Source of the DNA: a virus
Strand: one strand, 5' to 3'
DNA: 64,000 nt
Virus record (IMG/VR): IMGVR_UViG_3300022562_001652
Coordinates: 49,816-113,815 of that record
A model generated the notes under the pieces. The model saw only the letters and a list, made by a program, of their open reading frames with translations, searched no databases and was not told where the DNA came from. The translations under genes were made by a program, and so were the position numbers. This document shows, in pieces, positions 1 to 64,000 of the stretch (positions are counted from its first letter, which is position 1; every line of letters starts with the position of its first letter).

Positions 1-245
1 GGACCGAAGAACTCTCTCGAGCCGCTCGCAGCCACGACGACGAAGTCGTCACCCCCTCCTTCAGCGGCCACGCTCTTCGCCCGAGGAAGGTAGACGTTGA
101 GCGCATTCGTGGATCCTAGGTTCCTCACCACAACCTTGCGGGCGAAAGCGGATCTTCCCGTCAAAGGACTTACCATCCGAATATGGGTCACAGCCGACGA
201 CGCCGTTCCCTTGAAGATCGTCTCGTTTCCGTAGAACCCGTACAT
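1..245 (-). CDS. hypothetical structural protein, N-terminal part
   Basis: An open frame starts with ATG at 243-245 after a strong AGGAGG ribosome site and runs off the left edge, so only about 81 residues are visible. The product begins MYGFYGNETIFKG and looks like a beta-rich domain without Cys or transmembrane segments. It follows the tail-fibre gene by 15 bases and is the last gene of the tail module seen here, so a tail or fibre-accessory role is likely. The family was not recognised. Confidence 0.7.
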   Translation of the reverse strand, partial: MYGFYGNETIFKGTASSAVTHIRMVSPLTGRSAFARKVVVRNLGSTNALNVYLPRAKSVAAEGGGDDFVVVAASGSREFFG

Positions 246-260
246 CAGAAACCTCCTCGA

Positions 261-3200
261 CTAGTTGTTGTCTACCCGAAGACTCGTAGACCAGTTAGTA
301 GCTGCGGGTACCGACGGATACGTAACTCCGTATGAGCCATCGTTCGTGAACTCCGTGTACATGACAGGATCCGTGGCAGCCCCTGGTACAGAAGCCACGA
401 TGCGATCGAAGATCAAGCTCCTCACGGTGATCTCGGAACTGAAGAACCACCCTTTGGTGGAGGCGAATTCCCCGCCTGTAACTGTGATCACCTCATCAGA
501 CACACTGACAACCTCAACGGTAGCACTCCCCGAGGCTGCGACGCGTAGTACGAACCAATCCACGTTGAGGGTCCCTGCGGGAGAGTCGATGAACCAGTCG
601 TTACCATGCACGTGAAGGTTGTCGTTTACAGACGCAGTGCCCTCTGCCCAGATGTTCCAGCCATAGGCAGCAACGGACGTGGATGTCACGCTAGACGCAG
701 TTCGATGCGTGTTGTTCGCGATCTTCAGCGAACCAATCTGGAGACCGGTCGTCGAAGACCCAACCTGAAGAAAAGAGCAGCGCGAATTTGAGTCACCGAA
801 ACGGTTTCCTGTGATCGCACACCGCTCCAACACGGATCCGGCATCTACCGTCCCACGGAGCTTCACTCCTGCGTCGATGCACGTGACTTGTTGGAAGTTA
901 GCTCCTGACGAACTTGCACCGAGGAGCTCTCCTACGTTGTTCGCGATCGTCCACCTGTGAACATGTGCGTCGAGCTGGATCAGACGATTCGGTCCTCCGT
1001 CATCCGGATCTGCCGTAGAGCCTGTGTAGACGACATTGTCGTTGGCTCGTCGAAAGGCGTTACCTTCGATCAAGGCGTCTATCTCGTAGGCCACCATGCG
1101 CAATCCGAGCCAGGTTGCCGCGCTCCCGTCGTTCGAGTAGCCCGAGTGAACGTTCCCTCTCCAGGTAGCTCTCGAAACGCCGTCCGTAGTGCTCATGGAG
1201 ATGATAGGAGCTTGGAGACCTGGATAAATCGACAGAGACGCGAAGAACACGTTGCCTTCGACGATGAGGCCACCAAGCGTGAAAACCACGCTATGTGCGA
1301 CAATCGCGAACGTACCGTTCAAGAAAGTGCACCCTCGAACGACGAGTCCAGATACGTCGTAACCAGATGTCTGGAGGGCACCAACCGTGAACCCTACCGA
1401 ACTGAAGGCGCAGCTGTCCACGATGGTGTTGATCGCCGCTACGTCAAAATGGACTCCTCTGCAGCTCGACTGGTTCGATGCTGAAGCACCGACGAAGTGA
1501 GATGAAGAGATCACCAGGTTACCCGCAGTGTTACTCGCACCAGTCACCCGCACCCCGGAGAGGACGTGGTCGAATACGCAGCTAGAAACAACGACGGAAC
1601 CGGCGTCGTACATCCTGACGCCTGTGTAGTTTGCCCTCCCTGCGTCGGTCAGACTCCCTCGAAAACGGCACCCTGTGACGGTCGTACCTCGTCCGAAGTT
1701 ACCATTCCTCAGGTAGATCATAGCCGTGTCGGCCGAAAGGTCCGACCCGTGCTCATACCCGAACACGAAGTAGCAACTGACGAAGCGGCCCCCGCTCCGA
1801 ACCTCGAAGTCGTAATCGATCGTCACCGTCCGCTGCAGACTCCTGTTGTAGAAAGTGCAGCTATCGAACACCACCTCGCAGTTGAAGAGGGTGCCGGACG
1901 CGACGTGCACAGCACTCGTCGCCGTGTCATCGGCCGTATCGAGTGATCCCTCGAAGTAGCAGTTGAAGAAGCGAAGGTGTTCGACGCTCGTAGCACCGGA
2001 AGTAAGGACGCTGGCTCCATCGTTGCTGACATTGCCAAACGAACTGTCGTGTGCCTCGAAGCGACCCCGTACCAGAAAGGCAGTCCCGTCGGCATCGACA
2101 GACAGATTTCGAAGAACCAGAAGGCCCCCGCTAGTGGGGGTTAGTATCTTGCGTCCTCCGAGCTGGATCATGCTGTAGGACGTCGGACCAAGAAGGCCTC
2201 GACGCCATCCCTCCAGCACGACGTCTTCCGTGCCATTCCCCTGATCGAAGGTCACATCGGCCGCGAAGTTGTCCAGCACCACACCAGGTTTGATAACGAT
2301 GGTTCCGCCACCACGCGCAACCACGTCGTTATACGCCGCCTTGAGGAGAAGATCGTCGCTAGCGAAGTCAGACTGATCGAACGTCCCAAAGGAAACCACG
2401 CCGTCTCCGACGGTCACCAGATCCTTCGAAGCACGATCCACAGAATCGAGGCCCCTACGAACCTCGCTGTAGGCTCCGTAGTTAGTGGACTGTTGAGGAG
2501 GATCCACCCCACCAGGCAAGTCGTGCGCCAGCACAGACCAGACGATGGATCCATCGTTGGCGTCGGGCTGGACGGCGTTCTTGTTGTAGACGTCGACGGT
2601 GGTGCTGTTGATGTACCCCGTGATTCTGAAGACGCCGTTGTTCCCAGAGGACGCCGCGCCGGAAAGAGAGAGGCTCTGACCGACGAGTGCAGCGTTCATG
2701 CCAGAAAGTCCGGATATGCGGATGTGGCTCGTCGCCGCTCCGGTAGTGGTGCTAGCGGCAGAACCTGACAGACCACCTTGGTCTGTGAACTTGGCTCGCG
2801 CGAGCTCATAGAGCGTGCCTTGGGAGACGTCGTGGAGTGTTCTAGCAGATCCGCTCGAGGAAGAGCTGCTCGGACGAGCTGTCGGCGGTTTGACCGTTCC
2901 GATCCGGTTCTCAGTCGCTGAGCCGTCGTATGTCACGACGCCAGCAGAATTGGAAGCGATGCCCAGGAACAGCAAAGCCGTCGTCACGCCGTTCACGGCA
3001 TCGGAGGCCACCACCGTCCCTAAGGTTCCTGCCTTCACGTAGATCCCGATCGCCCCTTGGAACCTCGTGTAGGGAGTGATCGTGAATTCCGTGAAGGGGG
3101 AAGTGGCAGGAATAGCTCTTCGCTTGGCTGCCTTGGTCGTGTCGTCGAGGTAGTAGAGGTAGACCTGGTAAGAGGCCCCACCAGCAGGAATCGCTACGGT

Positions 3201-3500
3201 GATGGCCGTCCCCTCAGGCTTGATCAGAGTCCGGCCGTCGGAATCAAGACCGACGAGCAACGTGGAATCCACACGAAGCAAACCATCGGTTCCAGAGGTC
3301 GGGTTGACTGTGATCGACCCGCCTGCCAAGAGCATCCCCACAGGAGCAGCGGAAGAAGCCAAAGGCGTGGCCAAGACAGCCTTCGAGGAGGCGTCTGCGT
3401 AGGCTCGGGCCTGTTGCGACAGGTGGTCGGCGTCTACATGATCGAGACGTTCGTTCGCAACAAAGCGGACTCGCTCAGGGTTTTCGACTTCTCCCGCCAT
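261..3500 (-). CDS. tail fibre/spike with predicted right-handed beta-helix
   Basis: 1,079 residues, start ATG with AAGGAGAGG upstream. The N-terminal 200 residues form an attachment-like region, followed by a Ser-rich linker near residue 210. Residues about 247-325 form a beta domain (SGAASSGNNG, NDGSIVWS) that recurs in the tail sheath of this phage. From about 380 onward, short repeated strands rich in N, G, V and S with phrases such as VVSSCVFDH and IVEGNVFF are typical of pectate-lyase-like beta-helices used by phage spikes to bind or cut surface polysaccharide. A catalytic site cannot be assigned. Its place after the baseplate genes supports receptor binding. Confidence 0.8.
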   Translation of the reverse strand: MAGEVENPERVRFVANERLDHVDADHLSQQARAYADASSKAVLATPLASSAAPVGMLLAGGSITVNPTSGTDGLLRVDSTLLVGLDSDGRTLIKPEGTAITVAIPAGGASYQVYLYYLDDTTKAAKRRAIPATSPFTEFTITPYTRFQGAIGIYVKAGTLGTVVASDAVNGVTTALLFLGIASNSAGVVTYDGSATENRIGTVKPPTARPSSSSSSGSARTLHDVSQGTLYELARAKFTDQGGLSGSAASTTTGAATSHIRISGLSGMNAALVGQSLSLSGAASSGNNGVFRITGYINSTTVDVYNKNAVQPDANDGSIVWSVLAHDLPGGVDPPQQSTNYGAYSEVRRGLDSVDRASKDLVTVGDGVVSFGTFDQSDFASDDLLLKAAYNDVVARGGGTIVIKPGVVLDNFAADVTFDQGNGTEDVVLEGWRRGLLGPTSYSMIQLGGRKILTPTSGGLLVLRNLSVDADGTAFLVRGRFEAHDSSFGNVSNDGASVLTSGATSVEHLRFFNCYFEGSLDTADDTATSAVHVASGTLFNCEVVFDSCTFYNRSLQRTVTIDYDFEVRSGGRFVSCYFVFGYEHGSDLSADTAMIYLRNGNFGRGTTVTGCRFRGSLTDAGRANYTGVRMYDAGSVVVSSCVFDHVLSGVRVTGASNTAGNLVISSSHFVGASASNQSSCRGVHFDVAAINTIVDSCAFSSVGFTVGALQTSGYDVSGLVVRGCTFLNGTFAIVAHSVVFTLGGLIVEGNVFFASLSIYPGLQAPIISMSTTDGVSRATWRGNVHSGYSNDGSAATWLGLRMVAYEIDALIEGNAFRRANDNVVYTGSTADPDDGGPNRLIQLDAHVHRWTIANNVGELLGASSSGANFQQVTCIDAGVKLRGTVDAGSVLERCAITGNRFGDSNSRCSFLQVGSSTTGLQIGSLKIANNTHRTASSVTSTSVAAYGWNIWAEGTASVNDNLHVHGNDWFIDSPAGTLNVDWFVLRVAASGSATVEVVSVSDEVITVTGGEFASTKGWFFSSEITVRSLIFDRIVASVPGAATDPVMYTEFTNDGSYGVTYPSVPAATNWSTSLRVDNN

Positions 3501-3561
3501 GTGGGGCCTCTCCTTTTCTGTAATTCTACCATCTTCTGGAGATGTCCCACTCTTCGCCTTC

Positions 3562-4629
3562 TCACACCACTTCGAAGCGAACCACGACCCCGGCCGCTTT
3601 CAGCACCTCCAGAATGTACTGCTTCGCGATATCCAGGAGACCTTGCCCTTGAAGATAGACACGGTCGTCATGGACAGGCGTCGTGGCCGTGTCCGACTGC
3701 TCATCGGCATCCGCAGGAGACGCTACGACGGCGTAGAACCCTGCAGGAGGCGTCGCTCCGTTCGCTCCAAGCGTAAAAGTGTCCGACGTGTGAGAGAGAA
3801 TCGGATAGAAGATCGCTCCGTCAGCAAGACGCAAGAAATAGCTGGCATACTGATCAGGAGTGAGGGACAGACCAGAATCCGTAAAGGTGTCAGGACCTAC
3901 TGAAGTCGCCTCCCCGGTGACGTACCAGATAGGGGATATGTAGTCCCCTCGATAGCTGGAGGTGCTGTCTCCGGGAACCGTGACGAAGAACAGAGCCCCT
4001 GCCGTAGGCGTGTTCGAGTACGCGGACCCAACGGTGATCTCCGTTTCGTCGGATACGGCGTCGTATGTCGCGGTAGAAATCGTCTGCTCTTCCCAAGCCC
4101 CGTCGATGAGAACAGAACACCCCAAGCCAACGAGGTCGTCGGCCGCCGCGAGCGCGTTGCCCTTGGTCTGGAACACGGTGGTGGTCGCTCCATCAAGCAC
4201 GACCCCCGACCAACCATGGAGGTAGGAGGCCGTCTCGTTCGTCGTTCCCAAGAGATCGAACGGAACCTCGATGATCGTCTCGTTGGGATTCACCTCGTAG
4301 ACGCGCCACGGCCTTTTTCCATCTGTTACCAGGCTCCCCTGAGAACCGAACACTGCCTCGAGAAGAAAATAGAGCGTGGAAAGCAGCGTCTTGGGCCCAG
4401 GACACGCGATCGCCTGGATGATGCGTCTGTAGAGATCATCGTCGAAGGGTGAGAGATCCGGCCTGCGAATCCGGTAGTTCTGCCCAAGGGCTGTCAAAAA
4501 CTTCCCGAGAGACGTGTCTACGAAGAGCATGTCTCTCAGAGAATCGACCGCGCTCTGCTCCTGCTCCGGAATCTCGGTCGAAGGCGGAACGATCGTGGGG
4601 GAGTCAAAGTAGCTACCTGAGGTAGGCAT
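3562..4629 (-). CDS. baseplate/tail protein (gpI-like position)
   Basis: 355 residues. The N-terminal half (residues 25-110, containing LGKFLTALGQNYRIRRPDLS) is helical and resembles proteins that follow the J-type baseplate gene and join fibres to the baseplate. Residues about 241-310 are a small beta module with the phrase SHTSDTFTLGANGATPP. The same module occurs twice in the J-like protein at 7467-9788. Start ATG at 4629 directly abuts the TAG of the preceding gene, suggesting coupled translation. The exact family is not certain. Confidence 0.65.
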   Translation of the reverse strand: MPTSGSYFDSPTIVPPSTEIPEQEQSAVDSLRDMLFVDTSLGKFLTALGQNYRIRRPDLSPFDDDLYRRIIQAIACPGPKTLLSTLYFLLEAVFGSQGSLVTDGKRPWRVYEVNPNETIIEVPFDLLGTTNETASYLHGWSGVVLDGATTTVFQTKGNALAAADDLVGLGCSVLIDGAWEEQTISTATYDAVSDETEITVGSAYSNTPTAGALFFVTVPGDSTSSYRGDYISPIWYVTGEATSVGPDTFTDSGLSLTPDQYASYFLRLADGAIFYPILSHTSDTFTLGANGATPPAGFYAVVASPADADEQSDTATTPVHDDRVYLQGQGLLDIAKQYILEVLKAAGVVVRFEVV

Positions 4630-6579
4630 CTATTCCTCCTCCAATCCAAGAACGGTGATCGGGTATACAGTGAACTCAGGAGGAGCCGGCCATCCCCCAT
4701 CTCTGAGAACCGTGAACTCAAACCCAGGAGTCGCGGAATCTAGAGAAACGACACCGTTGACGACTCCCTGAAAATTCGGCCCAAACTCCGTTCCGTCGTA
4801 CAGAAAGTCCCAACCCGCACGTCCAGCATAGCGAGCTCGCACGAGCATGCGGCGCATGGGCGCGCTACACAGAACGCGGAAGGTGACAGCCGTGTAGCGG
4901 TAGACTGCCTGGCCAAGCGGAGGAGACACGAACTGGACAGTTGGCCTGTTTCCCGACCCTCCGGGGTTAATGCACGTATCGAACGCCGGCTCAGCGACAC
5001 CCCACGAGAACGTTTCGACCGTCAGATGCCCTTCTGAGTCAAAAGCGTAGGCAGTCAAAGACATGTTCGCAGGCCAACCCCCTCGATCAAAACTAAAACG
5101 CCAACCGTTCGTGATGGCCACCAAGGTGGAGTTCGTTATGTAAGCAGGCTCGAAGCCCACACCCCAAACATGAGCGAGCTCCCCGGAGTGCCCTGTAAAG
5201 GTAAAAATAGGAATGATGAACGTGATGTCGTCGTCTACGTCCGTAAAATCGACAATGATGACATCGTCTGGATCTATCGCGCCTTCCGGAGGATCGACGA
5301 GAGTGATGACAGGCGGAGAACCACTGAACTCCTCGGTTCCAGCAAACTCGAAAAAGATTCCGCCGGCTACCACTGTCCCACCATCAAGGTAGACCGACGG
5401 CGCATCGTCCGCGTTGGTTCGCCACAGACCACCAAACCCTGATGTGCCTGTGGAATAGCCCTGTTTCCACCCAGTAGGTGGGTTAGAGGTACCAAAACCA
5501 ACAGCCATGATCAACATACCGTTTGCTCGATCAGACACGGGGTCATCGAGCGTGAAGGAAAACTCACCGTTGGCGTTGACCGTCTCGGCCTTGCTCTGAA
5601 TGATGCCTGTACCACTCCCCACGCTAGGATCGAAGTTGGCCACCTCGATGATACGAAAATCGTGAATCGAGCCTGTAGACGAGCGTGTCAATCGTATCGT
5701 AACCGTCGACGACACAGTTGGGATCGACATCCTCCAGACGTAGTGCTTCCTGGATGTTCCGCTCGTCGCGAACGACTGCTCCACCGTGAAGGTGTACCCC
5801 GTCGCGTCGATCGTCGCAGATTGTGGATGATTGAGGCAGAAGTGAACGAAGTACTGTCTCCCTTTAATCACGTCTACGTTATGGATGAAGACGGTAGAAG
5901 AAGCCGCTCCTGTGTCGAATGCGAAAGCAACGCGGAAACTAACAGGGTTGGCTCCGTGAAGAATCTCCACGGCGATACCACACCATGACGTATTAGGCCC
6001 TGAGGCAGACACTGAACCAGTAGGGTCAATTCCTTCGAGAGCCTGAAGCTCTAGTCTGTTGCTAGACGCCCCAAGCTGTATGTCCAGCGTCTCTGAAAAA
6101 CCCGTCCTAGGAGTAATGGCGGACGTCGTACTGGCAGCAAAGAAAGCAGCTGTACCATTACGCTGATCGGTGCCGGTAAGACCGAAAGAAAAAGAGGTTC
6201 CGGATCCTGTTCCCTTTGTAGCCGTCCCGACAGCGTTAGCCCCCCAAGTACCGGTAGTGTCAACACCGCTCCACCACTGACCACCCCAACCGATCGCCGT
6301 CTGAGAGGCACCAGCATTTATGGTGACGGCGGTCAGTGTGTCCGTGTCCATCATGGTCCGGAAAAGGCACAGCCTTCTAGTAGTGCTGATCAGGACCGTG
6401 TCTATGAAAACCCACGTCTCTCCCCCATTGCCGGTCAGCGTGGGTTGTGCCGGAGTTGTGTCGTTGGTAAGGGTTGCTACAAGACAGACGCAGTTAGCCG
6501 GAAGCGTCATGTTCCCGACGATCGAAGAAACAGACGCCCCGCTTCCAGAACCAAGACTTCCTGAAAAAGGTGCCGTCAT
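4630..6579 (-). CDS. large beta-rich tail fibre-like protein
   Basis: 649 residues starting MTAPFSGSLGSGSG. The first 210 residues resemble the lectin-like jelly-roll domains that follow a DLL or NCVCLVATL strand in many phage fibre proteins. Similar sequence logic appears in the neighbouring 292-residue protein. Residues 420-460 carry an acidic linker (DPDDVIIVDFTDVDDD) of bacterial Ig-like style, followed by further beta domains. No enzyme motif was seen. It lies between the baseplate J region and the spike, so an adsorption or baseplate-decoration role is inferred. Confidence 0.65.
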   Translation of the reverse strand: MTAPFSGSLGSGSGASVSSIVGNMTLPANCVCLVATLTNDTTPAQPTLTGNGGETWVFIDTVLISTTRRLCLFRTMMDTDTLTAVTINAGASQTAIGWGGQWWSGVDTTGTWGANAVGTATKGTGSGTSFSFGLTGTDQRNGTAAFFAASTTSAITPRTGFSETLDIQLGASSNRLELQALEGIDPTGSVSASGPNTSWCGIAVEILHGANPVSFRVAFAFDTGAASSTVFIHNVDVIKGRQYFVHFCLNHPQSATIDATGYTFTVEQSFATSGTSRKHYVWRMSIPTVSSTVTIRLTRSSTGSIHDFRIIEVANFDPSVGSGTGIIQSKAETVNANGEFSFTLDDPVSDRANGMLIMAVGFGTSNPPTGWKQGYSTGTSGFGGLWRTNADDAPSVYLDGGTVVAGGIFFEFAGTEEFSGSPPVITLVDPPEGAIDPDDVIIVDFTDVDDDITFIIPIFTFTGHSGELAHVWGVGFEPAYITNSTLVAITNGWRFSFDRGGWPANMSLTAYAFDSEGHLTVETFSWGVAEPAFDTCINPGGSGNRPTVQFVSPPLGQAVYRYTAVTFRVLCSAPMRRMLVRARYAGRAGWDFLYDGTEFGPNFQGVVNGVVSLDSATPGFEFTVLRDGGWPAPPEFTVYPITVLGLEEE

Positions 6580-6588
6580 TTTTCTTCT

Positions 6589-7467
6589 TTAGACCTCGTC
6601 TGGAAGGAAGTCTTCGTCGCCGAAAAGACCGCCCAGATCGTTGTCGCAGCCTCCGATCGCCGTGAGTAGATTCGCCGTGAGCTCGCCGTAGGTAACATCA
6701 AAGGCAGGAGGCATGAACTGGTGTCTCATGATCTTCGCCTTGTACGTATCGTAGGAGTCCGCCGCCTCGACCAGAGGCTCGAAGACCCGAACGAGCCCGA
6801 CAGCGCCAGAAAGCGTCACCGACGCGTTCGACGCGACGGATGAAAGAGGACTCGTGTGCGGGTTCGTCTGAAGAGAGTCGACGAGCATCGCCGACGCCTG
6901 TGCCGATTCCACGCGTGATCGAATCGCCAGAAAAGGGGACGGATCGGAGAGCTTCGGCGTGAGCGAGGCATGCGTAGCTCCGAAGAAGAAAAGAGAACGT
7001 GAGTAGGCCTTGAAGCTCGACGACCCTGAGGAAGGAGTCGACACGGACGTGACGCCGGTCTGTGTGTTGGCCGTCCCCACGCTCCCTCCAGGAGCGTAAT
7101 ACCCAAACGGGTAGTTGACCGGATCATACAGGATATCCTGCTGCACGCCTCGACAGGCCTCTACGACGCACACCATCGGCTTGGATGCCGAGTAGCTGAA
7201 GACGGACGAGGTAGGGCCTTCTTGATCTTCTTCATCCACACTCACGTAGTGAAGAGCGGTGAAGACGATCTGATCACCTATCTCGATCGGGTTCGGCTCC
7301 ACGACCCATGCAGACGGCGGCGTAAGCACCGTCCCCACATATCCCTGAACGACGATGTAGGCGAAGAGGAGATCTCCGGCCTTCAGGCTCTCAAAGGCAG
7401 GCGTAGCCACCTCTATTGAGGAGCCCACGACGGCGCTAGACGTGCTTCCGAGGAACTTGACCGACAT
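6589..7467 (-). CDS. putative tail fibre/baseplate accessory protein
   Basis: 292 residues. It begins MSVKFLGSTSSAVVGSS and has the pattern of a jelly-roll domain (FESLKAGDLLFAYIVVQG, ACRGVQQDILYDP) common in phage appendage proteins. The C-terminal 70 residues (AADSYDTYKAKIMRHQFMPP) are helical and end in an acidic tail, possibly a docking segment. The start codon overlaps the stop of the J-like gene by one base (TGATG). The family is not firmly recognised. Confidence 0.6.
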   Translation of the reverse strand: MSVKFLGSTSSAVVGSSIEVATPAFESLKAGDLLFAYIVVQGYVGTVLTPPSAWVVEPNPIEIGDQIVFTALHYVSVDEEDQEGPTSSVFSYSASKPMVCVVEACRGVQQDILYDPVNYPFGYYAPGGSVGTANTQTGVTSVSTPSSGSSSFKAYSRSLFFFGATHASLTPKLSDPSPFLAIRSRVESAQASAMLVDSLQTNPHTSPLSSVASNASVTLSGAVGLVRVFEPLVEAADSYDTYKAKIMRHQFMPPAFDVTYGELTANLLTAIGGCDNDLGGLFGDEDFLPDEV

Positions 7468-9788
7468 CAGAACACGAACACGTTGGCCCCAGTGATGCGG
7501 GCCAACTGGCTATCGGCAACGGGTACGTTGGATGACGGAGACACGATCCTCACGTCCGCAACGTCGCGAAGCGCCTTCGTCCTATGAATGATCTCGGAAA
7601 GAATGATCTCATCCCCCATGCCGAGGTTGTTCACGTAGGCCTGCACCACCTGCTTCACGAGATCGTAGAGAGGGCCAGCCGACACACCGGATCTTGGAAG
7701 AACAGCGATCTGGAAAGTCGGGACAATGACCGTCGGCGCCACCACGAGGACTTTCACCCCGTGAGAGCGCACACCCATGAAGTCCGCGAAGTCGGTCGGA
7801 TCTCCGTTCACAGCCCGCTGGACCAAAGCAGCCAGCCCTTTAGCGAATGAGTAAGCTCCAACACTAGGAGACACGTTGTCGCCCGCCGCCACGACGGCGT
7901 CGTGGTCCAGGAGAGGATCGGCGACCTCCAAGTCCCCGTTGGCCTCGTTGAAGTTGAACCCCTCTCCAGGAACCAGAGGAAGGCTCTTTTCAGAAAAAAG
8001 AACCTGGTAGGGGCCAGATGCCGGCGTGGCTCCTCCTGCGTCGAGCGTGAAGGTATCAGCCGTGTTGGAAACGATCGTCCAGAGATCCTCGTTTGAATCG
8101 AGCAACACACGGTTCGCATGCTCGTTCACGGTCATGGTCTGCGTGGTGTCTACGAGCGTATTGGCGCTGGTACCAGTGCTACTCGAGGAGACGTATGGGG
8201 ACGAGGCGAGATCGAGAACGGCGTACGCTCCAGACGTGGGGGTACCGCCCGAAGCATCCAAAGTGAAGCGGATCGCCGTGTTCGACAGGATCTCGTAGAA
8301 CTGATCGTCCGCCGTTTTGAGGAACATCCCCGCGAAGGCGTCCGTCGTCATATTTTGCGTCGTGTCTTCCAGGTAATTCGTCCCTACGCTCGTGGATTCG
8401 CCACGGTTCACGCTCACGTAGACGCGAGGAGTACGCGACACCAAGGGCTGCTCTTGCACGAGGAAAGGAGCGGCAGCATGAAGCCTCCCTCTCCGATCTC
8501 CGGACGTCGCATTGGAGATGAGCACGTCCCTCCCTGTAAACGTCTCTCGCTCCACGACAAAGCTCGTGGATCCGTCGGAGATGTACAAAAGAGAGGTCCC
8601 AGTGGGAAGAACAGGCTCGATCACCTGTGCGAACCGAACCCTGCTGTTAGACACCTCGTCGTATAGACGAACAACGTGCGTTTCTATAGAGAGCGCCGTC
8701 CTTCCTCCGAAGCTGGCTACGAAGTTCTCGATCCTCTCGGCGTACTCCTCGTCTTTCTCCCGATCGCGGCCTCCGCCTGCAGGAAGCGGGTTAGACACCA
8801 CGGCGCCAGAGAAGGGTGCGGAGGTGATCTTGGAGATCGTCCCAGATCCGACGTTCGTGTCCAACCCGACCACCGAACACAGAGCGTCTACGAGCTCCGT
8901 CCAGAACTCCCCGTCACGAAGAGTGACAGCCTCCAGCGTCTCGAAGGTAACCTGCTTGGAGCTCTCCGTAGCTGGAACGTAGACCAGCGTCCCTGTGCCC
9001 ACCACACGGTCACTTCCGAACGTGCTTTGAACGACCACGGTATCGGCCAGATGTGCGAACGTCGTACCAGAACCCAAGGAAAGCACGTCTCCAGCACGAG
9101 TGAACGTCCGTGCCTCCTCCTGCGCCGTCCCCTGCTCGAAGATCACGGTTCCGGACAGGTTCCACGCTGCTCCGGTCCCAGACGCGAGGGTAGCCGTCAT
9201 GCCGCCGATGCTGATGCCGCTCGCCAAGGAGCTGTGCACGGCCGCGAGAGCGACCTCTCCGTATATGGCGTGCGGGTACGCGAACGCAGCCGGAGGCCAC
9301 ACTCGCGTGAACACATCTCCATTCCTAGTGAAGACCACGCGCTCGTACCGAGCCGTGCCTCTTTCCACGTCCAAGGCACCTGACGAAGGAAAGACGTCAC
9401 CTTCTCCGACACCCAACGTGAAAGTGGTATCGGAAACAAGAACATCTGCAGACAGATGCCCGGATACGAGCAACGTACCGTCCCCGAACGTAACCTTGGC
9501 CGTAGACCCCTCTGCCTGAAGGCGTCGTAGGTTCTTGCGAAGGAGAGTGCCGAAATCCAAAGCCCGACGATCTAGGTCTTCGCCACGACAGCTACGGAGA
9601 CTGAAGAGCTTCGGAATCTTGGACATCTGGACATGGATGTCCGCATCGGACATGGCTGCGGCCTGCATGACGCTGAGGAGCCACGAACCTATGGTGAAGT
9701 CCGAAGTGAGACCCTGCAGCTTGCGAAAGCGCGCGACCATGTTGTCGAGCACTTCCGGGAAGGTCTTGGGTCTATAGATCGTCGTCAC
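7467..9788 (-). CDS. baseplate J-like protein
   Basis: 773 residues. The N-terminus (PKTFPEVLDNMVARFRKLQG, FTIGSWLLSVMQAAA) and the C-terminal domain (VLPRSGVSAGPLYDLVKQVV, GDEIILSEIIHRTKALRDVADV) match the baseplate_J family (P2 gpJ, Mu gp47, T4 gp6 core), which forms the wedge ring around the tail hub. A middle insertion holds two copies of a 60-residue beta module at about residues 463-525 and 530-592 (ILSNTAIRFTLDASGG and IVSNTADTFTLDAGGA), so the protein is longer than usual J proteins (300-400 residues). It follows the LysM-type hub gene, as in other contractile tails. Confidence 0.88.
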   Translation of the reverse strand: MTTIYRPKTFPEVLDNMVARFRKLQGLTSDFTIGSWLLSVMQAAAMSDADIHVQMSKIPKLFSLRSCRGEDLDRRALDFGTLLRKNLRRLQAEGSTAKVTFGDGTLLVSGHLSADVLVSDTTFTLGVGEGDVFPSSGALDVERGTARYERVVFTRNGDVFTRVWPPAAFAYPHAIYGEVALAAVHSSLASGISIGGMTATLASGTGAAWNLSGTVIFEQGTAQEEARTFTRAGDVLSLGSGTTFAHLADTVVVQSTFGSDRVVGTGTLVYVPATESSKQVTFETLEAVTLRDGEFWTELVDALCSVVGLDTNVGSGTISKITSAPFSGAVVSNPLPAGGGRDREKDEEYAERIENFVASFGGRTALSIETHVVRLYDEVSNSRVRFAQVIEPVLPTGTSLLYISDGSTSFVVERETFTGRDVLISNATSGDRRGRLHAAAPFLVQEQPLVSRTPRVYVSVNRGESTSVGTNYLEDTTQNMTTDAFAGMFLKTADDQFYEILSNTAIRFTLDASGGTPTSGAYAVLDLASSPYVSSSSTGTSANTLVDTTQTMTVNEHANRVLLDSNEDLWTIVSNTADTFTLDAGGATPASGPYQVLFSEKSLPLVPGEGFNFNEANGDLEVADPLLDHDAVVAAGDNVSPSVGAYSFAKGLAALVQRAVNGDPTDFADFMGVRSHGVKVLVVAPTVIVPTFQIAVLPRSGVSAGPLYDLVKQVVQAYVNNLGMGDEIILSEIIHRTKALRDVADVRIVSPSSNVPVADSQLARITGANVFVF

Positions 9789-9813
9789 GCCTGCCTCAGC
9801 TTTCTATTATGCC

Positions 9814-12006
9814 CTATCGGGACAGCTCCACAGAACTCGCTCGTTGAGCGTTGACGGGACGCACGTTCATACTCACACGAGCGGTTCCGGAGCTAAAAGA
9901 GAGCTTCAAGTCCGTCACGGTGTCTGTTCTCACGTCCTCCAGAAGGGACTGGCGAGCATAGAAGGTGTACAAAGGCAGGATTTCCGTCGAAGCAGGACGA
10001 CCAATCGGTAGAGAAAGCCCGTAGAAAGAATCGAACGGGTGCCCGCCACGGTTGGTCGCCATCCGAAGACGGAGGGCTTGGATGTAGTTCTCGAGTCCTG
10101 CTAGGGTCGCCACATCGCTCAAGCTGTTCAAGACAGCCTTAGCCTTGAGGGGGCTCTTCGTGACCCCGTTCTTGACGTCGAACAGCAGAAGAGCATCTCG
10201 TCCGTACGCGATCTCCTCAAGTGAAGGAGGAGATCGCAGAACGAACTCATCCAAGAAGAGGGAGAAGTCGTCGCCGATCGTGGGGGTCACGGCCCACGCC
10301 CGATTCAGCGTAAGCGTGTCTTCTGTGTTCGAAACCACGTATCTCACAGGATCGACAGTCCCCGATCCCGACAACAGCGTGACCGTGAAGCCGATCCACT
10401 GATCTTCACGCCACGGATCGTGGCTCGCACACACGACCTCCAGGCTCGAACCCGTAGCTGTGATACTGCCTGCGAAGCTAGCCACTGGGGGTGTCGGAGG
10501 ATCGTTTGCGATCGTACTCCCTGTCCCCGTCCTCACAGGAACCTTGATGTACTCACCCCAAGCGATCGTACCGGAAGGCTTTCCCACGAGCTCGGCCACG
10601 ATGTAGGGAAACGAGAGGTCGTTCACGAAGACGAGATCCGTAAACGCATAGATCGTCCCCATCGTCCTGCGAGCCACGTCGTAGATCGTCTCTCCCCTAT
10701 TCACGACCACGCTTCGAAACCCGTCTGTCGAAAGCAGACGAGCGCTATCCGCAACCGGGGACCTGTCCTCTTCTCCGACGAACGGGTTCACAGGGAGAGG
10801 AGATCCCTTCTCCGGCATGAAGTCAGTCGTGAATCCTTCCTTACCACGCACCTCTGCGAAAGAAGACACCCCTTCCACAACCTTGGAAGAAAGGGGACTC
10901 TGATCCCCAAGTGGTGACACCGCGAGGTGATCCACGAGCGACGTGGCTTCGATCACCCACTCGTTCCACTCGAACGCCGGACCATCGGACATCTCCTCGT
11001 ACGTGTAGAGACGCGGCATCTCGTTGAACAAGCGATCCTTGGCTGCTTCGAAAGCCGCGATGGAAGACTGCACGAGAAGCCCCATCGAATGCACGAGAGA
11101 GGTTCCCTCATCATACAGAGACACGATCTCGTGCACGGCGTCGACGGCCTGGTTGGCTAGCTCTCCGATCGCATACGGAACCGCACCGACAGCAGCCCTT
11201 CCGTTAGCGACGAGCTCACGCATCCTTCCGATGGCCGATCGTACTGCTGGAAGACCTACAGCGCGTGATAGCCCCGACGCGAAAGAGCCATCGAGCAAGG
11301 AGGTACCGAACGCGACAGTACCAGGGGAAAGAACCGCGTCGGTGATCCGATCGAACAAGGAGATAGACGAACGTGGACGACGGGTCACGATGGAAGATCC
11401 GGATGGCTCGATGCATGTGAATCGGATCTCGTAGTCGTGCAGAAAGTTTCGCCCAGAAGAAAGGCGGAGAACGAACACCTGAGGCTCGATCAACCAGAAC
11501 TCATCGTACTTCGTGTCGAAGTAGTGCATGCGTACCTGGTTCCCTTTCCTCTTTTCGAGCCCAAACTTGTTGAAGAGGTGCTTGAGTTCCAAGAACGCCT
11601 TGTAGCCGCTTCGGTTGGCCCTGCTCTCGTTCGCAGCAGTACTCTCGTCGACCAGCCTCCCAGAAAAACGCGTAGAAGACGCGACCCCAGCAGCTTCTCT
11701 ACGTGACAGGAGAGGATGAAGTCCCGTCGTTCCGACGATGACGGCGCTCTTCACGAGCTGTCCTCTCGACTCGATGATCTTCCCACCTCCCTGCGAGAAG
11801 GTGATAGCTGTCGCAAACGGCTCGCTATAAGAGACCTGCTGCGGATTCAGCGCAAGGCCTACGTAGTCCGAAGATCCGACAACATCGTCGATGTTCGCAC
11901 GGAAACGAGCATCCTGATCACTGGGATCGAACTCCAAGTAGAAACCGTACATGGAAGCATCGGCCCAACGGGAAGCCGGAGGTGGAGGAGGGAGACGGAG
12001 CGTCAT
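9814..12006 (-). CDS. LysM-like baseplate/tail hub-associated protein
   Basis: 730 residues. Residues about 428-480 (VNRGETIYDVARRTMGTIYA ... FVNDLSFPYIV) form a LysM-like fold as in tail protein X/gp53-type proteins that clamp hub and wedge. The N-terminal 200 residues (QQVSYSEPFATAITFSQGGG, HYFDTKYDEFWLIEPQVFV) are typical of phage proteins named for LysM or DNA circularisation. Around 512-585 lies another beta module resembling those in the J-like protein. Start ATG overlaps the TGA of the spike gene by four bases (ATGA). Confidence 0.75.
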   Translation of the reverse strand: MTLRLPPPPPASRWADASMYGFYLEFDPSDQDARFRANIDDVVGSSDYVGLALNPQQVSYSEPFATAITFSQGGGKIIESRGQLVKSAVIVGTTGLHPLLSRREAAGVASSTRFSGRLVDESTAANESRANRSGYKAFLELKHLFNKFGLEKRKGNQVRMHYFDTKYDEFWLIEPQVFVLRLSSGRNFLHDYEIRFTCIEPSGSSIVTRRPRSSISLFDRITDAVLSPGTVAFGTSLLDGSFASGLSRAVGLPAVRSAIGRMRELVANGRAAVGAVPYAIGELANQAVDAVHEIVSLYDEGTSLVHSMGLLVQSSIAAFEAAKDRLFNEMPRLYTYEEMSDGPAFEWNEWVIEATSLVDHLAVSPLGDQSPLSSKVVEGVSSFAEVRGKEGFTTDFMPEKGSPLPVNPFVGEEDRSPVADSARLLSTDGFRSVVVNRGETIYDVARRTMGTIYAFTDLVFVNDLSFPYIVAELVGKPSGTIAWGEYIKVPVRTGTGSTIANDPPTPPVASFAGSITATGSSLEVVCASHDPWREDQWIGFTVTLLSGSGTVDPVRYVVSNTEDTLTLNRAWAVTPTIGDDFSLFLDEFVLRSPPSLEEIAYGRDALLLFDVKNGVTKSPLKAKAVLNSLSDVATLAGLENYIQALRLRMATNRGGHPFDSFYGLSLPIGRPASTEILPLYTFYARQSLLEDVRTDTVTDLKLSFSSGTARVSMNVRPVNAQRASSVELSR

Positions 12007-12875
12007 TGAAGAACCACCACGTCGGAGAGATCGTCCTCTTCCATGCTCTTCGCACTAGGAAGAGTAATAGGACTACCAAAACCACTGGTACCGGCACTCG
12101 GGTCGAACGCCGGTTTAGAAGTAGGTGCACCAAACACAGAATGCAGGTGGCTTAGAAACTTGTCCTTCAGGTTGTTGTGATCACTCACGAGAGCGTTGAA
12201 CCGCTCGAGCAGGTTGTCCCCCTTCACGGCTGGATGCACCGCGTCCATTCCGAGCTGGATGGAGCCAGTTCCTTCTAGCTGCACATGGAACGACCGATCC
12301 GTAGGACCTTCGACCACGATATTCCCTTCTGGAGTGATCGTGACTTTTGTCGGAGAGCTGCCGACGATGCGTGTGATGGACGCCGTGCCGTCCTCCTTCA
12401 CCTCGAACACTGTGTCGTAGTGGCGCACCACCCTACGTTCGCCGTTCGAAGAAGCAGACGCGTAGCTCGATGACGTGCCGCGTGGGATCGCCCCCAGGAT
12501 CACTGCCCTCTCCCGAGAACCGTTCAGGAAACCCACCAGAACGATGTCTCCGTCCGTGTCCCGCGCTCGTGTCGTCGTCTTCGAAAAAGAACCACCGTTC
12601 AGATTGCGGGAAGCAGGGTGGTAGACGACCTCTTCTCCGTTCGACACGCCACCGCTCCGCTCGAGAGATCGGGCTCCGTGGATAGGTTGTCCCGTAGCCG
12701 TGTCTCGGAGGTCGTACTCTACTCCTGTCCTGTTTCTGTTCCCGTCCTCGTCCACGAAGCGTCGATCGATCACAAGCGCCTCCACCAGGCCACTGATGGA
12801 GTACCCAGAAAGACTACCAACAAGGACCGTCCCGACCCCCGCTTGCCTCGGATGCCCGTCGTACGCGTCGCTCAT
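12003..12875 (-). CDS. baseplate assembly/spike protein V-like
   Basis: 290 residues beginning MSDAYDGHPRQAGVG. This start is chosen because its ATG overlaps the TGA of the upstream hub gene (ATGA); longer in-frame extensions lie inside that gene. The N-terminal OB-fold pattern (GTVLVGSLSGYSISGLVEAL, YDLRDTATGQPI) and the later beta-prism stretch (VRHYDTVFEVKEDGTASITR, VTITPEGNIVVEG) match the gpV/gp5-type membrane-piercing spike family. The C-terminus is Gly/Pro-rich and acidic. The neighbours (hub before, LysM and J after) fit. Confidence 0.82.
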   Translation of the reverse strand: MSDAYDGHPRQAGVGTVLVGSLSGYSISGLVEALVIDRRFVDEDGNRNRTGVEYDLRDTATGQPIHGARSLERSGGVSNGEEVVYHPASRNLNGGSFSKTTTRARDTDGDIVLVGFLNGSRERAVILGAIPRGTSSSYASASSNGERRVVRHYDTVFEVKEDGTASITRIVGSSPTKVTITPEGNIVVEGPTDRSFHVQLEGTGSIQLGMDAVHPAVKGDNLLERFNALVSDHNNLKDKFLSHLHSVFGAPTSKPAFDPSAGTSGFGSPITLPSAKSMEEDDLSDVVVLQ

Positions 12876-14752
12876 TCGTCTTCTCCCCTTGGTTCGATGG
12901 GAGCTGGTTCGTTGGCCGCCTTCTTCATCAGCCCGTTCACGTAGTAATCGAACGGATCCTTCACAGGAAGCATCCGCTTTTTCTCCGTCCAAAAGATGCT
13001 CGCCGCCGGGTTTTCCTTGTCGTTCGCATCGATTCCTCGAATCAGCACGACGTTCGTCGTGCTTCGACCAGGATCGTAGGCGAAGCTGTGCGACACTTTC
13101 TGAACGTAGAAGTGCAGCTCTTCTCGTCCCCCGCCAGACTTCCCGCGACGCAACACCAGACGCGTACCACATCTGATGTCGGGGCGAAAACGCATGGTGA
13201 GCGAACCCTCAAGCATGAGCTCGTTGAAAGCATGCCACGTAGACACGAGCCACACGTAGTATTCGTACACATCTTTGAAACCGACCCCGAACTGACGTCC
13301 TTTGGCTACCGACGTAGCATACTGGTTGGACACGAACGGGAACACCGTCTCTATCTCGCACCTGCGTAGGCCGAACCTAGAGATCGACTCTTTGTTTACC
13401 ATGATCCCGAAAATCAGCTCTTGAAGCTGAGGCGGGAGGGTAATCGCGTGGAGTCGGAAGAAGTTCATGACGTTGTGGATGCTCTTCGAGAGCTCAGAAG
13501 AGACCAACTCCGTCTCTTCCACCACGCTGTGCGGCAGCTTCATGAAGGTGCCTGTGTCATAAGGACGCTGACGAAACACGAGAGCCAACGCTGCCGAGCC
13601 TGTTTTTCCAATACTGATTCGCGAAGGAACGAAGTCTCGCCTGCCTTGATTCACTTCCTGCGCCCTGGGTGCTGAAGAACTCACGGAGGCAGGGATACTA
13701 GGATCAGGGATCACGTTCCCGACATTCTCTTCTCCAGAGACGAAGCGCTTCCTGTCCACGTCGCTGATGCCGAGGAGGTTGTTCCAGACGCGCCTCTTCT
13801 CGCGCACCTGTTCATCGGCATCTTTTGAAGGAACGAAGTTCCGCGCAAGGTTTTCCTGATAGGCATGAGCCTCTAGAGCCTCAGGAGTCACGTCACGTAT
13901 GTCCACGAACATCTCGTTCACGTCAGCGTTCTGGTAGTGCTGAAGAAGCTTCCAAAGACTGCCCGCCTCCGCCACCGGATACGTGTGAATGCCGTATCCG
14001 AACGTAGGGGCTTGAACAAAAGTCGAGACATCGAGGAAGGAGGCGATCGGAACCTCTTCGGCACCAGGAAACCTCCACTGTGTCCGAACGAGCTCGGAAG
14101 CCCCAGGCGTGGCGAGGAAAACATCGAGAAGCTGCAGAATCGTCTCCGTCGGACTCAGGATCCTCTCTATCTGTTTGAAGAGGAGCTCCTGGTTGTAGAA
14201 GATCTGGTCAACAGCCAGAAAAGCAGGATCTGAGACGAGGGCGGACTCAGCCAGGATCTTGCCGATATCACGAGCTGACACGGTGACAGCTTCGACCGTG
14301 GCCCCATTCCCATCCACTGCCCTCGTCTCGACGACGCTATCCACAAATACGATAGACACGGTAGTAGGGACTAGCCGATCGGACCCATCTAACGTCGACA
14401 TGAAGACGAGAAGAGCATCACCGGGACGGATCAGGTTTTTCCAATCCCTTCCTTGCTTCAAAACCACGCTCAAGACACCAGCAGGGTTGTTCGTGTCCAC
14501 CGTCTTTTGCCACGTGCAGGCGAGCACGTCGTTACGCACGTAACCCGCAGACCCAGACTGAAGCCATCTGCCAGACTGAAGCCACCTATCGCGGAACCCG
14601 GAAGCTGCGGGAATTTCGTCCAACGACCTTTGTCGAAAACTCCCAAAGTCATGACTCTTCTGCGCGAACCACAGAACATCACAACCAGAAAAGCTTCGCC
14701 AAAAGGTACGCTCTTCGGAAGGGTTCCCGGTACTGTACGAAGCGAACGACAT
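12872..14752 (-). CDS. tail hub protein (gpD-like)
   Basis: 626 residues. It lies between the tape measure and the spike, where P2 gpD/Mu gp44/T4 gp27-type hub proteins are found. Sequence such as LIRPGDALLVFMSTLDG followed by AVTVSARDIGKILAES in the first third is characteristic of hub beta-barrels that state force/units domains. The C-terminal part (LTMRFRPDIRCGTRLVLRRG, VQKVSHSFAYDPGRSTTNVV) again matches late-control D type proteins. It ends in an ATGA overlap with the spike gene, which supports co-assembly of hub and spike. Confidence 0.75.
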   Translation of the reverse strand: MSFASYSTGNPSEERTFWRSFSGCDVLWFAQKSHDFGSFRQRSLDEIPAASGFRDRWLQSGRWLQSGSAGYVRNDVLACTWQKTVDTNNPAGVLSVVLKQGRDWKNLIRPGDALLVFMSTLDGSDRLVPTTVSIVFVDSVVETRAVDGNGATVEAVTVSARDIGKILAESALVSDPAFLAVDQIFYNQELLFKQIERILSPTETILQLLDVFLATPGASELVRTQWRFPGAEEVPIASFLDVSTFVQAPTFGYGIHTYPVAEAGSLWKLLQHYQNADVNEMFVDIRDVTPEALEAHAYQENLARNFVPSKDADEQVREKRRVWNNLLGISDVDRKRFVSGEENVGNVIPDPSIPASVSSSAPRAQEVNQGRRDFVPSRISIGKTGSAALALVFRQRPYDTGTFMKLPHSVVEETELVSSELSKSIHNVMNFFRLHAITLPPQLQELIFGIMVNKESISRFGLRRCEIETVFPFVSNQYATSVAKGRQFGVGFKDVYEYYVWLVSTWHAFNELMLEGSLTMRFRPDIRCGTRLVLRRGKSGGGREELHFYVQKVSHSFAYDPGRSTTNVVLIRGIDANDKENPAASIFWTEKKRMLPVKDPFDYYVNGLMKKAANEPAPIEPRGEDE

Positions 14753-14759
14753 TCAGTTC

Positions 14760-17114
14760 CTACTTGCCTCCGAAAAGCTGTCCTACAGGACGAACGACGG
14801 AGCTCGTGATCCGCTCCACCGTAGTACGTGCGTCGTGCACCATGACGTTGAGAGAGTGCCCCATCGTGGCTCCGTACCCAACCATGGAAGAGAAACCTGC
14901 TTCCCCCATCACTGCAGATGGTTGTACAGCCTGACCTCCTTGGCTCGTATTTACATGGAGGTGCGAAGGATCACCCCCTGGGAAGTTTTTCTTCCTGGTT
15001 TTGCCAAGGTAGGTCCCTGCTCTCACTTTCCCTTTTCCGACGCCAACGTGTTCCAGATGATGAAACTGGTAAAGGATCCCGCTCTGATCACCCTGGAAAG
15101 TGACTGTCATCCCATATTGATCAGGGGGACCGTTCGTTGTGCCGATACGCAAAACCGTACCATCTTCAGGAGCTCGGATTTCTGTTCCTGGAGGAAGGTC
15201 GACGTCTTGAGCCATGTGCAACCTATTCCCTTTTACGTAGCCACCATGGCCGTCAGGACGGGTTCCGCGAGGCGCCATCCAACCTCGTGCTAACGAGGTA
15301 AAGTACCCTTGCTCCTTAGCAGGAGTAGGTGCTCCTGACGAAGAGGTAGTAGCTGCGGTGGCTACAGAAGGGGCTGTGGTGGGTTCTGGTTCACCGGTAA
15401 TGCCTCTTTTTATGAAACCCCACGCATTGGTCCACACCCGATGTGCGGCACCTGCATCATCCTCCGTATAGACCCTGTTCCCTCTTGCTTTCCTCTCCGC
15501 AGTCTTTCGAGCCTCGTCTCCCTCGTCTATGAAAGATCCTCGCCTGATCCCCTCGACTCCAGGGAAACCACCGGTACCGCCCCCAGCCTTGGTGACACCG
15601 AAGTGTCTGTCCAATATATCCACCATAACGGGACGAGGGATCCCAGGAAACAGGAGAGCGAGAGCCTCGGCCGCACGGCTCTTGCTGAGGGTGTCCCCCG
15701 GAGGCTGTCCCACGAAGGCCTCACGAAGACCAGGGATTTTGTCCGCCATCATGGCAAGGGACTGTTCGTCCGAAACCTTCCCGCGCTCCACCGCAAGTCG
15801 GGCCTCTGTGTAGGAGAGGCCCTGCTTCATCCCAGCCATCGTAGCCATGATTTGGGACACGCCTCCTGCCTGGCCTGTCCTCAACGCTTCGAGAGACTGA
15901 CGCGCCACGAGCCCTGAAGCAGAGGCTCCTTGGTAAGCCGGTCCCATGCCCCCCACGAACGACTCACGCGCAAGCACGTTTTGGACGTTGACGTACCCAG
16001 TCGTGACGGAGGCAATAGACTGAGCCGTGAGAGAAAGAACCTCTCCGAGGCGACCTTCCTCCAGTCCGTGCGCCAAGGATCGTCCTATCACTTCACCGAT
16101 TACGCGCTGTTGCTCACGCGTGTCCGTGATGCCTCCTTTGCGAAGAGCCCCAGCAGTGGCTGTACCCTCCGCCCCCAGCATTTTCCACCCTTCGAGACCA
16201 CCGATAAAAGGAAGGATGTCTTGTGACAGACCAGCACGGCCTACTCCAATACCAAGTTTAGCCCGGTCTTCGGGAGACAAGCCCATCCGCTCAAAAATTG
16301 TCGATGGGGCGTCTCCGGTCGTAAGAGCACCAGAGCTGCGTTCACCTGCTTCGAAGGCTGCCCTACCCGTAGGGCCTATCATCTGACCCATGCGGTAACG
16401 AAGAAGAGAACGAGCCTCTCTTTTTTGACTAGCGTTGCCTACGAGCTCGGCACCAAGCTGTATAACCCCACCAACAACAGGGATACCGAGAGCAGCCTGC
16501 CCTACGAGTCGTGCAATCGAAGAGTCTTGGTAACCTTCAAACTGTGCCTGCTGAGCTGCCCCAGCCACACCCATCATGTACATCCCGAAACGGCGAACCC
16601 TCTCTGCGGCGACGCCTCCTTCTCGGTAAGGGCCTCCGCCTCCGCCTCCGCCTCCTCCGCCTCCTCCCCCACTCATTGTCCCGCCGTAGGTTCCTCCTCC
16701 GCCAGGAGCGCCAGGCCCTGTTACAAAACCACCAAACCCACCGAAACCTCCGCCTCCGCCTCCGCCACCCCCACCGCCTGCTCCAAAACCAAAGAAACCA
16801 AACCCACCCGCCATAGCTCCCTTCGAGCCAGACCACGGTCCACCTGGACCACCTCCCATGTGCGAAAAGATAGAGCTGGCGATCTGAGACATGGCGTTCA
16901 TCTGACGCAACATGTGATCGCCACTTCGGATGTTCTCGGCGACTGCACCCGTAATCCTGCGAATCTGGGTGTCGGTAGCACGGGTGAACGAGTCACCCAT
17001 TCGAAGAATGGCCTGCTCGAACTGACGAAGCTCTCGGGTTGCTTCTTGGACCGTCGACCTGAGGTGGTCGAGGTCAATCCCGACACGAAGGAGTTCTTCG
17101 AAATCGACCGCCAC
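14760..17114 (-). CDS. tail tape measure protein with M23 peptidase domain
   Basis: 784 residues. Start GTG at 17112-17114 is chosen because GGAGGAG lies 4 bases upstream and the preceding gene stops one base before; a longer frame would begin at a TTG inside that gene. Residues about 88-165 are extremely glycine-rich. The middle is helical with small residues, as in tape measures. Residues about 608-745 form an M23/LytM-like zinc endopeptidase: RLHMAQDVDLPPGTEI supplies the first His and Asp, HHLEH lies in the middle, and DPSHLHVN supplies the HxH ligand pair. The enzyme probably opens peptidoglycan during injection. Confidence 0.82.
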   Translation of the reverse strand: MAVDFEELLRVGIDLDHLRSTVQEATRELRQFEQAILRMGDSFTRATDTQIRRITGAVAENIRSGDHMLRQMNAMSQIASSIFSHMGGGPGGPWSGSKGAMAGGFGFFGFGAGGGGGGGGGGGFGGFGGFVTGPGAPGGGGTYGGTMSGGGGGGGGGGGGGPYREGGVAAERVRRFGMYMMGVAGAAQQAQFEGYQDSSIARLVGQAALGIPVVGGVIQLGAELVGNASQKREARSLLRYRMGQMIGPTGRAAFEAGERSSGALTTGDAPSTIFERMGLSPEDRAKLGIGVGRAGLSQDILPFIGGLEGWKMLGAEGTATAGALRKGGITDTREQQRVIGEVIGRSLAHGLEEGRLGEVLSLTAQSIASVTTGYVNVQNVLARESFVGGMGPAYQGASASGLVARQSLEALRTGQAGGVSQIMATMAGMKQGLSYTEARLAVERGKVSDEQSLAMMADKIPGLREAFVGQPPGDTLSKSRAAEALALLFPGIPRPVMVDILDRHFGVTKAGGGTGGFPGVEGIRRGSFIDEGDEARKTAERKARGNRVYTEDDAGAAHRVWTNAWGFIKRGITGEPEPTTAPSVATAATTSSSGAPTPAKEQGYFTSLARGWMAPRGTRPDGHGGYVKGNRLHMAQDVDLPPGTEIRAPEDGTVLRIGTTNGPPDQYGMTVTFQGDQSGILYQFHHLEHVGVGKGKVRAGTYLGKTRKKNFPGGDPSHLHVNTSQGGQAVQPSAVMGEAGFSSMVGYGATMGHSLNVMVHDARTTVERITSSVVRPVGQLFGGK

Positions 17115-17115
17115 G

Positions 17116-17451
17116 CTACTCCTCCGTCCTGGGGTTCTTCCTTCTCTGGAAGAATCCTTCAATCATGGCACGCTCCTCGTCGGGAATACCGTCGAGAGCG
17201 TCGACCTCTTCCCCGCGATCGATCGCCTCCTCGATTCGCTGCGTGGCTGTCTTGGCCAGGGAGGAGGCGCGAGTGGCACGAACCACGGCAGGACCACCGT
17301 CCTTCTCGATCTCGTCCATCAGAAACTCCACGTAGAGCTCCTCCTCTGTGTACTCCGCGAGGAGCGGATCTTTGGACGGTCGGTGGTACTTATCGCACCA
17401 CCACTTCTTTAGCCACTCATGCTCGAGAGTCTCGAGTGCGATCTCACGCAA
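17116..17451 (-). CDS. tail assembly chaperone, downstream part (GT-like)
   Basis: The frame has no ATG or GTG start. It opens at 17505 inside the end of the preceding gene and could start only at TTG (17451), which has no good ribosome site. The layout is that of the lambda G/GT or P2 E/E' pair just upstream of the tape measure, so the segment is most likely made as a fusion by a ribosomal frameshift. The product is highly charged and helical (EHEWLKKWWCDKYHRP, EEELYVEFLMDEIE). Coordinates give the part from the TTG; the fused protein would include the upstream gene product. Confidence 0.65.
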   Translation of the reverse strand: MREIALETLEHEWLKKWWCDKYHRPSKDPLLAEYTEEELYVEFLMDEIEKDGGPAVVRATRASSLAKTATQRIEEAIDRGEEVDALDGIPDEERAMIEGFFQRRKNPRTEE

Positions 17452-17479
17452 TAGGTCTGCATCGTTTTCCCACGCCTTC

Positions 17480-17505
17480 TCAACGAAAGGAACTCTCCCA
17501 GTGCC
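17480..17505 (-). promoter_or_regulatory. probable programmed frameshift site between tail chaperones
   Basis: On the minus strand the upstream chaperone ends TCC TTT CGT TGA (17491-17480). The downstream chaperone is in the +1 frame, which is open from 17505 across this point with no start codon of its own. A +1 slip at TTT or CGT before the slow TGA stop, or a -2 slip, would join both. No classical -1 heptamer was seen. Confidence 0.5.
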
Positions 17506-17914
17506 TCACGTGGTCGAGAACGACACCCACAGGACCGTCGTCGAAGAACTCTTCCGGCTTCCACCAGTCGGGAAACTCGATCAAGGCGATCTTGAGATAG
17601 GCCAACGCGTAGTGAAGGCCTGCCGTGTACCCGTCCAAGGCCTGGCCCTCGTTCAGACGAGCCTCCATAACACGGACCTTGCTCACACCACCGATGGTAA
17701 GGCGCTGAGCACGAAAAACACCGATCTTGGTCTCTTTCGATTCCGGATCGTCCCACTCAACGTCGAACGCCAGCTCGCGCCGAAGCTTGTCCGTACTGTC
17801 TGGACGACGGTCCGTGATCCGGAACTTCTTCTTCTCTTCAGCAAGACCGTCTTTCTTCTTGTTCTGGGTCTCATCTTCTAGAGGCGACACTTCTTTCAGA
17901 TTCGCGGAAGCCAC
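17480..17914 (-). CDS. tail assembly chaperone, upstream part (G-like)
   Basis: 144 residues starting MASANLKEVSP. It is acidic/charged at the N-terminus (QNKKKDGLAEEKKKF) and then carries a compact domain (FDVEWDDPESKETKIGVFRA, GLHYALAYLKIALIEFPDWW). It sits between the tail tube gene and the tape measure, exactly where phages encode their G-type chaperone. The ribosome site AGGAGGA precedes the ATG. Probably helps load the tape measure, with part of the ribosomes shifting into the next frame. Confidence 0.75.
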   Translation of the reverse strand: MASANLKEVSPLEDETQNKKKDGLAEEKKKFRITDRRPDSTDKLRRELAFDVEWDDPESKETKIGVFRAQRLTIGGVSKVRVMEARLNEGQALDGYTAGLHYALAYLKIALIEFPDWWKPEEFFDDGPVGVVLDHVRHWESSFR

Positions 17915-17923
17915 GATCTCCTC

Positions 17924-18436
17924 CTACGGAGTGGTGAGGATCGGCGGCGTGAAGACCTGGATCTCGGGATCACCCTCATCCAGCATACGGGTCGTCACGA
18001 AGGTAAGGTTCTCGAGGACGACCCCACGTGCCGGAATGTTGAAGTTCCTGGACGCCGCCTTGACCTGTTCGAAGAAGTAGATCGCTTTCTTCGACAGCTC
18101 GTCGTACACCGCCACGTCCACGCCCTCGACAATCAGAATCTGACTGAGACGAGGGAAGATGTTCTGCTCTCGAAGAGAGCCTGGTGACGCCGACGTCTTC
18201 GGATCCGTTCTCCGCGAAATCGAACGGAAAATGGAACACGACAACGTGCAGCGATAACTGATGGGAACATGCTCCACAGCGGGAAGGCGGCCGAGAACCT
18301 CGATCGCCTCCTGCCCGATGTCCTCGCTCCCGGAAATACCGGTAGCCAGAGCGATGATCTCTCCGTTGTAGCTGAAGATCGCCCGGTCTCCAGCAAAGAC
18401 CCTCGTCCCAGGCCCTATTGGCAACGCGTTCGGCAT
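17924..18436 (-). CDS. tail tube protein
   Basis: 170 residues, ATG at 18436 preceded by AAGGAAA. It lies directly after the sheath gene and before the chaperones, the canonical place of the tube protein. The sequence (DRAIFSYNGEIIALATGISG, GRLPAVEHVPISYRCTLSC, RGVVLENLTFVTTRMLDEG) is beta-rich and of usual tube length (140-180 residues). Assigned mainly by synteny with contractile phages, plus fold-compatible composition. Confidence 0.78.
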   Translation of the reverse strand: MPNALPIGPGTRVFAGDRAIFSYNGEIIALATGISGSEDIGQEAIEVLGRLPAVEHVPISYRCTLSCSIFRSISRRTDPKTSASPGSLREQNIFPRLSQILIVEGVDVAVYDELSKKAIYFFEQVKAASRNFNIPARGVVLENLTFVTTRMLDEGDPEIQVFTPPILTTP

Positions 18437-18451
18437 TGGTCGTTTCCTTTC

Positions 18452-20488
18452 TTACACCTCGATCACAGGAGGAACGAGAGAGGTAGTGATGAGCGCGTAG
18501 TCGATGCTCTCCGTCGGAGATATCGTGACTCCTACCGCCAGCGCACCACCGGAGAAGGACGCCGTCACGTTCCTCCATGCGTTGAGGGTGGTCCCGTCGC
18601 GAACGCTGTCCGTGATGGCCTTGTTGTCTCGGTACTGGTTACCGACGGTGTTTACCACCCCGGGCACAGAATTGATCTTCGACAGGTCGCTACCACGACC
18701 CACGAAACGTTCCTCGATCGCCCTGCGCATGTCATAGGAGAAGTGCTTCCAGATCTGGACGACGGTCTCCTGGATGAAAGCGTCGTTGTCGCTAGCGGTA
18801 TACGTCGTCACGACCTTGTCGTTCACGTACGTGACGCCGCGATCGCGATTCACACCACAGACCGTCACTCCGTTCAGGGTGAGATCTCCGACGTGGCCGT
18901 CGTCCTCATTCGACCACGAAGCATCCTGACGTACGCCGAAGCAGTTCACCCGCTTCTTCGTGATCGGCTCTCCTAGAGGAGCTCCTCCGCGCATGCCGGC
19001 GAGAGCGCACGCGTAGGACCACGCCGGCAACCACTCGATAGAGGAGGTCGCCACTTTCAAGAGAAGAAGCTCCTGCCCCGTCACAACCACGTGCGCGCTG
19101 TTCATGGACTGCGCCAACGTGATGAGCTCGTCCTTCGTCCTCTTGGTGCCGATCCATCCCTGGCACTCCGATCGCCCCGCCGTAGAGCTTCGCGTCCGCA
19201 TGGAAGCGGCCAGAGCAGCGGCGATCGAATCGAAGGTAAACGTGCCCTGCGATGCCGTAGCATCGTCGGATACGAGAGCGACGAGCTGGTTGATCCGCGT
19301 AGTCTGCAGAGCGGCGAAGGCGTTGACCCAATCGGCGTTCGTAGAGGTTCCCCGAGTACCGCCGGAAAACCCTGTCTCCGAGAAGATCGCGATCGGACCA
19401 ACTGCCCCCTTCGTGTAGGAGTCGGTATCGTCGACCACCACCGAGCTCTGCTGGTTCACCCAGTCGAGCAGGTCGAAGTTCGTCGCGTACACGTAATACG
19501 AACCCGTCGTCCACGCGATGGATCCGTCGTTGCCGTCAGGCTGTACAGCGGTCGCGTTGTAGATGTCCACGCTGGTAGCATTGTTGTAGGCCGCGATCTT
19601 GAACGTGCCGTTGTTCCCAGCACTGGCCGCACCGGAAATCGTGAGGTACTGGCCAACGTCTGTGGCGAGCATGCCTGTCAGACCAGTGAGCCGCAGCTGA
19701 CCGGCGGCTGCGCCTGCACCCGTGCTCGCAGCCGCTCCGCTTCGGGCAATGATGGGCACAGCAGCTAGAGCATCAAGATACGTCGGATCGAAGCTCCCGA
19801 CGTTCGTGATGAGTGCTGTGCACGTGTACGCAGCCAGAGAATTGATGTACGCGACGATCTCGAGAAGGCTACGGTAGTCGGCGAACGTAATGCTCAGGTT
19901 CTCACCACCAGGACCCCCTGTGACCGACGTCGTCAGCTGCGTCGCGGAGATCGTAAGGCTGCAGGCGGATCCTGCCCCCACGTAGGCGATCGTAAGCTTG
20001 GCATTCTCTCCCAGGCTGGGGGAAACCTCCGTGGTCTGGTTCCCTTGTGGATCGATGGCCTGGATGGTTAGAACACGACCGATCGTGGTGGTGCCCTCTG
20101 CAAGAGCCATCGTGATCGAGTTGGCCTGTAGACCATAGATCTGGCTCTTGAACGTGTGAGGACTCTTAACCAGGCTCGACTGCGTCGAGTTGTTGATCTT
20201 GTAGACGATGATCTTCTGAGCCCCAGCAGGAACACGTTCGTCGTTCGCTGGGTTAGCAACGATGTTAGCTGCCTCCACGATATCGCCTGAGCCGAACACG
20301 CTCTGAACGGCCTTGGCTCCTCCGATGAAGGCCATGATCGTCCGGGGAGGGCCGTAGTCGGCCTCCCCTACGAGAGCGACGATCCCGTTTCCACCGAGCT
20401 GAACATCCTCATACTGCGAGGCGTCGATCTTCGTCGCGGCTCCAGGGCGGATGATGACCGAGCCGTTGAAAACTACGAACCGCGCCAT
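18452..20488 (-). CDS. tail sheath protein
   Basis: 678 residues. Typical sheath features are the N-terminal GIVALVGEADYGPPRTI, the central DLLDWVNQQ ... AIFSETGFSGGTRG, and the C-terminus with GVTYVNDKVVTTYTASDND and SFSGGALAVGVTISPTESID. The C-terminal strand would join neighbouring sheath subunits. Residues about 251-330 are an inserted beta domain (SGAASAGNNGTFKIAAYNNA) with a close copy in the tail spike at 261-3500. The domain would protrude on the tail surface. Start ATG follows GAGGAGGCTTTGAC. Confidence 0.9.
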   Translation of the reverse strand: MARFVVFNGSVIIRPGAATKIDASQYEDVQLGGNGIVALVGEADYGPPRTIMAFIGGAKAVQSVFGSGDIVEAANIVANPANDERVPAGAQKIIVYKINNSTQSSLVKSPHTFKSQIYGLQANSITMALAEGTTTIGRVLTIQAIDPQGNQTTEVSPSLGENAKLTIAYVGAGSACSLTISATQLTTSVTGGPGGENLSITFADYRSLLEIVAYINSLAAYTCTALITNVGSFDPTYLDALAAVPIIARSGAAASTGAGAAAGQLRLTGLTGMLATDVGQYLTISGAASAGNNGTFKIAAYNNATSVDIYNATAVQPDGNDGSIAWTTGSYYVYATNFDLLDWVNQQSSVVVDDTDSYTKGAVGPIAIFSETGFSGGTRGTSTNADWVNAFAALQTTRINQLVALVSDDATASQGTFTFDSIAAALAASMRTRSSTAGRSECQGWIGTKRTKDELITLAQSMNSAHVVVTGQELLLLKVATSSIEWLPAWSYACALAGMRGGAPLGEPITKKRVNCFGVRQDASWSNEDDGHVGDLTLNGVTVCGVNRDRGVTYVNDKVVTTYTASDNDAFIQETVVQIWKHFSYDMRRAIEERFVGRGSDLSKINSVPGVVNTVGNQYRDNKAITDSVRDGTTLNAWRNVTASFSGGALAVGVTISPTESIDYALITTSLVPPVIEV

Positions 20489-20504
20489 GTCAAAGCCTCC
20501 TCAG

Positions 20505-20738
20505 CTAGAACTTCTCGAAGAGCAACGCCCAATCAAGAGGCGTCGCCTTCCGCACCTTCGTGAAGGCCTTCATCGCGGCCTGCCTCGCAGGATCGCGAAT
20601 TCCCTCCAACTTGAAGAACACTTCGATCGGAACAGCCTTCGGGTCGTCGTACTTCTTCTGCAGCTCAGTCCTGGCAGCGATCTCCGCTGCAGAGAGCGTA
20701 GGTACGAAGGCCTGTCCTCTGTAAATCTTGGCTCCCAT
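20505..20738 (-). CDS. small hypothetical protein before the sheath
   Basis: 77 residues, begins MGAKIYRGQAFVPTLSAAEI, mostly helical with charged clusters and a hydrophobic C-terminus (DWALLFEKF). No cysteines or membrane segment. It lies between neck genes and the sheath; a head-tail joining or assembly role is only a positional guess. Confidence 0.65.
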   Translation of the reverse strand: MGAKIYRGQAFVPTLSAAEIAARTELQKKYDDPKAVPIEVFFKLEGIRDPARQAAMKAFTKVRKATPLDWALLFEKF

Positions 20739-20761
20739 CGTCGTGCTCGTAAGTATACACC

Positions 20762-21520
20762 CTATCCCTGTTCACCCGGAACCGGGGTCTCTTGGTACTC
20801 TCCATCCTTCAACGCGTCCACCAACAAGCCGAGGCCGAAGTTGACGCTCTTCACGACAGGGGAGTCGTCCGCCGGATCGTTCCACTCGAACACGGTCATG
20901 TATGTGAGATCGATCTCTTTGTAGAAACCGAACGTAGGGAACTTGGACGTGTCCAGCTTCAAGTCACGACTCGAGATCGAGAGGTTGTGGACGTCGTAGA
21001 ACTCCGTCAACTGATGCTTGTTGACGAAGAAGATGATCTTCACGATGTGGTGTAGGTACATCGTGAGATCCGCATCCGTTGTTCCCACGACGACCTTCGT
21101 CACGCAGCGCATCCCGACCCCCCGTTGGACACGCTCCATCACCACAGGACCCTCAGGGGTCTTGATCCGCATCACCCCCAGCCGGTCACCAAGGAAGGTG
21201 AATTTCCCATCCTCCGCCTCTCCTTGGTTGATAACACAGACGATCGGAAGCGCCTCGTCCGTGCTCGGCCAGTTCACCTGCGCTTTGAGGTTGGGGTGGT
21301 CTCGAAAAAAGGACTTGATCCGCCGAATCTCTTCTTCTGGCAAGTTAGCAAACAGATCGTCGATGACACCAAAAGGTTCGTCGATGTTAGAGCGGATGAG
21401 CTTGAGGTTGTACCCTACGAGCTGCCTAAAAGCGTACTCAGGGATACGCGCTCCAAAAGGCGTGTTCTCAGATCGCGTGTAGTTCTGCCCAGGATCGAGC
21501 AGATCGTCTTGATCGATCAT
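20762..21520 (-). CDS. neck/tail terminator-region protein
   Basis: 252 residues. It contains ALPIVCVINQGEAEDGKFTF and MRCVTKVVVGTTDADLTMYL, and a later part (TYMTVFEWNDPADDSPVV) of mixed alpha/beta type. The position after the HK97 gp10-like gene and before the sheath corresponds to tail terminator or tail completion genes of myoviruses. The family was not recognised from sequence alone. ATG overlaps the preceding stop (ATGA). Confidence 0.6.
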   Translation of the reverse strand: MIDQDDLLDPGQNYTRSENTPFGARIPEYAFRQLVGYNLKLIRSNIDEPFGVIDDLFANLPEEEIRRIKSFFRDHPNLKAQVNWPSTDEALPIVCVINQGEAEDGKFTFLGDRLGVMRIKTPEGPVVMERVQRGVGMRCVTKVVVGTTDADLTMYLHHIVKIIFFVNKHQLTEFYDVHNLSISSRDLKLDTSKFPTFGFYKEIDLTYMTVFEWNDPADDSPVVKSVNFGLGLLVDALKDGEYQETPVPGEQG

Positions 21521-22158
21521 CCGCCACCCTTTTTCAACTCATCGTCGAAGCTAGGACGGATCCCATCCGCCACTTTGGAAAGACGGGCGCGCATCTGCTC
21601 GTCCTCATCGTCCGGATTTCCGGGAATGATCCCCTTGCCGGGACCAAACCGCGTGCCGAATTGCCTAGGAGCAGACTGCTTCCCTGCCCCACCGAACCCA
21701 GGATGGATCCACGACCATATAGGGCTCCTAAGAGAAACCCTACGAAACAAGATAGGGCCGGACCCACGCTTGGGGTTCACAACGAAGCCAGGAGTACTCC
21801 AGGCCGCAAGGAGAGAGATCGTCTCCGGTTTATTTGCCAACCGGGACATGTTGACGGGCACGTCGACGTATGGCTCTCCCTTGTGCTTGCCCTTCTTCAC
21901 GTGCTTCTTGGTTTTCGCCAAAAGGCCAGGTTTGATGTCCCAAGGCGCCGCACCCCGTGTGATCGCTTGCGAGAGTCTCACGTTGAAGCCGAAGAACTCC
22001 TCTCCACGATCAGTGCTCTCTACACGTACTTCTGGAGTGTTTTGGACGGCAGCTTGTGCCTCCCGTCTCTTTTCGTCGATGACATGGCGTGCAACCTTTC
22101 GCACGCGAGCCAGGATGCGTGCTCCGAGCTGTTCTACTACTGAAAACAGGATCTTCAC
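21517..22158 (-). CDS. putative head-tail joining protein (gp10-like position)
   Basis: 213 residues, basic. The N-terminus is a helix (VEQLGARILARVRKVARHVI) followed by beta segments (VDVPVNMSRLANKPETISLL, FVVNPKRGSGPILFRRVSLR, IWSWIHPGFGG). Phage minor tail or neck proteins of the HK97 gp10 type often have an N-terminal helix and a WIHPG-like turn. It overlaps the next gene by ATGA. The assignment rests on pattern and place. Confidence 0.6.
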   Translation of the reverse strand: MKILFSVVEQLGARILARVRKVARHVIDEKRREAQAAVQNTPEVRVESTDRGEEFFGFNVRLSQAITRGAAPWDIKPGLLAKTKKHVKKGKHKGEPYVDVPVNMSRLANKPETISLLAAWSTPGFVVNPKRGSGPILFRRVSLRSPIWSWIHPGFGGAGKQSAPRQFGTRFGPGKGIIPGNPDDEDEQMRARLSKVADGIRPSFDDELKKGGG

Positions 22159-22958
22159 CGTCTCAACTCGAAGGGGTCCGCGTCGTTCTGATCCGCGACA
22201 TCGCGGCTTTCATCACGAACCATGAAGTCGAGCTTCGCCACCGCTTGCACCGGGAAAGAGCGAACCGACCCACCGCTACTCCCATCAGGGGCCTCCCGAT
22301 GCTGATGCAGCAGATCTTGGACCACGTATCGTGGCCTGTACTGGTAGGAGATCTCGTAATAGGAACCGGCATCGGGTGCCGATGCCCCCCAAGAAACTTG
22401 GTTACCTACGATCGTTGCGTTGCTCGAATTTATGAGACCCCCTTCCAGCTCCACGAGCCCCCCTGCTCTGTCTACCCAAGAAACATGATCTACCTGTAGG
22501 ACGTCGTACTTGACTGCGTCCACGCCTCCTGAAGGCTGCCTGCGTATGATCTCAGAGGAACGGGCAGTACCGTTCCTCAGTGTGATCCGGTCCCACCAGC
22601 TGATGCGGTATTCAGGTCGCGCGGTAACCAGAACAGAGCCGGCGTCCCATCGTCCCTGCGCATAGAACTGTTGACTCAGGCGTACAGCCTGAACCAGCAT
22701 CTCTGTGTCCCGAGCTCCGTAGTAGATAAAGCCTTTGCCATCACAGAAGGAGCAGTTCACGTGATGCCGTTCCGGAGCAACACCATCCAATGGGCGATTC
22801 GGACACATGGCCGCCTTCTCCCACGTAACACAGTAGCCGTGGTCTCGAAGGAGAGCATCGAATTCTCCACGATCGAATAGAGCAGGAGAGGTGGGAAGGG
22901 AACCGCCTTCACGAACGACGAACCCCTCTCGAACCACGAGTGAGGATCGGAGCGTCAT
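22155..22958 (-). CDS. neck protein with CxxC motif
   Basis: 267 residues. Residues about 63-80 contain HHVNCSFCDGKGFIYYG, a half zinc-knuckle as seen in several phage head completion proteins. The rest is beta-rich (AGSVLVTARPEYRISWWDRI, VQAVAKLDFMVRDESRD). It sits between the connector and the gp10-like gene and overlaps both by four bases, so the three are probably made together for the neck. Confidence 0.6.
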   Translation of the reverse strand: MTLRSSLVVREGFVVREGGSLPTSPALFDRGEFDALLRDHGYCVTWEKAAMCPNRPLDGVAPERHHVNCSFCDGKGFIYYGARDTEMLVQAVRLSQQFYAQGRWDAGSVLVTARPEYRISWWDRITLRNGTARSSEIIRRQPSGGVDAVKYDVLQVDHVSWVDRAGGLVELEGGLINSSNATIVGNQVSWGASAPDAGSYYEISYQYRPRYVVQDLLHQHREAPDGSSGGSVRSFPVQAVAKLDFMVRDESRDVADQNDADPFELRR

Positions 22959-23725
22959 GCTGCAGTTACCCTAACCCCGAAGTACGTGCTGCGAATCTGA
23001 CTAATGATCCCTGTTCCAGGAACTCCAGGCGTGCCAAACACGTCGGCTCGGTACTGGTTGATCCGAGCCTGGAAAGCAGGCACCAGGTAGCCACGAGACT
23101 GAGAGAGGCCGTCCACAGACAGTGATTGAGAACCAACCCCTAAGGGATTGATCAGATCCGATACGATCGACAAGATTTCGATCGACGCGATTTTACAGAT
23201 CGCGTCGACGATGATTCGTGGGATCTCGTTAGGGTTAAAACCACTCCTGTAGTCGACTTCCCAAAGATGAGGCAGGTAATCAGAAAACCAGATCAACGGG
23301 TAGAAACCGCCACGACCCACGACGATCTGTGCAACGGTTCCCCCGATCGGAACCAGGTTCAGCATCCCCTGCTCAATCTCGAGACGAACCCACTCGGTGG
23401 GAAAGATCTGAACCATGGCTCCATCGGGAAACACCGCCCGAACCTCAGACACGGACGTGCACGGCACCCTGAACAACTGCATGAAGGCGTAGTTCAGGTA
23501 GTCGAGAGCATGGTAGTCGTGCCTCTCGCCAACAGTGTCACGTTCAAGGACGTCGATCCCCGTCTCCTTCTCCAGAAGGTTCAAGGCATTACGGAGCTTC
23601 TCCTCGAAGAACTCGACGGGGAAAGGCTGCTTCTGACCGTTGAAGAGCTGAAAACCGGTAAGGTAGTTCGCCTGAAGGTAATCGGCGTCAACTTCGGAGA
23701 GCTTCTTGAACTCGGAGTAATCCAC
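22955..23725 (-). CDS. head-tail connector/adaptor protein
   Basis: 256 residues. It contains a helical N-terminus (QPFPVEFFEEKLRNALNLLE), a DYLNYAFMQLFRVPCTSVSE segment, and a C-terminal bundle (IPRIIVDAICKIASIEILSI). This arrangement resembles gp6-type DNA-packaging adaptors that dock under the portal. It is the second gene after the major capsid protein, matching the usual order. Start ATG is followed by an ATGA overlap downstream. Confidence 0.6.
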   Translation of the reverse strand: MDYSEFKKLSEVDADYLQANYLTGFQLFNGQKQPFPVEFFEEKLRNALNLLEKETGIDVLERDTVGERHDYHALDYLNYAFMQLFRVPCTSVSEVRAVFPDGAMVQIFPTEWVRLEIEQGMLNLVPIGGTVAQIVVGRGGFYPLIWFSDYLPHLWEVDYRSGFNPNEIPRIIVDAICKIASIEILSIVSDLINPLGVGSQSLSVDGLSQSRGYLVPAFQARINQYRADVFGTPGVPGTGIISQIRSTYFGVRVTAA

Positions 23726-23743
23726 GAAGACCTCCGAAGACGA

Positions 23744-23965
23744 CTAGCCCTTCTCCTTCTTAGGAGCCTTCTTCTCGTCCGCCTTCTTCTCGCCTACGTC
23801 ATCCAAGACCTCAGCGAACCATCCGACGGACTTGTAGCGCGGAAGATCTTCGGCCACAGCGTCGACCTCCGCGTTTCCATGCTTGTCGAAGTCGACGCGG
23901 CCGATACTGGTCCCTACAGCAGGACTCTTGCCCGCGAGGGCGGCGCAGAATAGACGTACCTTCAT
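23744..23965 (-). CDS. small head-region protein
   Basis: 73 residues if begun at the ATG at 23965 (MKVRLFCAALAGK), which has GGAGAGGTAGG upstream; another ATG at 24004 would add 13 residues behind a weaker site. The C-terminus is a Lys/Glu-rich tail (KKADEKKAPKKEKG). It directly follows the major capsid gene. Small basic proteins here are often head accessory proteins; function unknown. Confidence 0.6.
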   Translation of the reverse strand: MKVRLFCAALAGKSPAVGTSIGRVDFDKHGNAEVDAVAEDLPRYKSVGWFAEVLDDVGEKKADEKKAPKKEKG

Positions 23966-24023
23966 TTTACGACCTACCTCTCCAGGGACACGATAGGGAC
24001 TCATCAGTTCCCTATTTTTTTCC

Positions 24024-25454
24024 TCAATCGTCGTTCACGTTATCGAAGATCACGTACTTCTGAGGAGCACGAGCGATCGGAGCGATGTACATGCCCTGCG
24101 CCCAACGCATCGACAGCGCCTGCGTCCCGAACGGGATCTTGAACATCGGCGCGAGCTGAATGAGGCCAACACACTCCTCGTTCATCTGGAACATGAACGC
24201 GCGCGACTTCCCAGGAAGGAACCTGTTGACGTCGTACGCCGTAGTCGTAGCCGCACCAGGAACGCGAGGCACGCTCATGATGAGCTTCTCGGTCCCGGCC
24301 GCTCCTCCTACCGCACTACGGTAGATGTCGTAACACGTTGCCGTGTCACCACCACCACCATCCGTAATGACGAGGTTCACGCGATCGCCAGAGGCCGTCA
24401 CAGCGACACCACCAGCCTCCTGCACGCCAGCCGAGGAACCGAAGCGGTTTCGCGCGGCGACCTTGTACTGATACGTGCCGATGTCCGACGTCGCGAACAG
24501 TGTTCCCTGTGCCGCAGTGATACTGCCCACGACCGACACGATCGACGACGGAGCCCGAACAGCCGTAGCAGAAGCAGGGGCGAACTGCGATCCTCTGTCT
24601 TTCCCAGGCCGCAGAAAGATCGACTTCTTCAGGTTCACTTCGTTCGACTGCAGCTGGACGGCACGAAGAGCCATGCCGATCACGCCGGCTTGTGGTGCAG
24701 GCAGAACGATCCGCTCCTTGGTGTGCTGCTGCTTCCCGAGATCCGAGAGAGCGCGCATCGACAGGTACAGATCAGTGGCTTCTCCGTATGCCTCTTCGAT
24801 GATGTTAGCCCCCTCCTCGAGCTTGTCGTAGGAGAGGGGGCCGCCACGAAGATCGAGGATGTTCGAAGCCCCGAACACCGAATCCTCACGCAGCAGTCGA
24901 TCGTACCCGTCGTACTCCTCCGGCACGCAGTCCGAGCGACCGTTGTACATGGCCTTCTCCGCCATCTTCATCAGCCACAGAGCTCCGTTGGCCGTGTACA
25001 TGGCGATGACGTCACCGTGCGCCGAACGCACGAGAGAAGTCGGGTGGTCGACTTCTCGCTGCGTTGCCAGGTACTTGACAGGGACGAACTTGCGAACGAA
25101 AGACGACTCCTGCACCTGCGGCGCTTCACCCGCACGAACGAAGGCTCCGTTCTCGACGCCGTACGAGGTCTGCTGATTAAACTCGTGGACCGTTGAGTAC
25201 GTCGGTGCCTTGGGAACGTCATGAAAGAGCACGATGTGACGAGCTCGATACGTGAGGACGCGGAGCGTCGCCTCGAGCGACTCCACACGCAACGCGCCGG
25301 AACCCGAAACACGCGGACTCTGGTAGTTGGCCGCAAGAGCCTTCTTGAACTCCTCGATCGGCATCTTCTCGAGAGGACCCTGCCGACCAGCAAAGCCTCC
25401 GTAGAACCCGCCTCCAAGACCTTCGTAGTCACGAAGAGAGATATCGCCGTACAT
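24024..25454 (-). CDS. major capsid protein with Ig/FN3-like insertion
   Basis: 476 residues. The N-arm (PLEKMPIEEFKKALAANYQS) and the core (TYRARHIVLFHDVPKAPTYS, ANGALWLMKMAEKAMYNG) match HK97-fold major capsid proteins. The C-terminus SRAFMFQMNEECVGLIQLAP and QALSMRWAQGMYI fits the same family. Residues about 298-411 (TYQYKVAARNRFGSSAG, TATCYDIYRSAV) form an inserted Ig or fibronectin-III-like domain, likely exposed on the capsid. Scaffold and protease genes lie just upstream. The ribosome site GGAAAGGAGC precedes the ATG. Confidence 0.87.
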   Translation of the reverse strand: MYGDISLRDYEGLGGGFYGGFAGRQGPLEKMPIEEFKKALAANYQSPRVSGSGALRVESLEATLRVLTYRARHIVLFHDVPKAPTYSTVHEFNQQTSYGVENGAFVRAGEAPQVQESSFVRKFVPVKYLATQREVDHPTSLVRSAHGDVIAMYTANGALWLMKMAEKAMYNGRSDCVPEEYDGYDRLLREDSVFGASNILDLRGGPLSYDKLEEGANIIEEAYGEATDLYLSMRALSDLGKQQHTKERIVLPAPQAGVIGMALRAVQLQSNEVNLKKSIFLRPGKDRGSQFAPASATAVRAPSSIVSVVGSITAAQGTLFATSDIGTYQYKVAARNRFGSSAGVQEAGGVAVTASGDRVNLVITDGGGGDTATCYDIYRSAVGGAAGTEKLIMSVPRVPGAATTTAYDVNRFLPGKSRAFMFQMNEECVGLIQLAPMFKIPFGTQALSMRWAQGMYIAPIARAPQKYVIFDNVNDD

Positions 25455-25469
25455 TCTTTGCTCCTTTCC

Positions 25470-26369
25470 CTACTCCGCCGAACGAAGGTCCCGGACGATC
25501 TCCGAAACCAGATTGCTGGGCAGCGCCCGGGGGTTGTACCGATTGGCCTCGAAGATCATCACCACGTCTTCAAGTGACTTCCTCAGCTTGCCCTCTGGCG
25601 TGGTATCCACCTTCTGGTAGAGCCAGCCCTTGATGAGGTCGGAAGGAACCTCGTCGAGAGGGTGTCCGGTGAACAGGAGACTGTTCTGCTCCGTCTCCTC
25701 GTGAGGATCGACGATGTCGCCTTTCTCCAAGACCATGGGACGATTGCCATAGTCGACGGGACTGTTGAGTGCCTTCTGGACTCCGTTCCCTATCTTGGAT
25801 AGGCGATCTTTGATAGTCGCGAGGCTACGAGCGATCGAAGCCATCTCCTCAGAGAGGACTACGAAACCCTTCGCGAGCTTCTTGTTGAACTCGGACTGCT
25901 CAGCGCGCACCGCAGTTCCGTGGCTGACAAGAGCTTTCGCCAGACCATTGAACTCCGCTTCGAAGTGTTCGCTGATAAGCGTGACGAAGGAATCGAGGAA
26001 GTCGCTTGCGTTGAACGCCTTGCGCATCTCGCCGTCGCGCTCCGCACGCTCGCGAAGTGACTTCCGGGTGTCGCTGTCGTCGTCGTCGTCATCGTCGTCA
26101 TCATCTGAACCATCGTCCGACGACGTGTTGTCTGAGTCGTCGTCTTCATCAGACGCCGACATCATCTTGGCCACGTGCTCGCCAGAGCGGCCCGCCTTAC
26201 CTGAAAGAGGAGTCCCCACCTTGGGAAGACCTCCTTCGGGATCTTGTGCAAGGACAGGATCACTCTTCTCGACGACAGCATCTTGAAGCTCGTCGAGCGC
26301 CTTGAGAAGACTCTCTTCCGAGACGATCTCCTCTTCTGCCTTCTTGATCTGCTTGGTCTTCGTCGCCAT
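25470..26369 (-). CDS. capsid scaffold protein
   Basis: 299 residues, highly charged and predicted helical. Residues about 66-103 are an almost pure Asp/Ser tract. The middle (DFLDSFVTLISEHFEAEFNG, MASIARSLATIKDRLSKIGN) looks like coiled coil. It lies directly upstream of the major capsid gene and downstream of the prohead protease, the standard place of a scaffold that is removed by the protease. No enzymatic motif. Confidence 0.75.
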   Translation of the reverse strand: MATKTKQIKKAEEEIVSEESLLKALDELQDAVVEKSDPVLAQDPEGGLPKVGTPLSGKAGRSGEHVAKMMSASDEDDDSDNTSSDDGSDDDDDDDDDDSDTRKSLRERAERDGEMRKAFNASDFLDSFVTLISEHFEAEFNGLAKALVSHGTAVRAEQSEFNKKLAKGFVVLSEEMASIARSLATIKDRLSKIGNGVQKALNSPVDYGNRPMVLEKGDIVDPHEETEQNSLLFTGHPLDEVPSDLIKGWLYQKVDTTPEGKLRKSLEDVVMIFEANRYNPRALPSNLVSEIVRDLRSAE

Positions 26370-26381
26370 GTGCCGCTCCTC

Positions 26382-26738
26382 TCAGGCGTACGCCCCCAGG
26401 AGCCCACCCACGGCGGTCACGCCAGTGATCGTGTAGACCAGAACTCCGTTGAGAGTGACCGTGATCGCGTTCGAGACCACCGAGCCGAGGATCAGGACAT
26501 CCCCAGGCTGAAGAACGAGGCCGTCAAACGTGAGATCGGTCGGACCCGCAGCGTCGTTGAACGCCGCATAGACGGTCGCGTACGCGACCTGGCGACGCGC
26601 GTCGAACGTCGTCACGGGGGAGACACCGCTGGACGCGTTTGTCGGCGACGGCGCCGTCACGTTGTCCGGAACGGTGAAGGTCTCGCCCTGAACCACCTTG
26701 AATCGCGTCGTGCCGCTGAAGTTGATTCCCGGATTCAT
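26382..26738 (-). CDS. small beta-rich head protein
   Basis: 118 residues, starts MNPGINFSGTTRFKVVQGE. It is rich in V, T and G strands (FDGLVLQPGDVLILGSVVSN, TVTLNGVLVYTITGVTAVGG) without cysteines. Small beta proteins between protease and capsid genes are often capsid decoration proteins; that role is inferred only from position and composition. AGGAG-like site upstream of the ATG. Confidence 0.6.
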   Translation of the reverse strand: MNPGINFSGTTRFKVVQGETFTVPDNVTAPSPTNASSGVSPVTTFDARRQVAYATVYAAFNDAAGPTDLTFDGLVLQPGDVLILGSVVSNAITVTLNGVLVYTITGVTAVGGLLGAYA

Positions 26739-26763
26739 CCTCTACTCCTTGTTGCCGCCGTCC

Positions 26764-27072
26764 CTAGTACAGAGACGCCGCGTTGCCCTCGAGAACGACG
26801 AAGGTGACATTGCGGGCCACCGTATCGGCGATCAAGTTGCCGAAAGCAGCATCCTGCTTGGCGATCGTGATGACGAAGGTGCCCGGAACGGTTCCATAGT
26901 CCCACGCGGGCTCAAAGCCATTCGCGATCGCGGTAAGACCGCCTTTCGCGAGCAGGGAGACGACTAGAAAGTTGTTGTGTCGGATGCCCAGATCTACCGT
27001 GAGAGTCCCGGTAACCGACACAGTTCCTTGGTGAAACTGTGGGAAATTCGGGTGTCGATAGTACGGGACCAT
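26764..27072 (-). CDS. small beta-rich head protein, possible decoration protein
   Basis: 102 residues (MVPYYRHPNFPQFHQGTVSV). Similar composition to the next gene product (beta strands ending VTFVVLEGNAASLY), perhaps a distant duplicate. Only three bases separate it from the protease gene. Decoration or capsid-stabilising role inferred from position. Confidence 0.6.
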   Translation of the reverse strand: MVPYYRHPNFPQFHQGTVSVTGTLTVDLGIRHNNFLVVSLLAKGGLTAIANGFEPAWDYGTVPGTFVITIAKQDAAFGNLIADTVARNVTFVVLEGNAASLY

Positions 27073-27075
27073 TGT

Positions 27076-27837
27076 TCATCCTCCTCGGGCACGATGTACG
27101 ACGAAGCGGGCTGCCCTCTGCGTGGCCTTCTCCGTCAAGTGGGGCCACCTGTGCTTCACCAAGCGCATCGCGTGCTGAAACGCAGGACCGCTGGTCAACA
27201 AGGTCGGCGATGATTCGAGCTCTTCAGGGCGAAGAACACCTGGACCACCCGCAGCCGGGCTGGTCGTAGTAACTGACAAGGCCTTATCGGCGGCGTCGCT
27301 CACAGCAGATGGATCAGCGAAGGCCTTGGTAAGAACAGACCAAGAGCAACTCGTGTTCACAGGCATGCGTGTGATGGCGACATCGCGGACTTTGGCACGG
27401 AGGATCTTGTTGTACCCGTCTCTCTCGACCACCTTCCCTTCGATCGAGAAACCGAGTTTGCGAGGAGCTTGCATGCGTGCGAGGCTCTTGGCAAGCTCCC
27501 AGATCCGATCAGAAGGCGGATACCCAGGAATCAGATTCCCCTCCACCCACCAACGTCCTTTTTCCAACCGTGCGTCCGTCGGGTATCCGAGAGCAGCGGA
27601 CGTCTCTTGCCGATGGTTATCGTTGAACCACCCCCAAGAAACGAACTCAGAGAAATCCAACCCCTTTTGGACGACGATCTCCCCCTGTCGATCGAGATCT
27701 TCCGTCGAGGCAAAACCACCGATTGATCGACTCACTTCTACGTCGTCACCCGCCTTCTCCAGGATCTGGAAAACCCCGGGCACAAAGACGTTGAAGACGT
27801 CTTTGTCGGCTTGTTCAGAAGTTGTCTCTTCCAGCAT
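27076..27837 (-). CDS. prohead maturation protease
   Basis: 253 residues from the ATG at 27837, which has GAGGA five bases upstream; longer frames overlap the preceding kinase-like gene. It contains IGGFASTEDLDRQGEIVVQ, the catalytic His within WGWFNDNHRQETSAALGYP (His75), and the Ser within RKLGFSIEGKVVERDG (Ser131). These are hallmarks of caudoviral prohead proteases (herpesvirus-protease-like fold). It is encoded shortly before scaffold and capsid genes, its usual substrates. The C-terminal 90 residues are less typical and may be self-cleaved. Confidence 0.87.
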   Translation of the reverse strand: MLEETTSEQADKDVFNVFVPGVFQILEKAGDDVEVSRSIGGFASTEDLDRQGEIVVQKGLDFSEFVSWGWFNDNHRQETSAALGYPTDARLEKGRWWVEGNLIPGYPPSDRIWELAKSLARMQAPRKLGFSIEGKVVERDGYNKILRAKVRDVAITRMPVNTSCSWSVLTKAFADPSAVSDAADKALSVTTTSPAAGGPGVLRPEELESSPTLLTSGPAFQHAMRLVKHRWPHLTEKATQRAARFVVHRARGG

Positions 27838-27875
27838 GTGTTCCTCGGCAGCCGCCACTCTGTAAGTAGATACTA

Positions 27876-28745
27876 CTACGAATTCAGAATCTGCAAAGGT
27901 GGGAAAGGAGAACCACTTCCCACAGCCTCTCTGAACATGGTTTCGTACGCCGGAAAGGAGGAGACACCCATCGTCCTTTGCGACACCTTTGCCCAAGGCA
28001 TCTTGTACGGGAACGTCTCCAAGAAAGCCTTCCTCACACAAGCATGTTCTACTTCAACAGGACTCACTAGTCCCGACAACGCATCGCGTATCTGATCCTC
28101 CGTCACGCTCATAAAGGAGTCCCACAAGGGATCCAAATGAATGCGCTCGTGGAAAAGGTACTTGTGGAAGATTTGGTGATAGAAACGCAACGTTTGTCCA
28201 AAAGAAACAGCGTTGTCCCACGCCACCAGACCATGCGACACGGTCCCGCCATCCAGCAGAACTCGCACGCCGACGTTGTTAGCGTGCCTGTCTCGAGCCC
28301 CTGCTACGAAGTCAAGAATCACAAGCTTCGTCCACTGTGTCTTTGGAACCAAAGAACAGACGGCTATGAGATCACTAACCCAGTTCGGGTTTCGTCGTGA
28401 ACGAAGCGACTTGCGAAACGATGATAGAGGAGCAGCAGAGATCCATGCCTGTGCAGACGCTTCTGCGCCATCGAGCTCGAAGAGAACTGTTTCAGGAACG
28501 ATGTCTTGGTACCCGTACAGGCTAGCAAGCTGCCAAAAAGCGACCTCTCGGCGAGGATGTGACAAGGCAGTTATTCCACGCTGCGCTACCTTGCCGCTAG
28601 GCAGCTTTTCCTTCGAAAACTTCACCAATGCCCGGGTTCCGTCCTGCCACCGTGCTTCGAAGGTTTCGCTTTTACCAACCTTGATAGGGGTCATCTCCCT
28701 GGGAGGAGATGATGTCACTCTCTTTTGGAAATCAGAAGGACCCAC
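27876..28745 (-). CDS. kinase-fold protein (HipA/FAM20/PI-kinase-like) in head module
   Basis: 289 residues, GTG start at 28745 with GGAGAAGGGG upstream. Motifs in order: ALVKF with candidate ATP-lysine Lys42, RREVAFWQL with Glu68, the catalytic block VAGARDRHANN (Asp152, His154, Asn157), and metal-binding WDNAVSFG (Asp177). The DRHxxN plus xDN/DNG pair is the signature of the FAM20, HipA and phosphatidylinositol-kinase group rather than of classical Ser/Thr kinases. It is encoded between the Mu F-like head protein and the protease, so it may be packaged. Substrate unknown. Confidence 0.7.
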   Translation of the reverse strand: MGPSDFQKRVTSSPPREMTPIKVGKSETFEARWQDGTRALVKFSKEKLPSGKVAQRGITALSHPRREVAFWQLASLYGYQDIVPETVLFELDGAEASAQAWISAAPLSSFRKSLRSRRNPNWVSDLIAVCSLVPKTQWTKLVILDFVAGARDRHANNVGVRVLLDGGTVSHGLVAWDNAVSFGQTLRFYHQIFHKYLFHERIHLDPLWDSFMSVTEDQIRDALSGLVSPVEVEHACVRKAFLETFPYKMPWAKVSQRTMGVSSFPAYETMFREAVGSGSPFPPLQILNS

Positions 28746-28748
28746 CGC

Positions 28749-29510
28749 CTATGACCCCTTCTCCGATACGTGCACGACACGAAGCTCACAGCGACACCCT
28801 ACATGGACAGAGCCAACTACAGGCAACCACTCTGTGGCATTCTCCCCTTTAAACGTAGGACGGCCAGCTCTACGACCAACATTGCTGCCGTTCGACATAA
28901 GCTGGTCAATACGAAAGACACGAGGTCTGCTCCCGTCAACCGTGTAGAGAAGTCGACAATAGGAGCAGCAGTCTGGGTGTGTTTTCTTCCAGACCAGCGT
29001 GGTAGTCCCACTCTTCTTGATGATGGACGAAGCCCTGCCCTCCTCCATCGCATCGTGGATCGTGGTCCCTATGTCACGACGCCACTCACGAGAGGCGACA
29101 GATAGCGCCTTCTCAATCTGACCTTTGGCTATAGCCAAAGCGGCTCGTCGTGCTTTGCTGAGGTCTCTGGCAGAGAGCTTCCTCTTACGCAGAAGAGAAG
29201 AACCTTCTCGTAGAGCCAGGCGTACTTTCGACAAGAGACGATCACGAACAGACTGGGCTATGTCGGTAAGCTGATCTCGCAAAGCATCAGCGGCTGCTCG
29301 ATCGATAGGGACCTTGCCTTTTTCGATCATAGACCTGACGTACCACACCGTCGGCATGCTGCTGCTTCTAGATCCAGCACCAGACAGAAACCCGAGAGCC
29401 ACGCTTACCTCTGGTAAGTCGCTACCTGTAACTCCCTTGATGAGTTTGGCATGTGCGTCTCGCACACGACGCACCAAGGCTGCTTCTTGACTTTTGGACA
29501 ACAGCCTCAC
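28749..29510 (-). CDS. Mu F-like minor head (morphogenesis) protein
   Basis: 253 residues. The C-terminal domain has the typical metal-binding pattern of the Mu F/SPP1 gp7 family: KTHPDCCSYCRLLYTVDG, a gap, then VVGSVHVGCRCELR. The N-terminal half is helical. Members bind to the portal and are carried in the virion. Its neighbours (portal side upstream, kinase and protease downstream) agree. The start overlaps the stop of the 2H phosphoesterase gene (ATGA). Confidence 0.82.
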   Translation of the reverse strand: MRLLSKSQEAALVRRVRDAHAKLIKGVTGSDLPEVSVALGFLSGAGSRSSSMPTVWYVRSMIEKGKVPIDRAAADALRDQLTDIAQSVRDRLLSKVRLALREGSSLLRKRKLSARDLSKARRAALAIAKGQIEKALSVASREWRRDIGTTIHDAMEEGRASSIIKKSGTTTLVWKKTHPDCCSYCRLLYTVDGSRPRVFRIDQLMSNGSNVGRRAGRPTFKGENATEWLPVVGSVHVGCRCELRVVHVSEKGS

Positions 29511-30949
29511 GCAGCGTCCTCCTCACCGGTCGTCACAGTAGGTGAAGTCGGAAACATCCTCTTAGCCCCCTCGATCACCGTAACGAAATCTGACGACTTC
29601 GTAGAAGCCACGAAGACTTCACGAACAACAGGATCCCCCTCGTTGGCTCTATTGAGCGCTTCAGCAAGGAACGACAGCAGCTCGTCAAGACGCTCTCTCA
29701 GTACTTCGAGCGTTCCGTCCTCGGGAGAAGTCATGACGCGCAAGCGAAGGGCCGAAAGACAGGTTTCTCCCAGCTTGGTATCGGGGACCACTCCAGTAGA
29801 CAGCTCGTACGAAAGCTTTTCAGGATGCCAAGCAACCATGAGTGCGGCAGCACAGTACAACAGAACTACGACGTGCAACGGCGGCTGCCGGAGCTCATCC
29901 AGGCTGATCTCAGCTAGAGAGCCGATACTTTCTTCGTCTTCAGAAAGAAGTTTCTCGTTTGGAGAGATGCTTTCTTCGTCCCCCGCCACAAGCAGCCCTA
30001 GCCTAGATAGAGCTACGATAGCTGCTAGCACGTCATCGCACCAATCGGTAGTGCCAGACATCCGACTCCCTACGCTCGCTAAGAAAAGCGTGTCGGGATG
30101 AGAGGCCCCTTTGAGCCATGCGTCAGGAGAGGCGGCGTCTCCTTTCTTCAAAGAAGGAACACTTGATTCCTTCTCTCCGAGTAGGAAAGCCTGTCGACGA
30201 TTTTTTGACGCAACCACAATCGAAGAAAAGGTTGTCGGAAGACGTTCTGCACGAACGAGCGGATGTGGGGCTTCTTTCGAAACGTACGAAAGCGTCACGT
30301 GTGGGATATACCCATGCTTCCTAGACATGAGGCTTCCCAGCGATCCGAGCTGAGACAAGAGTCTGTTACGAAAATCAGGAAGCTCAGGTGAGTCTACGAG
30401 AGCGACGATCACGTCTTTTCCGTCACTGCTGTCGCTAGCAGCAAAACGACCCACACCCCCAACTTCCCCAGAAAAAGGGGCCTGTTTCGCAGCAAATCCC
30501 GACACGACAGAACAGAGACTGTCCCACGTATCACCGTCTGACGTTTCCGGGAAATAAGCGAGCGTCACGTGCATGTCTTCAGGAGAGACCGACCCGAGAG
30601 GAGCCAACTGCTTTCCTGTAGTCTGGGGTACTTCAAGAGCGATCATGATCCCAGAATGTTTGTTCTCGTTTGTCGTCGATTTGACGAGATCTTCTAGATC
30701 TCCAACAAAGATCCCGTCGGCCTTCTCCAACGGCTTCTTGGAAAGCACATCATCTAGTACAAAGCGCACGTCTCGTAGACACGCCTCGTACGTCGAGGAG
30801 AGTTCATCCTCCAAAGATGCAGCTGCTCCCGAAGACTTTGATCGGACGAGAAGCTGCGCCTTGAGAACGAAGTCGTCATCGAGCTGGGCTCCGTCGCCAA
30901 GTACGGCGTCGAAGACGGAGCCCAGCTCTTGTGAACGAACCCGTCGCAC
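29507..30949 (-). CDS. 2H phosphoesterase domain protein in head module
   Basis: 480 residues, GTG start with AGGAG seven bases upstream. Residues about 98-235 hold both HxT motifs of the 2H (LigT/cyclic phosphodiesterase) superfamily: MHVTLAYF (His127, Thr129) and YIPHVTLSYV (His217, Thr219). The N-terminal 95 residues and the C-terminal 240 residues are unlike known 2H enzymes and are helical and acidic. 2H enzymes open cyclic phosphodiesters in RNA or nucleotides; the T4 anti-CBASS protein Acb1 belongs to this superfamily. A structural or injected role is inferred from the location. Confidence 0.75.
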   Translation of the reverse strand: MRRVRSQELGSVFDAVLGDGAQLDDDFVLKAQLLVRSKSSGAAASLEDELSSTYEACLRDVRFVLDDVLSKKPLEKADGIFVGDLEDLVKSTTNENKHSGIMIALEVPQTTGKQLAPLGSVSPEDMHVTLAYFPETSDGDTWDSLCSVVSGFAAKQAPFSGEVGGVGRFAASDSSDGKDVIVALVDSPELPDFRNRLLSQLGSLGSLMSRKHGYIPHVTLSYVSKEAPHPLVRAERLPTTFSSIVVASKNRRQAFLLGEKESSVPSLKKGDAASPDAWLKGASHPDTLFLASVGSRMSGTTDWCDDVLAAIVALSRLGLLVAGDEESISPNEKLLSEDEESIGSLAEISLDELRQPPLHVVVLLYCAAALMVAWHPEKLSYELSTGVVPDTKLGETCLSALRLRVMTSPEDGTLEVLRERLDELLSFLAEALNRANEGDPVVREVFVASTKSSDFVTVIEGAKRMFPTSPTVTTGEEDAA

Positions 30950-30958
30950 GGGCAGCTC

Positions 30959-33900
30959 CTACCGCTGTCGGAACAGCTTGTCAATCGGTGGCACCGGCCT
31001 GAGAGCAGTGCCGTTGTCACCCTTGGAAATCAGATCTGCCGTGTACCGATCGAGACCTGAATCCACCCAGGTGAAGAAAGGACTTCCCGCAACGACCTCG
31101 GGGGCCATGATGCCCTTCATCAAGGCCACCTCGTCGACAGCCACCCCTTCCCCTACGGAAGCGTCGTCGTCGGCGTCGGTGTCGGCATCAGCATCAGCGT
31201 CAGCCTTCTTGATCTTCACAGACGAGTCCGCCTTCTTGAGATCAGGCTTTTCACGAAGAGCCTTTCCTACGATCTGGCTCTTCGTGATGGGTTCGTCACA
31301 GTGGGGACAGTCGATGATAGCCTTCTCCTCTGCCATCTCGTTCCCGATCTCACTCTTGAAAAGGTCGTGCATCTTTCCCATTTCGTTCTCCTCCAGCGGC
31401 TTCACGCTCTTTCCAACCTTACGAGACATGCCTGTCTGTCTAGACAGGTTTTCATGAGCATGTGCCAGCGCCTCGTGTACACCAGCACCAATGTGGTTGT
31501 TGTTGGCGCGCTCTCCATCAGCATGTTTTTGGTGTGTATAGCCCCACATCTGGTGGTCGGCAGATGTGTTGGGACCAGGGACTTGGGAACTAGTGTACGA
31601 GTAAGCCATGTGCGTCGCAGCTCGTTGTACTTCCTCGTGCGCCTTTGCTGCTTGGGCACTTTTCACGCCGTGCTTTAGCTGCGCCATACGGTGGTTGACG
31701 ACAGCATGATGAAGCTTGAGTTCTGAGATCTCCGCTCCAACGTGATCAGAGCCTTCATACTGTCCAGAAGAAACGAAGCGCGATGCCTTTTTCACGACAG
31801 GACCTTCTCCTTTCTCTGGAGCAGGTACGGCGGGCATTTCTTGAGTCTTGCGAGAGTGTGTTCGCAAAAGGTTGATCTTCGCCTTCTCATGCGCCACCGA
31901 CAGAGCACGGTGTACCTTGCTCGTCACACCCCTGCCCGAGGTTTTTGCATCAGCAGCCAATCCACCATGTATATGTTCCCACGTCTCATGGGTAGCTCGG
32001 TTAGGATTCGTAGTGTAGTGGCGCGCGATGTGGTCAGCTGCACGTTCCACGGCGGCATGCGTTTTTTGCGTATAGGGATGCTCGTCGCCGTGCTCCAGCC
32101 GAGCAATGTGGTGCTGCACCACAGCATGGTGCAACTTGAGCTCAGCGAGAGCAGCCCCTTTAGCGTCGCTACCCGTATACTGCTGAGGGGGTTTTTTTTC
32201 TTCTTCCTCCCCTTTCTTGATCTTCCGCGTCGACGCGCCAGTAGAGACCGCCGATACCGAAGATGCAGCCGGAACTTTGGCGGCCATAAGATGGTTGCCC
32301 CCTAGCTTGCTAAGCTCCTCTCGATGGGCCCAAGAAAGAGCCTCGTGCGCTTGAGCAGTGTGTGCATCGCCCGCCGACCGAGCAGCGCCAGCTCGACCAA
32401 GATGCTCCACATGAAGAGCCCTGTGCACACCTAGCATGTGAGAGGCGTAGGCCCGCGAATCATCGTGAAATGTCGAGGACCCCTTCGGCGATTTTGGTTC
32501 GAACCGTCCTTGTACAGAAGCCACGTGTGAAACATGCAGCTTGGCCGCGTTGTGTAATGCTTGAAACGCCCGTTGCGTCAGCGGATGGTCCGGGCCGTTC
32601 TTCACCGACGACATGTGGTGGAGCAGCGCTGCCTGGTGGACCCGTAGATACGAAAGCTCGGCCTTCTTTCCTCCAGATCCATCTGCCTTCGACAGCTGGT
32701 CGAGAAACGAGGAAGCTGCCTTATTCGTAGACAACCCCGCATGAGCAGCCTCTTGGTGGACTTTGGAGAAAGTGCGGTGTATTAGGAGAGTACGCTCTCC
32801 ATAAGGAAAAGCCACTCCGCTACCGGAAGATAGTCTCTTCTTGTTGCTCTCGTAGGCATGGGCCAGCCGATCGTGGTGCGCTGCCAAAGAAAGATGTGCC
32901 TCCGGAGACAGGCCAGAGAAGTGTTCCCCTACGTGCCTGCGCACGCGGCGTGATAGGGTCTTCTCAGAAGCTTTGCCTTCAAGCACACGCTTGGCATTTG
33001 CGTGCATCTCCGACGTAGGCAAGCTCGCGTCTACGGGAGACCACTTCTTCTTCTTCGGAGAAGAGCCTGTTGGAAGATGCGGCTCCGTCATGTATCGCGT
33101 GCCGCCCACGTTTATGATCGTCTTGGCGAGCTCCTCGAACGTGCTCGAGGCATCCATCGCAGCGACGCTCTTCTCGACCAGAGAAGGGAAAGAAGCATCG
33201 CGATCAAGGTCGATGAAGATCCCTACGAAGGATTTCACCTTCGAGTGAGGAGCGTTCTTCCGACGCTCGCTTCGATCGTATTGTTCGATGCGTTTCACTG
33301 TTCCCGCCTCGTCGTTGTTGACGGAGACGAGATGCGCCCTACGTCGAGCCTCGTAGTCGATCTGGTGTCTGTTCGAGGACGAAACCTTGCTTTTCGTCTT
33401 CTTGCCCTTCTTGGGAGGAGGCGCCTTCTTCTTTTGCTTCTTGTCTTTACCTAGCCACTTGCCCTTGGTCTTCTTCCCCGTCTTAAAACGTCCGTAGGGA
33501 ACGTTTCCGTGTACACGCCCTGAGCGTGCCTTCTCCTGCGAGACGTAACGAGGCTTCCCCTGCGTGTCGAAATGCTCGACCTGTCCTCCTCGACTTCCGA
33601 CCCCTTCGCCGGCCTTCTCTACGTCGACGTAGATGCCGACGCTTTTCCCGACCCCTTTTGCTCCAATCTGACGAGCCCGTTGAATATGTGCCGAGGCTAG
33701 AGACTCATGGACCTGGGCAAGGGCTGAATGTGTCGGATGGAGAGGGCTCCCGTCGTTAATTTTGGCATACTTCGGGCTCTGGTTACTGCGCGCCTCTTTC
33801 TCGTGATGCTCCTGCCACGCACGATGCCAACGAGCTTGCGCTTCGTGCTGTCCGGAAGACATGCCCCCAGAGGCTTCCTCCGTAGCCTTCACATGAGCAC

Positions 33901-34972
33901 GTACCGCCCCTCTCCACTGAGACGTTCTGTCGCCAACGTTTTGGTGAGCGAGCCTCATCAGATGGGCACCCGTCTCTCCGGTCGGGTGCATAGCCTGTCC
34001 TGGTGGAGCGTTGCCAGGAAGTGGGGCCTTGACGTACTTCGCTTTGGCTAGATCGAACACCAGCCCCGCCTTCTCCACCTTCTTCAGCTTCTGATAGTAG
34101 TGTGGATCTTCCACCAAGTGATCCATCGCGATCTCACGAGCAAGCTTGAGATCCTTCGTGTGTTCCATCTCGTGCTTCGCTCCCTCATGAAGTTGATCCT
34201 GGTCGAAGTCCTCAGGCTTCTTGTCGTCAGCCTTGCCTCCAGGAATTTGGTCCGCTTTCCCGATACCAGGATATTTTCGACGAACTGAAGAGCGAACCCG
34301 TGTCTTCTCTTCAGGGCTCCCAAACTGAGACACACGAGCCAAAGCGTTCCGAGCATGGGAAGCATCGTGGATGGGGTATCTGCGACCAGGCAACGCGAAG
34401 TCTTTGCTTTTGATCTTCTTCCGAGCTCGCGTCGTCAGCTTGGCTTTTTCAAGGTCAATGACCGCTTCTTCAGACTTCCCGACCTTGCGATCATACTTCA
34501 AGGCAAAGTCCTCCGTATCCGTGCTGCCTGAAAGCTTTCGACGTGTTGGGTACAGCATCTCACGGTGTGCGTCACGCATAGCTGCGTGTGCTATACGTTT
34601 GTGAAACTCGTCATCGGTAATTTCTTTACCAGCACGGTTTCGCAAATCAATGCGAAACTTAGCGGCAGCATGCGCGTTGTAAGCGCGCTCATGATCGTCA
34701 GAAGACATGTGCGTAAGACGTGAAACATGGTTCCGTGCCTCTGCTCTTGCCAGACGGTAGTTAGATCGCGACAAGGCAGACATAACTGCGTATGGGATAT
34801 CGGCAGCCTTCCCAAGATCAGCTACAAAGTCTTCGGACTTCCCACCCCGAAGCTTGTTGACAGTCGCCCAGCCAATCCTCTCAGCTTCCTCCTTCGAGGC
34901 GCCACGACGACGCTCAGAAGCGGTGATGTGCTTCACCTGTCGCTTCTCCTTGGCGCTATGGGAGCCTGGCAT
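30959..34972 (-). CDS. giant histidine-rich repeat head protein
   Basis: 1,337 residues. The N-terminus (KHITASERRRGASKEEAERI) resembles small ChaB/plasmid-stabilisation-like helices. At about residues 200-245 a phage domain occurs with FALPGRRYPIHDASHARNAL. About residue 515 is a Lys/Pro-rich stretch. From about 767, 932 and 1072 three diverged repeats each begin GSD or GSG and continue with LKLHHAVV-like or LRVHQAAL-like helices, extremely rich in His and Ala. A zinc ribbon half (CPHCDEPITKS) lies near 1225, then an Asp/Ala repeat. It is encoded between portal and Mu F-like genes, so probably an internal, ejected head protein. No enzyme motif was found. Confidence 0.7.
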   Translation of the reverse strand: MPGSHSAKEKRQVKHITASERRRGASKEEAERIGWATVNKLRGGKSEDFVADLGKAADIPYAVMSALSRSNYRLARAEARNHVSRLTHMSSDDHERAYNAHAAAKFRIDLRNRAGKEITDDEFHKRIAHAAMRDAHREMLYPTRRKLSGSTDTEDFALKYDRKVGKSEEAVIDLEKAKLTTRARKKIKSKDFALPGRRYPIHDASHARNALARVSQFGSPEEKTRVRSSVRRKYPGIGKADQIPGGKADDKKPEDFDQDQLHEGAKHEMEHTKDLKLAREIAMDHLVEDPHYYQKLKKVEKAGLVFDLAKAKYVKAPLPGNAPPGQAMHPTGETGAHLMRLAHQNVGDRTSQWRGAVRAHVKATEEASGGMSSGQHEAQARWHRAWQEHHEKEARSNQSPKYAKINDGSPLHPTHSALAQVHESLASAHIQRARQIGAKGVGKSVGIYVDVEKAGEGVGSRGGQVEHFDTQGKPRYVSQEKARSGRVHGNVPYGRFKTGKKTKGKWLGKDKKQKKKAPPPKKGKKTKSKVSSSNRHQIDYEARRRAHLVSVNNDEAGTVKRIEQYDRSERRKNAPHSKVKSFVGIFIDLDRDASFPSLVEKSVAAMDASSTFEELAKTIINVGGTRYMTEPHLPTGSSPKKKKWSPVDASLPTSEMHANAKRVLEGKASEKTLSRRVRRHVGEHFSGLSPEAHLSLAAHHDRLAHAYESNKKRLSSGSGVAFPYGERTLLIHRTFSKVHQEAAHAGLSTNKAASSFLDQLSKADGSGGKKAELSYLRVHQAALLHHMSSVKNGPDHPLTQRAFQALHNAAKLHVSHVASVQGRFEPKSPKGSSTFHDDSRAYASHMLGVHRALHVEHLGRAGAARSAGDAHTAQAHEALSWAHREELSKLGGNHLMAAKVPAASSVSAVSTGASTRKIKKGEEEEKKPPQQYTGSDAKGAALAELKLHHAVVQHHIARLEHGDEHPYTQKTHAAVERAADHIARHYTTNPNRATHETWEHIHGGLAADAKTSGRGVTSKVHRALSVAHEKAKINLLRTHSRKTQEMPAVPAPEKGEGPVVKKASRFVSSGQYEGSDHVGAEISELKLHHAVVNHRMAQLKHGVKSAQAAKAHEEVQRAATHMAYSYTSSQVPGPNTSADHQMWGYTHQKHADGERANNNHIGAGVHEALAHAHENLSRQTGMSRKVGKSVKPLEENEMGKMHDLFKSEIGNEMAEEKAIIDCPHCDEPITKSQIVGKALREKPDLKKADSSVKIKKADADADADTDADDDASVGEGVAVDEVALMKGIMAPEVVAGSPFFTWVDSGLDRYTADLISKGDNGTALRPVPPIDKLFRQR

Positions 34973-35002
34973 GTTGAGAATGTACCACGTATTGGAGTCT
35001 AG

Positions 35003-35410
35003 CTACTTACGGCCCACAGATGCGTCGAAGACGCGTCCCCAGTAACCAGACTCTATCTTGTGCTTCTTCGCGAACTCCTTCAGGTGACTGCCCATGAAGC
35101 CAACGAAGCCCTTCTTCCCTCCAGGAGCCTTGCCCTGGTGAAAAGAGCCAGCGATCTTGTGGATCGTGTCTGGGTGAAAGCCTAGGCGAGCAGCTAACTT
35201 ATCGATCGAGACAGGGAGGGTACTGGCCTCAGGCACCTGCTCCTGCCCAACACTGTTAGAAGGAACACCCCCATTCCCCTTCTTGTCAGCAGGGTACGTG
35301 TACTTGGTGCGTCCTCCTGCACCAACCTTCTTCTTGGAAACAGCACGAACCGGGGTCTTCTTGACCTTCTCGGTTCGCTCCTTCTTCGGCAACGCCTTCT
35401 CCACAATCAT
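35003..35410 (-). CDS. small basic head-module protein
   Basis: 135 residues, Lys-rich N-terminus (ALPKKERTEKVKKTPV) followed by GGRTKYTYPADKKG, a phrase common near phage portal genes, and a C-terminal possible helix-turn-helix (LPVSIDKLAARLGFHPDTIH). The start overlaps the preceding gene by four bases. It may bind DNA or the portal; function unknown. Confidence 0.6.
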   Translation of the reverse strand: MIVEKALPKKERTEKVKKTPVRAVSKKKVGAGGRTKYTYPADKKGNGGVPSNSVGQEQVPEASTLPVSIDKLAARLGFHPDTIHKIAGSFHQGKAPGGKKGFVGFMGSHLKEFAKKHKIESGYWGRVFDASVGRK

Positions 35411-35649
35411 CCTCGCTCCTCTGCGTCCTCGAGTTTTTCAAACTCGTCCCAGAGGCGTTCTTGGCTCTCGTTCGCCTCTCGAACGAAGAAGCCGTCACCC
35501 GACAAAGAGAAGCGACGCAGACGGCCGTCTACCTCCACGAGCCCCTCGTAACGAGGTCCTGTCTTACGAAGAGCCACGCGACCGACCTTCGCCGGCTTCA
35601 TCATCTCGACTACGTCATTTTTGATAGCCGCCATCCGAGTGTGAAGCAC
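35407..35649 (-). CDS. small hypothetical protein after portal
   Basis: 80 residues from GTG at 35649, chosen because GGAG, which lies in the last codons of the portal gene, is six bases upstream; an ATG five codons later is possible. The product has a small beta domain (GRVALRKTGPRYEGLVEVDG) and an acidic C-terminus. Unknown function. Confidence 0.6.
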   Translation of the reverse strand: MLHTRMAAIKNDVVEMMKPAKVGRVALRKTGPRYEGLVEVDGRLRRFSLSGDGFFVREANESQERLWDEFEKLEDAEERG

Positions 35650-35652
35650 GGA

Positions 35653-37383
35653 CTACTCCATATCTATGATCAGGTACTCGTCTTCGTCTCGCTTCTGCTT
35701 CTCTCCTTTGCGGAGATCGTTATCACGAGACACGGAAGCGTGTACGGAGCTGACCCAGTCGTCGCGCAGGAAGCCCTCGTCCACGGGCACTGGCGCAATC
35801 TTCTTCTCGCCGATGCGAGACGCAGCATCGAGAAGACGCTGCGCTCCTTGGTGCTCTTCATGACCGTGGTCTTCTCCCTCAAACATGCGGTCTTCCTCAT
35901 GCTGGGGTTGAGCGGCGGCCTGAGACGCGTCTCCTCCGGCCGCCTGTTGCTGCTGAGCCATCTGCGCCTTGAACTGAAGAGCGGCGATGTACGCAGGGTT
36001 CATGATGATGTCGCCACCCTCCTTCAGAGGCCCTAGATCCTCGAGCTCGCGGACCTCATTTACCGTGAGGTAGGTCTGTCCCTGTTTCGCACGAAGCTCG
36101 ACCGCTTGTTCCTCGGTCTTGGCATCCAGCCCGACGAATTCAAACTCGAACTGATCATCGATCGGCCAGACGACGTGGTTATTCAGAGACTCCGCGTAGA
36201 AATGAAGTAGTGGACGAAGCCCTCTGTCCTTCGATGCCTTCTGCTGTGCTTCGTTCGTCGACATGAAGAGGGGCTGCTGCGCCACGCTGCCACGAAGATC
36301 GTGGTTGATCTCGGCAGGATCTACCAGGAACACAGCGCAGGCACACTTCACCAAGAACTCCACCCAGAGCTGATACTCCATCTCCTTGTTGGTGGCCTGA
36401 AACGGGACCCATTGGATCTCGTCAGAGTTGACGATCGGCGTCTTCCACGCCTGCCCGACGCCTACGAGCTGCTGGTACCAGCTCTTGCGGAGCTCCTCCA
36501 GCTTCCTCTCGTTCAGCTTCCCCTTAATATTCAGGATCCCCTTCGCCGTAGTTCCCTGACTGAAGCCTTTGGCGTTGTAAGTCAGAGCCCACAGAAGCCA
36601 GGTGATCGTCTGAACTAGGATCTCTACTTCCGACAGACCGTAGCCGAAGGATCGGATGTCCGTGCTGGGGTTGCGCACCAAGAAGGCCAGCTCATCGGAC
36701 GTATACTCGCGGACTTTACGCGCATCGATCACCTGCGCATACTCGATCCGGTTTTTGAGTTCCGCCGTAGACGGGGGTGTTCCTCGACGATTCTTGGGAT
36801 GCGCGATCCTGACGGTGCCGGCGTCAACCGCGTGGATCGAATGCAAGCTCCCTCCGCGAGTCCACACCTTCTCGAAACACCCTCGATCCAAGGTCAAGGA
36901 GTCGGGCACGACCTTGCGAAGTAAGTTCGTCAGAGAACCCCTCTTCAGGTTGTACTCAACTCCTGTATTGACCAAGAAGTGAGTCAAGTAGTCGACGCGA
37001 TCCCGCTCCGAGTCGCTGAGCCTCCGAGCCGGATTGCCCCAACGTGGTTTGAATCTGAACCCGACGCTGTACTTGTTCGGCTGGGGCTGGCAGAAAGAGG
37101 TGATCTGGTTCTTCCGAAGAAGAATGATCGAAGAGATGATGTCGACGTGCTTCGCAGCGTTTCGCAGATCGTTATCGGAGAGACGAGAAGGGATATTCCT
37201 GTATCCCATCCCGAACGAGTCGGCCATCATGTCGGGATCGACGAAGTAGGACTTGGGCTCCTCTTCTTTAGGAGGACCGTCGTCGTCCTTGACTCCCGCC
37301 TGAGCAAGTTTCTCGGCAAACGTTCCGAAAGCCTCTATAGCAGCTTTCGTGACTTGTTCCGGAATGAACTCCACTAGGCTCAT
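35653..37383 (-). CDS. portal protein
   Basis: 576 residues. Portal features include RNAAKHVDIISSIILLRKNQ, TNLLRKVVPDSLTLDRGCFE, a long hinge helix (ERKLEELRKSWYQQLVGVGQ), and YQLWVEFLVKCACAVFLVDP followed by EINHDLRGSVAQ. This fits the HK97/SPP1-type dodecameric portal through which DNA enters the head. The C-terminal 120 residues are Gln-, His- and Glu-rich and likely a flexible crown. It lies upstream of the other head genes as expected, though no terminase gene is nearby. Confidence 0.88.
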   Translation of the reverse strand: MSLVEFIPEQVTKAAIEAFGTFAEKLAQAGVKDDDGPPKEEEPKSYFVDPDMMADSFGMGYRNIPSRLSDNDLRNAAKHVDIISSIILLRKNQITSFCQPQPNKYSVGFRFKPRWGNPARRLSDSERDRVDYLTHFLVNTGVEYNLKRGSLTNLLRKVVPDSLTLDRGCFEKVWTRGGSLHSIHAVDAGTVRIAHPKNRRGTPPSTAELKNRIEYAQVIDARKVREYTSDELAFLVRNPSTDIRSFGYGLSEVEILVQTITWLLWALTYNAKGFSQGTTAKGILNIKGKLNERKLEELRKSWYQQLVGVGQAWKTPIVNSDEIQWVPFQATNKEMEYQLWVEFLVKCACAVFLVDPAEINHDLRGSVAQQPLFMSTNEAQQKASKDRGLRPLLHFYAESLNNHVVWPIDDQFEFEFVGLDAKTEEQAVELRAKQGQTYLTVNEVRELEDLGPLKEGGDIIMNPAYIAALQFKAQMAQQQQAAGGDASQAAAQPQHEEDRMFEGEDHGHEEHQGAQRLLDAASRIGEKKIAPVPVDEGFLRDDWVSSVHASVSRDNDLRKGEKQKRDEDEYLIIDME

Positions 37384-37386
37384 CGA

Positions 37387-38067
37387 CTACTCCGCTGCTT
37401 CCCGAGCGGCCTCCTCCAACTCGGAAACCGCCTTGTCCAGAATGTCGGTACCTTCTTCTGCGCCCCCCTTCGCTGTCGTCGTGGAAGTAGCCGTTGTCGT
37501 GGTCGGCTTGGGCTTACCCTTCTTGCCATACCGCATCGGCGACTTCGGATCGTGGACACCGGGGAGGTAAACACCAGGAGGTGTTTTGGCCGCGTCGGAA
37601 GATGGGGCGACCGGCGTCATGGCACGCATCACGAACTCGTCGGCTTCTTCTCTCGTCGTCACGGCGCGGACTCGGTTCGGAAGCTTCTGCCAGAACCCAT
37701 CGCACACGAGACTACGCGCGACAGTGCCACAGCGACACGCCTCCTCCGAATAGAAACCGCCGCCGTCTGAGTGCCGTGGGCAGTGAGAACGCATGAGCGT
37801 CTGAAGATCAGACACGATCGACTTGACCATTCCCAGGTGCTTGTCGCCCAAGTGCTCTATCAGGCTCTTCGGGGTCTGCGGCGTATACGGTGCGAATGAT
37901 CGCAAGGGATCACTTCCCGTTCCACACCCAGCCGGCTGCTGCCCTACGGCGCAGACTCCGCTCATGCTCTTGTTCGCCTCGTAGTGCAGGCAGGATTCGC
38001 ACTTCCTGTTGGGAAACACCGTACGAGAGAGCATCCCCTGTCCCGAAATACCTAGCAGCATCGTCAT
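37387..38067 (-). CDS. cysteine-rich hypothetical protein next to portal
   Basis: 226 residues. It has two Cys clusters in the first 125 residues (CESCLHYEAN ... GVCAVGQQPAGCG and CPRHSDGGGF ... ACRCGTVARSLVC), suggesting two metal sites. The C-terminus has a Thr-rich linker and an acidic helix. AAGGAG precedes the ATG. The gene ends three bases before the portal start, so it is likely co-translated. Function unknown. Confidence 0.6.
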   Translation of the reverse strand: MTMLLGISGQGMLSRTVFPNRKCESCLHYEANKSMSGVCAVGQQPAGCGTGSDPLRSFAPYTPQTPKSLIEHLGDKHLGMVKSIVSDLQTLMRSHCPRHSDGGGFYSEEACRCGTVARSLVCDGFWQKLPNRVRAVTTREEADEFVMRAMTPVAPSSDAAKTPPGVYLPGVHDPKSPMRYGKKGKPKPTTTTATSTTTAKGGAEEGTDILDKAVSELEEAAREAAE

Positions 38068-38078
38068 CGTCGTACTCC

Positions 38079-38501
38079 TTAGGACGCCTCCCCGACAAGG
38101 GCGACGTAGAAGCTCGCCGTCTCTGTAGACGACGGATTCGTGACATGAATAGAGCTCAGACTCCCCGTCAGAAGAAACAAGCCGGGCTGGTCATAGCGCT
38201 GAAGGTTCGACAAGATGTCTGAGGCAACGACCGCCGGCAGCGCGCTGATGGGTATGCTCGCTTGTCCTATCCCGTCTAGCTTCACCTCGATATCCTGGTA
38301 CGCCAAGATCAGAACGATCGAGGCGTCGGTCACTGCTCCAAAGGGAACGGCATAGTCCGCCTGCGCGGCTACCAGCGTCTGTCTGTGAGAAGAGAACGTG
38401 GAAGAGCTCGCATCGTCGATCGCCCACTTCCCCTTCAGCAAGGCGTCGAGCTGTTCGTCGTCCTCTGAGATCAGTGCTCGTATCTCGACGAAGCTGCGCA
38501 C
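38079..38501 (-). CDS. hypothetical protein, possible head/neck component
   Basis: 140 residues from GTG at 38501 with GGAAGAGG upstream. The C-terminal half is beta-rich (SIVLILAYQDIEVKLDGIGQ, SLSSIHVTNPSSTETASFYV). No motif recognised. It follows a 58-residue zinc ribbon gene whose stop codon touches its start. Confidence 0.55.
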   Translation of the reverse strand: MRSFVEIRALISEDDEQLDALLKGKWAIDDASSSTFSSHRQTLVAAQADYAVPFGAVTDASIVLILAYQDIEVKLDGIGQASIPISALPAVVASDILSNLQRYDQPGLFLLTGSLSSIHVTNPSSTETASFYVALVGEAS

Positions 38502-38678
38502 TTAGAACCTCTTCCGAAGATCGGAGTCGTCGACGATCTTCTTGGTGATCTCGCCACCCCCACCCTTCGACAAAGACCCGCACTGCGGGCACGACGATGT
38601 AGAGGACAACCACCTGTGTCCGCAACTTGGGCACTCTCTCTCGTAGTGCCTGCTGCTGTTCTTCTTCTCTTCGCTCAT
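38502..38678 (-). CDS. small zinc ribbon protein
   Basis: 58 residues, start ATG overlapping the stop of the preceding gene (ATGA). It carries CPSCGHRW and CPQCGSLS ten residues apart, a rubredoxin-like zinc ribbon, then a Gly stretch and a basic tail. Its coupled position argues that it is real. Possibly a nucleic-acid or protein adaptor. Confidence 0.65.
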   Translation of the reverse strand: MSEEKKNSSRHYERECPSCGHRWLSSTSSCPQCGSLSKGGGGEITKKIVDDSDLRKRF

Positions 38679-38980
38679 CTTGGCCTCGTAGGAGGAGGCG
38701 GTATTTTCCCATCACGGCGCGCGTTCTCGACCGCCTCTCTCCTCTTGCTCTCGATCGCGTCCCGCTCCTTGGCGTACTTTTCCGAAGGATCTTGGAGTAC
38801 TTCCTCCTCTAGCTGGCCTATGAGCTCTCCGCCAGAGATTCCTTCACCACGGCGCTTCCTGAGCTCGGCGAGCTTCTTCTTCTCCGCTTGGTGTCGTGCC
38901 TCGAAGGCCTCTTCGTCCGCCTCGCGCAGCTTCCCGATCAAGGCTTCGAGAGACACGTACTCAACTTCTGGCTCCTTCAC
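38675..38980 (-). CDS. charged coiled-coil protein
   Basis: 101 residues from GTG with AAGGAG seven bases upstream. Almost entirely Glu/Lys/Arg/Ala helix (READEEAFEARHQAEKKKLA) ending in a PPPPTRPR tail. It lies in the operon of small proteins ahead of the portal. Function unknown. Confidence 0.6.
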   Translation of the reverse strand: MKEPEVEYVSLEALIGKLREADEEAFEARHQAEKKKLAELRKRRGEGISGGELIGQLEEEVLQDPSEKYAKERDAIESKRREAVENARRDGKIPPPPTRPR

Positions 38981-39279
38981 GGAGAATCTCCTTTATCCTT
39001 GGAGGATACCACGATGCGCTCGACCACGCGTCGCTTCCGCGCGTACACCCGATTCACACACCCACAAGAACGCGCGACCGTCTCCCCCATGGCCTTGCCA
39101 TCTCGTGAAGGAACGACGGCGGAGAACACCCCACGGCCGTAACACGTGCGACACTTCTGATCAGCGTTCTCCTTAGGGTCAAGGGAGAGACCGAGCTCGT
39201 CGCGAACCCGAATTTTCTTCCCGTTAGGAAGTAGGGACTCTTGATTGGGAGGGCCTATGTTCAGAGAGACCTTGCTCAT
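38977..39279 (-). CDS. DnaJ-type zinc-finger protein
   Basis: 100 residues from the ATG at 39279, which overlaps the dCTP deaminase stop (ATGA). It contains CRTCYGRGVF and SCGCVNRVYARKR, a CxxCxGxG-like knuckle pair. Such small proteins are frequent in large phages and may bind RNA or client proteins. Function unknown. Confidence 0.6.
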   Translation of the reverse strand: MSKVSLNIGPPNQESLLPNGKKIRVRDELGLSLDPKENADQKCRTCYGRGVFSAVVPSRDGKAMGETVARSCGCVNRVYARKRRVVERIVVSSKDKGDSP

Positions 39280-39836
39280 GTTCCTTCTTCCTTCAAGAAG
39301 TTCTCCCACATCCGACTCGAGATCGGTTTGGGATCCGAAGTACGAGCCCCTTGGTACTTCGCGTCCGACTTGACGCCGTACGGCCTGTCCACGACGCCCT
39401 CCACCGTCATCCAGTAGATCTGTCCGATGGGCATCTTCGGATAGACACGAACACACTGGACTACGCTGATCTCCATGGTCCAGTGCCCGCAGAACCCGAC
39501 GTCTCCTCTGCCGGCCGTGGCGTGGATGAAGATGCCGAGGCGGCCAGCAGAAGACTTCCCGTCCAGAAACGGGACGAAGTCGTGCGACTCCGTGTATTCC
39601 TCCGTGACGCCGAGATAGATCCTGCCCGGATAGAGAATGGTCCCCTCATCCGGGATCTCGAAGAGGAAGACCTCGTTGTTCTTGGCCGCGTCGATGAGCC
39701 CGGGATCGTACATGAGAAGATTGCGCCCGAGCCGAACGTCGTAGCTGTTCGATCCCAACCGTTGTGGGTCGAAGGGCTCTACGACGATCCTGCCTTTGTC
39801 GATCTCTTCTCGGATCCTGCTATCTGAGAGAATCAT
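39276..39836 (-). CDS. dcd: dCTP deaminase
   Basis: 186 residues from ATG at 39836, which overlaps the thymidylate kinase stop (ATGA); a GTG three codons upstream is possible. The sequence has RLGSNSYDVRLGRNLL and the strongly conserved block DGKSSAGRLGIFIHATAGRG with VGFCGHWTMEI, both typical of trimeric dCTP deaminase/dUTPase family enzymes. It would convert dCTP to dUTP, or directly to dUMP if bifunctional, feeding dTMP synthesis by the ThyX encoded at 42.6 kb and the adjacent kinase. Confidence 0.88.
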   Translation of the reverse strand: MILSDSRIREEIDKGRIVVEPFDPQRLGSNSYDVRLGRNLLMYDPGLIDAAKNNEVFLFEIPDEGTILYPGRIYLGVTEEYTESHDFVPFLDGKSSAGRLGIFIHATAGRGDVGFCGHWTMEISVVQCVRVYPKMPIGQIYWMTVEGVVDRPYGVKSDAKYQGARTSDPKPISSRMWENFLKEEGT

Positions 39837-40528
39837 GAAAGCCACCCCCTCTTCTCCAAAACGAGCAGCATCTCGTTCACCGTCTCGTCAGGGTTGTTGC
39901 GCTCAGTATTCACGTACGCCACCTTGTCCACAGCCCCTGCTTCTTCGAGCCGGCTGCTGTAAAGGGCGTAGTGTCTGTGGGTTCTTTCTAGTAGGTCTTC
40001 GTCCTTATCAAAGGAAGAGAGGTTTCCCCTTCCCTGCATCCTGTCCTTAGTAGCTTGGGGTGATGCCAGCAGAACAAAAAGCAAAGTGGTGTCTGGAACC
40101 AAAGTAAAAGGATCATCACCACCCGACCTTAAAGCCCTAGGAACGATGTTCCTAAAAACACGGTGCACTACAGACGACCACCACGCGCTACCTTGATACA
40201 CGTAGCTGGTCGTCAGCGGGTGTCGATCGCAGATGACGACCCCTCCCTCCTTCAAGAAAGGGTTGATGTGCTTGAAGTGCTCGTCGAGTGCGTCTGCGAC
40301 TAGCAGATGCAGCATGGCGGCATCGTGGAAGCATGAGGGGGAGCTACCACCACCCGTGGACAACTTTTCCCGAATCAACTTCCCGATCGGACTATGCTTC
40401 GTAGGAAAGTGAAAAGCCTTTACCAGGATCTGCTTCTCTTGAATCCTCTCCACCAGACCGGCTACGGCGGTCGTCTTGCCTACCCCGTCTGGGCCATCGA
40501 CGATCATGAATCTGCGATTACCCTGCAT
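39833..40528 (-). CDS. tmk: thymidylate kinase
   Basis: 231 residues. The P-loop GPDGVGKT lies at 12-19, and CDRHPLTTSYVYQG matches the DR(Y/H)xxSxxAYQ motif of dTMP kinases. The LID-type region follows around LLASPQATKDRMQGRG. It phosphorylates dTMP to dTDP. It is the first gene of the minus-strand operon; GAGGAGG lies upstream of the ATG. Together with the overlapping dcd gene it forms a nucleotide unit. Confidence 0.87.
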   Translation of the reverse strand: MQGNRRFMIVDGPDGVGKTTAVAGLVERIQEKQILVKAFHFPTKHSPIGKLIREKLSTGGGSSPSCFHDAAMLHLLVADALDEHFKHINPFLKEGGVVICDRHPLTTSYVYQGSAWWSSVVHRVFRNIVPRALRSGGDDPFTLVPDTTLLFVLLASPQATKDRMQGRGNLSSFDKDEDLLERTHRHYALYSSRLEEAGAVDKVAYVNTERNNPDETVNEMLLVLEKRGWLS

Positions 40529-40565
40529 CTGAAACCTCCTCTTCTGGTGAACGAAAGGCTAGCAC

Positions 40566-40579
40566 TTTTCGCCTAAAAC
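40566..40579 (+). promoter_or_regulatory. operator-like motif copy 1
   Basis: TTTTCGCCTAAAAC, a quasi-palindrome repeated 37 bases further on. It lies between the start of the thymidylate kinase operon and the divergent promoter at 40642. Related sites occur at 44352 and 44374. A regulator such as the Xre protein encoded at 44709 could bind here; this is inference. Confidence 0.35.
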
Positions 40580-40602
40580 AGCTACGAAACGTGTACCTTG
40601 TT

Positions 40603-40616
40603 TTTTCACCTAAAAC
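40603..40616 (+). promoter_or_regulatory. operator-like motif copy 2
   Basis: TTTTCACCTAAAAC differs from copy 1 at one base. The two copies are separated by about three and a half helical turns in the 110-base region upstream of the minus-strand operon. Confidence 0.35.
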
Positions 40617-40641
40617 CGCGAACATGCTGAGAAAATAGTTG

Positions 40642-40670
40642 TTGACATTTTATTAAAAATATGCTACATT
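40642..40670 (+). promoter_or_regulatory. sigma70-type promoter driving a structured RNA
   Basis: TTGACA (40642-40647), a 17-base AT-rich spacer, then TACATT (40665-40670). The -35 is perfect consensus and the spacer is optimal. It faces right, although the next plus-strand gene begins 1.9 kb away and genes at 41.1-42.5 kb are on the minus strand. The likely transcript is the structured RNA described next. Confidence 0.7.
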
Positions 40671-40850
40671 TCAGCTTGCTGAAAAGGTGGCGGAGCCACG
40701 GTTGGTGCAGCGGTCTCCCGGCAGGGAGGCCCTGGACAACCAACCACTCCTCGTAAAAGAGATCAACACAACCAAGCAAAAATGAAGAAGCGACAAGGTC
40801 GAGCTCCGCGAGACCGTCTTCGCTTCTTCATTCGCGAAGCGAATCTTCGC
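40671..40850 (+). ncRNA. candidate structured noncoding RNA
   Basis: Downstream of the promoter come consecutive hairpins: TCAGC/GCTGA (40671-40682), GTGGC-GGA-GCCAC (40687-40699), a compound rod closed by GGTTGGT (40700) and ACCAACC (40739) with an inner GGTCTCCC-GGCA-GGGAGGCC, a 10-bp stem GAAGAAGCGA (40784) with TCGCTTCTTC (40820), and ATTCGC-GAA-GCGAAT (40830-40844). A 61-codon reading frame from 40782 overlaps but has a weak ribosome site and an Arg-rich composition dictated by the stems. The 3' end is unknown. Confidence 0.55.
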
Positions 40851-41099
40851 GCTCCACGAGGAAGAAAAGCACGGAGCAGACGGCCAAAGCTCTGTGTTCT
40901 CACGAACACGATCCTACAACCCCTGTGGACACTGTCTCATAGAACGTGTGAAGTAGGACCCACGTAGCTCCTACCCCTCGCCAGTCTGCCTCTTTCCTCC
41001 CTCCCCCTTTCCTCTCGTATCGGCTCGTGTATAACGCTTGTTATAACTTGGTCTGCTTTTCCCCTGATCCTGGAAAAAGCGGAAAGGGAGCTCTTTGAG
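40851..41099. other. intergenic region without recognised gene
   Basis: Between the structured RNA and the o-spanin stop no convincing gene was seen. It contains an inverted repeat TATAAC/GTTATA around 41030-41048 and a hairpin GCTTTTCC/GGAAAAAGC at 41055-41080, which may stop transcription from either side although it has no long T-run. Confidence 0.4.
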
Positions 41100-41405
41100 T
41101 CAGGGTTTGCGCAGACAGCGCGCGTCCGCGATCGCTGCTCGAGCAACGAGCAACCGGACGTTGAAGAGGAGGGCAGCGTGTTGCCCGGCGTCGTAGCACA
41201 CCTCGTCAGGAAGACACTTCTTAGCTAGACACGTTTCCAGGGAGTCGTCGTCTTCGCATGCGTGCGGCTCGCCGACCGGGAGAAGGTCGGCGAGCATCGG
41301 CATATCCAGGCAAGGAAGAGTCTCGGTACGCACGACCACGCTAGGTGGGGGACATGTCTTGCAACAAGCCTCTAGGAGCAGGGTCACCAGAAGGAGAGCT
41401 CTCAT
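41100..41405 (-). CDS. o-spanin-like outer membrane lipoprotein
   Basis: 101 residues from the ATG at 41405, which overlaps the i-spanin stop (ATGA) and has GAGG upstream. The N-terminus MRALLLVTLLLEACCKTCPP is a short signal peptide with a lipobox-like LEAC, so the mature protein should be a lipoprotein. The rest contains several Cys pairs. Together with the overlapping i-spanin gene this fits an Rz/Rz1-type pair that fuses inner and outer membranes at lysis. It is longer than many o-spanins, so some doubt remains. Confidence 0.7.
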   Translation of the reverse strand: MRALLLVTLLLEACCKTCPPPSVVVRTETLPCLDMPMLADLLPVGEPHACEDDDSLETCLAKKCLPDEVCYDAGQHAALLFNVRLLVARAAIADARCLRKP

Positions 41406-41746
41406 GGAGAGTCCTCTTCTTTCTTGGGCCATAGAGAGGCCATCTCCTTTGCCTGCTGCTTGGCGTTCGCGCTCATGTTGCTCTTCAGGATCTCTTGCAG
41501 CAGAGCGTCGGCTTTCGCAAAGGCTGCCTTGTTTCTCTTCTCCTCTTCTTCCTTTTGCATCTCTGAGTCCAGGAGCTCTTTCTCCAACGTAGCGAGGTTC
41601 TCACGCATCGATCCGATGCGTGTGTCACGCTCAGACAGCTCCTTCTTCAGGCTCTTCTCGTCCGACAAGCTGATACGCCACAGGACGAAAAAGAATCCGG
41701 CGAGCACCCCGCCTCCCAGGAGGCTCACCAGGGTATAGACGCTCAT
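41402..41746 (-). CDS. i-spanin-like inner membrane protein
   Basis: 114 residues. One N-terminal membrane segment (residues about 6-26, LVSLLGGGVLAGFFFVLW) is followed by a long charged coiled coil to about residue 95 (KKELSERDTRIGSMRENLAT). This is the plan of Rz i-spanins, anchored in the inner membrane with a periplasmic coil. It overlaps both holin and o-spanin genes by four bases, giving a compact lysis cassette. Confidence 0.75.
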   Translation of the reverse strand: MSVYTLVSLLGGGVLAGFFFVLWRISLSDEKSLKKELSERDTRIGSMRENLATLEKELLDSEMQKEEEEKRNKAAFAKADALLQEILKSNMSANAKQQAKEMASLWPKKEEDSP

Positions 41747-42165
41747 GGGCTCGTCTTGGCGAACCCACGCGCGATGGTGTAGCCGAGCGCCACCAGCGTA
41801 GACTGCGCCAGAGCAAAGGCCTGCGCGACAGGTCCGTCGGTCGGCATGAGGCCTGAAGTCGCCGCCAAGCCTACAGCCAAGCTCACCACAGTGAGCCAGA
41901 ACTCCGTCGTCTTGTACCCAGGCCCTGGCTCGTCCGACTCTCCGTGCTTCACCAGGCCGCGAACCATGGTGTAGCCGAGCGTGGACAGCATCATCGTGAC
42001 GAACGCGATGACCTGTCCGACGACGCCGCTGTCGCTGAGCAGGTGGTTGGCTCCGAGCAGGCCCAGGACGGCGGCCAGCACAGTTAGCCAGAACTCCGTC
42101 GTCTTGTATCCTGGCTTGATGGGTGCTTCTTCCGTAGAAGAGGTCGTGAGAGTTTCAGATGTCAT
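41743..42165 (-). CDS. putative holin with internal duplication
   Basis: 140 residues made of two halves. Each begins PGYKTTEFWLTV and continues through two hydrophobic segments to LGYTMVRGLVK in the first half (about residues 18-74) and LGYTIARGFAK in the second (about 81-137), so four membrane segments are likely. A small multi-span protein directly before the spanins is best explained as a holin. No endolysin lies beside it. Confidence 0.7.
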   Translation of the reverse strand: MTSETLTTSSTEEAPIKPGYKTTEFWLTVLAAVLGLLGANHLLSDSGVVGQVIAFVTMMLSTLGYTMVRGLVKHGESDEPGPGYKTTEFWLTVVSLAVGLAATSGLMPTDGPVAQAFALAQSTLVALGYTIARGFAKTSP

Positions 42166-42176
42166 TTTTTCCTCCT

Positions 42177-42476
42177 TCAGTCGTACTTCTCTTCATCTGC
42201 GTGTCGAGATAAGGTTCTCTTCTGCTCGTATTTCGCATGAACATCTTCGACGATCTTCGTCACTTCATTGAACATCTTCTCCTGTAGGTCAGGTAGGTTT
42301 CTGTCCCCACGACCCACGTACACGACGACCTCGAGGTGATCAGGAGACAGGCGCAGCTCGAACAGCCTCATCGTGGCTACGAGCTCTCGCACGATGTCTC
42401 CGGCCTCGTCGGAAGTCAGTTCCCGCCGCCACCATAGAGGACGCACGACGATGTCTAGCCTCGGTAACATGCTCAT
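42177..42476 (-). CDS. small hypothetical protein of the lysis operon
   Basis: 99 residues, first gene of the holin-spanin operon, 11 bases before the holin. It has a mixed alpha/beta pattern (LDIVVRPLWWRRELTSDEAG, LSPDHLEVVVYVGRGDRNL) and a charged C-terminal helix. No signal peptide or enzyme motif. The start region faces the divergent thyX gene. Confidence 0.55.
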   Translation of the reverse strand: MSMLPRLDIVVRPLWWRRELTSDEAGDIVRELVATMRLFELRLSPDHLEVVVYVGRGDRNLPDLQEKMFNEVTKIVEDVHAKYEQKRTLSRHADEEKYD

Positions 42477-42504
42477 TTTGGCTTTGCTCCCGTCGTTTCG
42501 GGCT

Positions 42505-42510
42505 CATAAT
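42505..42510 (+). promoter_or_regulatory. possible -10 element before thyX
   Basis: CATAAT (5 of 6 to TATAAT) lies 56 bases before the thyX start within the 90-base divergent gap. The -35 region (TTTGCT, 16 bases upstream) is poor, so this is a weak prediction. A promoter is expected here because the plus-strand early region begins here. Confidence 0.3.
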
Positions 42511-42566
42511 AGCACGCGTTCTCGAAAGAGGGACGTTCGTCAAAAAGAGAGAAGAGGGAGGACGAT

Positions 42567-43466
42567 ATGAAAATCATCGACAAGCCGCAAGTGTTCCTGA
42601 TCGCGTCTCCGACCCTGCGTTGGCAGGGTATCGAGAGGTATCTGGCAGAGGTAGGAGGAGAAGCATGGGAAGAGCAGAAGGTATTATCGGAGGAGTCTGG
42701 TCTAAATGAGCCAGAGGCAGAGACTCTCGTCGAGTTCATGGGGCGGGTCTGCTACCGAAGCTGGAAACCAGGACTGAACGCTAACGTGACGAAGGTGAGG
42801 ACGGACACGAAGGAGTATCTTCATAACGTCCTGAAGAGTGGGCACGGCCGCCTCCTCGAGCACGCGAACTTCAGTTTCGTCTTCCACAACGTCTCTCGAA
42901 TTTTGACACATGAGCTGGTTAGACATAACGTCGGTACGGTGTTCGCGCAGGAGTCGATGCGCTTCGTCAGGCTCACCGACATCCCGTTCTGGTTTCCTGA
43001 GTGGGCTCTTTGTGATGAAGAGTTGAAGAAGCACGCCTACGATCTCCTACAACACATGGAAACCTTCCAGCTCTGGATGGCGAAGCACTTCGAGCTCGAC
43101 GAAAAGGAGATCACCTGCCCGAACTGTGGGGGGAGTGGGAAATGGGAGATGGGGTGTGTGCGAGAGTCCTGTTCTGCGTGCGGCGGCTCCGGGAAGTTCG
43201 CCAACAGCTTTGCTAACAAGAAACACAAGACATCCTTCATGCGTCGATTCGCCCCTCAGGGCGTAGCCACCGGTATCGGAGCTACGTTCAACATCCGAGC
43301 GTTACGGCACATCATCTACATGCGGACTGCGCTGGCCGCTGAGGAAGAGATCAGGTTGGTCATGGACGATGTGGCTGAGATCGTCCTACATGAGGTGCCG
43401 AATCTCCTGCAGGACTACTCTCCGAATGAAGACAGGGAGTGGATCCCTGAGTTCATGAAGGTGTGA
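42567..43466 (+). CDS. thyX: flavin-dependent thymidylate synthase with zinc-knuckle insertion
   Basis: 299 residues, start ATG after GGGAGGACGAT. The ThyX signature region is HELVRHNVGTVFAQESMRF (about 115-133) and the C-terminal core is GATFNIRALRHIIYMRTALA with EEEIRLVMDDVAEIV. The third motif residue is Asn (RHN) where ThyX usually has Arg (RHR). Between about 180 and 212 an extra segment contains CPNCGGSGKW and CSACGGSGKF, a DnaJ-like zinc knuckle not found in ordinary ThyX. The enzyme makes dTMP from dUMP, linking to the dcd and tmk genes. Confidence 0.87.
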   Translation: MKIIDKPQVFLIASPTLRWQGIERYLAEVGGEAWEEQKVLSEESGLNEPEAETLVEFMGRVCYRSWKPGLNANVTKVRTDTKEYLHNVLKSGHGRLLEHANFSFVFHNVSRILTHELVRHNVGTVFAQESMRFVRLTDIPFWFPEWALCDEELKKHAYDLLQHMETFQLWMAKHFELDEKEITCPNCGGSGKWEMGCVRESCSACGGSGKFANSFANKKHKTSFMRRFAPQGVATGIGATFNIRALRHIIYMRTALAAEEEIRLVMDDVAEIVLHEVPNLLQDYSPNEDREWIPEFMKV

Positions 43467-43468
43467 AA

Positions 43469-43669
43469 ATGGCACTGTACCCAAGCCGAAGCCTCATCCA
43501 CAAGTACATGGGACCACCCGATTCGTGCTCTAAGTGTTGCGGGATGGGGTGGTACCCAGACGAGGTCGGCGATCGGTACTGCGACTGCGGTACAGAGAGG
43601 AAACGTCTAGATAAGAAATGGGAAGAACAAAAGCTTCGAGAAAAGGAGAAGAGGCAGCGTGGCAGCTAG
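43469..43669 (+). CDS. small cysteine-rich protein
   Basis: 66 residues from ATG at 43469, with AAGGTG upstream in the end of thyX; a GTG two codons earlier overlaps the thyX stop. It contains CSKCCGMGWYPDE and YCDCGTERKR, a zinc-knuckle similar in type to the insertion in ThyX, then a Lys/Glu helix. Its end overlaps that of the convergent exonuclease gene by four bases. Confidence 0.6.
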   Translation: MALYPSRSLIHKYMGPPDSCSKCCGMGWYPDEVGDRYCDCGTERKRLDKKWEEQKLREKEKRQRGS

Positions 43670-44337
43670 CCGACCTTTCGACCGCGCGACAGGCTTCGTA
43701 GCTGCTCGAGTTTCACCCTAGCCCACACCTTGTTCCTCTTCCCTGGCGCCAGGTGTTCGTCCCAGAAGGCGCCACACTCCTTCTTCAGACGCTTGATCAG
43801 GAGGTCGTCTCTAGGCACGGGGAAGACCTCTATGTCTCCCCCACCGAGGAGGGCGACGACAGTGATTTCGGAGTAGCCGAGCACAGCCATCTGCCACTGG
43901 CACTGGACGGCTACATACTCGGGTACCTTCTTTCCCCAGTCCCAGTGGCTGAGTTGCTTCCACCCCACGCACTTGATCTCGATGACACGCGCCTGTTCCT
44001 CAGGGATGGGTTTTCCCTTTCGATAGGTCTCGCTGCCCGTTCTCAGCACGTAGAAGTCTGGCGTGGTCGACATCCATTCGTTCGCGATCACGGTGTAGCC
44101 ACCTACGAGAGATACCCCTTCTATCTTCCCTAGCTCTAGCGCCAGTTCTGCTACAGGACGTTCCAGCTTGTGACCGATCTTGAAGGCGTCTTTCTCCTCT
44201 GACTTCTTCGGGTCGAGCTTCCTCTCCAGGACCTGACTTCCAGAGGACCACGGGCTCATCCCAACGATAGACGGCACGTCCGAGCTCCCTACGGTCCACT
44301 TTCTCTTCTCTAGCTCTGCAGGACTGAGCATACCCAT
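43666..44337 (-). CDS. YqaJ/lambda-exonuclease-type recombination nuclease
   Basis: 223 residues on the minus strand within a plus-strand region. The YqaJ family layout is visible: WTVGSSDVPSIVGMSPW near the N-terminus, GHKLERPVAELALE, TTPDFYV (Asp94), VIEIKCVGW (Glu120, Lys122), and YVAVQCQWQMAVLG. These supply the PD-(D/E)xK active site of 5'-3' exonucleases used with single-strand annealing proteins in phage recombination. No annealing protein gene is visible beside it. Confidence 0.82.
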   Translation of the reverse strand: MGMLSPAELEKRKWTVGSSDVPSIVGMSPWSSGSQVLERKLDPKKSEEKDAFKIGHKLERPVAELALELGKIEGVSLVGGYTVIANEWMSTTPDFYVLRTGSETYRKGKPIPEEQARVIEIKCVGWKQLSHWDWGKKVPEYVAVQCQWQMAVLGYSEITVVALLGGGDIEVFPVPRDDLLIKRLKKECGAFWDEHLAPGKRNKVWARVKLEQLRSLSRGRKVG

Positions 44338-44351
44338 GATGATACACGATC

Positions 44352-44364
44352 TTTTAGTCGAAAC
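44352..44364 (+). promoter_or_regulatory. operator-like motif copy 3
   Basis: TTTTAGTCGAAAC, the reverse-orientation relative of the motifs at 40566 and 40603. It lies 15 bases upstream of the exonuclease start, where it could repress the minus-strand promoter. Confidence 0.3.
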
Positions 44365-44373
44365 GGCGTTAGC

Positions 44374-44390
44374 TTTTTTTGGCGAAAAAA
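44374..44390 (+). promoter_or_regulatory. operator-like motif copy 4
   Basis: A T-run, GGCG, then an A-run, giving the same TTTT-GGCG-AAAA pattern in reverse orientation. It pairs with copy 3 in the divergent region between the exonuclease gene and the plus-strand Xre operon. Confidence 0.3.
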
Positions 44391-44434
44391 GACCTTGCTA
44401 CCTGTTGGAAGGAGAGCTACTCTTCACGTTGAAG

Positions 44435-44686
44435 ATGGCCGTGTATGTAGCCTACAGAGAACGAGGAAAAGGGCCGAAGAGACTGGCCAGGCAGAACGCT
44501 TTGGAGCTGCGCCAGGAGCTCCGCACGTTCGCGAACACGACGTGGACCGTTGCTCGCTACACCACCTCCTCGTGGAAGGAGGAAACGTTGTGTCGTCTTT
44601 TTGAGAACCCGCTAAAGGTCGAGGCTGACGACGTCGAGCGCTACGACGTCTCCTCTTCTGGCAGAATAAGGAGGGTGTACGAATGA
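44435..44686 (+). CDS. small basic hypothetical protein
   Basis: 83 residues if started at ATG 44435; the open frame extends back to 44336, but that part crosses the operator-like repeats and the start of the divergent exonuclease gene. It is basic (RERGKGPKRLARQ) with a helical middle and a charged C-terminus (SSSGRIRRVYE). It is encoded 22 bases before the Xre regulator. Function unknown, start uncertain. Confidence 0.5.
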   Translation: MAVYVAYRERGKGPKRLARQNALELRQELRTFANTTWTVARYTTSSWKEETLCRLFENPLKVEADDVERYDVSSSGRIRRVYE

Positions 44687-44708
44687 CGACCCTCCTGGAG
44701 AAGAGAGA

Positions 44709-44945
44709 ATGAAGCGAAGACTGCGCATCTCGACCACGAAGCCGAAGGAGCTAGGAGCTCTGATTCGTAGTCTTCGAAAGGATCTTGGCCTCTCCCTCAG
44801 AGAGGTGGCTGAGAAGACGGGGATGGGCACGGCTCACGTGAGCCGGATCGAGCTCGGCCAATCGGTTCCCACGGTGAGCACGCTGAACCGGCTTGCTAGC
44901 GTGCTCAAGGTCAAGTGGGTGCTGGTAGCTAAGGAGAGGAAGTGA
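44709..44945 (+). CDS. Xre-family HTH transcriptional regulator
   Basis: 78 residues. The HTH_3 domain covers residues about 14-70: LGALIRSLRKDLGLSLREVA, then EKTGMGTAHVSRIELGQSVP and LNRLASVLKV. It is a minimal DNA-binding protein without an oligomerisation domain. GGAGAAGAGAGA precedes the ATG. It could control the operator-like sites at 44352-44390 and 40566-40616; binding is inference. Confidence 0.82.
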   Translation: MKRRLRISTTKPKELGALIRSLRKDLGLSLREVAEKTGMGTAHVSRIELGQSVPTVSTLNRLASVLKVKWVLVAKERK

Positions 44946-45070
44946 GGAAAGTTCGAGATTGGATCGGGTACGTGTTGATCCGGTTCGGACTCAAAGTCCT
45001 CCCGGCCAGCAGGACGAAGGAAGAGCTCTACATCGTCTTCGAACTGTGGAAAGGGGATGATGATGCATGA
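44942..45070 (+). CDS. very small hypothetical protein
   Basis: 42 residues from GTG overlapping the regulator stop (GTGA), with AAGGAG five bases upstream and an ATGA overlap into the next gene. Amphipathic N-terminus (RDWIGYVLIRFGLKVLP), acidic C-terminus. Accepted because of the coupled start and stop signals. Confidence 0.5.
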   Translation: MRKVRDWIGYVLIRFGLKVLPASRTKEELYIVFELWKGDDDA

Positions 45071-45315
45071 GTGGGCGCCGTAGAAGACGGGTCTGGGGGA
45101 AAGTCTTTCTGAACGAAATTCCGTGCAACAAAACCTGGAGCGCGTGGGTGTTCTGCCCGAATCCAGACTACGAGCTGTACAACAGGTACGATGTTGTCTT
45201 TCTGGCTTCTCTAGGAAACCAGACGGCACAAGAAGCGATAGATAGGGTCGGCAAGTTGTTGGAGAGAGACAGACAGAAGATCGAAGAACTCAGAGAGAGG
45301 AGAAGGGTACGATGA
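45067..45315 (+). CDS. small hypothetical protein
   Basis: 82 residues, Arg-rich N-terminus (MSGRRRRRVWGK), a central CPNPDYELYNRYDVVFLASL segment, and a C-terminal charged helix with three Arg-rich turns. Overlaps both neighbours by ATGA. No known family. Confidence 0.55.
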   Translation: MSGRRRRRVWGKVFLNEIPCNKTWSAWVFCPNPDYELYNRYDVVFLASLGNQTAQEAIDRVGKLLERDRQKIEELRERRRVR

Positions 45316-45494
45316 CGATCGCCGAGATGTTCGAAGAGCTGAAGCGCCTCGTGGACGAGGACGAGTACAACGCAGACGACACCGTCGTAGCGATGGTGGT
45401 CGAGAAGTCCGACGGATCTGGTGCCTTCGCGGAGGAGATCGTGTCTCTAGCGCCAGAGAAGTGGGGAGGTCGGACGGTCATCGTGGTGCGGTGA
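45312..45494 (+). CDS. small acidic hypothetical protein
   Basis: 60 residues. Begins MTIAEMFEELKRLVDEDEYN and ends with two strands (AEEIVSLAPEKWGG, TVIVVR). It resembles small acidic alpha/beta phage proteins of unknown function. Start overlaps the previous stop by ATGA. Confidence 0.55.
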   Translation: MTIAEMFEELKRLVDEDEYNADDTVVAMVVEKSDGSGAFAEEIVSLAPEKWGGRTVIVVR

Positions 45495-45682
45495 TGAGAC
45501 CCTCTCGGGAGGAGGGTTTCTGTCTCGCCGAGCGCGAAGAGGAGGCGAAGCATCGGCGAAACAAGAAAGGGGTAGCGGAGTGTGGGACTCCCGCCAAGCA
45601 GGAGGATCTGACGGACGACATCGACGAGGTTACTTGCCCAAGATGCGCCGTTACTCCGCTCTTTCCGAGAGGTACTCAATGA
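45494..45682 (+). CDS. small hypothetical protein with CxxC
   Basis: 62 residues from ATG at 45494 (TGATG overlap). Highly charged, with a single C-terminal TCPRC pair and an ECG upstream, possibly one zinc site. It ends by ATGA overlap with the metalloprotease gene, so the two are probably translated together. Confidence 0.5.
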   Translation: MRPSREEGFCLAEREEEAKHRRNKKGVAECGTPAKQEDLTDDIDEVTCPRCAVTPLFPRGTQ

Positions 45683-46188
45683 AGGCGATAGCTGCCGCGT
45701 GTGTCGTAGCTTTTTCAACTTCCTGTGGATCCTCTACACCTGACTCGAACGCGACGGCGTTGTTCGTGGACATGTCGACTCTGCCGTACCCAGATCGGAT
45801 CGACGACGCTGAGGCCACTGTCGAAGAAACCATCTCGTTTTACGAAGAGCGTGGCTTCTCGATACTCCGAGCCAGTACCAGGGAGACGTCGAACGTGTAC
45901 CTGTACTGGGGGGAAACGACGTATCTTGGGTATACCAGCCACAACCCTGGCGGTGTCGTGATCGTGATTCGAGACCACCTAGCCAACCACCTCGAGTGGT
46001 GGTGGGAAGAGGATGGTTTGGAGCGCTGCAGCCCCGGCATGGCCGACATGACTGGGATCATCATGCATGAAATCGGACACGCTCTCGGGCTCGTGCATGT
46101 CGAGGATGACCGGGACGTGATGGACCCTGGGCTGGTCCCTTGCGAACCGCGTCGACGGTTGTCACAGACGCGGAACGGAGTCTTCTAG
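45679..46188 (+). CDS. matrixin-like lipoprotein metalloprotease
   Basis: 169 residues from ATG at 45679, overlapping the preceding stop. The N-terminus (MKAIAAACVVAFSTSC) is a signal peptide with a candidate lipidated Cys16, though the lipobox is imperfect. The active site is HEIGHALGLVH (His130, Glu131, His134, His140), the full metzincin HExxHxxGxxH zinc motif. It is followed by DVMDP, the Met-turn (Met148). The domain is small but of matrixin plan. It is presumably exported and anchored in the envelope of the infected cell. Substrate unknown; superinfection exclusion, lysis or host surface remodelling are possible. Confidence 0.8.
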   Translation: MKAIAAACVVAFSTSCGSSTPDSNATALFVDMSTLPYPDRIDDAEATVEETISFYEERGFSILRASTRETSNVYLYWGETTYLGYTSHNPGGVVIVIRDHLANHLEWWWEEDGLERCSPGMADMTGIIMHEIGHALGLVHVEDDRDVMDPGLVPCEPRRRLSQTRNGVF

Positions 46189-46202
46189 CAGGGAGGTACG
46201 TG

Positions 46203-46469
46203 ATGTCGTTGCTTGTTGCACCTTCACGAGGAATGACGAACAGGTTCATACGCTTCCTTCGTTACGTAGGGATGTTTCGCCCGTACCCAAGGATCAGCGT
46301 TCTCGACGATGCTGCCGACATCGGCGGCGCGCTCATAGTGATGCTGGTGCTGTGTCCTGTCTTCATCGCAGAACTGCTGCGGCGTCGGAGAGAGAGTAAA
46401 GCCCACATTATCCGGGTGGTCGGATCCTTGGGTCAGCTGTCGGGGTCGGAAAGAAAGGCGCTACAGTGA
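46203..46469 (+). CDS. small membrane protein
   Basis: 88 residues from ATG at 46203 with GGGAGGT upstream. A basic N-terminus precedes one membrane helix at about 41-58 (GGALIVMLVLCPVFIAEL), then RRRRES, giving a likely N-out/C-in topology. It follows the metalloprotease gene by 14 bases and may work with it at the membrane. Confidence 0.6.
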   Translation: MSLLVAPSRGMTNRFIRFLRYVGMFRPYPRISVLDDAADIGGALIVMLVLCPVFIAELLRRRRESKAHIIRVVGSLGQLSGSERKALQ

Positions 46470-46684
46470 CCTTTCCTTACACGACCCCGGTGCTGCTCAC
46501 GATCAAGACAAACGACGAGCAACGCAAGGTGTCTGGTCTGCTGTTGATGTGTGCTTGTGGAGGGAACGCGTTTCACGTCTTCCAGATGACAGGACACACG
46601 GATGGGCACCAACACCTGTCGTGCACGTTGTGCCGCAAGGTGTACTGCCAGGAAGACGCCTGCAGCATCCCAGAGGTTCAGTAG
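46466..46684 (+). CDS. small zinc-binding protein
   Basis: 72 residues, GTG start overlapping the preceding stop. Contains CACGGNAFHVFQMTGHTDG followed by LSCTLCRKVYCQEDAC, a zinc ribbon-like Cys/His set. Function unknown. Confidence 0.6.
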   Translation: MTFPYTTPVLLTIKTNDEQRKVSGLLLMCACGGNAFHVFQMTGHTDGHQHLSCTLCRKVYCQEDACSIPEVQ

Positions 46685-46791
46685 GAAAGGTGACTCGGAC
46701 AATAAGTTGCGCTCGGAGCCATTCCCATAGGTAACCGAGCGCTAGCGGCCCAAGTCGCGGACACCGTAGTAGCAAGAGGGAGGATCGTCAA

Positions 46792-46884
46792 GTGAAGAAG
46801 AAGAAGAGTGTCTCCCGCAGGGAGAAGAGAGGGACTGTCGTCAGTATTCGTCTGCTTCCGACAGAGTTACAGACGGACAAGTAG
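46792..46884 (+). CDS. possible 30-residue basic peptide
   Basis: GTG start with GGAGG eight bases upstream; MKKKKSVSRREKRGTVVSIR and a short tail. The fragment is short and may be spurious, but the ribosome site is strong. It sits alone between two zinc-protein genes. Confidence 0.35.
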   Translation: MKKKKSVSRREKRGTVVSIRLLPTELQTDK

Positions 46885-46972
46885 TTGTTCGCTGTCTGAG
46901 GAGGGTGGACGCCGATCTAGTCTTGCGTTTGGTAAACAACAGCGCCCACGAACCCAAAAGGTGAGGAGAACG

Positions 46973-47968
46973 ATGGTGTCCGTTGACGCTCCGACATGCG
47001 CTGAATGTGGCTCGATCATGGTTCGCATGGTGCAGGCGATCGGGCTCTCAGATGATACCGAGTTCGTTTACTGTTGCTCGAACTGCGAGCACACCATCAG
47101 TGACAACAGACTAGCAGTCGCGACAGAGAGTGTAAGTCTCAACTCGCGGGTTCTGAAAGAGATGCTCCCCGAGTTGTTGCCTCTGTACGACGGCAAGTGG
47201 GTCATCTTTCGTGATCGCGTCGTGCACGCTCATTTCGACGATGAAGAAGAAGCGTATCGTTGGGGAGTGAAGAACTTGGGTCTGTACGGAGGATGGGTGC
47301 TGGCCTATATCGACGTCGATTACGGTAAGCCGATCCCGATCGCAGACCTGGGCAGCGCGGGAGCCGTCATCATGGAAACGGAGGCAAAGAAGCTACGTGA
47401 TGAACGCGATGCTTTGAAAGAGGGGGCCGAGCGGCTGCAGCGAGAACTAAGCGCAGCTCGTCATGGGGTGTCTGTCTACTTGCAGCAGCTTGGTGATACG
47501 GCCGACGAGTTGAACAGGCTTCGTGATCGTGCTCAGACCGCTCTCGCCGAACGTGATCGTGCTCGAACCGCTCTCGCCGAAGCACAGGCCGAAGTTACAC
47601 GCCTGTGGACTGAGTTGTCCGCTCGTGACAGTACCCGAGAGAGGATGGCCAGCATTCTCGATCGCACGGCCGAGGCGCTGAAAGGTCCCCCAGCCGACAA
47701 CGTTATGCATTCCTGGCACGACCTGCCTGACCTCGCGGCACGAGTCCGGACCGCGATCGCGCTCGAAGACGCACACCTGGCAAAGTTGAAAACCCGAGAA
47801 GAACGAAAGAAAGCGGCGATAGAGTATCACTGTGGCTCTGGTGACAAGCAGTCGTTCAACAAAGCCCGTGTTCGCGATCTCGAGGCAGAGAAAACACTCA
47901 ACGATGCCTTGGTTGCAAGCCGCAAAGCCCAGGTCGAGAGGGAAAAGAGGGAAGATCGAGATGAATGA
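46973..47968 (+). CDS. zinc ribbon plus coiled-coil protein
   Basis: 331 residues from ATG at 46973 after GAGGAGAACG. N-terminal zinc ribbon (CAECGSIMV ... CCSNCEH), then a small domain with DGKWVIFRDRVVHAHFDDEE that resembles DUF5678-type modules, then a long coiled coil from about residue 130 (RDERDALKEGAERLQRELSA). The coil includes a 30-base tandem repeat (47522-47581), so heptad units have been duplicated. C-terminal basic helix. Function unknown. Confidence 0.6.
   Translation: MVSVDAPTCAECGSIMVRMVQAIGLSDDTEFVYCCSNCEHTISDNRLAVATESVSLNSRVLKEMLPELLPLYDGKWVIFRDRVVHAHFDDEEEAYRWGVKNLGLYGGWVLAYIDVDYGKPIPIADLGSAGAVIMETEAKKLRDERDALKEGAERLQRELSAARHGVSVYLQQLGDTADELNRLRDRAQTALAERDRARTALAEAQAEVTRLWTELSARDSTRERMASILDRTAEALKGPPADNVMHSWHDLPDLAARVRTAIALEDAHLAKLKTREERKKAAIEYHCGSGDKQSFNKARVRDLEAEKTLNDALVASRKAQVEREKREDRDE
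47522..47581 (+). repeat. 30-base tandem repeat inside coiled-coil gene
   Basis: Two adjacent 30-base copies (47522-47551 and 47552-47581) differ at two positions. Each encodes ten residues containing RDRA and ALAE, extending the coiled coil in frame. Confidence 0.8.
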
Positions 47969-48092
47969 GATCACGTTGTTCACCAACATCAGCTTCGTGT
48001 GCATCAGGAACCTGCGTCTAGACGCGCACGCTCTCGCCAGTGGGACATCGATGACAGATGATCGGGATGGCGCGATAGGGAGAACAGCATGA
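47961..48092 (+). CDS. very small hypothetical protein
   Basis: 43 residues, ATG overlapping the end of the coiled-coil gene and ATGA overlap into the next gene. Sequence MNEITLFTNISFVCIRNLRL; no motif. Accepted on gene packing only. Confidence 0.4.
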   Translation: MNEITLFTNISFVCIRNLRLDAHALASGTSMTDDRDGAIGRTA

Positions 48093-48331
48093 CGAAGGAA
48101 GACAAAGGGTACGTAGAGGTCATGAGACCCTCAGGACCTGTGTACCTGAGCACCACGCCTCATGTGGAACCCACGAAGCAAGATCTGTGGATCAAGATGT
48201 GGGCAGACATCGGCATGTACGCCTCTTGGCGCATCGACAGCCAGAAGCGAGATCAAAAAGATCGTGAGCGTGAGTTAGCAGAGGCGCATGCCACGATCGA
48301 CAAGCACCGAGGCGACAGTGACGAAGAATAG
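48089..48331 (+). CDS. small hypothetical protein
   Basis: 80 residues (MTKEDKGYVEVMRPSGPVYL). A short beta part is followed by WIKMWADIGMYASWRIDSQK and an acidic, Lys-rich helix. No family recognised. ATGA overlap with the previous gene. Confidence 0.55.
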   Translation: MTKEDKGYVEVMRPSGPVYLSTTPHVEPTKQDLWIKMWADIGMYASWRIDSQKRDQKDRERELAEAHATIDKHRGDSDEE

Positions 48332-48368
48332 AAACCACTGGTGGGCAGAGCAGGGAGCGGGAGTCGGT

Positions 48369-48560
48369 GTGGCCTGGTTCTGTACAGGATACTGGTGCTC
48401 TAGGAAACCTCACCGCTTGCACATTCCCGAAAAAAGAAGGACGCATTCGCAAGGAGAGTTCGACCGTCTTTCTTCGCTGCTTGGGTGTCGGCGTGCTCCG
48501 TGCTGGAAGTGTGGTGGCAAAATCTCCGTGTCGATCATGTTTTGGGGAGAGAAGCCATGA
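48369..48560 (+). CDS. small zinc-finger-like protein
   Basis: 63 residues from GTG 48369 with GGGAG five bases upstream. It contains CTGYWCSRKPHRLHIPEKRR and CRRAPCWKCGGK, giving several Cys/His ligands. It ends in an ATGA overlap with the next gene. The start is uncertain because the frame is open further upstream. Confidence 0.5.
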   Translation: MAWFCTGYWCSRKPHRLHIPEKRRTHSQGEFDRLSSLLGCRRAPCWKCGGKISVSIMFWGEKP

Positions 48561-49108
48561 AACCTTTGCACTGCGTCTATCCTGAGTGCGACGGCGTGAT
48601 GGAGCCGAGAAAACCCTGTGAAGAATGTTCCAGCGCTAGCAAGAAGACCATGTGGGAATGGCAGTGCGGGAAATGCAACACGGCGCGGTGCGCCTCGATT
48701 ATTGAGTACCCTCCGATTTTCATAAAGGAAGAGATGATGGAGATGGTAGGAAAGAAGCGAGAAAACGAACTGCTGGATGTTGTCATAGGAGGGGTACACG
48801 GGTTCTACGAGAAGACCATGAGACACCCTGTGGGTGTTCTGTTGAGTGAGAAGGACTTCGAGGAGCTATATCGTCTTGTGACGTCTTCGGGACCATTCAA
48901 GAGTGTGCCGATACAGGCCAAGCACACACCCGTCTCGATCGGGAAAGACTTCATAACGAGGGAGGAACAGTGGTTGGAAGTAACCACAAGCGTAGGGCAC
49001 GTAAGAGTAGCCCCCAGCGCGTTCGTGGTGGGGGGAGCGCTTGTGCTGGACGACTACACGTGGAATTCTGAAGCGGGGGCTTATCTGAGAGCCATGTACA
49101 GGCGATGA
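48557..49108 (+). CDS. zinc-ribbon hypothetical protein
   Basis: 183 residues from ATG 48557 (ATGA). N-terminal zinc motifs CVYPECDG, CEECSS and WQCGKCNTARC. The C-terminal part (GVLLSEKDFEELYRLVTSSG, VTTSVGHVRVAPSAFVVGGA) is alpha/beta. Two-domain phage protein of unknown function. Confidence 0.6.
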   Translation: MKPLHCVYPECDGVMEPRKPCEECSSASKKTMWEWQCGKCNTARCASIIEYPPIFIKEEMMEMVGKKRENELLDVVIGGVHGFYEKTMRHPVGVLLSEKDFEELYRLVTSSGPFKSVPIQAKHTPVSIGKDFITREEQWLEVTTSVGHVRVAPSAFVVGGALVLDDYTWNSEAGAYLRAMYRR

Positions 49109-49275
49109 AGTGCGAGATGGTGGACGTGTTCCCGAGCTGGGAAGAAGAGAGCGCTGGGGAGCCGATCGAAGAAGAATGCCAAGAGGAAGCGGTGACGCGG
49201 ATCGAAGGACTCCCGTGTTGCGAATACCACGCCATCCGCTGTCGCATCGAAGAGCTCGAAGAGAGCCCTTTGTAA
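49105..49275 (+). CDS. small acidic protein
   Basis: 56 residues, overlapping the preceding stop (ATGA). Strongly acidic with four Cys (MKCEMVDVFP, EEECQEEAV, GLPCCEYHAIRC). May bind one metal. Below typical gene-finder length but coupled to its neighbour. Confidence 0.5.
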   Translation: MKCEMVDVFPSWEEESAGEPIEEECQEEAVTRIEGLPCCEYHAIRCRIEELEESPL

Positions 49276-49289
49276 AGAGGAGGTAGAAG

Positions 49290-49760
49290 ATGCGCAAGAT
49301 GTTCAGGATGAAGTACGAGAGCTGCTCTGGGCAGTGCTACGCCTATTCGGACGTGCTGCGGGTCCATACGCTGGGCTTGGACGAAGACGGCACAGTTTCT
49401 TTTCTGAAGAGGCTGCTGGCGATCCACGGTCCTGCGTGCGGGAACCAGCACCTGGCGTTCCGTCTGGATCACGACGAGGATCTTGGAATCTTCGTGGCGT
49501 CGTTCGAACGCTACGGGTCTTTGGACCTGTTCGCCGATCGTACCCCTCTGGGGGCTTTGAACAAGATGATCGATGGAGTCTTGTCATATTACCAGAGCGA
49601 GGAGTACGCGAACGACTATCGGAGGCAGCCGGGTCTGGGGCGCGGTGTCTGCAGGCACGGATCCGACGACGCGCTGGTGAACTTCGCGCTAGCCTTTTCG
49701 GGCTTGTCCGTAGAGCAGCAGAGTAGGATCCGAAACCGATTCTGGGGACCCTTAGCATGA
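49290..49760 (+). CDS. hypothetical protein
   Basis: 156 residues, start ATG after GAGGAGGTAGAAG. Contains a SGQCYAYSDVLRVHTLGLDE segment, an alpha/beta core (HLAFRLDHDEDLGIFVASFE) and a C-terminal helix that ends RIRNRFWGPLA. No known motif. ATGA overlap to the next gene. Confidence 0.6.
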   Translation: MRKMFRMKYESCSGQCYAYSDVLRVHTLGLDEDGTVSFLKRLLAIHGPACGNQHLAFRLDHDEDLGIFVASFERYGSLDLFADRTPLGALNKMIDGVLSYYQSEEYANDYRRQPGLGRGVCRHGSDDALVNFALAFSGLSVEQQSRIRNRFWGPLA

Positions 49761-49990
49761 AGAAGACCGTCGGTCTCACCACCCCCAAAGAAACGATCAC
49801 GGTGGAGGCCCTGAGGTGCCGAGATTGTGGGCGGTTGGTTATTTCGCTCGACGATCACAGGATCACCAAGCACAAATGCTCGGGAGCATGGAACGTCGAG
49901 TTCTCAGAACACGTCGAGCCAGAAGAAATCAGAAAGGCCATCAGAGGGGCCTTCAAGCAGAGGACAAAACCACCTTTGGATAGGTACTAA
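49757..49990 (+). CDS. small zinc-binding protein
   Basis: 77 residues. CRDCGRLVISLDDHRITKHK followed by a further Cys gives a C2HC/C2H2-like arrangement. The C-terminus is basic. Possibly a small nucleic-acid-binding protein. Confidence 0.55.
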   Translation: MKKTVGLTTPKETITVEALRCRDCGRLVISLDDHRITKHKCSGAWNVEFSEHVEPEEIRKAIRGAFKQRTKPPLDRY

Positions 49991-49991
49991 G

Positions 49992-50204
49992 ATGATGAGC
50001 AACGAAAAAATCCTGCCACACGGGTTCCTTTTGTTCATGGCCCTGACGGTAATCGCGTCTGTCTTCCTTTCTGGCGTCTCCGTCAAGATCGCTTTCGATC
50101 AAGAAAATCGTTCGACGCCCAAGCTCTATGATCTAGAAGTTCGCGTCACGCGAATCGAGGAGGCATGCATGCGAAGCAGCTTCGTTCCTAAGGAGAAGCA
50201 ATGA
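49992..50204 (+). CDS. small single-span membrane protein
   Basis: 70 residues (ATG 49992 or 49995). One membrane segment about residues 11-33 (GFLLFMALTVIASVFLSGVS), then a periplasmic or cytoplasmic charged helix (YDLEVRVTRIEEACM). Function unknown. ATGA overlap into the next gene. Confidence 0.55.
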   Translation: MMSNEKILPHGFLLFMALTVIASVFLSGVSVKIAFDQENRSTPKLYDLEVRVTRIEEACMRSSFVPKEKQ

Positions 50205-50551
50205 CTCCTGAAGAAGCGGTAGAGGCTCACAACAAGTACAGCGACGAGCTGCAGGAAGTCACGGCTCAACGCGACGAGCTTCGTGCCGAAGTCGAGCGTC
50301 TAAGAGGTATCTGCGACCACCAGCGTTACACCCTGTACTTCCTCGAAGGAACAGAGGACGGCGAAGAGCTCCATGCTTGTGACGCTCGCTATGAAGAGGT
50401 GGAAACTCTCAAGAAAGAGAACGAGCGTCTACGCAGAATGGAGCAGGTCGTTCTCGAATGGTGGTCGGCGGACCTGTCATTACCTCGCGTGCGACATGCT
50501 CTCCGAGAAAGAATGGCGGCGTGCGTGGAAGAGGCTAAGAGGACGCCATGA
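50201..50551 (+). CDS. coiled-coil protein
   Basis: 116 residues with a strong coiled coil at about 8-38 (DELQEVTAQRDELRAEVERL) and a second short one around 66-80. Begins MTPEEAVEAHNKYSDELQ. Similar in style to the next two genes, which may be distant relatives. ATGA overlap at both ends. Confidence 0.55.
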   Translation: MTPEEAVEAHNKYSDELQEVTAQRDELRAEVERLRGICDHQRYTLYFLEGTEDGEELHACDARYEEVETLKKENERLRRMEQVVLEWWSADLSLPRVRHALRERMAACVEEAKRTP

Positions 50552-50919
50552 GCACCGACCATCCGGACCACCTGGAGAGACTGCTGGCCGCGTGGCCTGA
50601 GCGTGACCTCACGGTCTATCCTCTCAGTGAGGACGACTGGATCGTGTACCATGGCAGAGCCACTGAAGGAGGCATGCGCAAGGATTTGTCTCGCATGAAC
50701 GAGGCACAGGCCCGTCTCATCGCCGCCGCCATCAACGCCCTGCCCGAACTGATCGCGCGGGTGCGGGTCGCGGAGATGACACTGGCCGAACTCAGGGAGT
50801 GGACGCACCAGCACGGGCGCGCGCTGTGTCCACCGGGCGCGGACGCGTACGGCGAGGGCATGCGCGACGCAAAGGCGCAGGTCGACAGGCTGCTGGCCGC
50901 GCGCGGAGACACGCCATGA
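50548..50919 (+). CDS. hypothetical protein, mosaic composition
   Basis: 123 residues. Phrases such as DDWIVYHGRATEGG, MNEAQARLIAAAINALPELI and RVRVAEMTLAELREW are typical of small phage proteins that list residues for an ADE-like helix after a beta hairpin. The last two thirds are strikingly more GC-rich than the first, so a recombination joint around 50,700 is possible. Function unknown. Confidence 0.55.
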   Translation: MSTDHPDHLERLLAAWPERDLTVYPLSEDDWIVYHGRATEGGMRKDLSRMNEAQARLIAAAINALPELIARVRVAEMTLAELREWTHQHGRALCPPGADAYGEGMRDAKAQVDRLLAARGDTP

Positions 50920-51347
50920 CCAGCGAGGAGCGCGAGCGGCTGCGGGCGCGGGCCACTGAGGCGGTGGCGCTGGATTCGGGGGGTCGTGTCGGCGTTCTGC
51001 CAGGCGACCTCGTCGATCTCCTGGACGCCGACGAGGCGCGCGAGCGGGCAGAGGCTGAGTTGGTTGCTCTCCGAGCCGACCTCCGCGCTGAGGACAAGGA
51101 GAGCGAGCACCTGGGCGCCGGTCCCTACCGCAGGATGGCCGGCCGGTACCTCGACGAGATCGACCGTCTCCGCGCCGAGTTGGCCCGCGCCCACGAGCTC
51201 GAGGAGGCGACGCTGGCATACGAGGACGCCAGGGGCGACACAGAGGGGCACGGCGGGTCGCCCATGGAGGCGCTCGAGGAGTGGCTGTCCCGGGCGGTCG
51301 CCGCCAGCCGCGCGGCCCGGGCCAAACGAGGAGGCACCGATGAGTGA
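50916..51347 (+). CDS. GC-rich coiled-coil protein
   Basis: 143 residues, Ala/Arg/Glu-rich (EERERLRARATEAVALDSGG, EARERAEAELVALRADLRAE). Helical throughout, with GPYRRMAGRYLDEIDRLRAE. Third position GC is very high compared with the genes before 50.5 kb. ATGA overlap at the start. Unknown function. Confidence 0.55.
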   Translation: MTSEERERLRARATEAVALDSGGRVGVLPGDLVDLLDADEARERAEAELVALRADLRAEDKESEHLGAGPYRRMAGRYLDEIDRLRAELARAHELEEATLAYEDARGDTEGHGGSPMEALEEWLSRAVAASRAARAKRGGTDE

Positions 51348-51552
51348 GCGTATCGTGTCGCCGTGGACGTATCACACGGTCCCCAGTCGGCAGGGGAGGC
51401 GCCGATTCAATTCACGCCAGCGACGGTATCTGGACAGGGTGAGAGAGGCGCTTGCTGACAGTTCAGCGCACGAACTGACGCCGCAGGAATACATGTGCTG
51501 CCTGGATGAGATTCGGGCAATGGTGGAGGCGATGGATGCGGCCGGCGAGTGA
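51340..51552 (+). CDS. small hypothetical protein
   Basis: 70 residues from ATG 51340, overlapping the previous gene by eight bases with GAGGAGGCACCG as ribosome site. Arg-rich N-terminal part (GRRRFNSRQRRYLDRVREAL) and an acidic C-terminal helix. Unknown function. Confidence 0.5.
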   Translation: MSERIVSPWTYHTVPSRQGRRRFNSRQRRYLDRVREALADSSAHELTPQEYMCCLDEIRAMVEAMDAAGE

Positions 51553-51802
51553 GTGGACGCAGCGCGCCTACGATCGGTGCGGTGTCGAAGGACCACAGAT
51601 AGGCGTGAAACGCGTTCTGGAGGAGGAATTCGCTGCCGCCCAGGCCGACGCGTTGGAGCACGCGGCGGCGCTGGTGTTCGACGCGGTCGCCGATTGGCTG
51701 CGCGTGGCACCCGACGACGCGGCGCTCGACGGTTGTGGACGCGTGCTCCTGGCCGAGCTCCGCGCCGAGGCCGCCAAGCTGCGAGGGGGAGGCGAGGGGT
51801 GA
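51536..51802 (+). CDS. small helical protein
   Basis: 88 residues from ATG 51536 (GGAGG six bases upstream), overlapping the previous gene by 17 bases. MRPASEWTQRAYDRCGVEG is followed by an Ala-rich helix bundle. Ends in a GTGA overlap. Unknown function. Confidence 0.5.
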   Translation: MRPASEWTQRAYDRCGVEGPQIGVKRVLEEEFAAAQADALEHAAALVFDAVADWLRVAPDDAALDGCGRVLLAELRAEAAKLRGGGEG

Positions 51803-51921
51803 GCAAGCGCTACTTGGTCGAACAGCAGGCGTGGCCCGATCGAATCTGCGATGGTTCGGGGTCGCATTGGTACCCGAGAGCCGGGGCAGGACCGGCCGCC
51901 GTCCCCGAGGAGGAGGAGTAG
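51799..51921 (+). CDS. very small hypothetical protein
   Basis: 40 residues from GTG overlapping the previous stop; GGGGGAGG upstream. Sequence begins MSKRYLVEQQAWPDRI and ends in an acidic PEEEE tail. Accepted on coupling only. Confidence 0.4.
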   Translation: MSKRYLVEQQAWPDRICDGSGSHWYPRAGAGPAAVPEEEE

Positions 51922-51923
51922 AC

Positions 51924-52082
51924 ATGGCCTTCAATTGCACAACCTGTGGCAGAGGTGAGGACCGCTGCCGGTCATGCCAGCGCGACGGCCGCCGGGTGCG
52001 GCACAGTGAGCGGGTCCTGGCTCGCGTCCGAGTCCCGGGCGGGGTCAGATGGGAATGGGAGTGCGAGTGCGGTTCGCAATGA
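51924..52082 (+). CDS. small zinc-ribbon protein
   Basis: 52 residues: CTTCGRGEDRCRSCQRDGRR then CECGSQ at the end. Four to six Cys give one or two metal sites. Located two bases after the preceding stop; ribosome site GAGGAGGAG. Confidence 0.55.
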   Translation: MAFNCTTCGRGEDRCRSCQRDGRRVRHSERVLARVRVPGGVRWEWECECGSQ

Positions 52083-52177
52083 GCGTGCTTATCGACGACG
52101 AGCACGCGATCGCGGACGCGGACAAGGAGGCAACCCATGGGACTGTTCGACCGACAGCCGTTCCCGAGGAGGGGTAG
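52079..52177 (+). CDS. possible 32-residue peptide
   Basis: ATG overlaps the preceding stop (ATGA). MSVLIDDEHAIADADKEATH and an acidic end. A second short frame at 52137 with a better ribosome site (AAGGAGG) overlaps it. The stretch 52,100-52,280 looks like eroded small-gene remnants. Confidence 0.3.
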   Translation: MSVLIDDEHAIADADKEATHGTVRPTAVPEEG

Positions 52178-52287
52178 GACATGGGATACCCGATGAGCTA
52201 CGCTCGAGACTAGCGCAGACGAAGGCCACGTTTTTTTCGACCGTCCGCCCTCCCTCCCTCGACAACGCTGCGCTGGATGCGCAGAAC

Positions 52288-52479
52288 ATGTCTGAGAAGG
52301 AGAAGGCAGTACCCGACCTTTCTAGCCTCCGAGTACGCCAGACTTCCCTAGTCCCCCTAGAGCGGGATAAAGACGACGGCACCACGGAGCGGGTTCTGTA
52401 CTGGCTGATAGGGGACGAGGTCTACGTGCACCCGCACCGTTGGCCAGAGTTCCTCCTCCTGGTGAACGGCGCCCCGTAG
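52288..52479 (+). CDS. small hypothetical protein
   Basis: 63 residues from ATG 52288. MSEKEKAVPDLSSLRVRQTS, then ERVLYWLIGDEVYVHPHRWP. No strong ribosome site; the frame is open further upstream. The last gene before a long noncoding stretch. Confidence 0.45.
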   Translation: MSEKEKAVPDLSSLRVRQTSLVPLERDKDDGTTERVLYWLIGDEVYVHPHRWPEFLLLVNGAP

Positions 52480-52853
52480 CTCCACATATAAAGGAGGAGC
52501 TCCACAAGCGGAGGATAGTTCAAAAAAACCCTCCCAAAAAAAAACAAAAAAACGAGCGGGATGCCTAGCACCGCGATACCCCCTTCCCCGGCCTTTTTTT
52601 CCGTGGTTCACCTTACCGATCCCACGCCTTCCCTAGACCCCACTCCACAGACCACGTCAACCCCTACTCACACGGCGTACGGGGCTTGCCCATGCTTGGC
52701 GTGCGCTCCTGGTTCGCCGCGATCACAGCAGGCGCAGCAAGGGGTCCAACGGGCCTGCTGACGGCCGATCTCGATCACCGGGCCATAGGCGGACACGGCA
52801 GGTGAGCACGGCCTCACAAGCCCTGTGAGGGGCCTTCTACGCGGTGTGTGGAT

Positions 52854-52965
52854 GGACCAGGAGGGTTACCCCTAGGCCACGTCTATCCCCTCTCACAAGC
52901 TCTGTGAGAGGACCAGGAGGGTTACCCCTAGGCCACGTCTATCCCCTCTCACAAGCTCTGTGAGA
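52854..52965 (+). repeat. 56-base perfect tandem repeat
   Basis: Copies at 52854-52909 and 52910-52965 are identical as read. Each contains GGTTACCCCTAGG and a hairpin CTCTCAC-AAGCTCT-GTGAGAG. The duplication is recent by its identity. Confidence 0.85.
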
Positions 52966-52975
52966 GGGGATAGAC
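52937..52975 (+). terminator. 16-bp perfect hairpin
   Basis: GTCTATCCCCTCTCAC (52937-52952) pairs fully with GTGAGAGGGGATAGAC (52960-52975) across a seven-base loop AAGCTCT. No T-run follows, so it is either a non-canonical terminator or a processing or protein-binding site. Confidence 0.4.
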
Positions 52976-53292
52976 GGGACACAGGAGTACGATCCCACAG
53001 GGCTTGCGCTCCTGGCGACCGGGCATCGCCGGTGTGGTGAAAACCAGCATGTCGGATTTTACCGTAGTGAAAACCCACAGCAGTGTAGGAAAACCCCACG
53101 ATCCAGGCCCCGGATCGGCGGGATCCGGGGTAGCGGGATGCTACCCGCCCCTAGTGTTTCTGGCCACTTAGGCGTTTTTCCCCTTCCCCAGGGTACTCTG
53201 GCCGGGTTGCTGCATCGTGATCCGGCGAGGCGAAATACGCCTGCTTGCGCCGCTTGCGAGGCTGACGTGGTCAGCCGGAAAGCACCGTCCGA

Positions 53293-53580
53293 ATGGACGA
53301 AACACCACTCCCCTACCCTGGGGACGGCGGGAAATGGTTCCCGTGTGTCCTCTGGTATCGGGGAGTGGTTTGGAGGTTTCCTATGTTCGCTGGATCCCTT
53401 GACGGACGGCTCTTTATTGGGACCTTGGACGACATCATCGACGCGCTCTTTGCGTCGACGATGCCGTCGCCAAGGTTCCGGTCCTTTTCATTCGATATCG
53501 CTTTGGCCACTGACCCTGACGGTGTAGTGACCGTCAGGGCTATCTGTGCCCGTACGGGCACAACCCTTCTAACCCTGTGA
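53293..53580 (+). CDS. hypothetical protein
   Basis: 95 residues: MDETPLPYPGDGGKWFPCVL, a WRFPMFAGSLDGRLFIGTLD hairpin-like part, and a beta C-terminus ending AICARTGTTLLTL. Weak ribosome site. The opposite strand also has a long frame, but this one shows a plausible globular composition. Unknown function. Confidence 0.5.
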   Translation: MDETPLPYPGDGGKWFPCVLWYRGVVWRFPMFAGSLDGRLFIGTLDDIIDALFASTMPSPRFRSFSFDIALATDPDGVVTVRAICARTGTTLLTL

Positions 53581-53591
53581 GAGGAGAAACC

Positions 53592-53993
53592 ATGAGCGAA
53601 GAAAACAAGATCGAAGGTCAGACTGTCGTGGAGAAGGCTCCGCGCAATCGACGCGAAAGGCGGGAAATGGAGCAGAGCAAGGGGAGTGGTGGTCGTGGTC
53701 AGGATCAGGCCGTGGCCAAGGTCGATGACGTCGACGTCCTGGCCAGCGCGACGGCGGCGATCACTGCACACGCCAACATCGACGCGGAAATCTTCGCGTC
53801 GTTTTCCCCGCTGTACGCCACCCTGGCCAAGGTGGATGTCGCGCTGGCCAGCGCGACGGAAGAAACCCGGCCAACCCTGGAGTTGACGCGAGCCCGCGTG
53901 ATGGATCAGCTCCAGGCTCGTAAGGACGGCGCCGCCCGTGCCTTCCGTGGTCTGTACCGCGACATCATGGTCAAGCACACCGGCGGCAAGTAG
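53592..53993 (+). CDS. hypothetical protein, helical
   Basis: 133 residues, ATG 53592 after GAGAGGAGAAACC. Charged N-terminus (RNRRERREMEQSKGSGGRGQ) then an Ala-rich helical domain (ASATAAITAHANIDAEIFAS, LARVD-like repeats KVDVALASATEE). The ribosome site lies within a GTGAGAG stretch like those in the repeats of 52.9 kb. Function unknown. Confidence 0.6.
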   Translation: MSEENKIEGQTVVEKAPRNRRERREMEQSKGSGGRGQDQAVAKVDDVDVLASATAAITAHANIDAEIFASFSPLYATLAKVDVALASATEETRPTLELTRARVMDQLQARKDGAARAFRGLYRDIMVKHTGGK

Positions 53994-54002
53994 GTCTCCC
54001 CG

Positions 54003-54072
54003 CCCGATCCCACGGGATCGGGCCATCATCTCTCACACCGTGTGAATCTGTGCCCACACGGTGTGAGAGATG
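54003..54072 (+). promoter_or_regulatory. two perfect hairpins before a gene
   Basis: First hairpin CCCGATCC-CACG-GGATCGGG (54003-54022), then CATCTCTCACACCGTGTG (54027-54044) pairing fully with CACACGGTGTGAGAGATG (54055-54072). The second includes an ATG at its end, 13 bases before the likely start of the next gene. It could be a terminator, an RNase site or a translation control element. Confidence 0.5.
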
Positions 54073-54084
54073 AGGGAAAACGGG

Positions 54085-54897
54085 ATGAGCAAGCTAGACA
54101 AAGCCTATCGGCTTGAGAGCACCTTGCGTGCGCTCACCGGTACGCTGGATCCGCTGGCGGATCCGCTTTATGACTGCAAGGTCCGGGCTATCCTGGACCT
54201 TGCGGGCGTTGCCCTGCCGTCAGAGTACGACGGCAACGGCGCTATCCGCGTCGTCGACGCGCCCGACGCCAAGGTCCCGTATCGTCGCAACCCGACGGTA
54301 CGGGTGACCTGGCGTGGTGTCCCGTCGGGTCTCGCGACGGTCAAGGATGCGCGTGGTGTCCCGACCGTTCAGGTTGCCTCGCAAGGTGAGGTTACCCACG
54401 GCAATCTCGACCCTCGGATCGAGATTGCCGACCTTAGCCGGCGCAAGGCGCTAGCTCGGGAAGCAATCCGCAAGGCATGGTGCAGGTTGTCTGCACATGC
54501 CAAGCGTAGGATCCGTCGAGCGCTGGCGTCGGGTCAGGTCGCGCTGGCTAGACCTGCTAGCGCGACCTTGGTTGTGCCCGATCGCTGGCCAGCGCTGGCC
54601 GTTCTCGGTCGCATCGTGGCCAGCGTGGCGGTACGCGCAGCAAGGGACGCGCGTACCGCCAGCGTGGCGTCAACCTACGCCGCGCACAACGTCGAGGCGC
54701 CTAGGCCAGCGGTTTCCCGCCAGCCTAAGACGATCTTTCGCGTCGACGGGGAATTCGTTGGCCCACTCCGGCAGGATGCCAAGGTCGGGCATCCCGCCAA
54801 GGTCGGTCGACTGGCTGACCGTGTGCCTTGTACCGAGTGTGGGACAGGAACACGGCACCCGTCGCGACTGTGCGGCGAATGCCTGAAAGGGGAGTGA
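54085..54897 (+). CDS. hypothetical protein with C-terminal zinc ribbon
   Basis: 270 residues from ATG 54085 (GAGGGAAAACGGG upstream); an ATG at 54070 lies in the hairpin. A helical N-terminal part is followed by a basic segment (SRRKALAREAIRKAWCRLSA, HAKRRIRRALASG) and a C-terminal CTECGTGTRHPSRLCGECLK zinc ribbon. DNA contains many short CCAGCGCTGG palindromes. The basic helices plus zinc ribbon suggest nucleic-acid binding. Unknown family. Confidence 0.6.
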   Translation: MSKLDKAYRLESTLRALTGTLDPLADPLYDCKVRAILDLAGVALPSEYDGNGAIRVVDAPDAKVPYRRNPTVRVTWRGVPSGLATVKDARGVPTVQVASQGEVTHGNLDPRIEIADLSRRKALAREAIRKAWCRLSAHAKRRIRRALASGQVALARPASATLVVPDRWPALAVLGRIVASVAVRAARDARTASVASTYAAHNVEAPRPAVSRQPKTIFRVDGEFVGPLRQDAKVGHPAKVGRLADRVPCTECGTGTRHPSRLCGECLKGE

Positions 54898-54900
54898 AAC

Positions 54901-55113
54901 ATGCGAACCATCAAGATGGCACGTTACCCACTGGCCAGCGCTGTGCTGGCCTACGTGGAGACCCGCGCGGATTCTCGCGCGGCCCACTTTTGGAATCGCC
55001 TTGTCGACCACGCGCACGCGATGATCGCGTGCGACTTCGTCGAGGAGGGAGACATGGACGCGGCGTGGGGCTGCGTCGCGTCCCTTCATGGAGAGCTCGG
55101 GGTGGCAGCGTGA
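54901..55113 (+). CDS. small hypothetical protein
   Basis: 70 residues, ATG after GGGGAGTGAAAC. Helical (YPLASAVLAYVETRADSRAA, FVEEGDMDAAWGCVASLHGE). Ends in GTGA overlap with the next tiny gene. Function unknown. Confidence 0.55.
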   Translation: MRTIKMARYPLASAVLAYVETRADSRAAHFWNRLVDHAHAMIACDFVEEGDMDAAWGCVASLHGELGVAA

Positions 55114-55199
55114 CGATCCACGTCACGCTTTCGTGGCCGGTCGTGGCCGCTTTGTGCGCCGCGATCGTCCTCTGGGCCCTGATCCGGCGCAAGCGCTAA
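55110..55199 (+). CDS. 29-residue membrane peptide
   Basis: GTG overlapping the preceding stop. MTIHVTLSWPVVAALCAAIV then LWALIRRKR: one membrane helix and a basic tail, the plan of small phage membrane peptides. Too short for family assignment. Confidence 0.5.
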   Translation: MTIHVTLSWPVVAALCAAIVLWALIRRKR

Positions 55200-55268
55200 A
55201 AGCTGCGCCGCTACTGCGCCGGCCTAGCGGCGAGCGTAGGCTGAAAAGCTGCGCCGCTACTGCGCCGG
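55198..55268 (+). repeat. 25-base direct repeat
   Basis: AAAAGCTGCGCCGCTACTGC plus five more bases occurs at 55198-55222 and again at 55244-55268, period 46. It lies between the membrane peptide gene and the first tRNA-like element. Confidence 0.75.
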
Positions 55269-55274
55269 TGTTTC

Positions 55275-55326
55275 CCCTACGGGTGGTCCGTAGTGCGCTC
55301 GGGTTCGATTCCCGAGGTAGGGGCCA
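55275..55326 (+). ncRNA. tRNA-like element 1 (acceptor and T-arm only)
   Basis: T-arm TCGGG-TTCGATT-CCCGA (55299-55315), acceptor strand GGTAGGG, discriminator G and encoded CCA (55324-55326). Six bases of the opposite acceptor strand (CCCTAC, 55275-55280) lie only 18 bases before the T-arm, so D and anticodon arms are missing. Not a normal tRNA; either a remnant or a minihelix. Confidence 0.45.
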
Positions 55327-55387
55327 AAAAGCGCGTGTCAGATCGGCACGCGCTAGTGCGTCTAAAAGACGCAAAAGGAGACATACC

Positions 55388-55954
55388 ATGACCAAGCACG
55401 TCATCGTTTCGCGTCATCCCGCCGCCGTGTCTTTCATCCGGGCCGAGTGCCCGGAATTCGCGGACGCGGAAGTGCTCGCGTCCGCCACGGCGGAACAGGT
55501 CCGCGACGCGATCATCGCAGGCAACCTGCCACTTCACCTCGCGGTGGAAGCCCGCGAGGTCTGGGCCGTGGAGTTCGCCGGCTCCGCGCCGCGTGGGGCC
55601 GAGTATGGCCTCGATGAAATGCGCGCGGCGGGGGCGCGCATCGCGAAGTACGCGGTAGCGCACCGGTCGTGCGCCGGTTCGGGATACGAGCACCACGATC
55701 CGTGCTCGTTCCTGGCTTCGGAGCACGTGGTCGACACGCAAACCGAGGAGCGTGTCCCGGTTTGCGTTTGGCATCAGGCCCGGTGTCTTTCCGCAAAGCG
55801 GTACCGGAAGGTTGCGGGTCCCGACGATCCCCAGCCGGATGGGGCTGTATGGGCCCCGTACGGCTGGAACGATGGATGGTATCGGTGGGATTGGATGTAC
55901 CACCTTCCCACCGGGCCGGATGATCGACCGCAACCCACATCCCCACGGCCGTAG
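55388..55954 (+). CDS. Csx16-family (Cas_VVA1548) protein with zinc-like C-terminus
   Basis: 188 residues from ATG 55388 with AAAGGAG upstream. Residues 1-92 follow the Csx16 pattern: VIVSRHPAAVSFI, then AIIAGNLPLHLAVEA, then PRGAEYGLDEMRAAGARIAK and YAV. Csx16 is a CRISPR ancillary family near type III systems, and from memory members were reported to degrade cyclic oligoadenylate (ring nuclease). No cas genes are here, so a phage anti-CRISPR or anti-CBASS role is plausible. The C-terminal 95 residues are Cys/His/Trp-rich (CAGSGYEHHDPC, PVCVWHQARC) and unusual for the family. Confidence 0.75.
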   Translation: MTKHVIVSRHPAAVSFIRAECPEFADAEVLASATAEQVRDAIIAGNLPLHLAVEAREVWAVEFAGSAPRGAEYGLDEMRAAGARIAKYAVAHRSCAGSGYEHHDPCSFLASEHVVDTQTEERVPVCVWHQARCLSAKRYRKVAGPDDPQPDGAVWAPYGWNDGWYRWDWMYHLPTGPDDRPQPTSPRP

Positions 55955-55969
55955 GACCTGTGGGCCATC

Positions 55970-56030
55970 CCCTACGGATGGATCCGCCCGTTTCTGCGGG
56001 TGTCGGGTTCGATTCCCGATGTAGGGGCCA
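55970..56030 (+). ncRNA. tRNA-like element 2, D-arm-less
   Basis: Acceptor CCCTACG (55970-55976) pairs with TGTAGGG (56020-56026); T-arm TCGGG-TTCGATT-CCCGA (56003-56019); G then CCA (56028-56030). Only 26 bases lie between acceptor and T-arm, holding GCCCG-TTTCTG-CGGGT, a possible small anticodon-like hairpin. The D-arm is missing. It lies just upstream of the P-loop kinase gene. Confidence 0.45.
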
Positions 56031-56044
56031 ACAGGAGGAGACGA

Positions 56045-56506
56045 ATGGAGATGATCATCCTCCGGGGCCTGCCCGGCTCCGGGAAAAGCCACTACGCCGC
56101 GCAGTTTGCGGCGAACGAACCAACGAAGAAAGTCGTCGTCGCGTCAGCCGACGACTTCTTCATGACCCCGAACGGGTACCGGTTCGACCCGTTCAAGCTG
56201 ACGGCGGCGCACGCAAGCTGCTTCCGCCGCGTGCTCAACGCATTGGAAGCGGACGTCGACGACATGGTGTTCGTCGACAACACGAACTCCACGGCGTGGG
56301 AGATGTCGCCATACGTGATGTTGGCGAACGTGTTCGATGTGCCCTTCGTCGTCTTCAGGATCGAGTGTGATCCTGAAGTTGCGTACGCACGGCAACGCCA
56401 CGGCGTTCCGCGCGAGACGTTCGATGCGATCGGCCGCCGACTCGCCACGGAGTGGATCCCTCCGTGGTGGGTACAACGAAGTGCGCCGGTAATGCGCCGG
56501 AGGTAG
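56045..56506 (+). CDS. P-loop kinase (AAA_33/polynucleotide-kinase-like)
   Basis: 153 residues from ATG 56045 after GGAGGAGACGA. Walker A GLPGSGKS (8-15), then VVASADDFFM, VFVDNTNSTAWEM and VPFVVFRIECDPEVAYARQR. These match the AAA_33 or zeta-toxin-like/5'-kinase group of small P-loop kinases that act on nucleic acid ends or nucleotides. It lies between tRNA-like elements, so RNA end repair is conceivable, but no ligase is adjacent. Confidence 0.75.
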   Translation: MEMIILRGLPGSGKSHYAAQFAANEPTKKVVVASADDFFMTPNGYRFDPFKLTAAHASCFRRVLNALEADVDDMVFVDNTNSTAWEMSPYVMLANVFDVPFVVFRIECDPEVAYARQRHGVPRETFDAIGRRLATEWIPPWWVQRSAPVMRRR

Positions 56507-56508
56507 CC

Positions 56509-56727
56509 ATGGAAGACAAGATTCGGGAGATCCGTGAGCGGGTGCGCCTGCGGCGCAAGGATGCTGAGATCGCCAGTTTCAAGGCTGGCGATCCGGTGTC
56601 CTACCGCCGCCGGGGCATGCTCCATTTCGGAGCGATCCTCTCGATCGAGGATGGGATCGCCAAGGTGTCCGCTTCCGGTGGTGGGTACAACGAGGTACCC
56701 ACCACCATGCTCAGACCCTCCAGGTAG
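56509..56727 (+). CDS. small hypothetical protein
   Basis: 72 residues. Charged helix (DKIREIRERVRLRRKDAEIA) followed by a small beta barrel (FKAGDPVSYRRRGMLHFGAI, IAKVSASGGGYNEV) reminiscent of KOW/SH3-type folds. Starts two bases after the kinase stop. Unknown function. Confidence 0.55.
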   Translation: MEDKIREIRERVRLRRKDAEIASFKAGDPVSYRRRGMLHFGAILSIEDGIAKVSASGGGYNEVPTTMLRPSR

Positions 56728-56975
56728 AAGGTAGAAAGGAGAAACCGATGCACTGGCCGTAGGACGATCCTTTGGTGCGTTCCAACTAATGGCGACACAC
56801 CGGGATGTGCCTAAGCGCACTGTTCAGTCCCGGAACAAGTCTAGGAGACCGGCATGACTTGGATTAACGCGTGACCGCGAAGTACCGTCGAACGTAGAGA
56901 CGTGCGTCTATCGACGGGCGCGGATAAGCCGTAACGTCTGACGAGCAGGTCAAAACTGTTCAACCGGGCTCGTCG

Positions 56976-57112
56976 CCCACGCCGTGGAAAGCGGCGGGTA
57001 GTGCCTGATCCACAATGTATGTCTTTGTGTTGTGAACAGAAGCGCGCTCTGTCACCCCAAGACTCGTTGGTGGTTCGGAACGAGAGCGGTTCGACTCCGC
57101 TCCGTGGGCCCA
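56976..57112 (+). ncRNA. tRNA-like element 3, expanded body
   Basis: T-arm AGCGG-TTCGACT-CCGCT (57085-57101), acceptor strand CCGTGGG, discriminator C, encoded CCA (57110-57112). The 5' strand CCCACGC starts at 56976, so the element is 137 bases. Between lie a short D-like hairpin (GGC-GGGTAGT-GCC), CACAA/TTGTG, an 8-bp bulged stem closed by AGCGCGC, and CTCGTT/AACGAG. No acceptable anticodon arm was found; a tRNA with an insertion or a tmRNA-like domain are options. Confidence 0.4.
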
Positions 57113-57301
57113 AGGAAAAGCTGAGAGGTGCCCGGGTGGCTCCGGGCTAGTCGGGGTGTCTATTTCCCCGATGAACAAGCGGACTAAGCTACCGCAAAAA
57201 AAGGCCCTCGCCCTGGATCGGGCCGCCGCCGGTGAGCGGCGATAGCTGAGGACGCAGAGGGGTTCGCCCCGGTGAAGGCGGATCTCGGCTCTCACCACCT
57301 T

Positions 57302-57345
57302 GCGCAGGAGGGGTTTGTAGGCGAGTTCGACTCTCGCCCTGCGCC
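57302..57345 (+). ncRNA. tRNA-like element 4, minihelix
   Basis: GCGCAGG (57302-57308) pairs perfectly with CCTGCGC (57338-57344) around a T-arm GCGAG-TTCGACT-CTCGC (57321-57337). Only 12 bases separate acceptor and T-arm and CCA is not encoded. The 5-bp T stem and 7-bp acceptor are perfect. Confidence 0.4.
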
Positions 57346-57361
57346 CTAAAAGGAGACAAAG

Positions 57362-57604
57362 ATGGCACGCAAGTGCAAATGCCACGAAAGAGTACGTCAG
57401 GCCATGGATCGTGGAATGGGCTTCCACGAAGCCTACGCTAAGTACGGACGACCTGGGTACCACGAGCACAGGTGTGAGTGTCCCTGCGGATGCAAGCAAG
57501 ACACACTGGGGTACGCATACTGTCCTTACTGCCATTTCGAGCATGCGGAAAGGCGTGGCGAAGTGATCGGGATCCTCGGGCTCCCCTTCAAGAAGAAGGA
57601 TTAA
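57362..57604 (+). CDS. cysteine/histidine-rich small protein
   Basis: 80 residues, ATG after AAAAGGAGACAAAG. Many metal ligands: CKCHERVRQAMDRGMGFHEA, HEHRCECPCGCKQD, YCPYCHFEH. Probably two zinc sites. Directly after the structured RNA region. Function unknown. Confidence 0.6.
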   Translation: MARKCKCHERVRQAMDRGMGFHEAYAKYGRPGYHEHRCECPCGCKQDTLGYAYCPYCHFEHAERRGEVIGILGLPFKKKD

Positions 57605-57798
57605 TGCCCACCACGAAGAAGAAGAAGAAGAGCAGCAGGCAGCTGCTGCTTCTGAGCTGGCGCTGTGCCAATTGCAGGAAACTCGTATCCGCTTTCGTGC
57701 GGACGAAGGGCGATCGGGGGCGCGCATGCCTGCGGCTGTTTCCGCGCCACAATTGCGCCGCTGCTGCGCCCGCTGAAGCTTCTACAGGAGGAAAGTGA
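57604..57798 (+). CDS. small basic zinc-knuckle protein
   Basis: 64 residues, TAATG overlap with the previous gene. Lys-rich N-terminus (MPTTKKKKKSSRQL) and WRCANCRKLVSAFVRTKGDR with further Cys. Possibly RNA-binding. Confidence 0.5.
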   Translation: MPTTKKKKKSSRQLLLLSWRCANCRKLVSAFVRTKGDRGRACLRLFPRHNCAAAAPAEASTGGK

Positions 57799-57800
57799 AG

Positions 57801-58004
57801 ATGAACGTTCACGTGATCGAGATCTCTGATGAAGAGGCGTGGATCCTCGCGGTGCGGGCTCGCGTTGCTCTCGGGGCCTCTCTCGAAGAAGCAGCCTCTA
57901 TCACGAAGAGAAACGCTCCAGAGCTCGCCGCCCGCGTTCTGGATCGCATCGGTAGCTGGCCATCTAGCTACCTTGAGCTGCGGGCGCTGCAGGAGCTACC
58001 ATGA
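57801..58004 (+). CDS. small hypothetical protein
   Basis: 67 residues from ATG 57801 after AGGAGGAAAGTGAAG. MNVHVIEISDEEAWILAVRA, then an Ala-rich helix (LGASLEEAASITKRNAPELA). Unknown function. Confidence 0.55.
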   Translation: MNVHVIEISDEEAWILAVRARVALGASLEEAASITKRNAPELAARVLDRIGSWPSSYLELRALQELP

Positions 58005-58447
58005 AGGACGAGGGAATCAGAATCAGCCCCAAGCACGGGCTGAACCCAGCTATCCCCAAATGCTTCTACTGCCTGCAGAACAAGAACGAGATCATCCTGG
58101 CAGGCATGATGAAGCCGCTCTCAGGCAAAGGGCGAAACGCCAAGCCTGCGGAGTACGACCCCCAGGCCCCGCAGGGAATGGTCTGGGACAAGGTGCCATG
58201 CTGCGAGTGCGCCGGCTTCATGGAGAAGGGAATCATCCTGATCAGCGCGCTCGACTCTGAAGAGGGAAGCGATAACCCGTACCGCACCGGGGGGTGGGTC
58301 GTGGTCACCGACGGCTTCATCCGTCGCTTGCTCGGCGACACGCCCCTGTGTGAGGACATTTTGAAGAGGCGCGTGGCTTTCCTGCCAGACAAGGTGTGGG
58401 ATCAGATCGGCCTGCCGCGCGGCGAGAAAGAAGAAGAGGGGACATGA
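58001..58447 (+). CDS. conserved phage-type zinc protein
   Basis: 148 residues. CFYCLQNKNEIILAG near the N-terminus and VPCCECAGFMEKGIILISAL in the middle form a split CxxC/CxxC zinc site in an alpha/beta domain. Proteins with this CFYC...CxxC plan occur widely in large phages and bacilli without known function. ATGA overlap at start. Confidence 0.65.
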   Translation: MKDEGIRISPKHGLNPAIPKCFYCLQNKNEIILAGMMKPLSGKGRNAKPAEYDPQAPQGMVWDKVPCCECAGFMEKGIILISALDSEEGSDNPYRTGGWVVVTDGFIRRLLGDTPLCEDILKRRVAFLPDKVWDQIGLPRGEKEEEGT

Positions 58448-58668
58448 AGTCGACAGAAGAGAGACTGCGCACCGCCATTCAGAAGCTCCGGGAAGAGATC
58501 TTCGATCTGGAGCTTGCCCTGCATCAGGAAGGTTTTTGGACAGGCATACTTGTCTCCGCCGTCGAAGTAGAGGCCGCTGCTCACGAGACAGCGAACATCG
58601 TTCGCCGTCGGCTGGATCTGGACAAGAAGCGCGACGAAAATCTCAGTTTCATGGAAAGGAAGGGATAG
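58444..58668 (+). CDS. small helical protein
   Basis: 74 residues; two charged helices (STEERLRTAIQKLREEIFDL and TANIVRRRLDLDKKRDENLS). ATGA overlap with the previous gene and two bases before the GHKL ATPase. Unknown. Confidence 0.55.
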   Translation: MKSTEERLRTAIQKLREEIFDLELALHQEGFWTGILVSAVEVEAAAHETANIVRRRLDLDKKRDENLSFMERKG

Positions 58669-58670
58669 AA

Positions 58671-60116
58671 ATGGCCGTCTTCGAAGCGAGCCCCGAAGGT
58701 TTCCGCGCCCAGAACATGGGCCGTCCGCCCGCGCATCTGGTGCGCGAGCTCATCCAGAATGCCTTTGACGAGGAAGCGTCCGTCGTCAAGGTGTTCATCA
58801 AGTGGACGCCGAAGCGTGGCGTCCAGCTGCGCGTCACAGACGATGTCCCCGGCGGCATCCGCGACGAGCGTCTGGTCTTCACGATCTGGGAGACGGACAA
58901 GGCCGATTCTCCGACGAAGCGTGGGCGCATGGGCCGTGGCCTCAAGGAGGTCGTGTCGGTCTCAGACCGCACGATCGTGTCGACGCAGGGAAGAAACGCG
59001 ACGGTCTTCGAACGCGTCGCCGACGGCGACTGGAAACGCTATACCTCGAACAAGTTCCCACCGCCGACACAGGGAACTGTCGTCGAGGCCAAGATCAAGT
59101 CGTGGAAACAGAAGGACGTCGACGACGTCGTCGAGTACCTGCGCCACATCCGCGCTCCGAATCACATGATGTTCTACGTGAACGATGAGTGGATCCGCGC
59201 TGCTCCTGCGCTGGAAGAATACGAAATGTACCTTCCCTCCGTGACCTTCGTGACCGAAGAGGGCGAACGCCGCGTGAGCAACCGCAGCTTCAACACCAAG
59301 GTCCAGCTCTTTCACGAAGCTGAGAGCTGGGTCTACGAGATGGGGTTGCCGATCGAGAAGATCGAATTTCCCATGTCGATCGACGTCGGGCAGCGCGTGC
59401 CGTTGAGAGAGCAGCGGGACACTCTCACCAAGAACTACAGAGACGAGCTCTTCGCGAAGCTGGTGAGCAGACGGATCGACGTGATCCCGTCCGAAGAGCT
59501 CAAAGACAACTACGTGCTCAATGCGGCGAGCTACGGCTTTCTCATGAGCGACGCTGCACAGAAGAAGATCGCGGATGCCTGGACAGAAGGCAAGCCGTAT
59601 GCCGCAACCCCCACCATGATGTCCGTCGCGACGGGTGCCCACATCCCCGTGGTGAACCTGCGCACGCTGCCTGAGGCGATTCGCGAGCTCGTCAAGCGGG
59701 TCGGATCCGATGTGAAGGAAGTCATCCGCTCACGCAAGGAAGCGGCGACCTCGACATCCCAACTCACGGCGTCTCATCGACGCCTCATCCAGGCTTGGGA
59801 GTGGCTCGCCGAGAAGATCGGTCGCCCAGTCTTCGTCCGAATCATGGACGGTAGCGTGTCGTCACGGGCGGACTTCAGCCCGGAATCTCGCGTCCTCACT
59901 CTCTATCGAGAGGTCGCAGGCGACGCCTTCTTCTCGGAGCCGTTTGGAGCCGAGCAACTCGGCCTGTTCATCCACGAGGTCTCACACTGGTCCCGCCGTG
60001 AAAACCAGCACGGTCTCGACTTCGTCTCGGACGCGGAGAAGGTGGGAGGGCAGGTCGCCAGCGTCTTCCTGAAGAGTTTCAGCGAGGCTCACGAAGTGCT
60101 TCGTTCTGTGCAATGA
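58671..60116 (+). CDS. GHKL ATPase fused to HExxH metallo domain
   Basis: 481 residues from ATG 58671. The N-terminal 200 residues have a GHKL (Hsp90/MutL/histidine kinase) ATP site: N-box HLVRELIQNAFDEEA with Asn30, TDDVPGG in place of DxGxG (Asp57, Gly61-62), and RGRMGRGLKEV as the glycine lid. The middle is helical. The C-terminal 60 residues have GLFIHEVSHWSRRENQHG (His435, Glu436, His439, candidate third ligand His447 or Glu456), a zinc-metallopeptidase motif. The fusion suggests an ATP-gated protease or chaperone. Not a classical histidine kinase because no H-box or receiver is present. Confidence 0.75.
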   Translation: MAVFEASPEGFRAQNMGRPPAHLVRELIQNAFDEEASVVKVFIKWTPKRGVQLRVTDDVPGGIRDERLVFTIWETDKADSPTKRGRMGRGLKEVVSVSDRTIVSTQGRNATVFERVADGDWKRYTSNKFPPPTQGTVVEAKIKSWKQKDVDDVVEYLRHIRAPNHMMFYVNDEWIRAAPALEEYEMYLPSVTFVTEEGERRVSNRSFNTKVQLFHEAESWVYEMGLPIEKIEFPMSIDVGQRVPLREQRDTLTKNYRDELFAKLVSRRIDVIPSEELKDNYVLNAASYGFLMSDAAQKKIADAWTEGKPYAATPTMMSVATGAHIPVVNLRTLPEAIRELVKRVGSDVKEVIRSRKEAATSTSQLTASHRRLIQAWEWLAEKIGRPVFVRIMDGSVSSRADFSPESRVLTLYREVAGDAFFSEPFGAEQLGLFIHEVSHWSRRENQHGLDFVSDAEKVGGQVASVFLKSFSEAHEVLRSVQ

Positions 60117-60148
60117 TCCCAGGCAATAAAAGAACGGCGTCGCACGGT

Positions 60149-60186
60149 GGGATGTGCCTAGCTGACTCGACACGCCAGGGCACATC
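60149..60186 (+). promoter_or_regulatory. hairpin before a strong ribosome site
   Basis: GATGTGCC (60151-60158) pairs with GGCACATC (60179-60186), directly followed by AAGGAGATCTCG and the ATG of the next small gene. The left arm contains GGGATGTGCCTA, also present at 56802. May control translation or be part of an RNA family. Confidence 0.4.
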
Positions 60187-60198
60187 AAGGAGATCTCG

Positions 60199-60324
60199 AT
60201 GGGAATCAAGGTTCTTGGAACTCAGGGACTTGTAGAGTATGCGTGGCGCCACATAGGCGAGATCAAGGTACTCTACTACCGCTTCTTGGATCGGAAGAAC
60301 GACTGGAAGCCGGTTGCGTACTAA
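60199..60324 (+). CDS. small hypothetical protein
   Basis: 41 residues after a strong AAGGAG site. MGIKVLGTQGLVEYAWRHIG then EIKVLYYRFLDRKNDWKPVA. Strong start signal and good composition make it likely real. Unknown function. Confidence 0.6.
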   Translation: MGIKVLGTQGLVEYAWRHIGEIKVLYYRFLDRKNDWKPVAY

Positions 60325-60335
60325 GGGGGAAAGAG

Positions 60336-60503
60336 ATGTCGCTTAGCCGCGAACAGATCGGAAGAGGACGGCGGTGGTCGTTCATCAACGGACGCTGGCA
60401 CAAGCGTCAGATGTCGCGGTGGCGACGTCGTCAGCAGCGCTTGGCTCTTTCCCGTGGGGAAGAGCCTGTTGTGGGACGCGACTACGTCGGCTTCGCTTCT
60501 TAA
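60336..60503 (+). CDS. small basic protein
   Basis: 55 residues from ATG 60336 after GGGGGAAAGAG. Very Arg-rich (GRGRRWSFINGRWHKRQMSR, WRRRQQRLALSRGEE). Possibly RNA- or DNA-binding. Located next to the tRNA-like element at 60.6 kb. Confidence 0.6.
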   Translation: MSLSREQIGRGRRWSFINGRWHKRQMSRWRRRQQRLALSRGEEPVVGRDYVGFAS

Positions 60504-60515
60504 GGAAAGGAGGTG

Positions 60516-60557
60516 ATGTGGAATGGGCCCGCTCCGGGAAAGCCGGGGAGCCAGTAA
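60516..60557 (+). CDS. 13-residue peptide behind a perfect anti-SD match
   Basis: AAAGGAGGTGAT (60506-60517) matches the 16S rRNA 3' end over at least 11 bases, and the ATG of a 13-codon frame (MWNGPAPGKPGSQ) overlaps it. Such an extended match is unusual; the peptide may be incidental. Confidence 0.35.
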   Translation: MWNGPAPGKPGSQ

Positions 60558-60601
60558 ACGCTAGGCCGAAACCCTGATTTATGTAGGCCATTGATTGAAA
60601 G

Positions 60602-60689
60602 AACGGCGTATCTCAAGTGGTAGAGAACCTGCAACGATCTCGTAAGGTCTTGTAGGAAGATGCCGGTTCGAATCCGGTCGCCGTTCCCA
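60602..60689 (+). tRNA. tRNA with abnormally long anticodon arm
   Basis: Acceptor AACGGCG/CGCCGTT, TA, D-arm TCTC-AAGTGGTA-GAGA, anticodon stem CCTGC/GTAGG, variable AAGAT, T-arm GCCGG-TTCGAAT-CCGGT, discriminator C and encoded CCA (60687-60689): all in canonical positions. But the anticodon loop has 19 instead of 7 bases. The extra bases can pair into an 11-bp arm with a single bulge and a TCGTAA loop. The total of 88 is a normal tRNA plus 12 bases. Anticodon cannot be assigned (CGT if the loop is CTCGTAA). Confidence 0.6.
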
Positions 60690-60723
60690 AAGAAGTAGGT
60701 TTCACCAAAGAGGAGGAAACGCC

Positions 60724-61020
60724 ATGCACGACTGCCCATGCTGTGGGGAGGAAGTCGTCTATTCGGACAACCCTTCCGAGCTCTGCGACAGCTGCGAGTC
60801 CGCCGGGTGTGAGCCACACGAATGTGGCTGCGTCTGGTCTTGTGGAATCGGAAACCAGTGCGACGAGGAAGGCGTCTATCTGGACTGTCAAGTCCCGCAG
60901 TGCTTCGAGTGCGGGACGAGAGCGTCGCTGATGAACGACGGTTTCTGGCACTCCAACTGTGAAGAAGACGAGTGCACGAACGCGAACAAGTCGTGGCCTG
61001 CCACGATGCAATCCGCTTGA
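60724..61020 (+). CDS. cysteine-rich protein
   Basis: 98 residues, 15 Cys. CPCCGEEVVYSDN, then ELCDSCESAGCEPHECGC, WSCGIGNQC and CFECGTRASLMNDG. Probably several zinc sites. ATG after GAGGAGGAAACGCC. Function unknown. Confidence 0.6.
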   Translation: MHDCPCCGEEVVYSDNPSELCDSCESAGCEPHECGCVWSCGIGNQCDEEGVYLDCQVPQCFECGTRASLMNDGFWHSNCEEDECTNANKSWPATMQSA

Positions 61021-61034
61021 AGAAGGAGGGGCTG

Positions 61035-61394
61035 ATGACGGTCGTCTCAAAATTGAAAGAGCTCGAGGAAAAGAAAAAAGACTTCCTCAAGAACGCTCCG
61101 CCTCCTCCCACAAAGGAATTCTCGTGGGGTCTGTTCGAAAACCTCCTAAACGGGTACGTCAAGGACGCACTTCACGAGTCTCCTGTTGACTGGAGATGGA
61201 ACTCTGAGGATCAGACCTTCGACTTCGAACTTGCACAGGCTGTTCGAGTAGGTGGGTTTGACGGTGTCATGACTCGAACCTTCACGTTCAACCCTCACCA
61301 CGATCTGGTGAAAGAGTTAAAGAGGCTGTACGAAGAGCGAAAGCGCTGGATCGGCACCTGCATCAAGACCTCTTTCTCGGGAGGAACACCATGA
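61035..61394 (+). CDS. hypothetical protein
   Basis: 119 residues from ATG 61035 after AAGGAGGGGCTG. N-terminal coiled helix (KLKELEEKKKDFLKNAP), then a beta-rich domain (FDFELAQAVRVGGFDGVMTR) and a charged helix. ATGA overlap into the next gene. Unknown. Confidence 0.6.
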   Translation: MTVVSKLKELEEKKKDFLKNAPPPPTKEFSWGLFENLLNGYVKDALHESPVDWRWNSEDQTFDFELAQAVRVGGFDGVMTRTFTFNPHHDLVKELKRLYEERKRWIGTCIKTSFSGGTP

Positions 61395-61594
61395 ACGCAC
61401 CGACAACTGAAACCAAGAGGCGGTATCCGATCGTCGCGTCGCGCTGGTACAACGCGACAGAATGCGCGAGCATCGCGAAGATTCTGAAGGCTGGGGATCA
61501 TCGCGCCCTCCGAGACGGTGCTTGGGGAATCAACCTGGCCCGTGCTGTGGACCCTTACCGCGAGCTCACCGAGCTCGTCTCGGCTTTCCGATGA
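61391..61594 (+). CDS. small hypothetical protein
   Basis: 67 residues; RYPIVASRWYNATECASIAK and RDGAWGINLARAVDPYRELT. ATGA at both ends. Unknown function. Confidence 0.55.
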   Translation: MNAPTTETKRRYPIVASRWYNATECASIAKILKAGDHRALRDGAWGINLARAVDPYRELTELVSAFR

Positions 61595-61755
61595 CGCTCA
61601 AGGCCTTCGTTAAGAAGTACCGCCGGGAACTGGACGGCTACATCCAAAGTGCTGTTCCCGGTGCTCGAAAGAACGACGAAGAGCGTCAGCTGTGGGTGTT
61701 GAACGACGAGTATCTCTACCACTGGGCTCTTCGTTCCGGTGTGAAGGAGATCTGA
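61591..61755 (+). CDS. small hypothetical protein
   Basis: 54 residues; MTLKAFVKKYRRELDGYIQS then ERQLWVLNDEYLYHWALRSG. ATGA start, TGATG end. Unknown. Confidence 0.55.
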   Translation: MTLKAFVKKYRRELDGYIQSAVPGARKNDEERQLWVLNDEYLYHWALRSGVKEI

Positions 61756-62450
61756 TGGGGACGCCGTTGAAGCTGAAGCTGTTCTACAGCGACGTCGACG
61801 ACAACCCGTCAGAGTACGACAGTTGGAAGCTCTACTCGTTCAGCCGGAAGCACGTCAACTACAGGCACCTGGACAACTTCCTGCCGCCGGGTCTCGGTCT
61901 TCGGAGAAAGCTCGAGGTCGGAACAGCCTTCCTGCTCTCGTACTACGAGCACGGGCAGTGTGTGTGGTCCCTTCAAGACGAAGGCCCACAGTGCCGATGG
62001 GACACCGTCAACTGCGCCGGGATCTTGCTCTGGGAACAAAGCCCTAAGAATCTCGGCGCCAAGACCCTCGAAGCAAGGCGTGAAGACGCGCGTCAGTTTC
62101 TCAAGACGTATACGGCCTGGTGCAACGGCGAGTGCTTCGGGTACATCCTCTACGAAGGGAACACAGAGGACGAAGAGGTTGATTCGTGTAGCGGGTTCTA
62201 TGACCCGGAAGAAATGGCAGAGAGCGTGCGCCTTGCTGCTGAAGGTCGTCGCGTCGAGATCGTCCCCACGAACGGCGGCTCCGATGCCAGCTCTCTCGCC
62301 GATTCCTACGAGTTCGGGCAGAACGTGATCGAGCCTGTCGTGCGCTGTCCCAAATGCCGCGCTCCCATGCGTAGCTGTTCTACTGGTGACCAAGATGCCC
62401 ACTGCGACAGCTGTCTCACCGTGGTGCCTTTGGAAAGGAAGAACTCGTGA
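61755..62450 (+). CDS. hypothetical protein with C-terminal zinc ribbon
   Basis: 231 residues from ATG 61755. The middle contains LLWEQSPKNLGAKTLEARRE and WCNGECFGYILYEGNTEDEE, a small alpha/beta domain frequent in large phages. The C-terminus is a zinc ribbon (RCPKCRAPMRSC ... HCDSCLTVV). Unknown function. Confidence 0.6.
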   Translation: MGTPLKLKLFYSDVDDNPSEYDSWKLYSFSRKHVNYRHLDNFLPPGLGLRRKLEVGTAFLLSYYEHGQCVWSLQDEGPQCRWDTVNCAGILLWEQSPKNLGAKTLEARREDARQFLKTYTAWCNGECFGYILYEGNTEDEEVDSCSGFYDPEEMAESVRLAAEGRRVEIVPTNGGSDASSLADSYEFGQNVIEPVVRCPKCRAPMRSCSTGDQDAHCDSCLTVVPLERKNS

Positions 62451-62797
62451 TGAACAACGAGAGCGCGAAGCATGCGAAGAGCGAATTCGGCACACAAGAC
62501 GGTGTCGACTTCGATGCCCATTACCGCATCAAGAAACCGTGGGCCAGGGGTGTCGCCTGGTTCTTGCTCGGCTGGGAAGCCAGGTACGTGCCCGAGCTCG
62601 CTTTCATGTGGGACGAGTTCGGAAACGAGTGGGAAGAAGAGGTTGAGGGAAAGTGGGTTCCCGACGTCGGCGGCAGGGTCGTAGCCGTGATGGTGGGCGA
62701 CGATCGGCGCTTCGTCTTCGACCTCGAAGACCTCGAAGTCATCAAAGAAGACAGCTTCTGCTCCGGCTGTGGTCAGATCGGATGCGGTTGGTGCTGA
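62450..62797 (+). CDS. hypothetical protein
   Basis: 115 residues from ATG 62450 (a GTG one codon earlier overlaps the preceding stop). Several Trp-rich strands (WARGVAWFLLGWEARYVPEL, EFGNEWEEEVEGKWVP), a DDRRFVFDLEDLEVI strand and a C-terminal CSGCGQIGCGWC. Unknown. Confidence 0.6.
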   Translation: MNNESAKHAKSEFGTQDGVDFDAHYRIKKPWARGVAWFLLGWEARYVPELAFMWDEFGNEWEEEVEGKWVPDVGGRVVAVMVGDDRRFVFDLEDLEVIKEDSFCSGCGQIGCGWC

Positions 62798-62813
62798 AAG
62801 AAAGGACGGTGGG

Positions 62814-63020
62814 ATGAGCAACGAATCAGACAGCCGTCTCAAGGAAGCCAGCCTCGTCGCGGACGAGCTCGTCAGTGCTGCCAACGAGATCGAGCAAGTT
62901 GCGGGTGCTTTGAGGCTTTTGGGAGCCAAAGATGGATCGCTTCAGCTTCTCGAAGCTGTCAAGACGATCGACCGTTCGCGCGTGTTTCTCAGGACCCTGC
63001 ATCGCTTTCGGAACCGATAG
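62814..63020 (+). CDS. small helical protein
   Basis: 68 residues from ATG 62814. Helical (SRLKEASLVADELVSAANEI, RVFLRTLHRFRNR). Unknown function. Confidence 0.55.
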   Translation: MSNESDSRLKEASLVADELVSAANEIEQVAGALRLLGAKDGSLQLLEAVKTIDRSRVFLRTLHRFRNR

Positions 63021-63036
63021 GCAAGGAGGAGGACTG

Positions 63037-63432
63037 ATGCGTTGTCCCGACTGCAACAAGTTCGTCTCGGAAAACACCGACGAAGATCCTGAATTCTCCA
63101 TCGACGCCTGGATGGAGGGCGACGTGATCACCGTCTCGGGTACGGTGTCGATCATCAACACCTGCGCGGAGTGTGGTACCGAGTTGCGTACTGCGTCTTT
63201 CGACACAGAGGCGACCATCTTCCGAAAGAAGGACGCACCAGCCCATTGTGGATCGCCTGATATCGACGAGTCGGATATCGACGCGGAGCGCACGGAAGAG
63301 ACGAAGGGGAAGGTTCGCTACTTCGGGTACAGAGCGACCGTGCCTATCCGTTGCTCGGGCTGCGAAGAGGTGATCACGGAGATCGAAATCTCCGATCAGA
63401 TCGCGGCTTCCGACATGGACTCAGCGGTGTAG
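63037..63432 (+). CDS. zinc-ribbon protein
   Basis: 131 residues from ATG 63037 after AAGGAGGAGGACTG. CPDCNKFVSENTDEDPEFSI, CAECGTELRTASFD, and CSGCEEVITEIEIS: three CxxC pairs within beta strands, like duplicated ribbons. Unknown function. Confidence 0.6.
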   Translation: MRCPDCNKFVSENTDEDPEFSIDAWMEGDVITVSGTVSIINTCAECGTELRTASFDTEATIFRKKDAPAHCGSPDIDESDIDAERTEETKGKVRYFGYRATVPIRCSGCEEVITEIEISDQIAASDMDSAV

Positions 63433-63441
63433 GGGGATAGG

Positions 63442-63531
63442 ATGACGAGGCAAATCACCCCGGAAACTCCGCAAGAGCTCTGCCTTTGGGACGAATACGG
63501 CGAAGCTCGACAGTTTGGAAGACGAAGATGA
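63442..63531 (+). CDS. very small hypothetical peptide
   Basis: 29 residues with ATGA overlap into the next gene and GGGGGATAGG upstream. MTRQITPETPQELCLWDEYG. Accepted because of the coupling. Confidence 0.4.
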   Translation: MTRQITPETPQELCLWDEYGEARQFGRRR

Positions 63532-63824
63532 CCTCTGACGAGAAAACCAACACGCCGCTCGACGTGTGGTGTCACACCTGCCACGTCGACGCCGGGCAAC
63601 TTTGCAGGTGGGGTGCTGTTGGGGAGTTACATACGATGCGTGAGCTCGGCTTCAAGCATCGCTCGTTTCCGTGTGAAGCAGAGATCGATCTCTCGAAGCC
63701 TATAGGCTTCGAGAAACGTCGTGGCTATCAACCACCGTGGTACACGGTGTTCTTCTACACGTGCCCACGCTGCGATAAGCGTGTGAACCTCCGACTCGTC
63801 CGCGATGGTCGGTGGACGATCTAA
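63528..63824 (+). CDS. small zinc protein
   Basis: 98 residues from ATG 63528. CHTCHVDAGQLCRWGAVGEL with HTMRE resembles zinc-binding zf-MIF4-like phage domains (WCxxC...HxxR). Later CPRCDKRVNLRLV. Nucleic-acid or nucleotide-related binding is possible. Confidence 0.6.
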   Translation: MTSDEKTNTPLDVWCHTCHVDAGQLCRWGAVGELHTMRELGFKHRSFPCEAEIDLSKPIGFEKRRGYQPPWYTVFFYTCPRCDKRVNLRLVRDGRWTI

Positions 63825-63964
63825 ATGAGGAGAAGAGCGTCCTATTCGACGAACGGGGGCAAGGTGCCTACGCCACCTACAGGCACTATCAAGTGTCCGT
63901 GGCGCCTCAGTGCTCCGACTACCAGATAGAAGAGGGAGGAAAGAGATGGACATCAAGTGCGTAG
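63812..63964 (+). CDS. uncertain 50-residue frame
   Basis: GTG at 63812 gives MDDLNEEKSVLFDERGQGAY and onward with a protein-like composition, but overlaps both neighbours and lacks a clear ribosome site. A competing 34-codon frame starts at ATG 63825 in another phase. Only one, or neither, is real. Confidence 0.3.
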   Translation: MDDLNEEKSVLFDERGQGAYATYRHYQVSVAPQCSDYQIEEGGKRWTSSA

Positions 63965-64000
63965 TCTGTGGTGAACCGTGGGACGCCTGGGGAGTGAACC
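63946..64000 (+). CDS. small CxxC protein, N-terminal part
   Basis: ATG after GGGAGGAAAGAG; MDIKCVVCGEPWDAWGVN and then the window ends. The CxxC followed by PWD resembles many short phage zinc proteins. Confidence 0.5.
   Translation, partial: MDIKCVVCGEPWDAWGVN

Follow-up and report, generated by a model that had tools for sequence, protein, structure and literature searches.

What would a phage do with an exported zinc protease? The question is raised by a gene in the 113.8-kb IMG/VR record IMGVR_UViG_3300022562_001652, of which a stretch of 64,000 nucleotides (record positions 49,816 to 113,815, hereafter the window) was analysed. The record belongs to a myovirus, a large tailed phage whose host was probably Gram-negative, and its minus strand carries SPO1-like capsid, sheath, and portal genes. 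Positions below are those of the window unless the record or another contig is named.

The gene, its zinc site and its predicted fold

The open reading frame, for which the coordinates given in a preliminary description of the window were exact, is a real gene. In support of the start codon, the gene overlaps the preceding ORF by ATGA and has a purine-rich ribosome binding site (RBS) of the GAGAGG type; its codon usage is that of a coding sequence in the source phage. Its surroundings on the plus strand are small non-structural genes, and the structural genes and a cassette of spanin-like and transmembrane (TM) proteins are on the opposite strand; ThyX, a RecE-like exonuclease (minus strand), and a Cro/CI-type regulator are encoded around the matrixin gene (Table 1). 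The preliminary description had put the metzincin and its export signal into a tight operon, next to a small membrane protein, and a compact run of genes on one strand was indeed recovered, with the ATGA overlap upstream and the TM protein downstream. Family searches with the upstream 62-aa ORF gave no match, and for the downstream membrane protein (Pfam included) neither a family nor a known relative was found.

Table 1. Features of the matrixin locus and of the source record discussed in the text.
Feature	Position	Strand	Basis
Matrixin-type (M10) metalloprotease, lipoprotein-like N-terminal signal, 169 aa	45679..46188	+	PF00413, predicted fold, export-signal control
Predicted signal peptide MKAIAAACVVAFSTS with lipobox Cys16, Gly at +2	45679..45726	+	PROSITE-type rule and hydrophobicity
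Zinc site HEIGHALGLVH (H130, E131, H134, H140) and Met-turn Met148	46066..46122	+	Sequence; DNA pattern control
Upstream 62-aa ORF, CPRC motif, ATGA overlap with the matrixin gene	45494..45682	+	Sequence
Downstream 88-aa protein, one predicted TM segment, RBS GGGAGG, 14 bp past the matrixin gene	46203..46469	+	Hydropathy, translation
Cro/CI-type HTH regulator upstream of the matrixin gene, same strand	44709..44945	+	PF13560 E 1e-14, PF01381 E 2e-14
Spanin-like overlapping gene pair	41100..41746	-	Translations; by anatomy only
Small TM protein with duplicated internal segment, beside the spanin-like pair	41743-42165	-	Translation
Lysyl oxidase domain protein	L003:2263-2892, record 19763-20392	-	PF01186, LOXL2 match

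Two further observations concern the plus-strand small-gene region. Between 50000 and 58000 the GC content rises from about 56% to 60-65%, a shift in composition within the region. At 55388-55954 (plus strand) a protein with a Csx16-like N-terminal domain (PF09652, E 2e-9) and a C-terminal extension is encoded. Csx16 has been confirmed as a cA4 ring nuclease (PMC12409355), which makes this product a candidate for countering type III CRISPR.

The matrixin sequence begins MKAIAAACVVAFSTSC-GSSTPDSN... and has HEIGHALGLVHVEDDRDVMDP near its end. A full HExxHxxGxxH zinc site with a Met-turn had been reported, and it was confirmed as HEIGHALGLVH at residues 130-140 with Met148 eight residues after H140 (VEDDRDVM); all zinc ligands, the catalytic Glu, and the Met-turn Met are present. 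A DNA pattern for H-E-x-G-H-x-L-G-L-x-H occurred once in the 64-kb window and in none of 100 shuffles. The Pfam family Matrixin (PF00413) scored 29.7 bits against a cut-off of 24, in a match that covers only profile positions 102-137. NCBIfam returned only weak partial matches, the myxobacterial MXAN_2677 family among them, and PHROGs gave nothing convincing and no family for the protein. From motif and family score the product is a putative matrixin-type zinc protease. Met occupies the Met-turn column in at least 90% of the rows of two alignments of relatives (A1 and A3), most of which were picked by the zinc motif and part also by this Met, so that ligand conservation there is circular and built in. 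A profile of the protein together with its distant relatives matched MMPs in the PDB (E about 1e-21), with the relatives carrying much of the score.

By structure prediction, suggested as a check in the preliminary description, the mature domain would fold as a matrixin. The AF2 model, based on a curated alignment with 40 distant relatives, reached pLDDT 72 and pTM 0.71, and its order of elements (beta1-alphaA-beta2-beta3-beta4-beta5-alphaB) is the matrixin order. The top solved Foldseek matches were MMP and karilysin catalytic domains (VIA Z 14.7, rmsd 2.4, 134-135 residues, TM about 0.6), and among predicted viral structures Foldseek retrieved metalloproteases of other phages, including Lactobacillus phage 3-521 and, weakly, Maribacter phage Colly_1. 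An earlier AF2 model from a shallower mixed alignment was poor (pLDDT 64, no PDB match under 1e-3), and because that model was not significant the fold call leans partly on the added relatives. We predict a whole-domain metzincin fold with moderate confidence.

Export signal and candidate lysis genes of the phage

The N-terminus fits a PROSITE-type lipoprotein rule, and the gene is the only called gene of the whole record to do so. When charge, h-region, and lipobox were tested together on the 529 open stretches of the window that start with ATG, two passed, the matrixin gene being one of them. The lipoprotein-like signal peptide claimed earlier thus stood up to the control, with a lipobox, FSTSC, that is weak. 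Judged from these sequence features, export of the protein is well supported and lipidation at Cys16 is probable; given the weak lipobox, plain SPI secretion is a possible alternative. The mature domain contains two cysteines (C117 and C155), which would fit an oxidising compartment.

The candidate lysis genes of the phage lie elsewhere. In the spanin-like pair, 41402-41746 encodes a protein with an N-terminal TM segment and a charged helical stretch, and 41100-41432 a Cys/Pro-rich, lipoprotein-like protein; family searches with the pair and with the adjacent small TM protein gave no confident match. The pair points to a diderm host, with an outer membrane, and no evidence was found for the predatory host that the preliminary description had invoked. 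No i-spanin adjoins the matrixin gene at its locus, the spanin-like pair being separate and on the other strand. The matrixin was also considered as a replacement for an o-spanin (Rz1), and this was rejected because the record has its spanin-like pair elsewhere. Six Pfam families of endolysins were negative in the record, and the only endolysin candidate found was an NlpC/P60 protein just left of the window start (record 48787-49254, minus strand), on the strand of the structural genes. The matrixin gene lies about 3.5-4 kb from the spanin/TM cassette and about 46 kb from this candidate.

Phage relatives and proposed function

Tblastn and pattern searches of IMG/VR, GTDB genomes, and INPHARED revealed no orthologue or close relative of the matrixin. 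Distant relatives were gathered through the zinc motif. Of the matches listed in a motif scan of IMG/VR, 125 were examined and 100 of them had the metzincin motif in frame, which gives at least 100 such motifs in viral contigs; of these 100, 46 had it behind a signal-like N-terminus and 12 also had a lipobox by rule. A second scan of viral contigs found the motif in at least 599 stretches. Several of the viral-contig matrixins lie near phage genes, namely those for a DNA polymerase and a head maturation protease (L040), a baseplate wedge (L101), and the small (L035) and large (L016) terminase subunits, which indicates that these contigs are phages. Among cultured phages, Maribacter phage Molly encodes a zinc metallopeptidase of 199 aa that includes a lipoprotein part, described in 2021 (PMC8776804), and the gene of Colly_1 (Colly1_9) reads MKYLILIALSSLLFLSCSKEE...HEIAHVLGLGH. 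Such genes had been called rare in phages, a claim that these counts and the published lipoprotein matrixin of Molly and Colly contradict. Phage lipoprotein matrixins are already known as a kind, and by its sequence the present protein is a distant new member with a putative function; it adds a very distant member to a group of little-studied phage matrixins with export signals that is not a rarity. An Acinetobacter "phage" record with annotated matrixins was rejected as a phage precedent, as it sits among the host genes dnaK, grpE, and purK.

In our view the protein is probably exported by Sec and anchored in the envelope, where, as a protease, it would trim proteins of the host envelope in the course of infection. 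The infected host would export the matrixin through Sec and would probably lipidate it at Cys16. The protein would then sit on the envelope, in the outer membrane by the borrowed +2 Gly rule if the host sorts lipoproteins like enterobacteria. The catalytic domain would face the periplasm or the cell surface, where it may cleave host envelope proteins. The likeliest use would be the remodelling or trimming of surface and envelope proteins, leading to receptor loss against superinfection or to a weakened envelope before release. The preliminary description had proposed envelope cleavage for exclusion, lysis, or reshaping of the surface; envelope proteolysis is a reasonable proposal, and the three purposes are inseparable by sequence.

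The position of the gene bears on these purposes. It lies outside the late/lysis operon of a phage with its own spanin-like pair, which fits superinfection exclusion or surface remodelling, and both here and in Colly, where 34 kb separate the matrixin from the amidase, the distance from the lysis enzymes fits better with an action earlier in infection. One reading is superinfection exclusion, in which an early lipoprotein protease would remove or clip the phage receptor or another surface protein. It agrees with the location in a plus-strand non-structural run that has the HTH regulator, ThyX, and the RecE-like exonuclease around it, and we regard it as tentative and, taken by itself, rather unlikely. 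Lipoproteins are the classic exclusion proteins, but these, T5 Llp for example, block receptors by binding and not by proteolysis. A literature search found no relevant paper that makes this link.

Other viral contigs bring lysis into consideration. Matrixin genes were found at short distances from endolysin genes in L099 (M15, 84 bp), L096 (M15, 186 bp), L116 (lysozyme, 198 bp), L068 (amidase, about 430 bp), and L040 (lysozyme, 754 bp). Among 17 viral records holding both, the matrixin lay less than 1 kb from the endolysin in five, versus 1.3 expected (P about 0.006, post hoc); without one near-duplicate the count was 4 of 16 (P about 0.024, post hoc). In at least four other viral lineages a matrixin has an endolysin as its neighbour, which supports a lysis role for some members, and this recurrent neighbourhood in unrelated viral contigs offers a testable case of a membrane-anchored protease in envelope disruption by some phages. 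In L116 the order is lysozyme, lipoprotein matrixin, and an ATGA-coupled TM protein. Two of the contigs, L116 (5268-7246, minus strand) and L099 (671-1638, plus strand), are related, each with a lipoprotein matrixin directly beside the endolysin.

For the source phage itself, an anchored protease that weakens the outer membrane or the envelope cross-links late, alongside endolysin and spanins, is an unlikely auxiliary. These neighbourhoods speak for it, as does Listeria Mtz/Tim, which sensitises cells to lysins (PMC8235301), but the gene stands on the opposite strand to the spanin/TM cassette and kilobases away from it, the phage has its own spanin-like pair, the endolysin candidate is far off, and the Colly matrixin is likewise distant from its amidase.

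A second matrix-type enzyme is encoded in the record, outside the window. This putative lysyl oxidase matches PF01186 (E 2.6e-29) and LOXL2 (E 1.4e-16). It retains the copper motif HGHVH, and in the LOXL2 alignment a Lys (HKQSFCL) and a Tyr (DVY) fall on the residues that form LTQ in LOX enzymes. Its N-terminus, MRSLLPIFLAACGG, is short and lipoprotein-like, and lipidation is uncertain because the signal, at 12 residues, is too short for the usual rule. The protein had no match in INPHARED and no close relative in IMG/VR, and its best plasmid match was from Gemmatirosa (27%). Bacteria of several phyla are known to have lysyl oxidases (PMC4448552). The presence of a second lipoprotein-like enzyme in the same phage hints at a wider phage use of matrix-type enzymes. 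Joint travel of matrixin and lysyl oxidase was not supported: none of 50 other matrixin-bearing viral records had the oxidase and no control genome gave a match, but the same query does find the copy in the source record. We hold it very unlikely that the two form a surface kit, in which the zinc-dependent matrixin and the copper-dependent oxidase, each tethered as a lipoprotein, would trim and cross-link envelope proteins of the host during infection, so as to exclude other phages or control release.

The lysyl oxidase is also relevant to the reading of the matrixin as host-derived cargo for feeding or matrix degradation, which would benefit the infected cell or aid spread. The flavophage authors propose degradation of matrix proteins for Molly (PMC8776804), and the oxidase is another enzyme of the matrix type in the same record, but anchoring would keep the protease on the cell and no close bacterial source of the gene was found in the search, the best full-domain bacterial match having 28% identity; we judge this reading quite improbable. 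It is highly doubtful that the protease has decayed or lost its activity, or that it is a toxin inhibited by the downstream membrane protein. Inhibitor-like partners often accompany bacterial matrixins (Listeria Tim, PMC8235301; the karilysin/PotA complex) and the neighbour is a small membrane protein, but every ligand, the catalytic Glu, and the Met-turn are retained, and the neighbour shows neither a signal peptide nor a TIMP-like feature and matched no family.

Comparison with known systems

The proposed envelope-anchored protease shares its predicted fold, zinc site, and Met-turn with karilysin of Tannerella forsythia and with MMP catalytic domains (MEROPS M10A). Identity to these is 12-16%, and the phage protein differs from them in having no propeptide or C-terminal domains and in its lipoprotein-type N-terminus. 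In Listeria, a secreted metzincin of phage origin, Mtz, has a lipoprotein partner, Tim, and the pair provides an experimental precedent for altered cell walls and lysin sensitivity (PMC8235301). Both systems have a phage-origin metzincin, secreted in Listeria and predicted to be exported here, together with XRE regulators and an adjoining gene for a membrane-associated protein. In Listeria, Mtz is secreted by SPI and it is Tim that is lipidated, whereas in the source phage the protease has the lipobox and its neighbour a single predicted TM helix. The lipoprotein matrixins of the uncultivated viruses L040, L116, and L099 resemble the present protein in size, lipobox, and zinc site, but they lie in or near lysis genes and the source-phage matrixin does not. 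The matrixin of Molly and Colly (PMC8776804) is likewise a small protein of about 170-200 aa with a lipoprotein signal, encoded by a myophage of 110-125 kb away from the lysis enzyme. It aligns with the present protein in the zinc-site region only (31% over 59 residues, E 0.003), its zinc site reads HEIAHVLGLGH, and its host possibly belongs to another phylum.

Follow-up and report, generated by a model that had tools for sequence, protein, structure and literature searches.

Results and discussion

A Csx16-like gene in a contractile-tailed phage

The stretch of DNA analyzed here (the window) comprises 64,000 nucleotides of the IMG/VR virus record IMGVR_UViG_3300022562_001652, which has a total length of 113,815 bases. 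At the locus of interest, a Shine-Dalgarno sequence lies 7 nt ahead of the ATG of a gene whose product consists of an N-terminal Csx16 domain and a C-terminal extension, and the gene is flanked by two tRNA-like elements in direct orientation (Table 1).

Table 1. Features of the Csx16-like locus, in coordinates of the window
Feature	Coordinates	Strand	Basis
tRNA-like remnant 1 with acceptor end, T arm and CCA, ahead of the Csx16 gene	55275..55326	+	sequence, T-arm scan
Shine-Dalgarno sequence AAGGAG	55375..55380	+	read from sequence
Csx16-like gene, 188 aa	55388..55954	+	ORF, Pfam and PADLOC matches, upstream Shine-Dalgarno sequence
Csx16 (Cas_VVA1548) domain, residues 1-92	55388..55663	+	PF09652 match, coding-frame codon signal, AlphaFold2 model
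C-terminal extension, residues 93-188, orphan	55664..55951	+	no relative found; low pLDDT; 0.079 probability of openness by chance
tRNA-like element 2, downstream of the Csx16 gene	55970..56030	+	scan, fold, alignment

An earlier note on this DNA had recognized Csx16 motifs in the first 92 residues and had proposed a Pfam search against Cas_VVA1548. The protein matched this profile (PF09652) at an E value of 7.7e-8 and 32.9 bits, above the curated cut-off of 25 bits, with residues 6-90 aligned to positions 2-90 of the 91 in the profile. PF09652 was the sole family matched in a Pfam search up to E 10, and the PADLOC Csx16 model matched as well (E 5.6e-8); NCBIfam and PHROGs searched with the protein gave no match. 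Because these matches coincide with codon usage that agrees with the read frame across residues 1-92, the motif reading was right. The family motifs R-H, G-x-L-P-x-x-L-A and R-G-x-E were all found in the phage protein, and those quoted in the earlier note proved to be the most conserved columns in an alignment of 49 viral and cellular Csx16 sequences. Within this alignment H10, G45 and P48 are identical in all 49 sequences, and R9 (47/49), R69 (46/49) and G70 (47/49) are nearly so. The phage protein thus shares with Csx16 the profile, the conserved residues and a domain of about 90 residues, at roughly 26-36% identity to CRISPR-linked cellular members.

The first and last 144 bases of the record are identical, a direct terminal repeat which suggests a complete genome. 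Portal, major head, tail sheath and baseplate wedge proteins are encoded, and the record is that of a contractile-tailed phage. Its head protein shares about 30-34% identity with the counterpart in SPO1-like phages of Bacillus and others; only distant relatives were found for its polymerase, and the records matched include Thermus phages. It had been stated that no cas genes or CRISPR array are nearby, and this held: type III RAMP genes were absent from the whole record, and no CRISPR-like regularly spaced repeats were present near the gene. A repeat cluster 47 kb before the window was rejected as a CRISPR array, as it consists of 15-base units inside an ORF. Unlike cellular Csx16, which is usually associated with a type III CRISPR locus (published phage members do not need this association), the phage gene has no type III CRISPR genes nearby; given the structural genes, the terminal repeats and the missing RAMP genes and array, it is virus-encoded and lies outside a CRISPR locus, as would be expected of the anti-CRISPR class. 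G+C content is 60-65% at positions 50000-60000 of the window, compared to 54-60% in its first 50 kb, and this segment, Csx16 gene included, may be an acquired accessory region.

Viral and cellular relatives

Csx16 has previously been reported in 2 of 28,114 phage genomes (Hoikkala et al., PMC12409355); the viral protein itself was not assayed there. Single-protein searches of viral and phage collections with P0001 returned no relatives because the homologues are too diverged, and alignment-based patterns recovered homologues where these searches had failed (an alignment of eight sequences was too diverse to serve as a query). Two alignment-based scans identified Csx16 genes in 26 further distinct IMG/VR contigs, which is a lower bound because the scans require a short conserved stretch, and which includes the near-duplicates L014/L015, L057/L061 and L054/L055/L058. 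In the phage collection, Csx16 matches were confined to a single virus, Methanobacterium virus Drs3, which is present as two records, and queries with P0001 and L019 found no Csx16. Drs3 likewise carries a viral Csx16 outside a CRISPR locus, but its protein has 103 aa, belongs to an archaeal virus and sits in another part of the tree.

RAMP genes were found in none of the 27 viral records with Csx16 (this phage counted), as opposed to 14 of the 16 cellular genomes with Csx16, where csx16 is several times located within a few kilobases of RAMP genes (e.g., L038 and L044). Among the cellular genomes, RAMP genes were missing from a Lokiarchaeota contig (L033) and from a short Armatimonadota contig (L032); the latter groups inside the viral Csx16 lineage and may be viral. 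Terminase (phrog_2) was detected in 13 of the first 19 viral records and in 2 of the later 8, and portal (phrog_12) in 2 more, this phage being one of them, so that 17 of the 27 carry one or the other hallmark and the viral status of the remaining records rests on their IMG/VR classification.

A tree of 41 sequences places the phage protein in a group of 13 rows, comprising 12 viral sequences and L032, with support of 99/97. The viral lineage was recovered again with 49 sequences (19 rows), at a lower support of 92/67; in this set, 18 named rows as a single clade were not rejected (p-AU 0.217), which is no proof of a clade. The tree shows strong clustering of the viral and cellular labels, with 4 changes against about 16 expected by shuffling. 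Membership of the phage protein in a mainly viral Csx16 lineage is therefore strongly supported by the 41-sequence tree and more weakly by the larger one. This lineage has a residue pattern of its own (GN-[LIV]-PL, VEF and PPRGxEY), which sets the phage protein apart from other Csx16. Viral Csx16 as a whole has had multiple origins or has been exchanged, because Drs3, L031 and others sit elsewhere in the tree.

Plasmid Csx16 genes, too, occur without cas genes among their listed neighbors. Two plasmid proteins seemingly contain two Csx16-like units in tandem: one in Allomeiothermus pMESIL02 (L009, 1507-2292), beside a conjugation gene, and one in Paenibacillus pSC2 (L011, 1228-1776), in which the N-terminal unit is degenerate. 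These tandem proteins are possible plasmid anti-CRISPRs.

Predicted structure of the Csx16 domain

Plasmid rows were left out for structure prediction. The Csx16 domain was modeled by AlphaFold2 with a mean pLDDT of 94 and a pTM of 0.84. The model has strands at residues 4-7, 28-30, 42-45, 57-62 and 84-89 with helices in between, an alternating beta/alpha arrangement. R9-H10, G45-P48 and R69-G70 are located just after strands, and in the model these conserved stretches would occupy the positions where Rossmann-like folds bind ligands. Foldseek comparison with the PDB and viral models produced nothing significant (best E ~0.1-0.2), so a fold link to CARF or AcrIII-1 was left unconfirmed. AcrIII-1 entries appeared at E ~1 only, and matches to CheY-like, BRCT and DHH folds were rejected with E values all above 0.1. 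Profile matches in the PDB were to designed proteins, mostly ankyrin repeats, and were considered spurious, being repeated weak matches to G-x-x-PLHLA.

The C-terminal extension

The phage protein further differs from Csx16 in its C-terminal extension of 96 residues, which begins with a Cys/His stretch (residues 95-133) and continues with a Trp-rich and then a Pro/Asp-rich part. All 96 codons are open and encode C95, H102, H103, C106, H113, C126, H129 and C133 along with six Trp. The claim that this tail is not part of the family was correct, although variable tails are common in the viral lineage. Tails of other members are unrelated: they span some 130 residues in L017 and some 150 in L032, and are almost absent in others; that of L014 has a DnaJ-like cysteine motif, a weak match below cut-off. 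Family databases, the PDB, phages, plasmids and viral contigs yielded no relatives of the tail; searching the last three with the tail on its own gave chance-level matches only, which were rejected. The tail therefore appears to be phage-specific as far as is visible.

Whatever the protein does, there is a real possibility, somewhat short of probable, that the tail holds no functional domain and is either a chance-open frame in G+C-rich DNA or a tail that drifts after a Csx16 domain complete in itself. Besides the missing homologue and the unrelated or nearly absent tails elsewhere in the lineage, its codon scores are all negative with no frame preferred, of the two remaining forward frames one is open throughout and the other almost throughout, and the probability of an open frame in shuffled sequence is 0.079. 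In the full-length AlphaFold2 model, pLDDT of the tail is mostly 32-60, with hints of a hairpin (113-115 and 122-124) and a helix (125-134) at about 50. On the other side, the position-2 GC of the tail reaches its minimum in the read frame, which is also the case for coding sequence, and the frame fills the gene, its stop lying 15 nt before the downstream tRNA-like element, which fits a genuine gene end. In addition, C126-x2-H129-x3-C133 and the spaced Cys/His residues that precede it resemble a treble-clef zinc site and could form one. Of the "novel Cys/His domain" proposed earlier, a plausible zinc-ligand pattern is thus retained, while the homology searches, codon scores, model confidence and chance of openness lend a domain no support. 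Our guess is that the tail is probably translated but is dispensable or serves in targeting, perhaps as a small zinc finger.

Proposed function

A cellular Csx16 degraded cA4 completely in EDTA buffer and did not cut cA6 (Hoikkala et al., PMC12409355). It kept its cA4 specificity at a tenfold higher concentration, and remained specific where Csx20 also cut cA3 (PMC12409355). Since cellular Csx16 is by experiment a cA4-specific ring nuclease, the phage protein is best read as a viral ring nuclease dampening type III CRISPR signaling, and we consider it probable that it degrades cA4 and thereby weakens type III CRISPR immunity. The link between Csx16 and cyclic oligoadenylate degradation, cited in the earlier note, has now been published for the cellular protein (PMC12409355).

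It is hypothesized that the phage protein is made during infection and most likely dimerizes. The loops R9-H10, G45-L47-P48 and R69-G70, each placed where a strand ends and on the presumed ligand-binding edge of a Rossmann-like sheet, would bind cA4, which would be cut to linear products without metal. With cA4 removed, the cA4-activated effectors of the host would stay off and type III CRISPR immunity would be weakened. Binding and cleavage of cA4 by the phage protein are proposed by analogy to the tested cellular relative, and a benefit to the phage would follow from this logic and from the precedents of AcrIII-1 and AcrIII-2, which are treated in PMC12751052 and are the only two viral cA4 ring nucleases described so far. 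AcrIII-1 (Crn2 family) resembles the phage protein in proposed role and substrate, and a published DALI comparison has linked Csx16 with a viral homologue of Crn2 (PMC12409355). It is a separate sequence family, however, with no Pfam match from the phage protein and no significant Foldseek match; moreover, it is contested whether native AcrIII-1 acts as an anti-CRISPR (Martinez-Alvarez et al. 2025, cited in PMC12751052). AcrIII-2 likewise represents viral cA4 degradation as counter-defense and is also kin to a CRISPR-locus protein (PMC12751052), but it has a SAVED fold and 230 aa, and the Pfam search gave no sequence relation to the phage protein.

The ring nuclease kind is itself already known; what is new are the viral Csx16 relatives, which form a lineage with variable tails. 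This lineage of about 13 to 19 sequences, with the conserved residues intact, offers small, testable proteins for phage escape from type III CRISPR and is an example of a defense-system regulator shared with viruses. A rather unlikely extension is that the lineage represents a distinct, widespread third class of viral ring nuclease whose members recruit differing tails, the one found here binding zinc through its Cys/His residues and providing an additional function, for example by directing the protein to the host Cas10 complex.

Among other functions, it is unlikely that the phage protein is a sponge which binds cA4 and hardly cleaves it, a role put forward for Csx15, a protein similar to ring nucleases. 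Csx15 binds cA4 well and cleaves it very slowly (PMC13148439), and the viral lineage has diverged from CRISPR-linked Csx16; yet the conserved residues match those of the cellular family, in which catalysis has been demonstrated for a member (PMC12409355), and a sponge has been argued to be ineffective against the large amounts of cA4 made by type III systems (PMC13148439). Action on another cyclic nucleotide, such as a signal of CBASS or another defense, by an anti-CBASS protein or broad phosphodiesterase, is decidedly unlikely. The phage setting without CRISPR would suit it, and the lineage-specific residues could signal a shifted specificity, but the reading is weak because the tested Csx16 is cA4-specific and leaves cA6 uncut. 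Of the two functions guessed in the earlier note, the anti-type III one is accordingly the better supported by homology, and the anti-CBASS one is weakened. In a last, scarcely credible alternative, the record would derive from a cell or a decayed prophage, and the gene would be a CRISPR ring nuclease of the host. This alternative, suggested by the typically cellular and CRISPR-linked occurrence of Csx16, is refuted, barring assembly error, by the structural genes and terminal repeats, the lack of RAMP genes in the record and of an array near the gene, and the viral origin of the closest relatives.

Neighboring elements and genes

The two tRNA-like elements around the Csx16 gene have a common T arm (TCGGGTTCGATTCCCGA) and acceptor end (GTAGGGGCCA), and neither was called by ARAGORN or Rfam. 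In the folding analysis, element 2 gave a miniature cloverleaf with a CCA end, about 60 nt in length (z -2.19); the folding of remnant 1 was no better than that of many shuffles. Possibly, the Csx16 gene is a cassette that sits between two copies of a tRNA remnant. Two further T-arm-like sequences, each with an acceptor-like end, occur between downstream genes, at 57085-57113 and 57299-57348 (GAGCGGTTCGACTCCGCTC and GGCGAGTTCGACTCTCGCC), and tRNA-like debris seems to separate several genes in the region. In L003 (17026-17101), ARAGORN called a tRNA with anticodon TTA, a possible UAA suppressor that adjoins a tRNA-Ile.

Just upstream of the Csx16 gene is an exact 25-base direct repeat (55198-55222 and 55244-55268), and a 58-base direct repeat with 56-base spacing occurs at 52.9 kb (52854-52911 and 52910-52967). 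The downstream gene at 56045-56506 encodes a protein resembling P-loop kinases (AAA_33; PHROG annotations "ATPase" and "polynucleotide kinase"), which might, speculatively, repair cut tRNA as another counter-defense theme. Its PADLOC match to CARF_PDDEXK_AAA was rejected as a link to CARF, as it covers the P-loop part only, a part that AAA_33 matches as well. Further downstream, at 58668-60116, a GHKL/HSP90-like ATPase protein is encoded that has a partial PADLOC match to TmtA.
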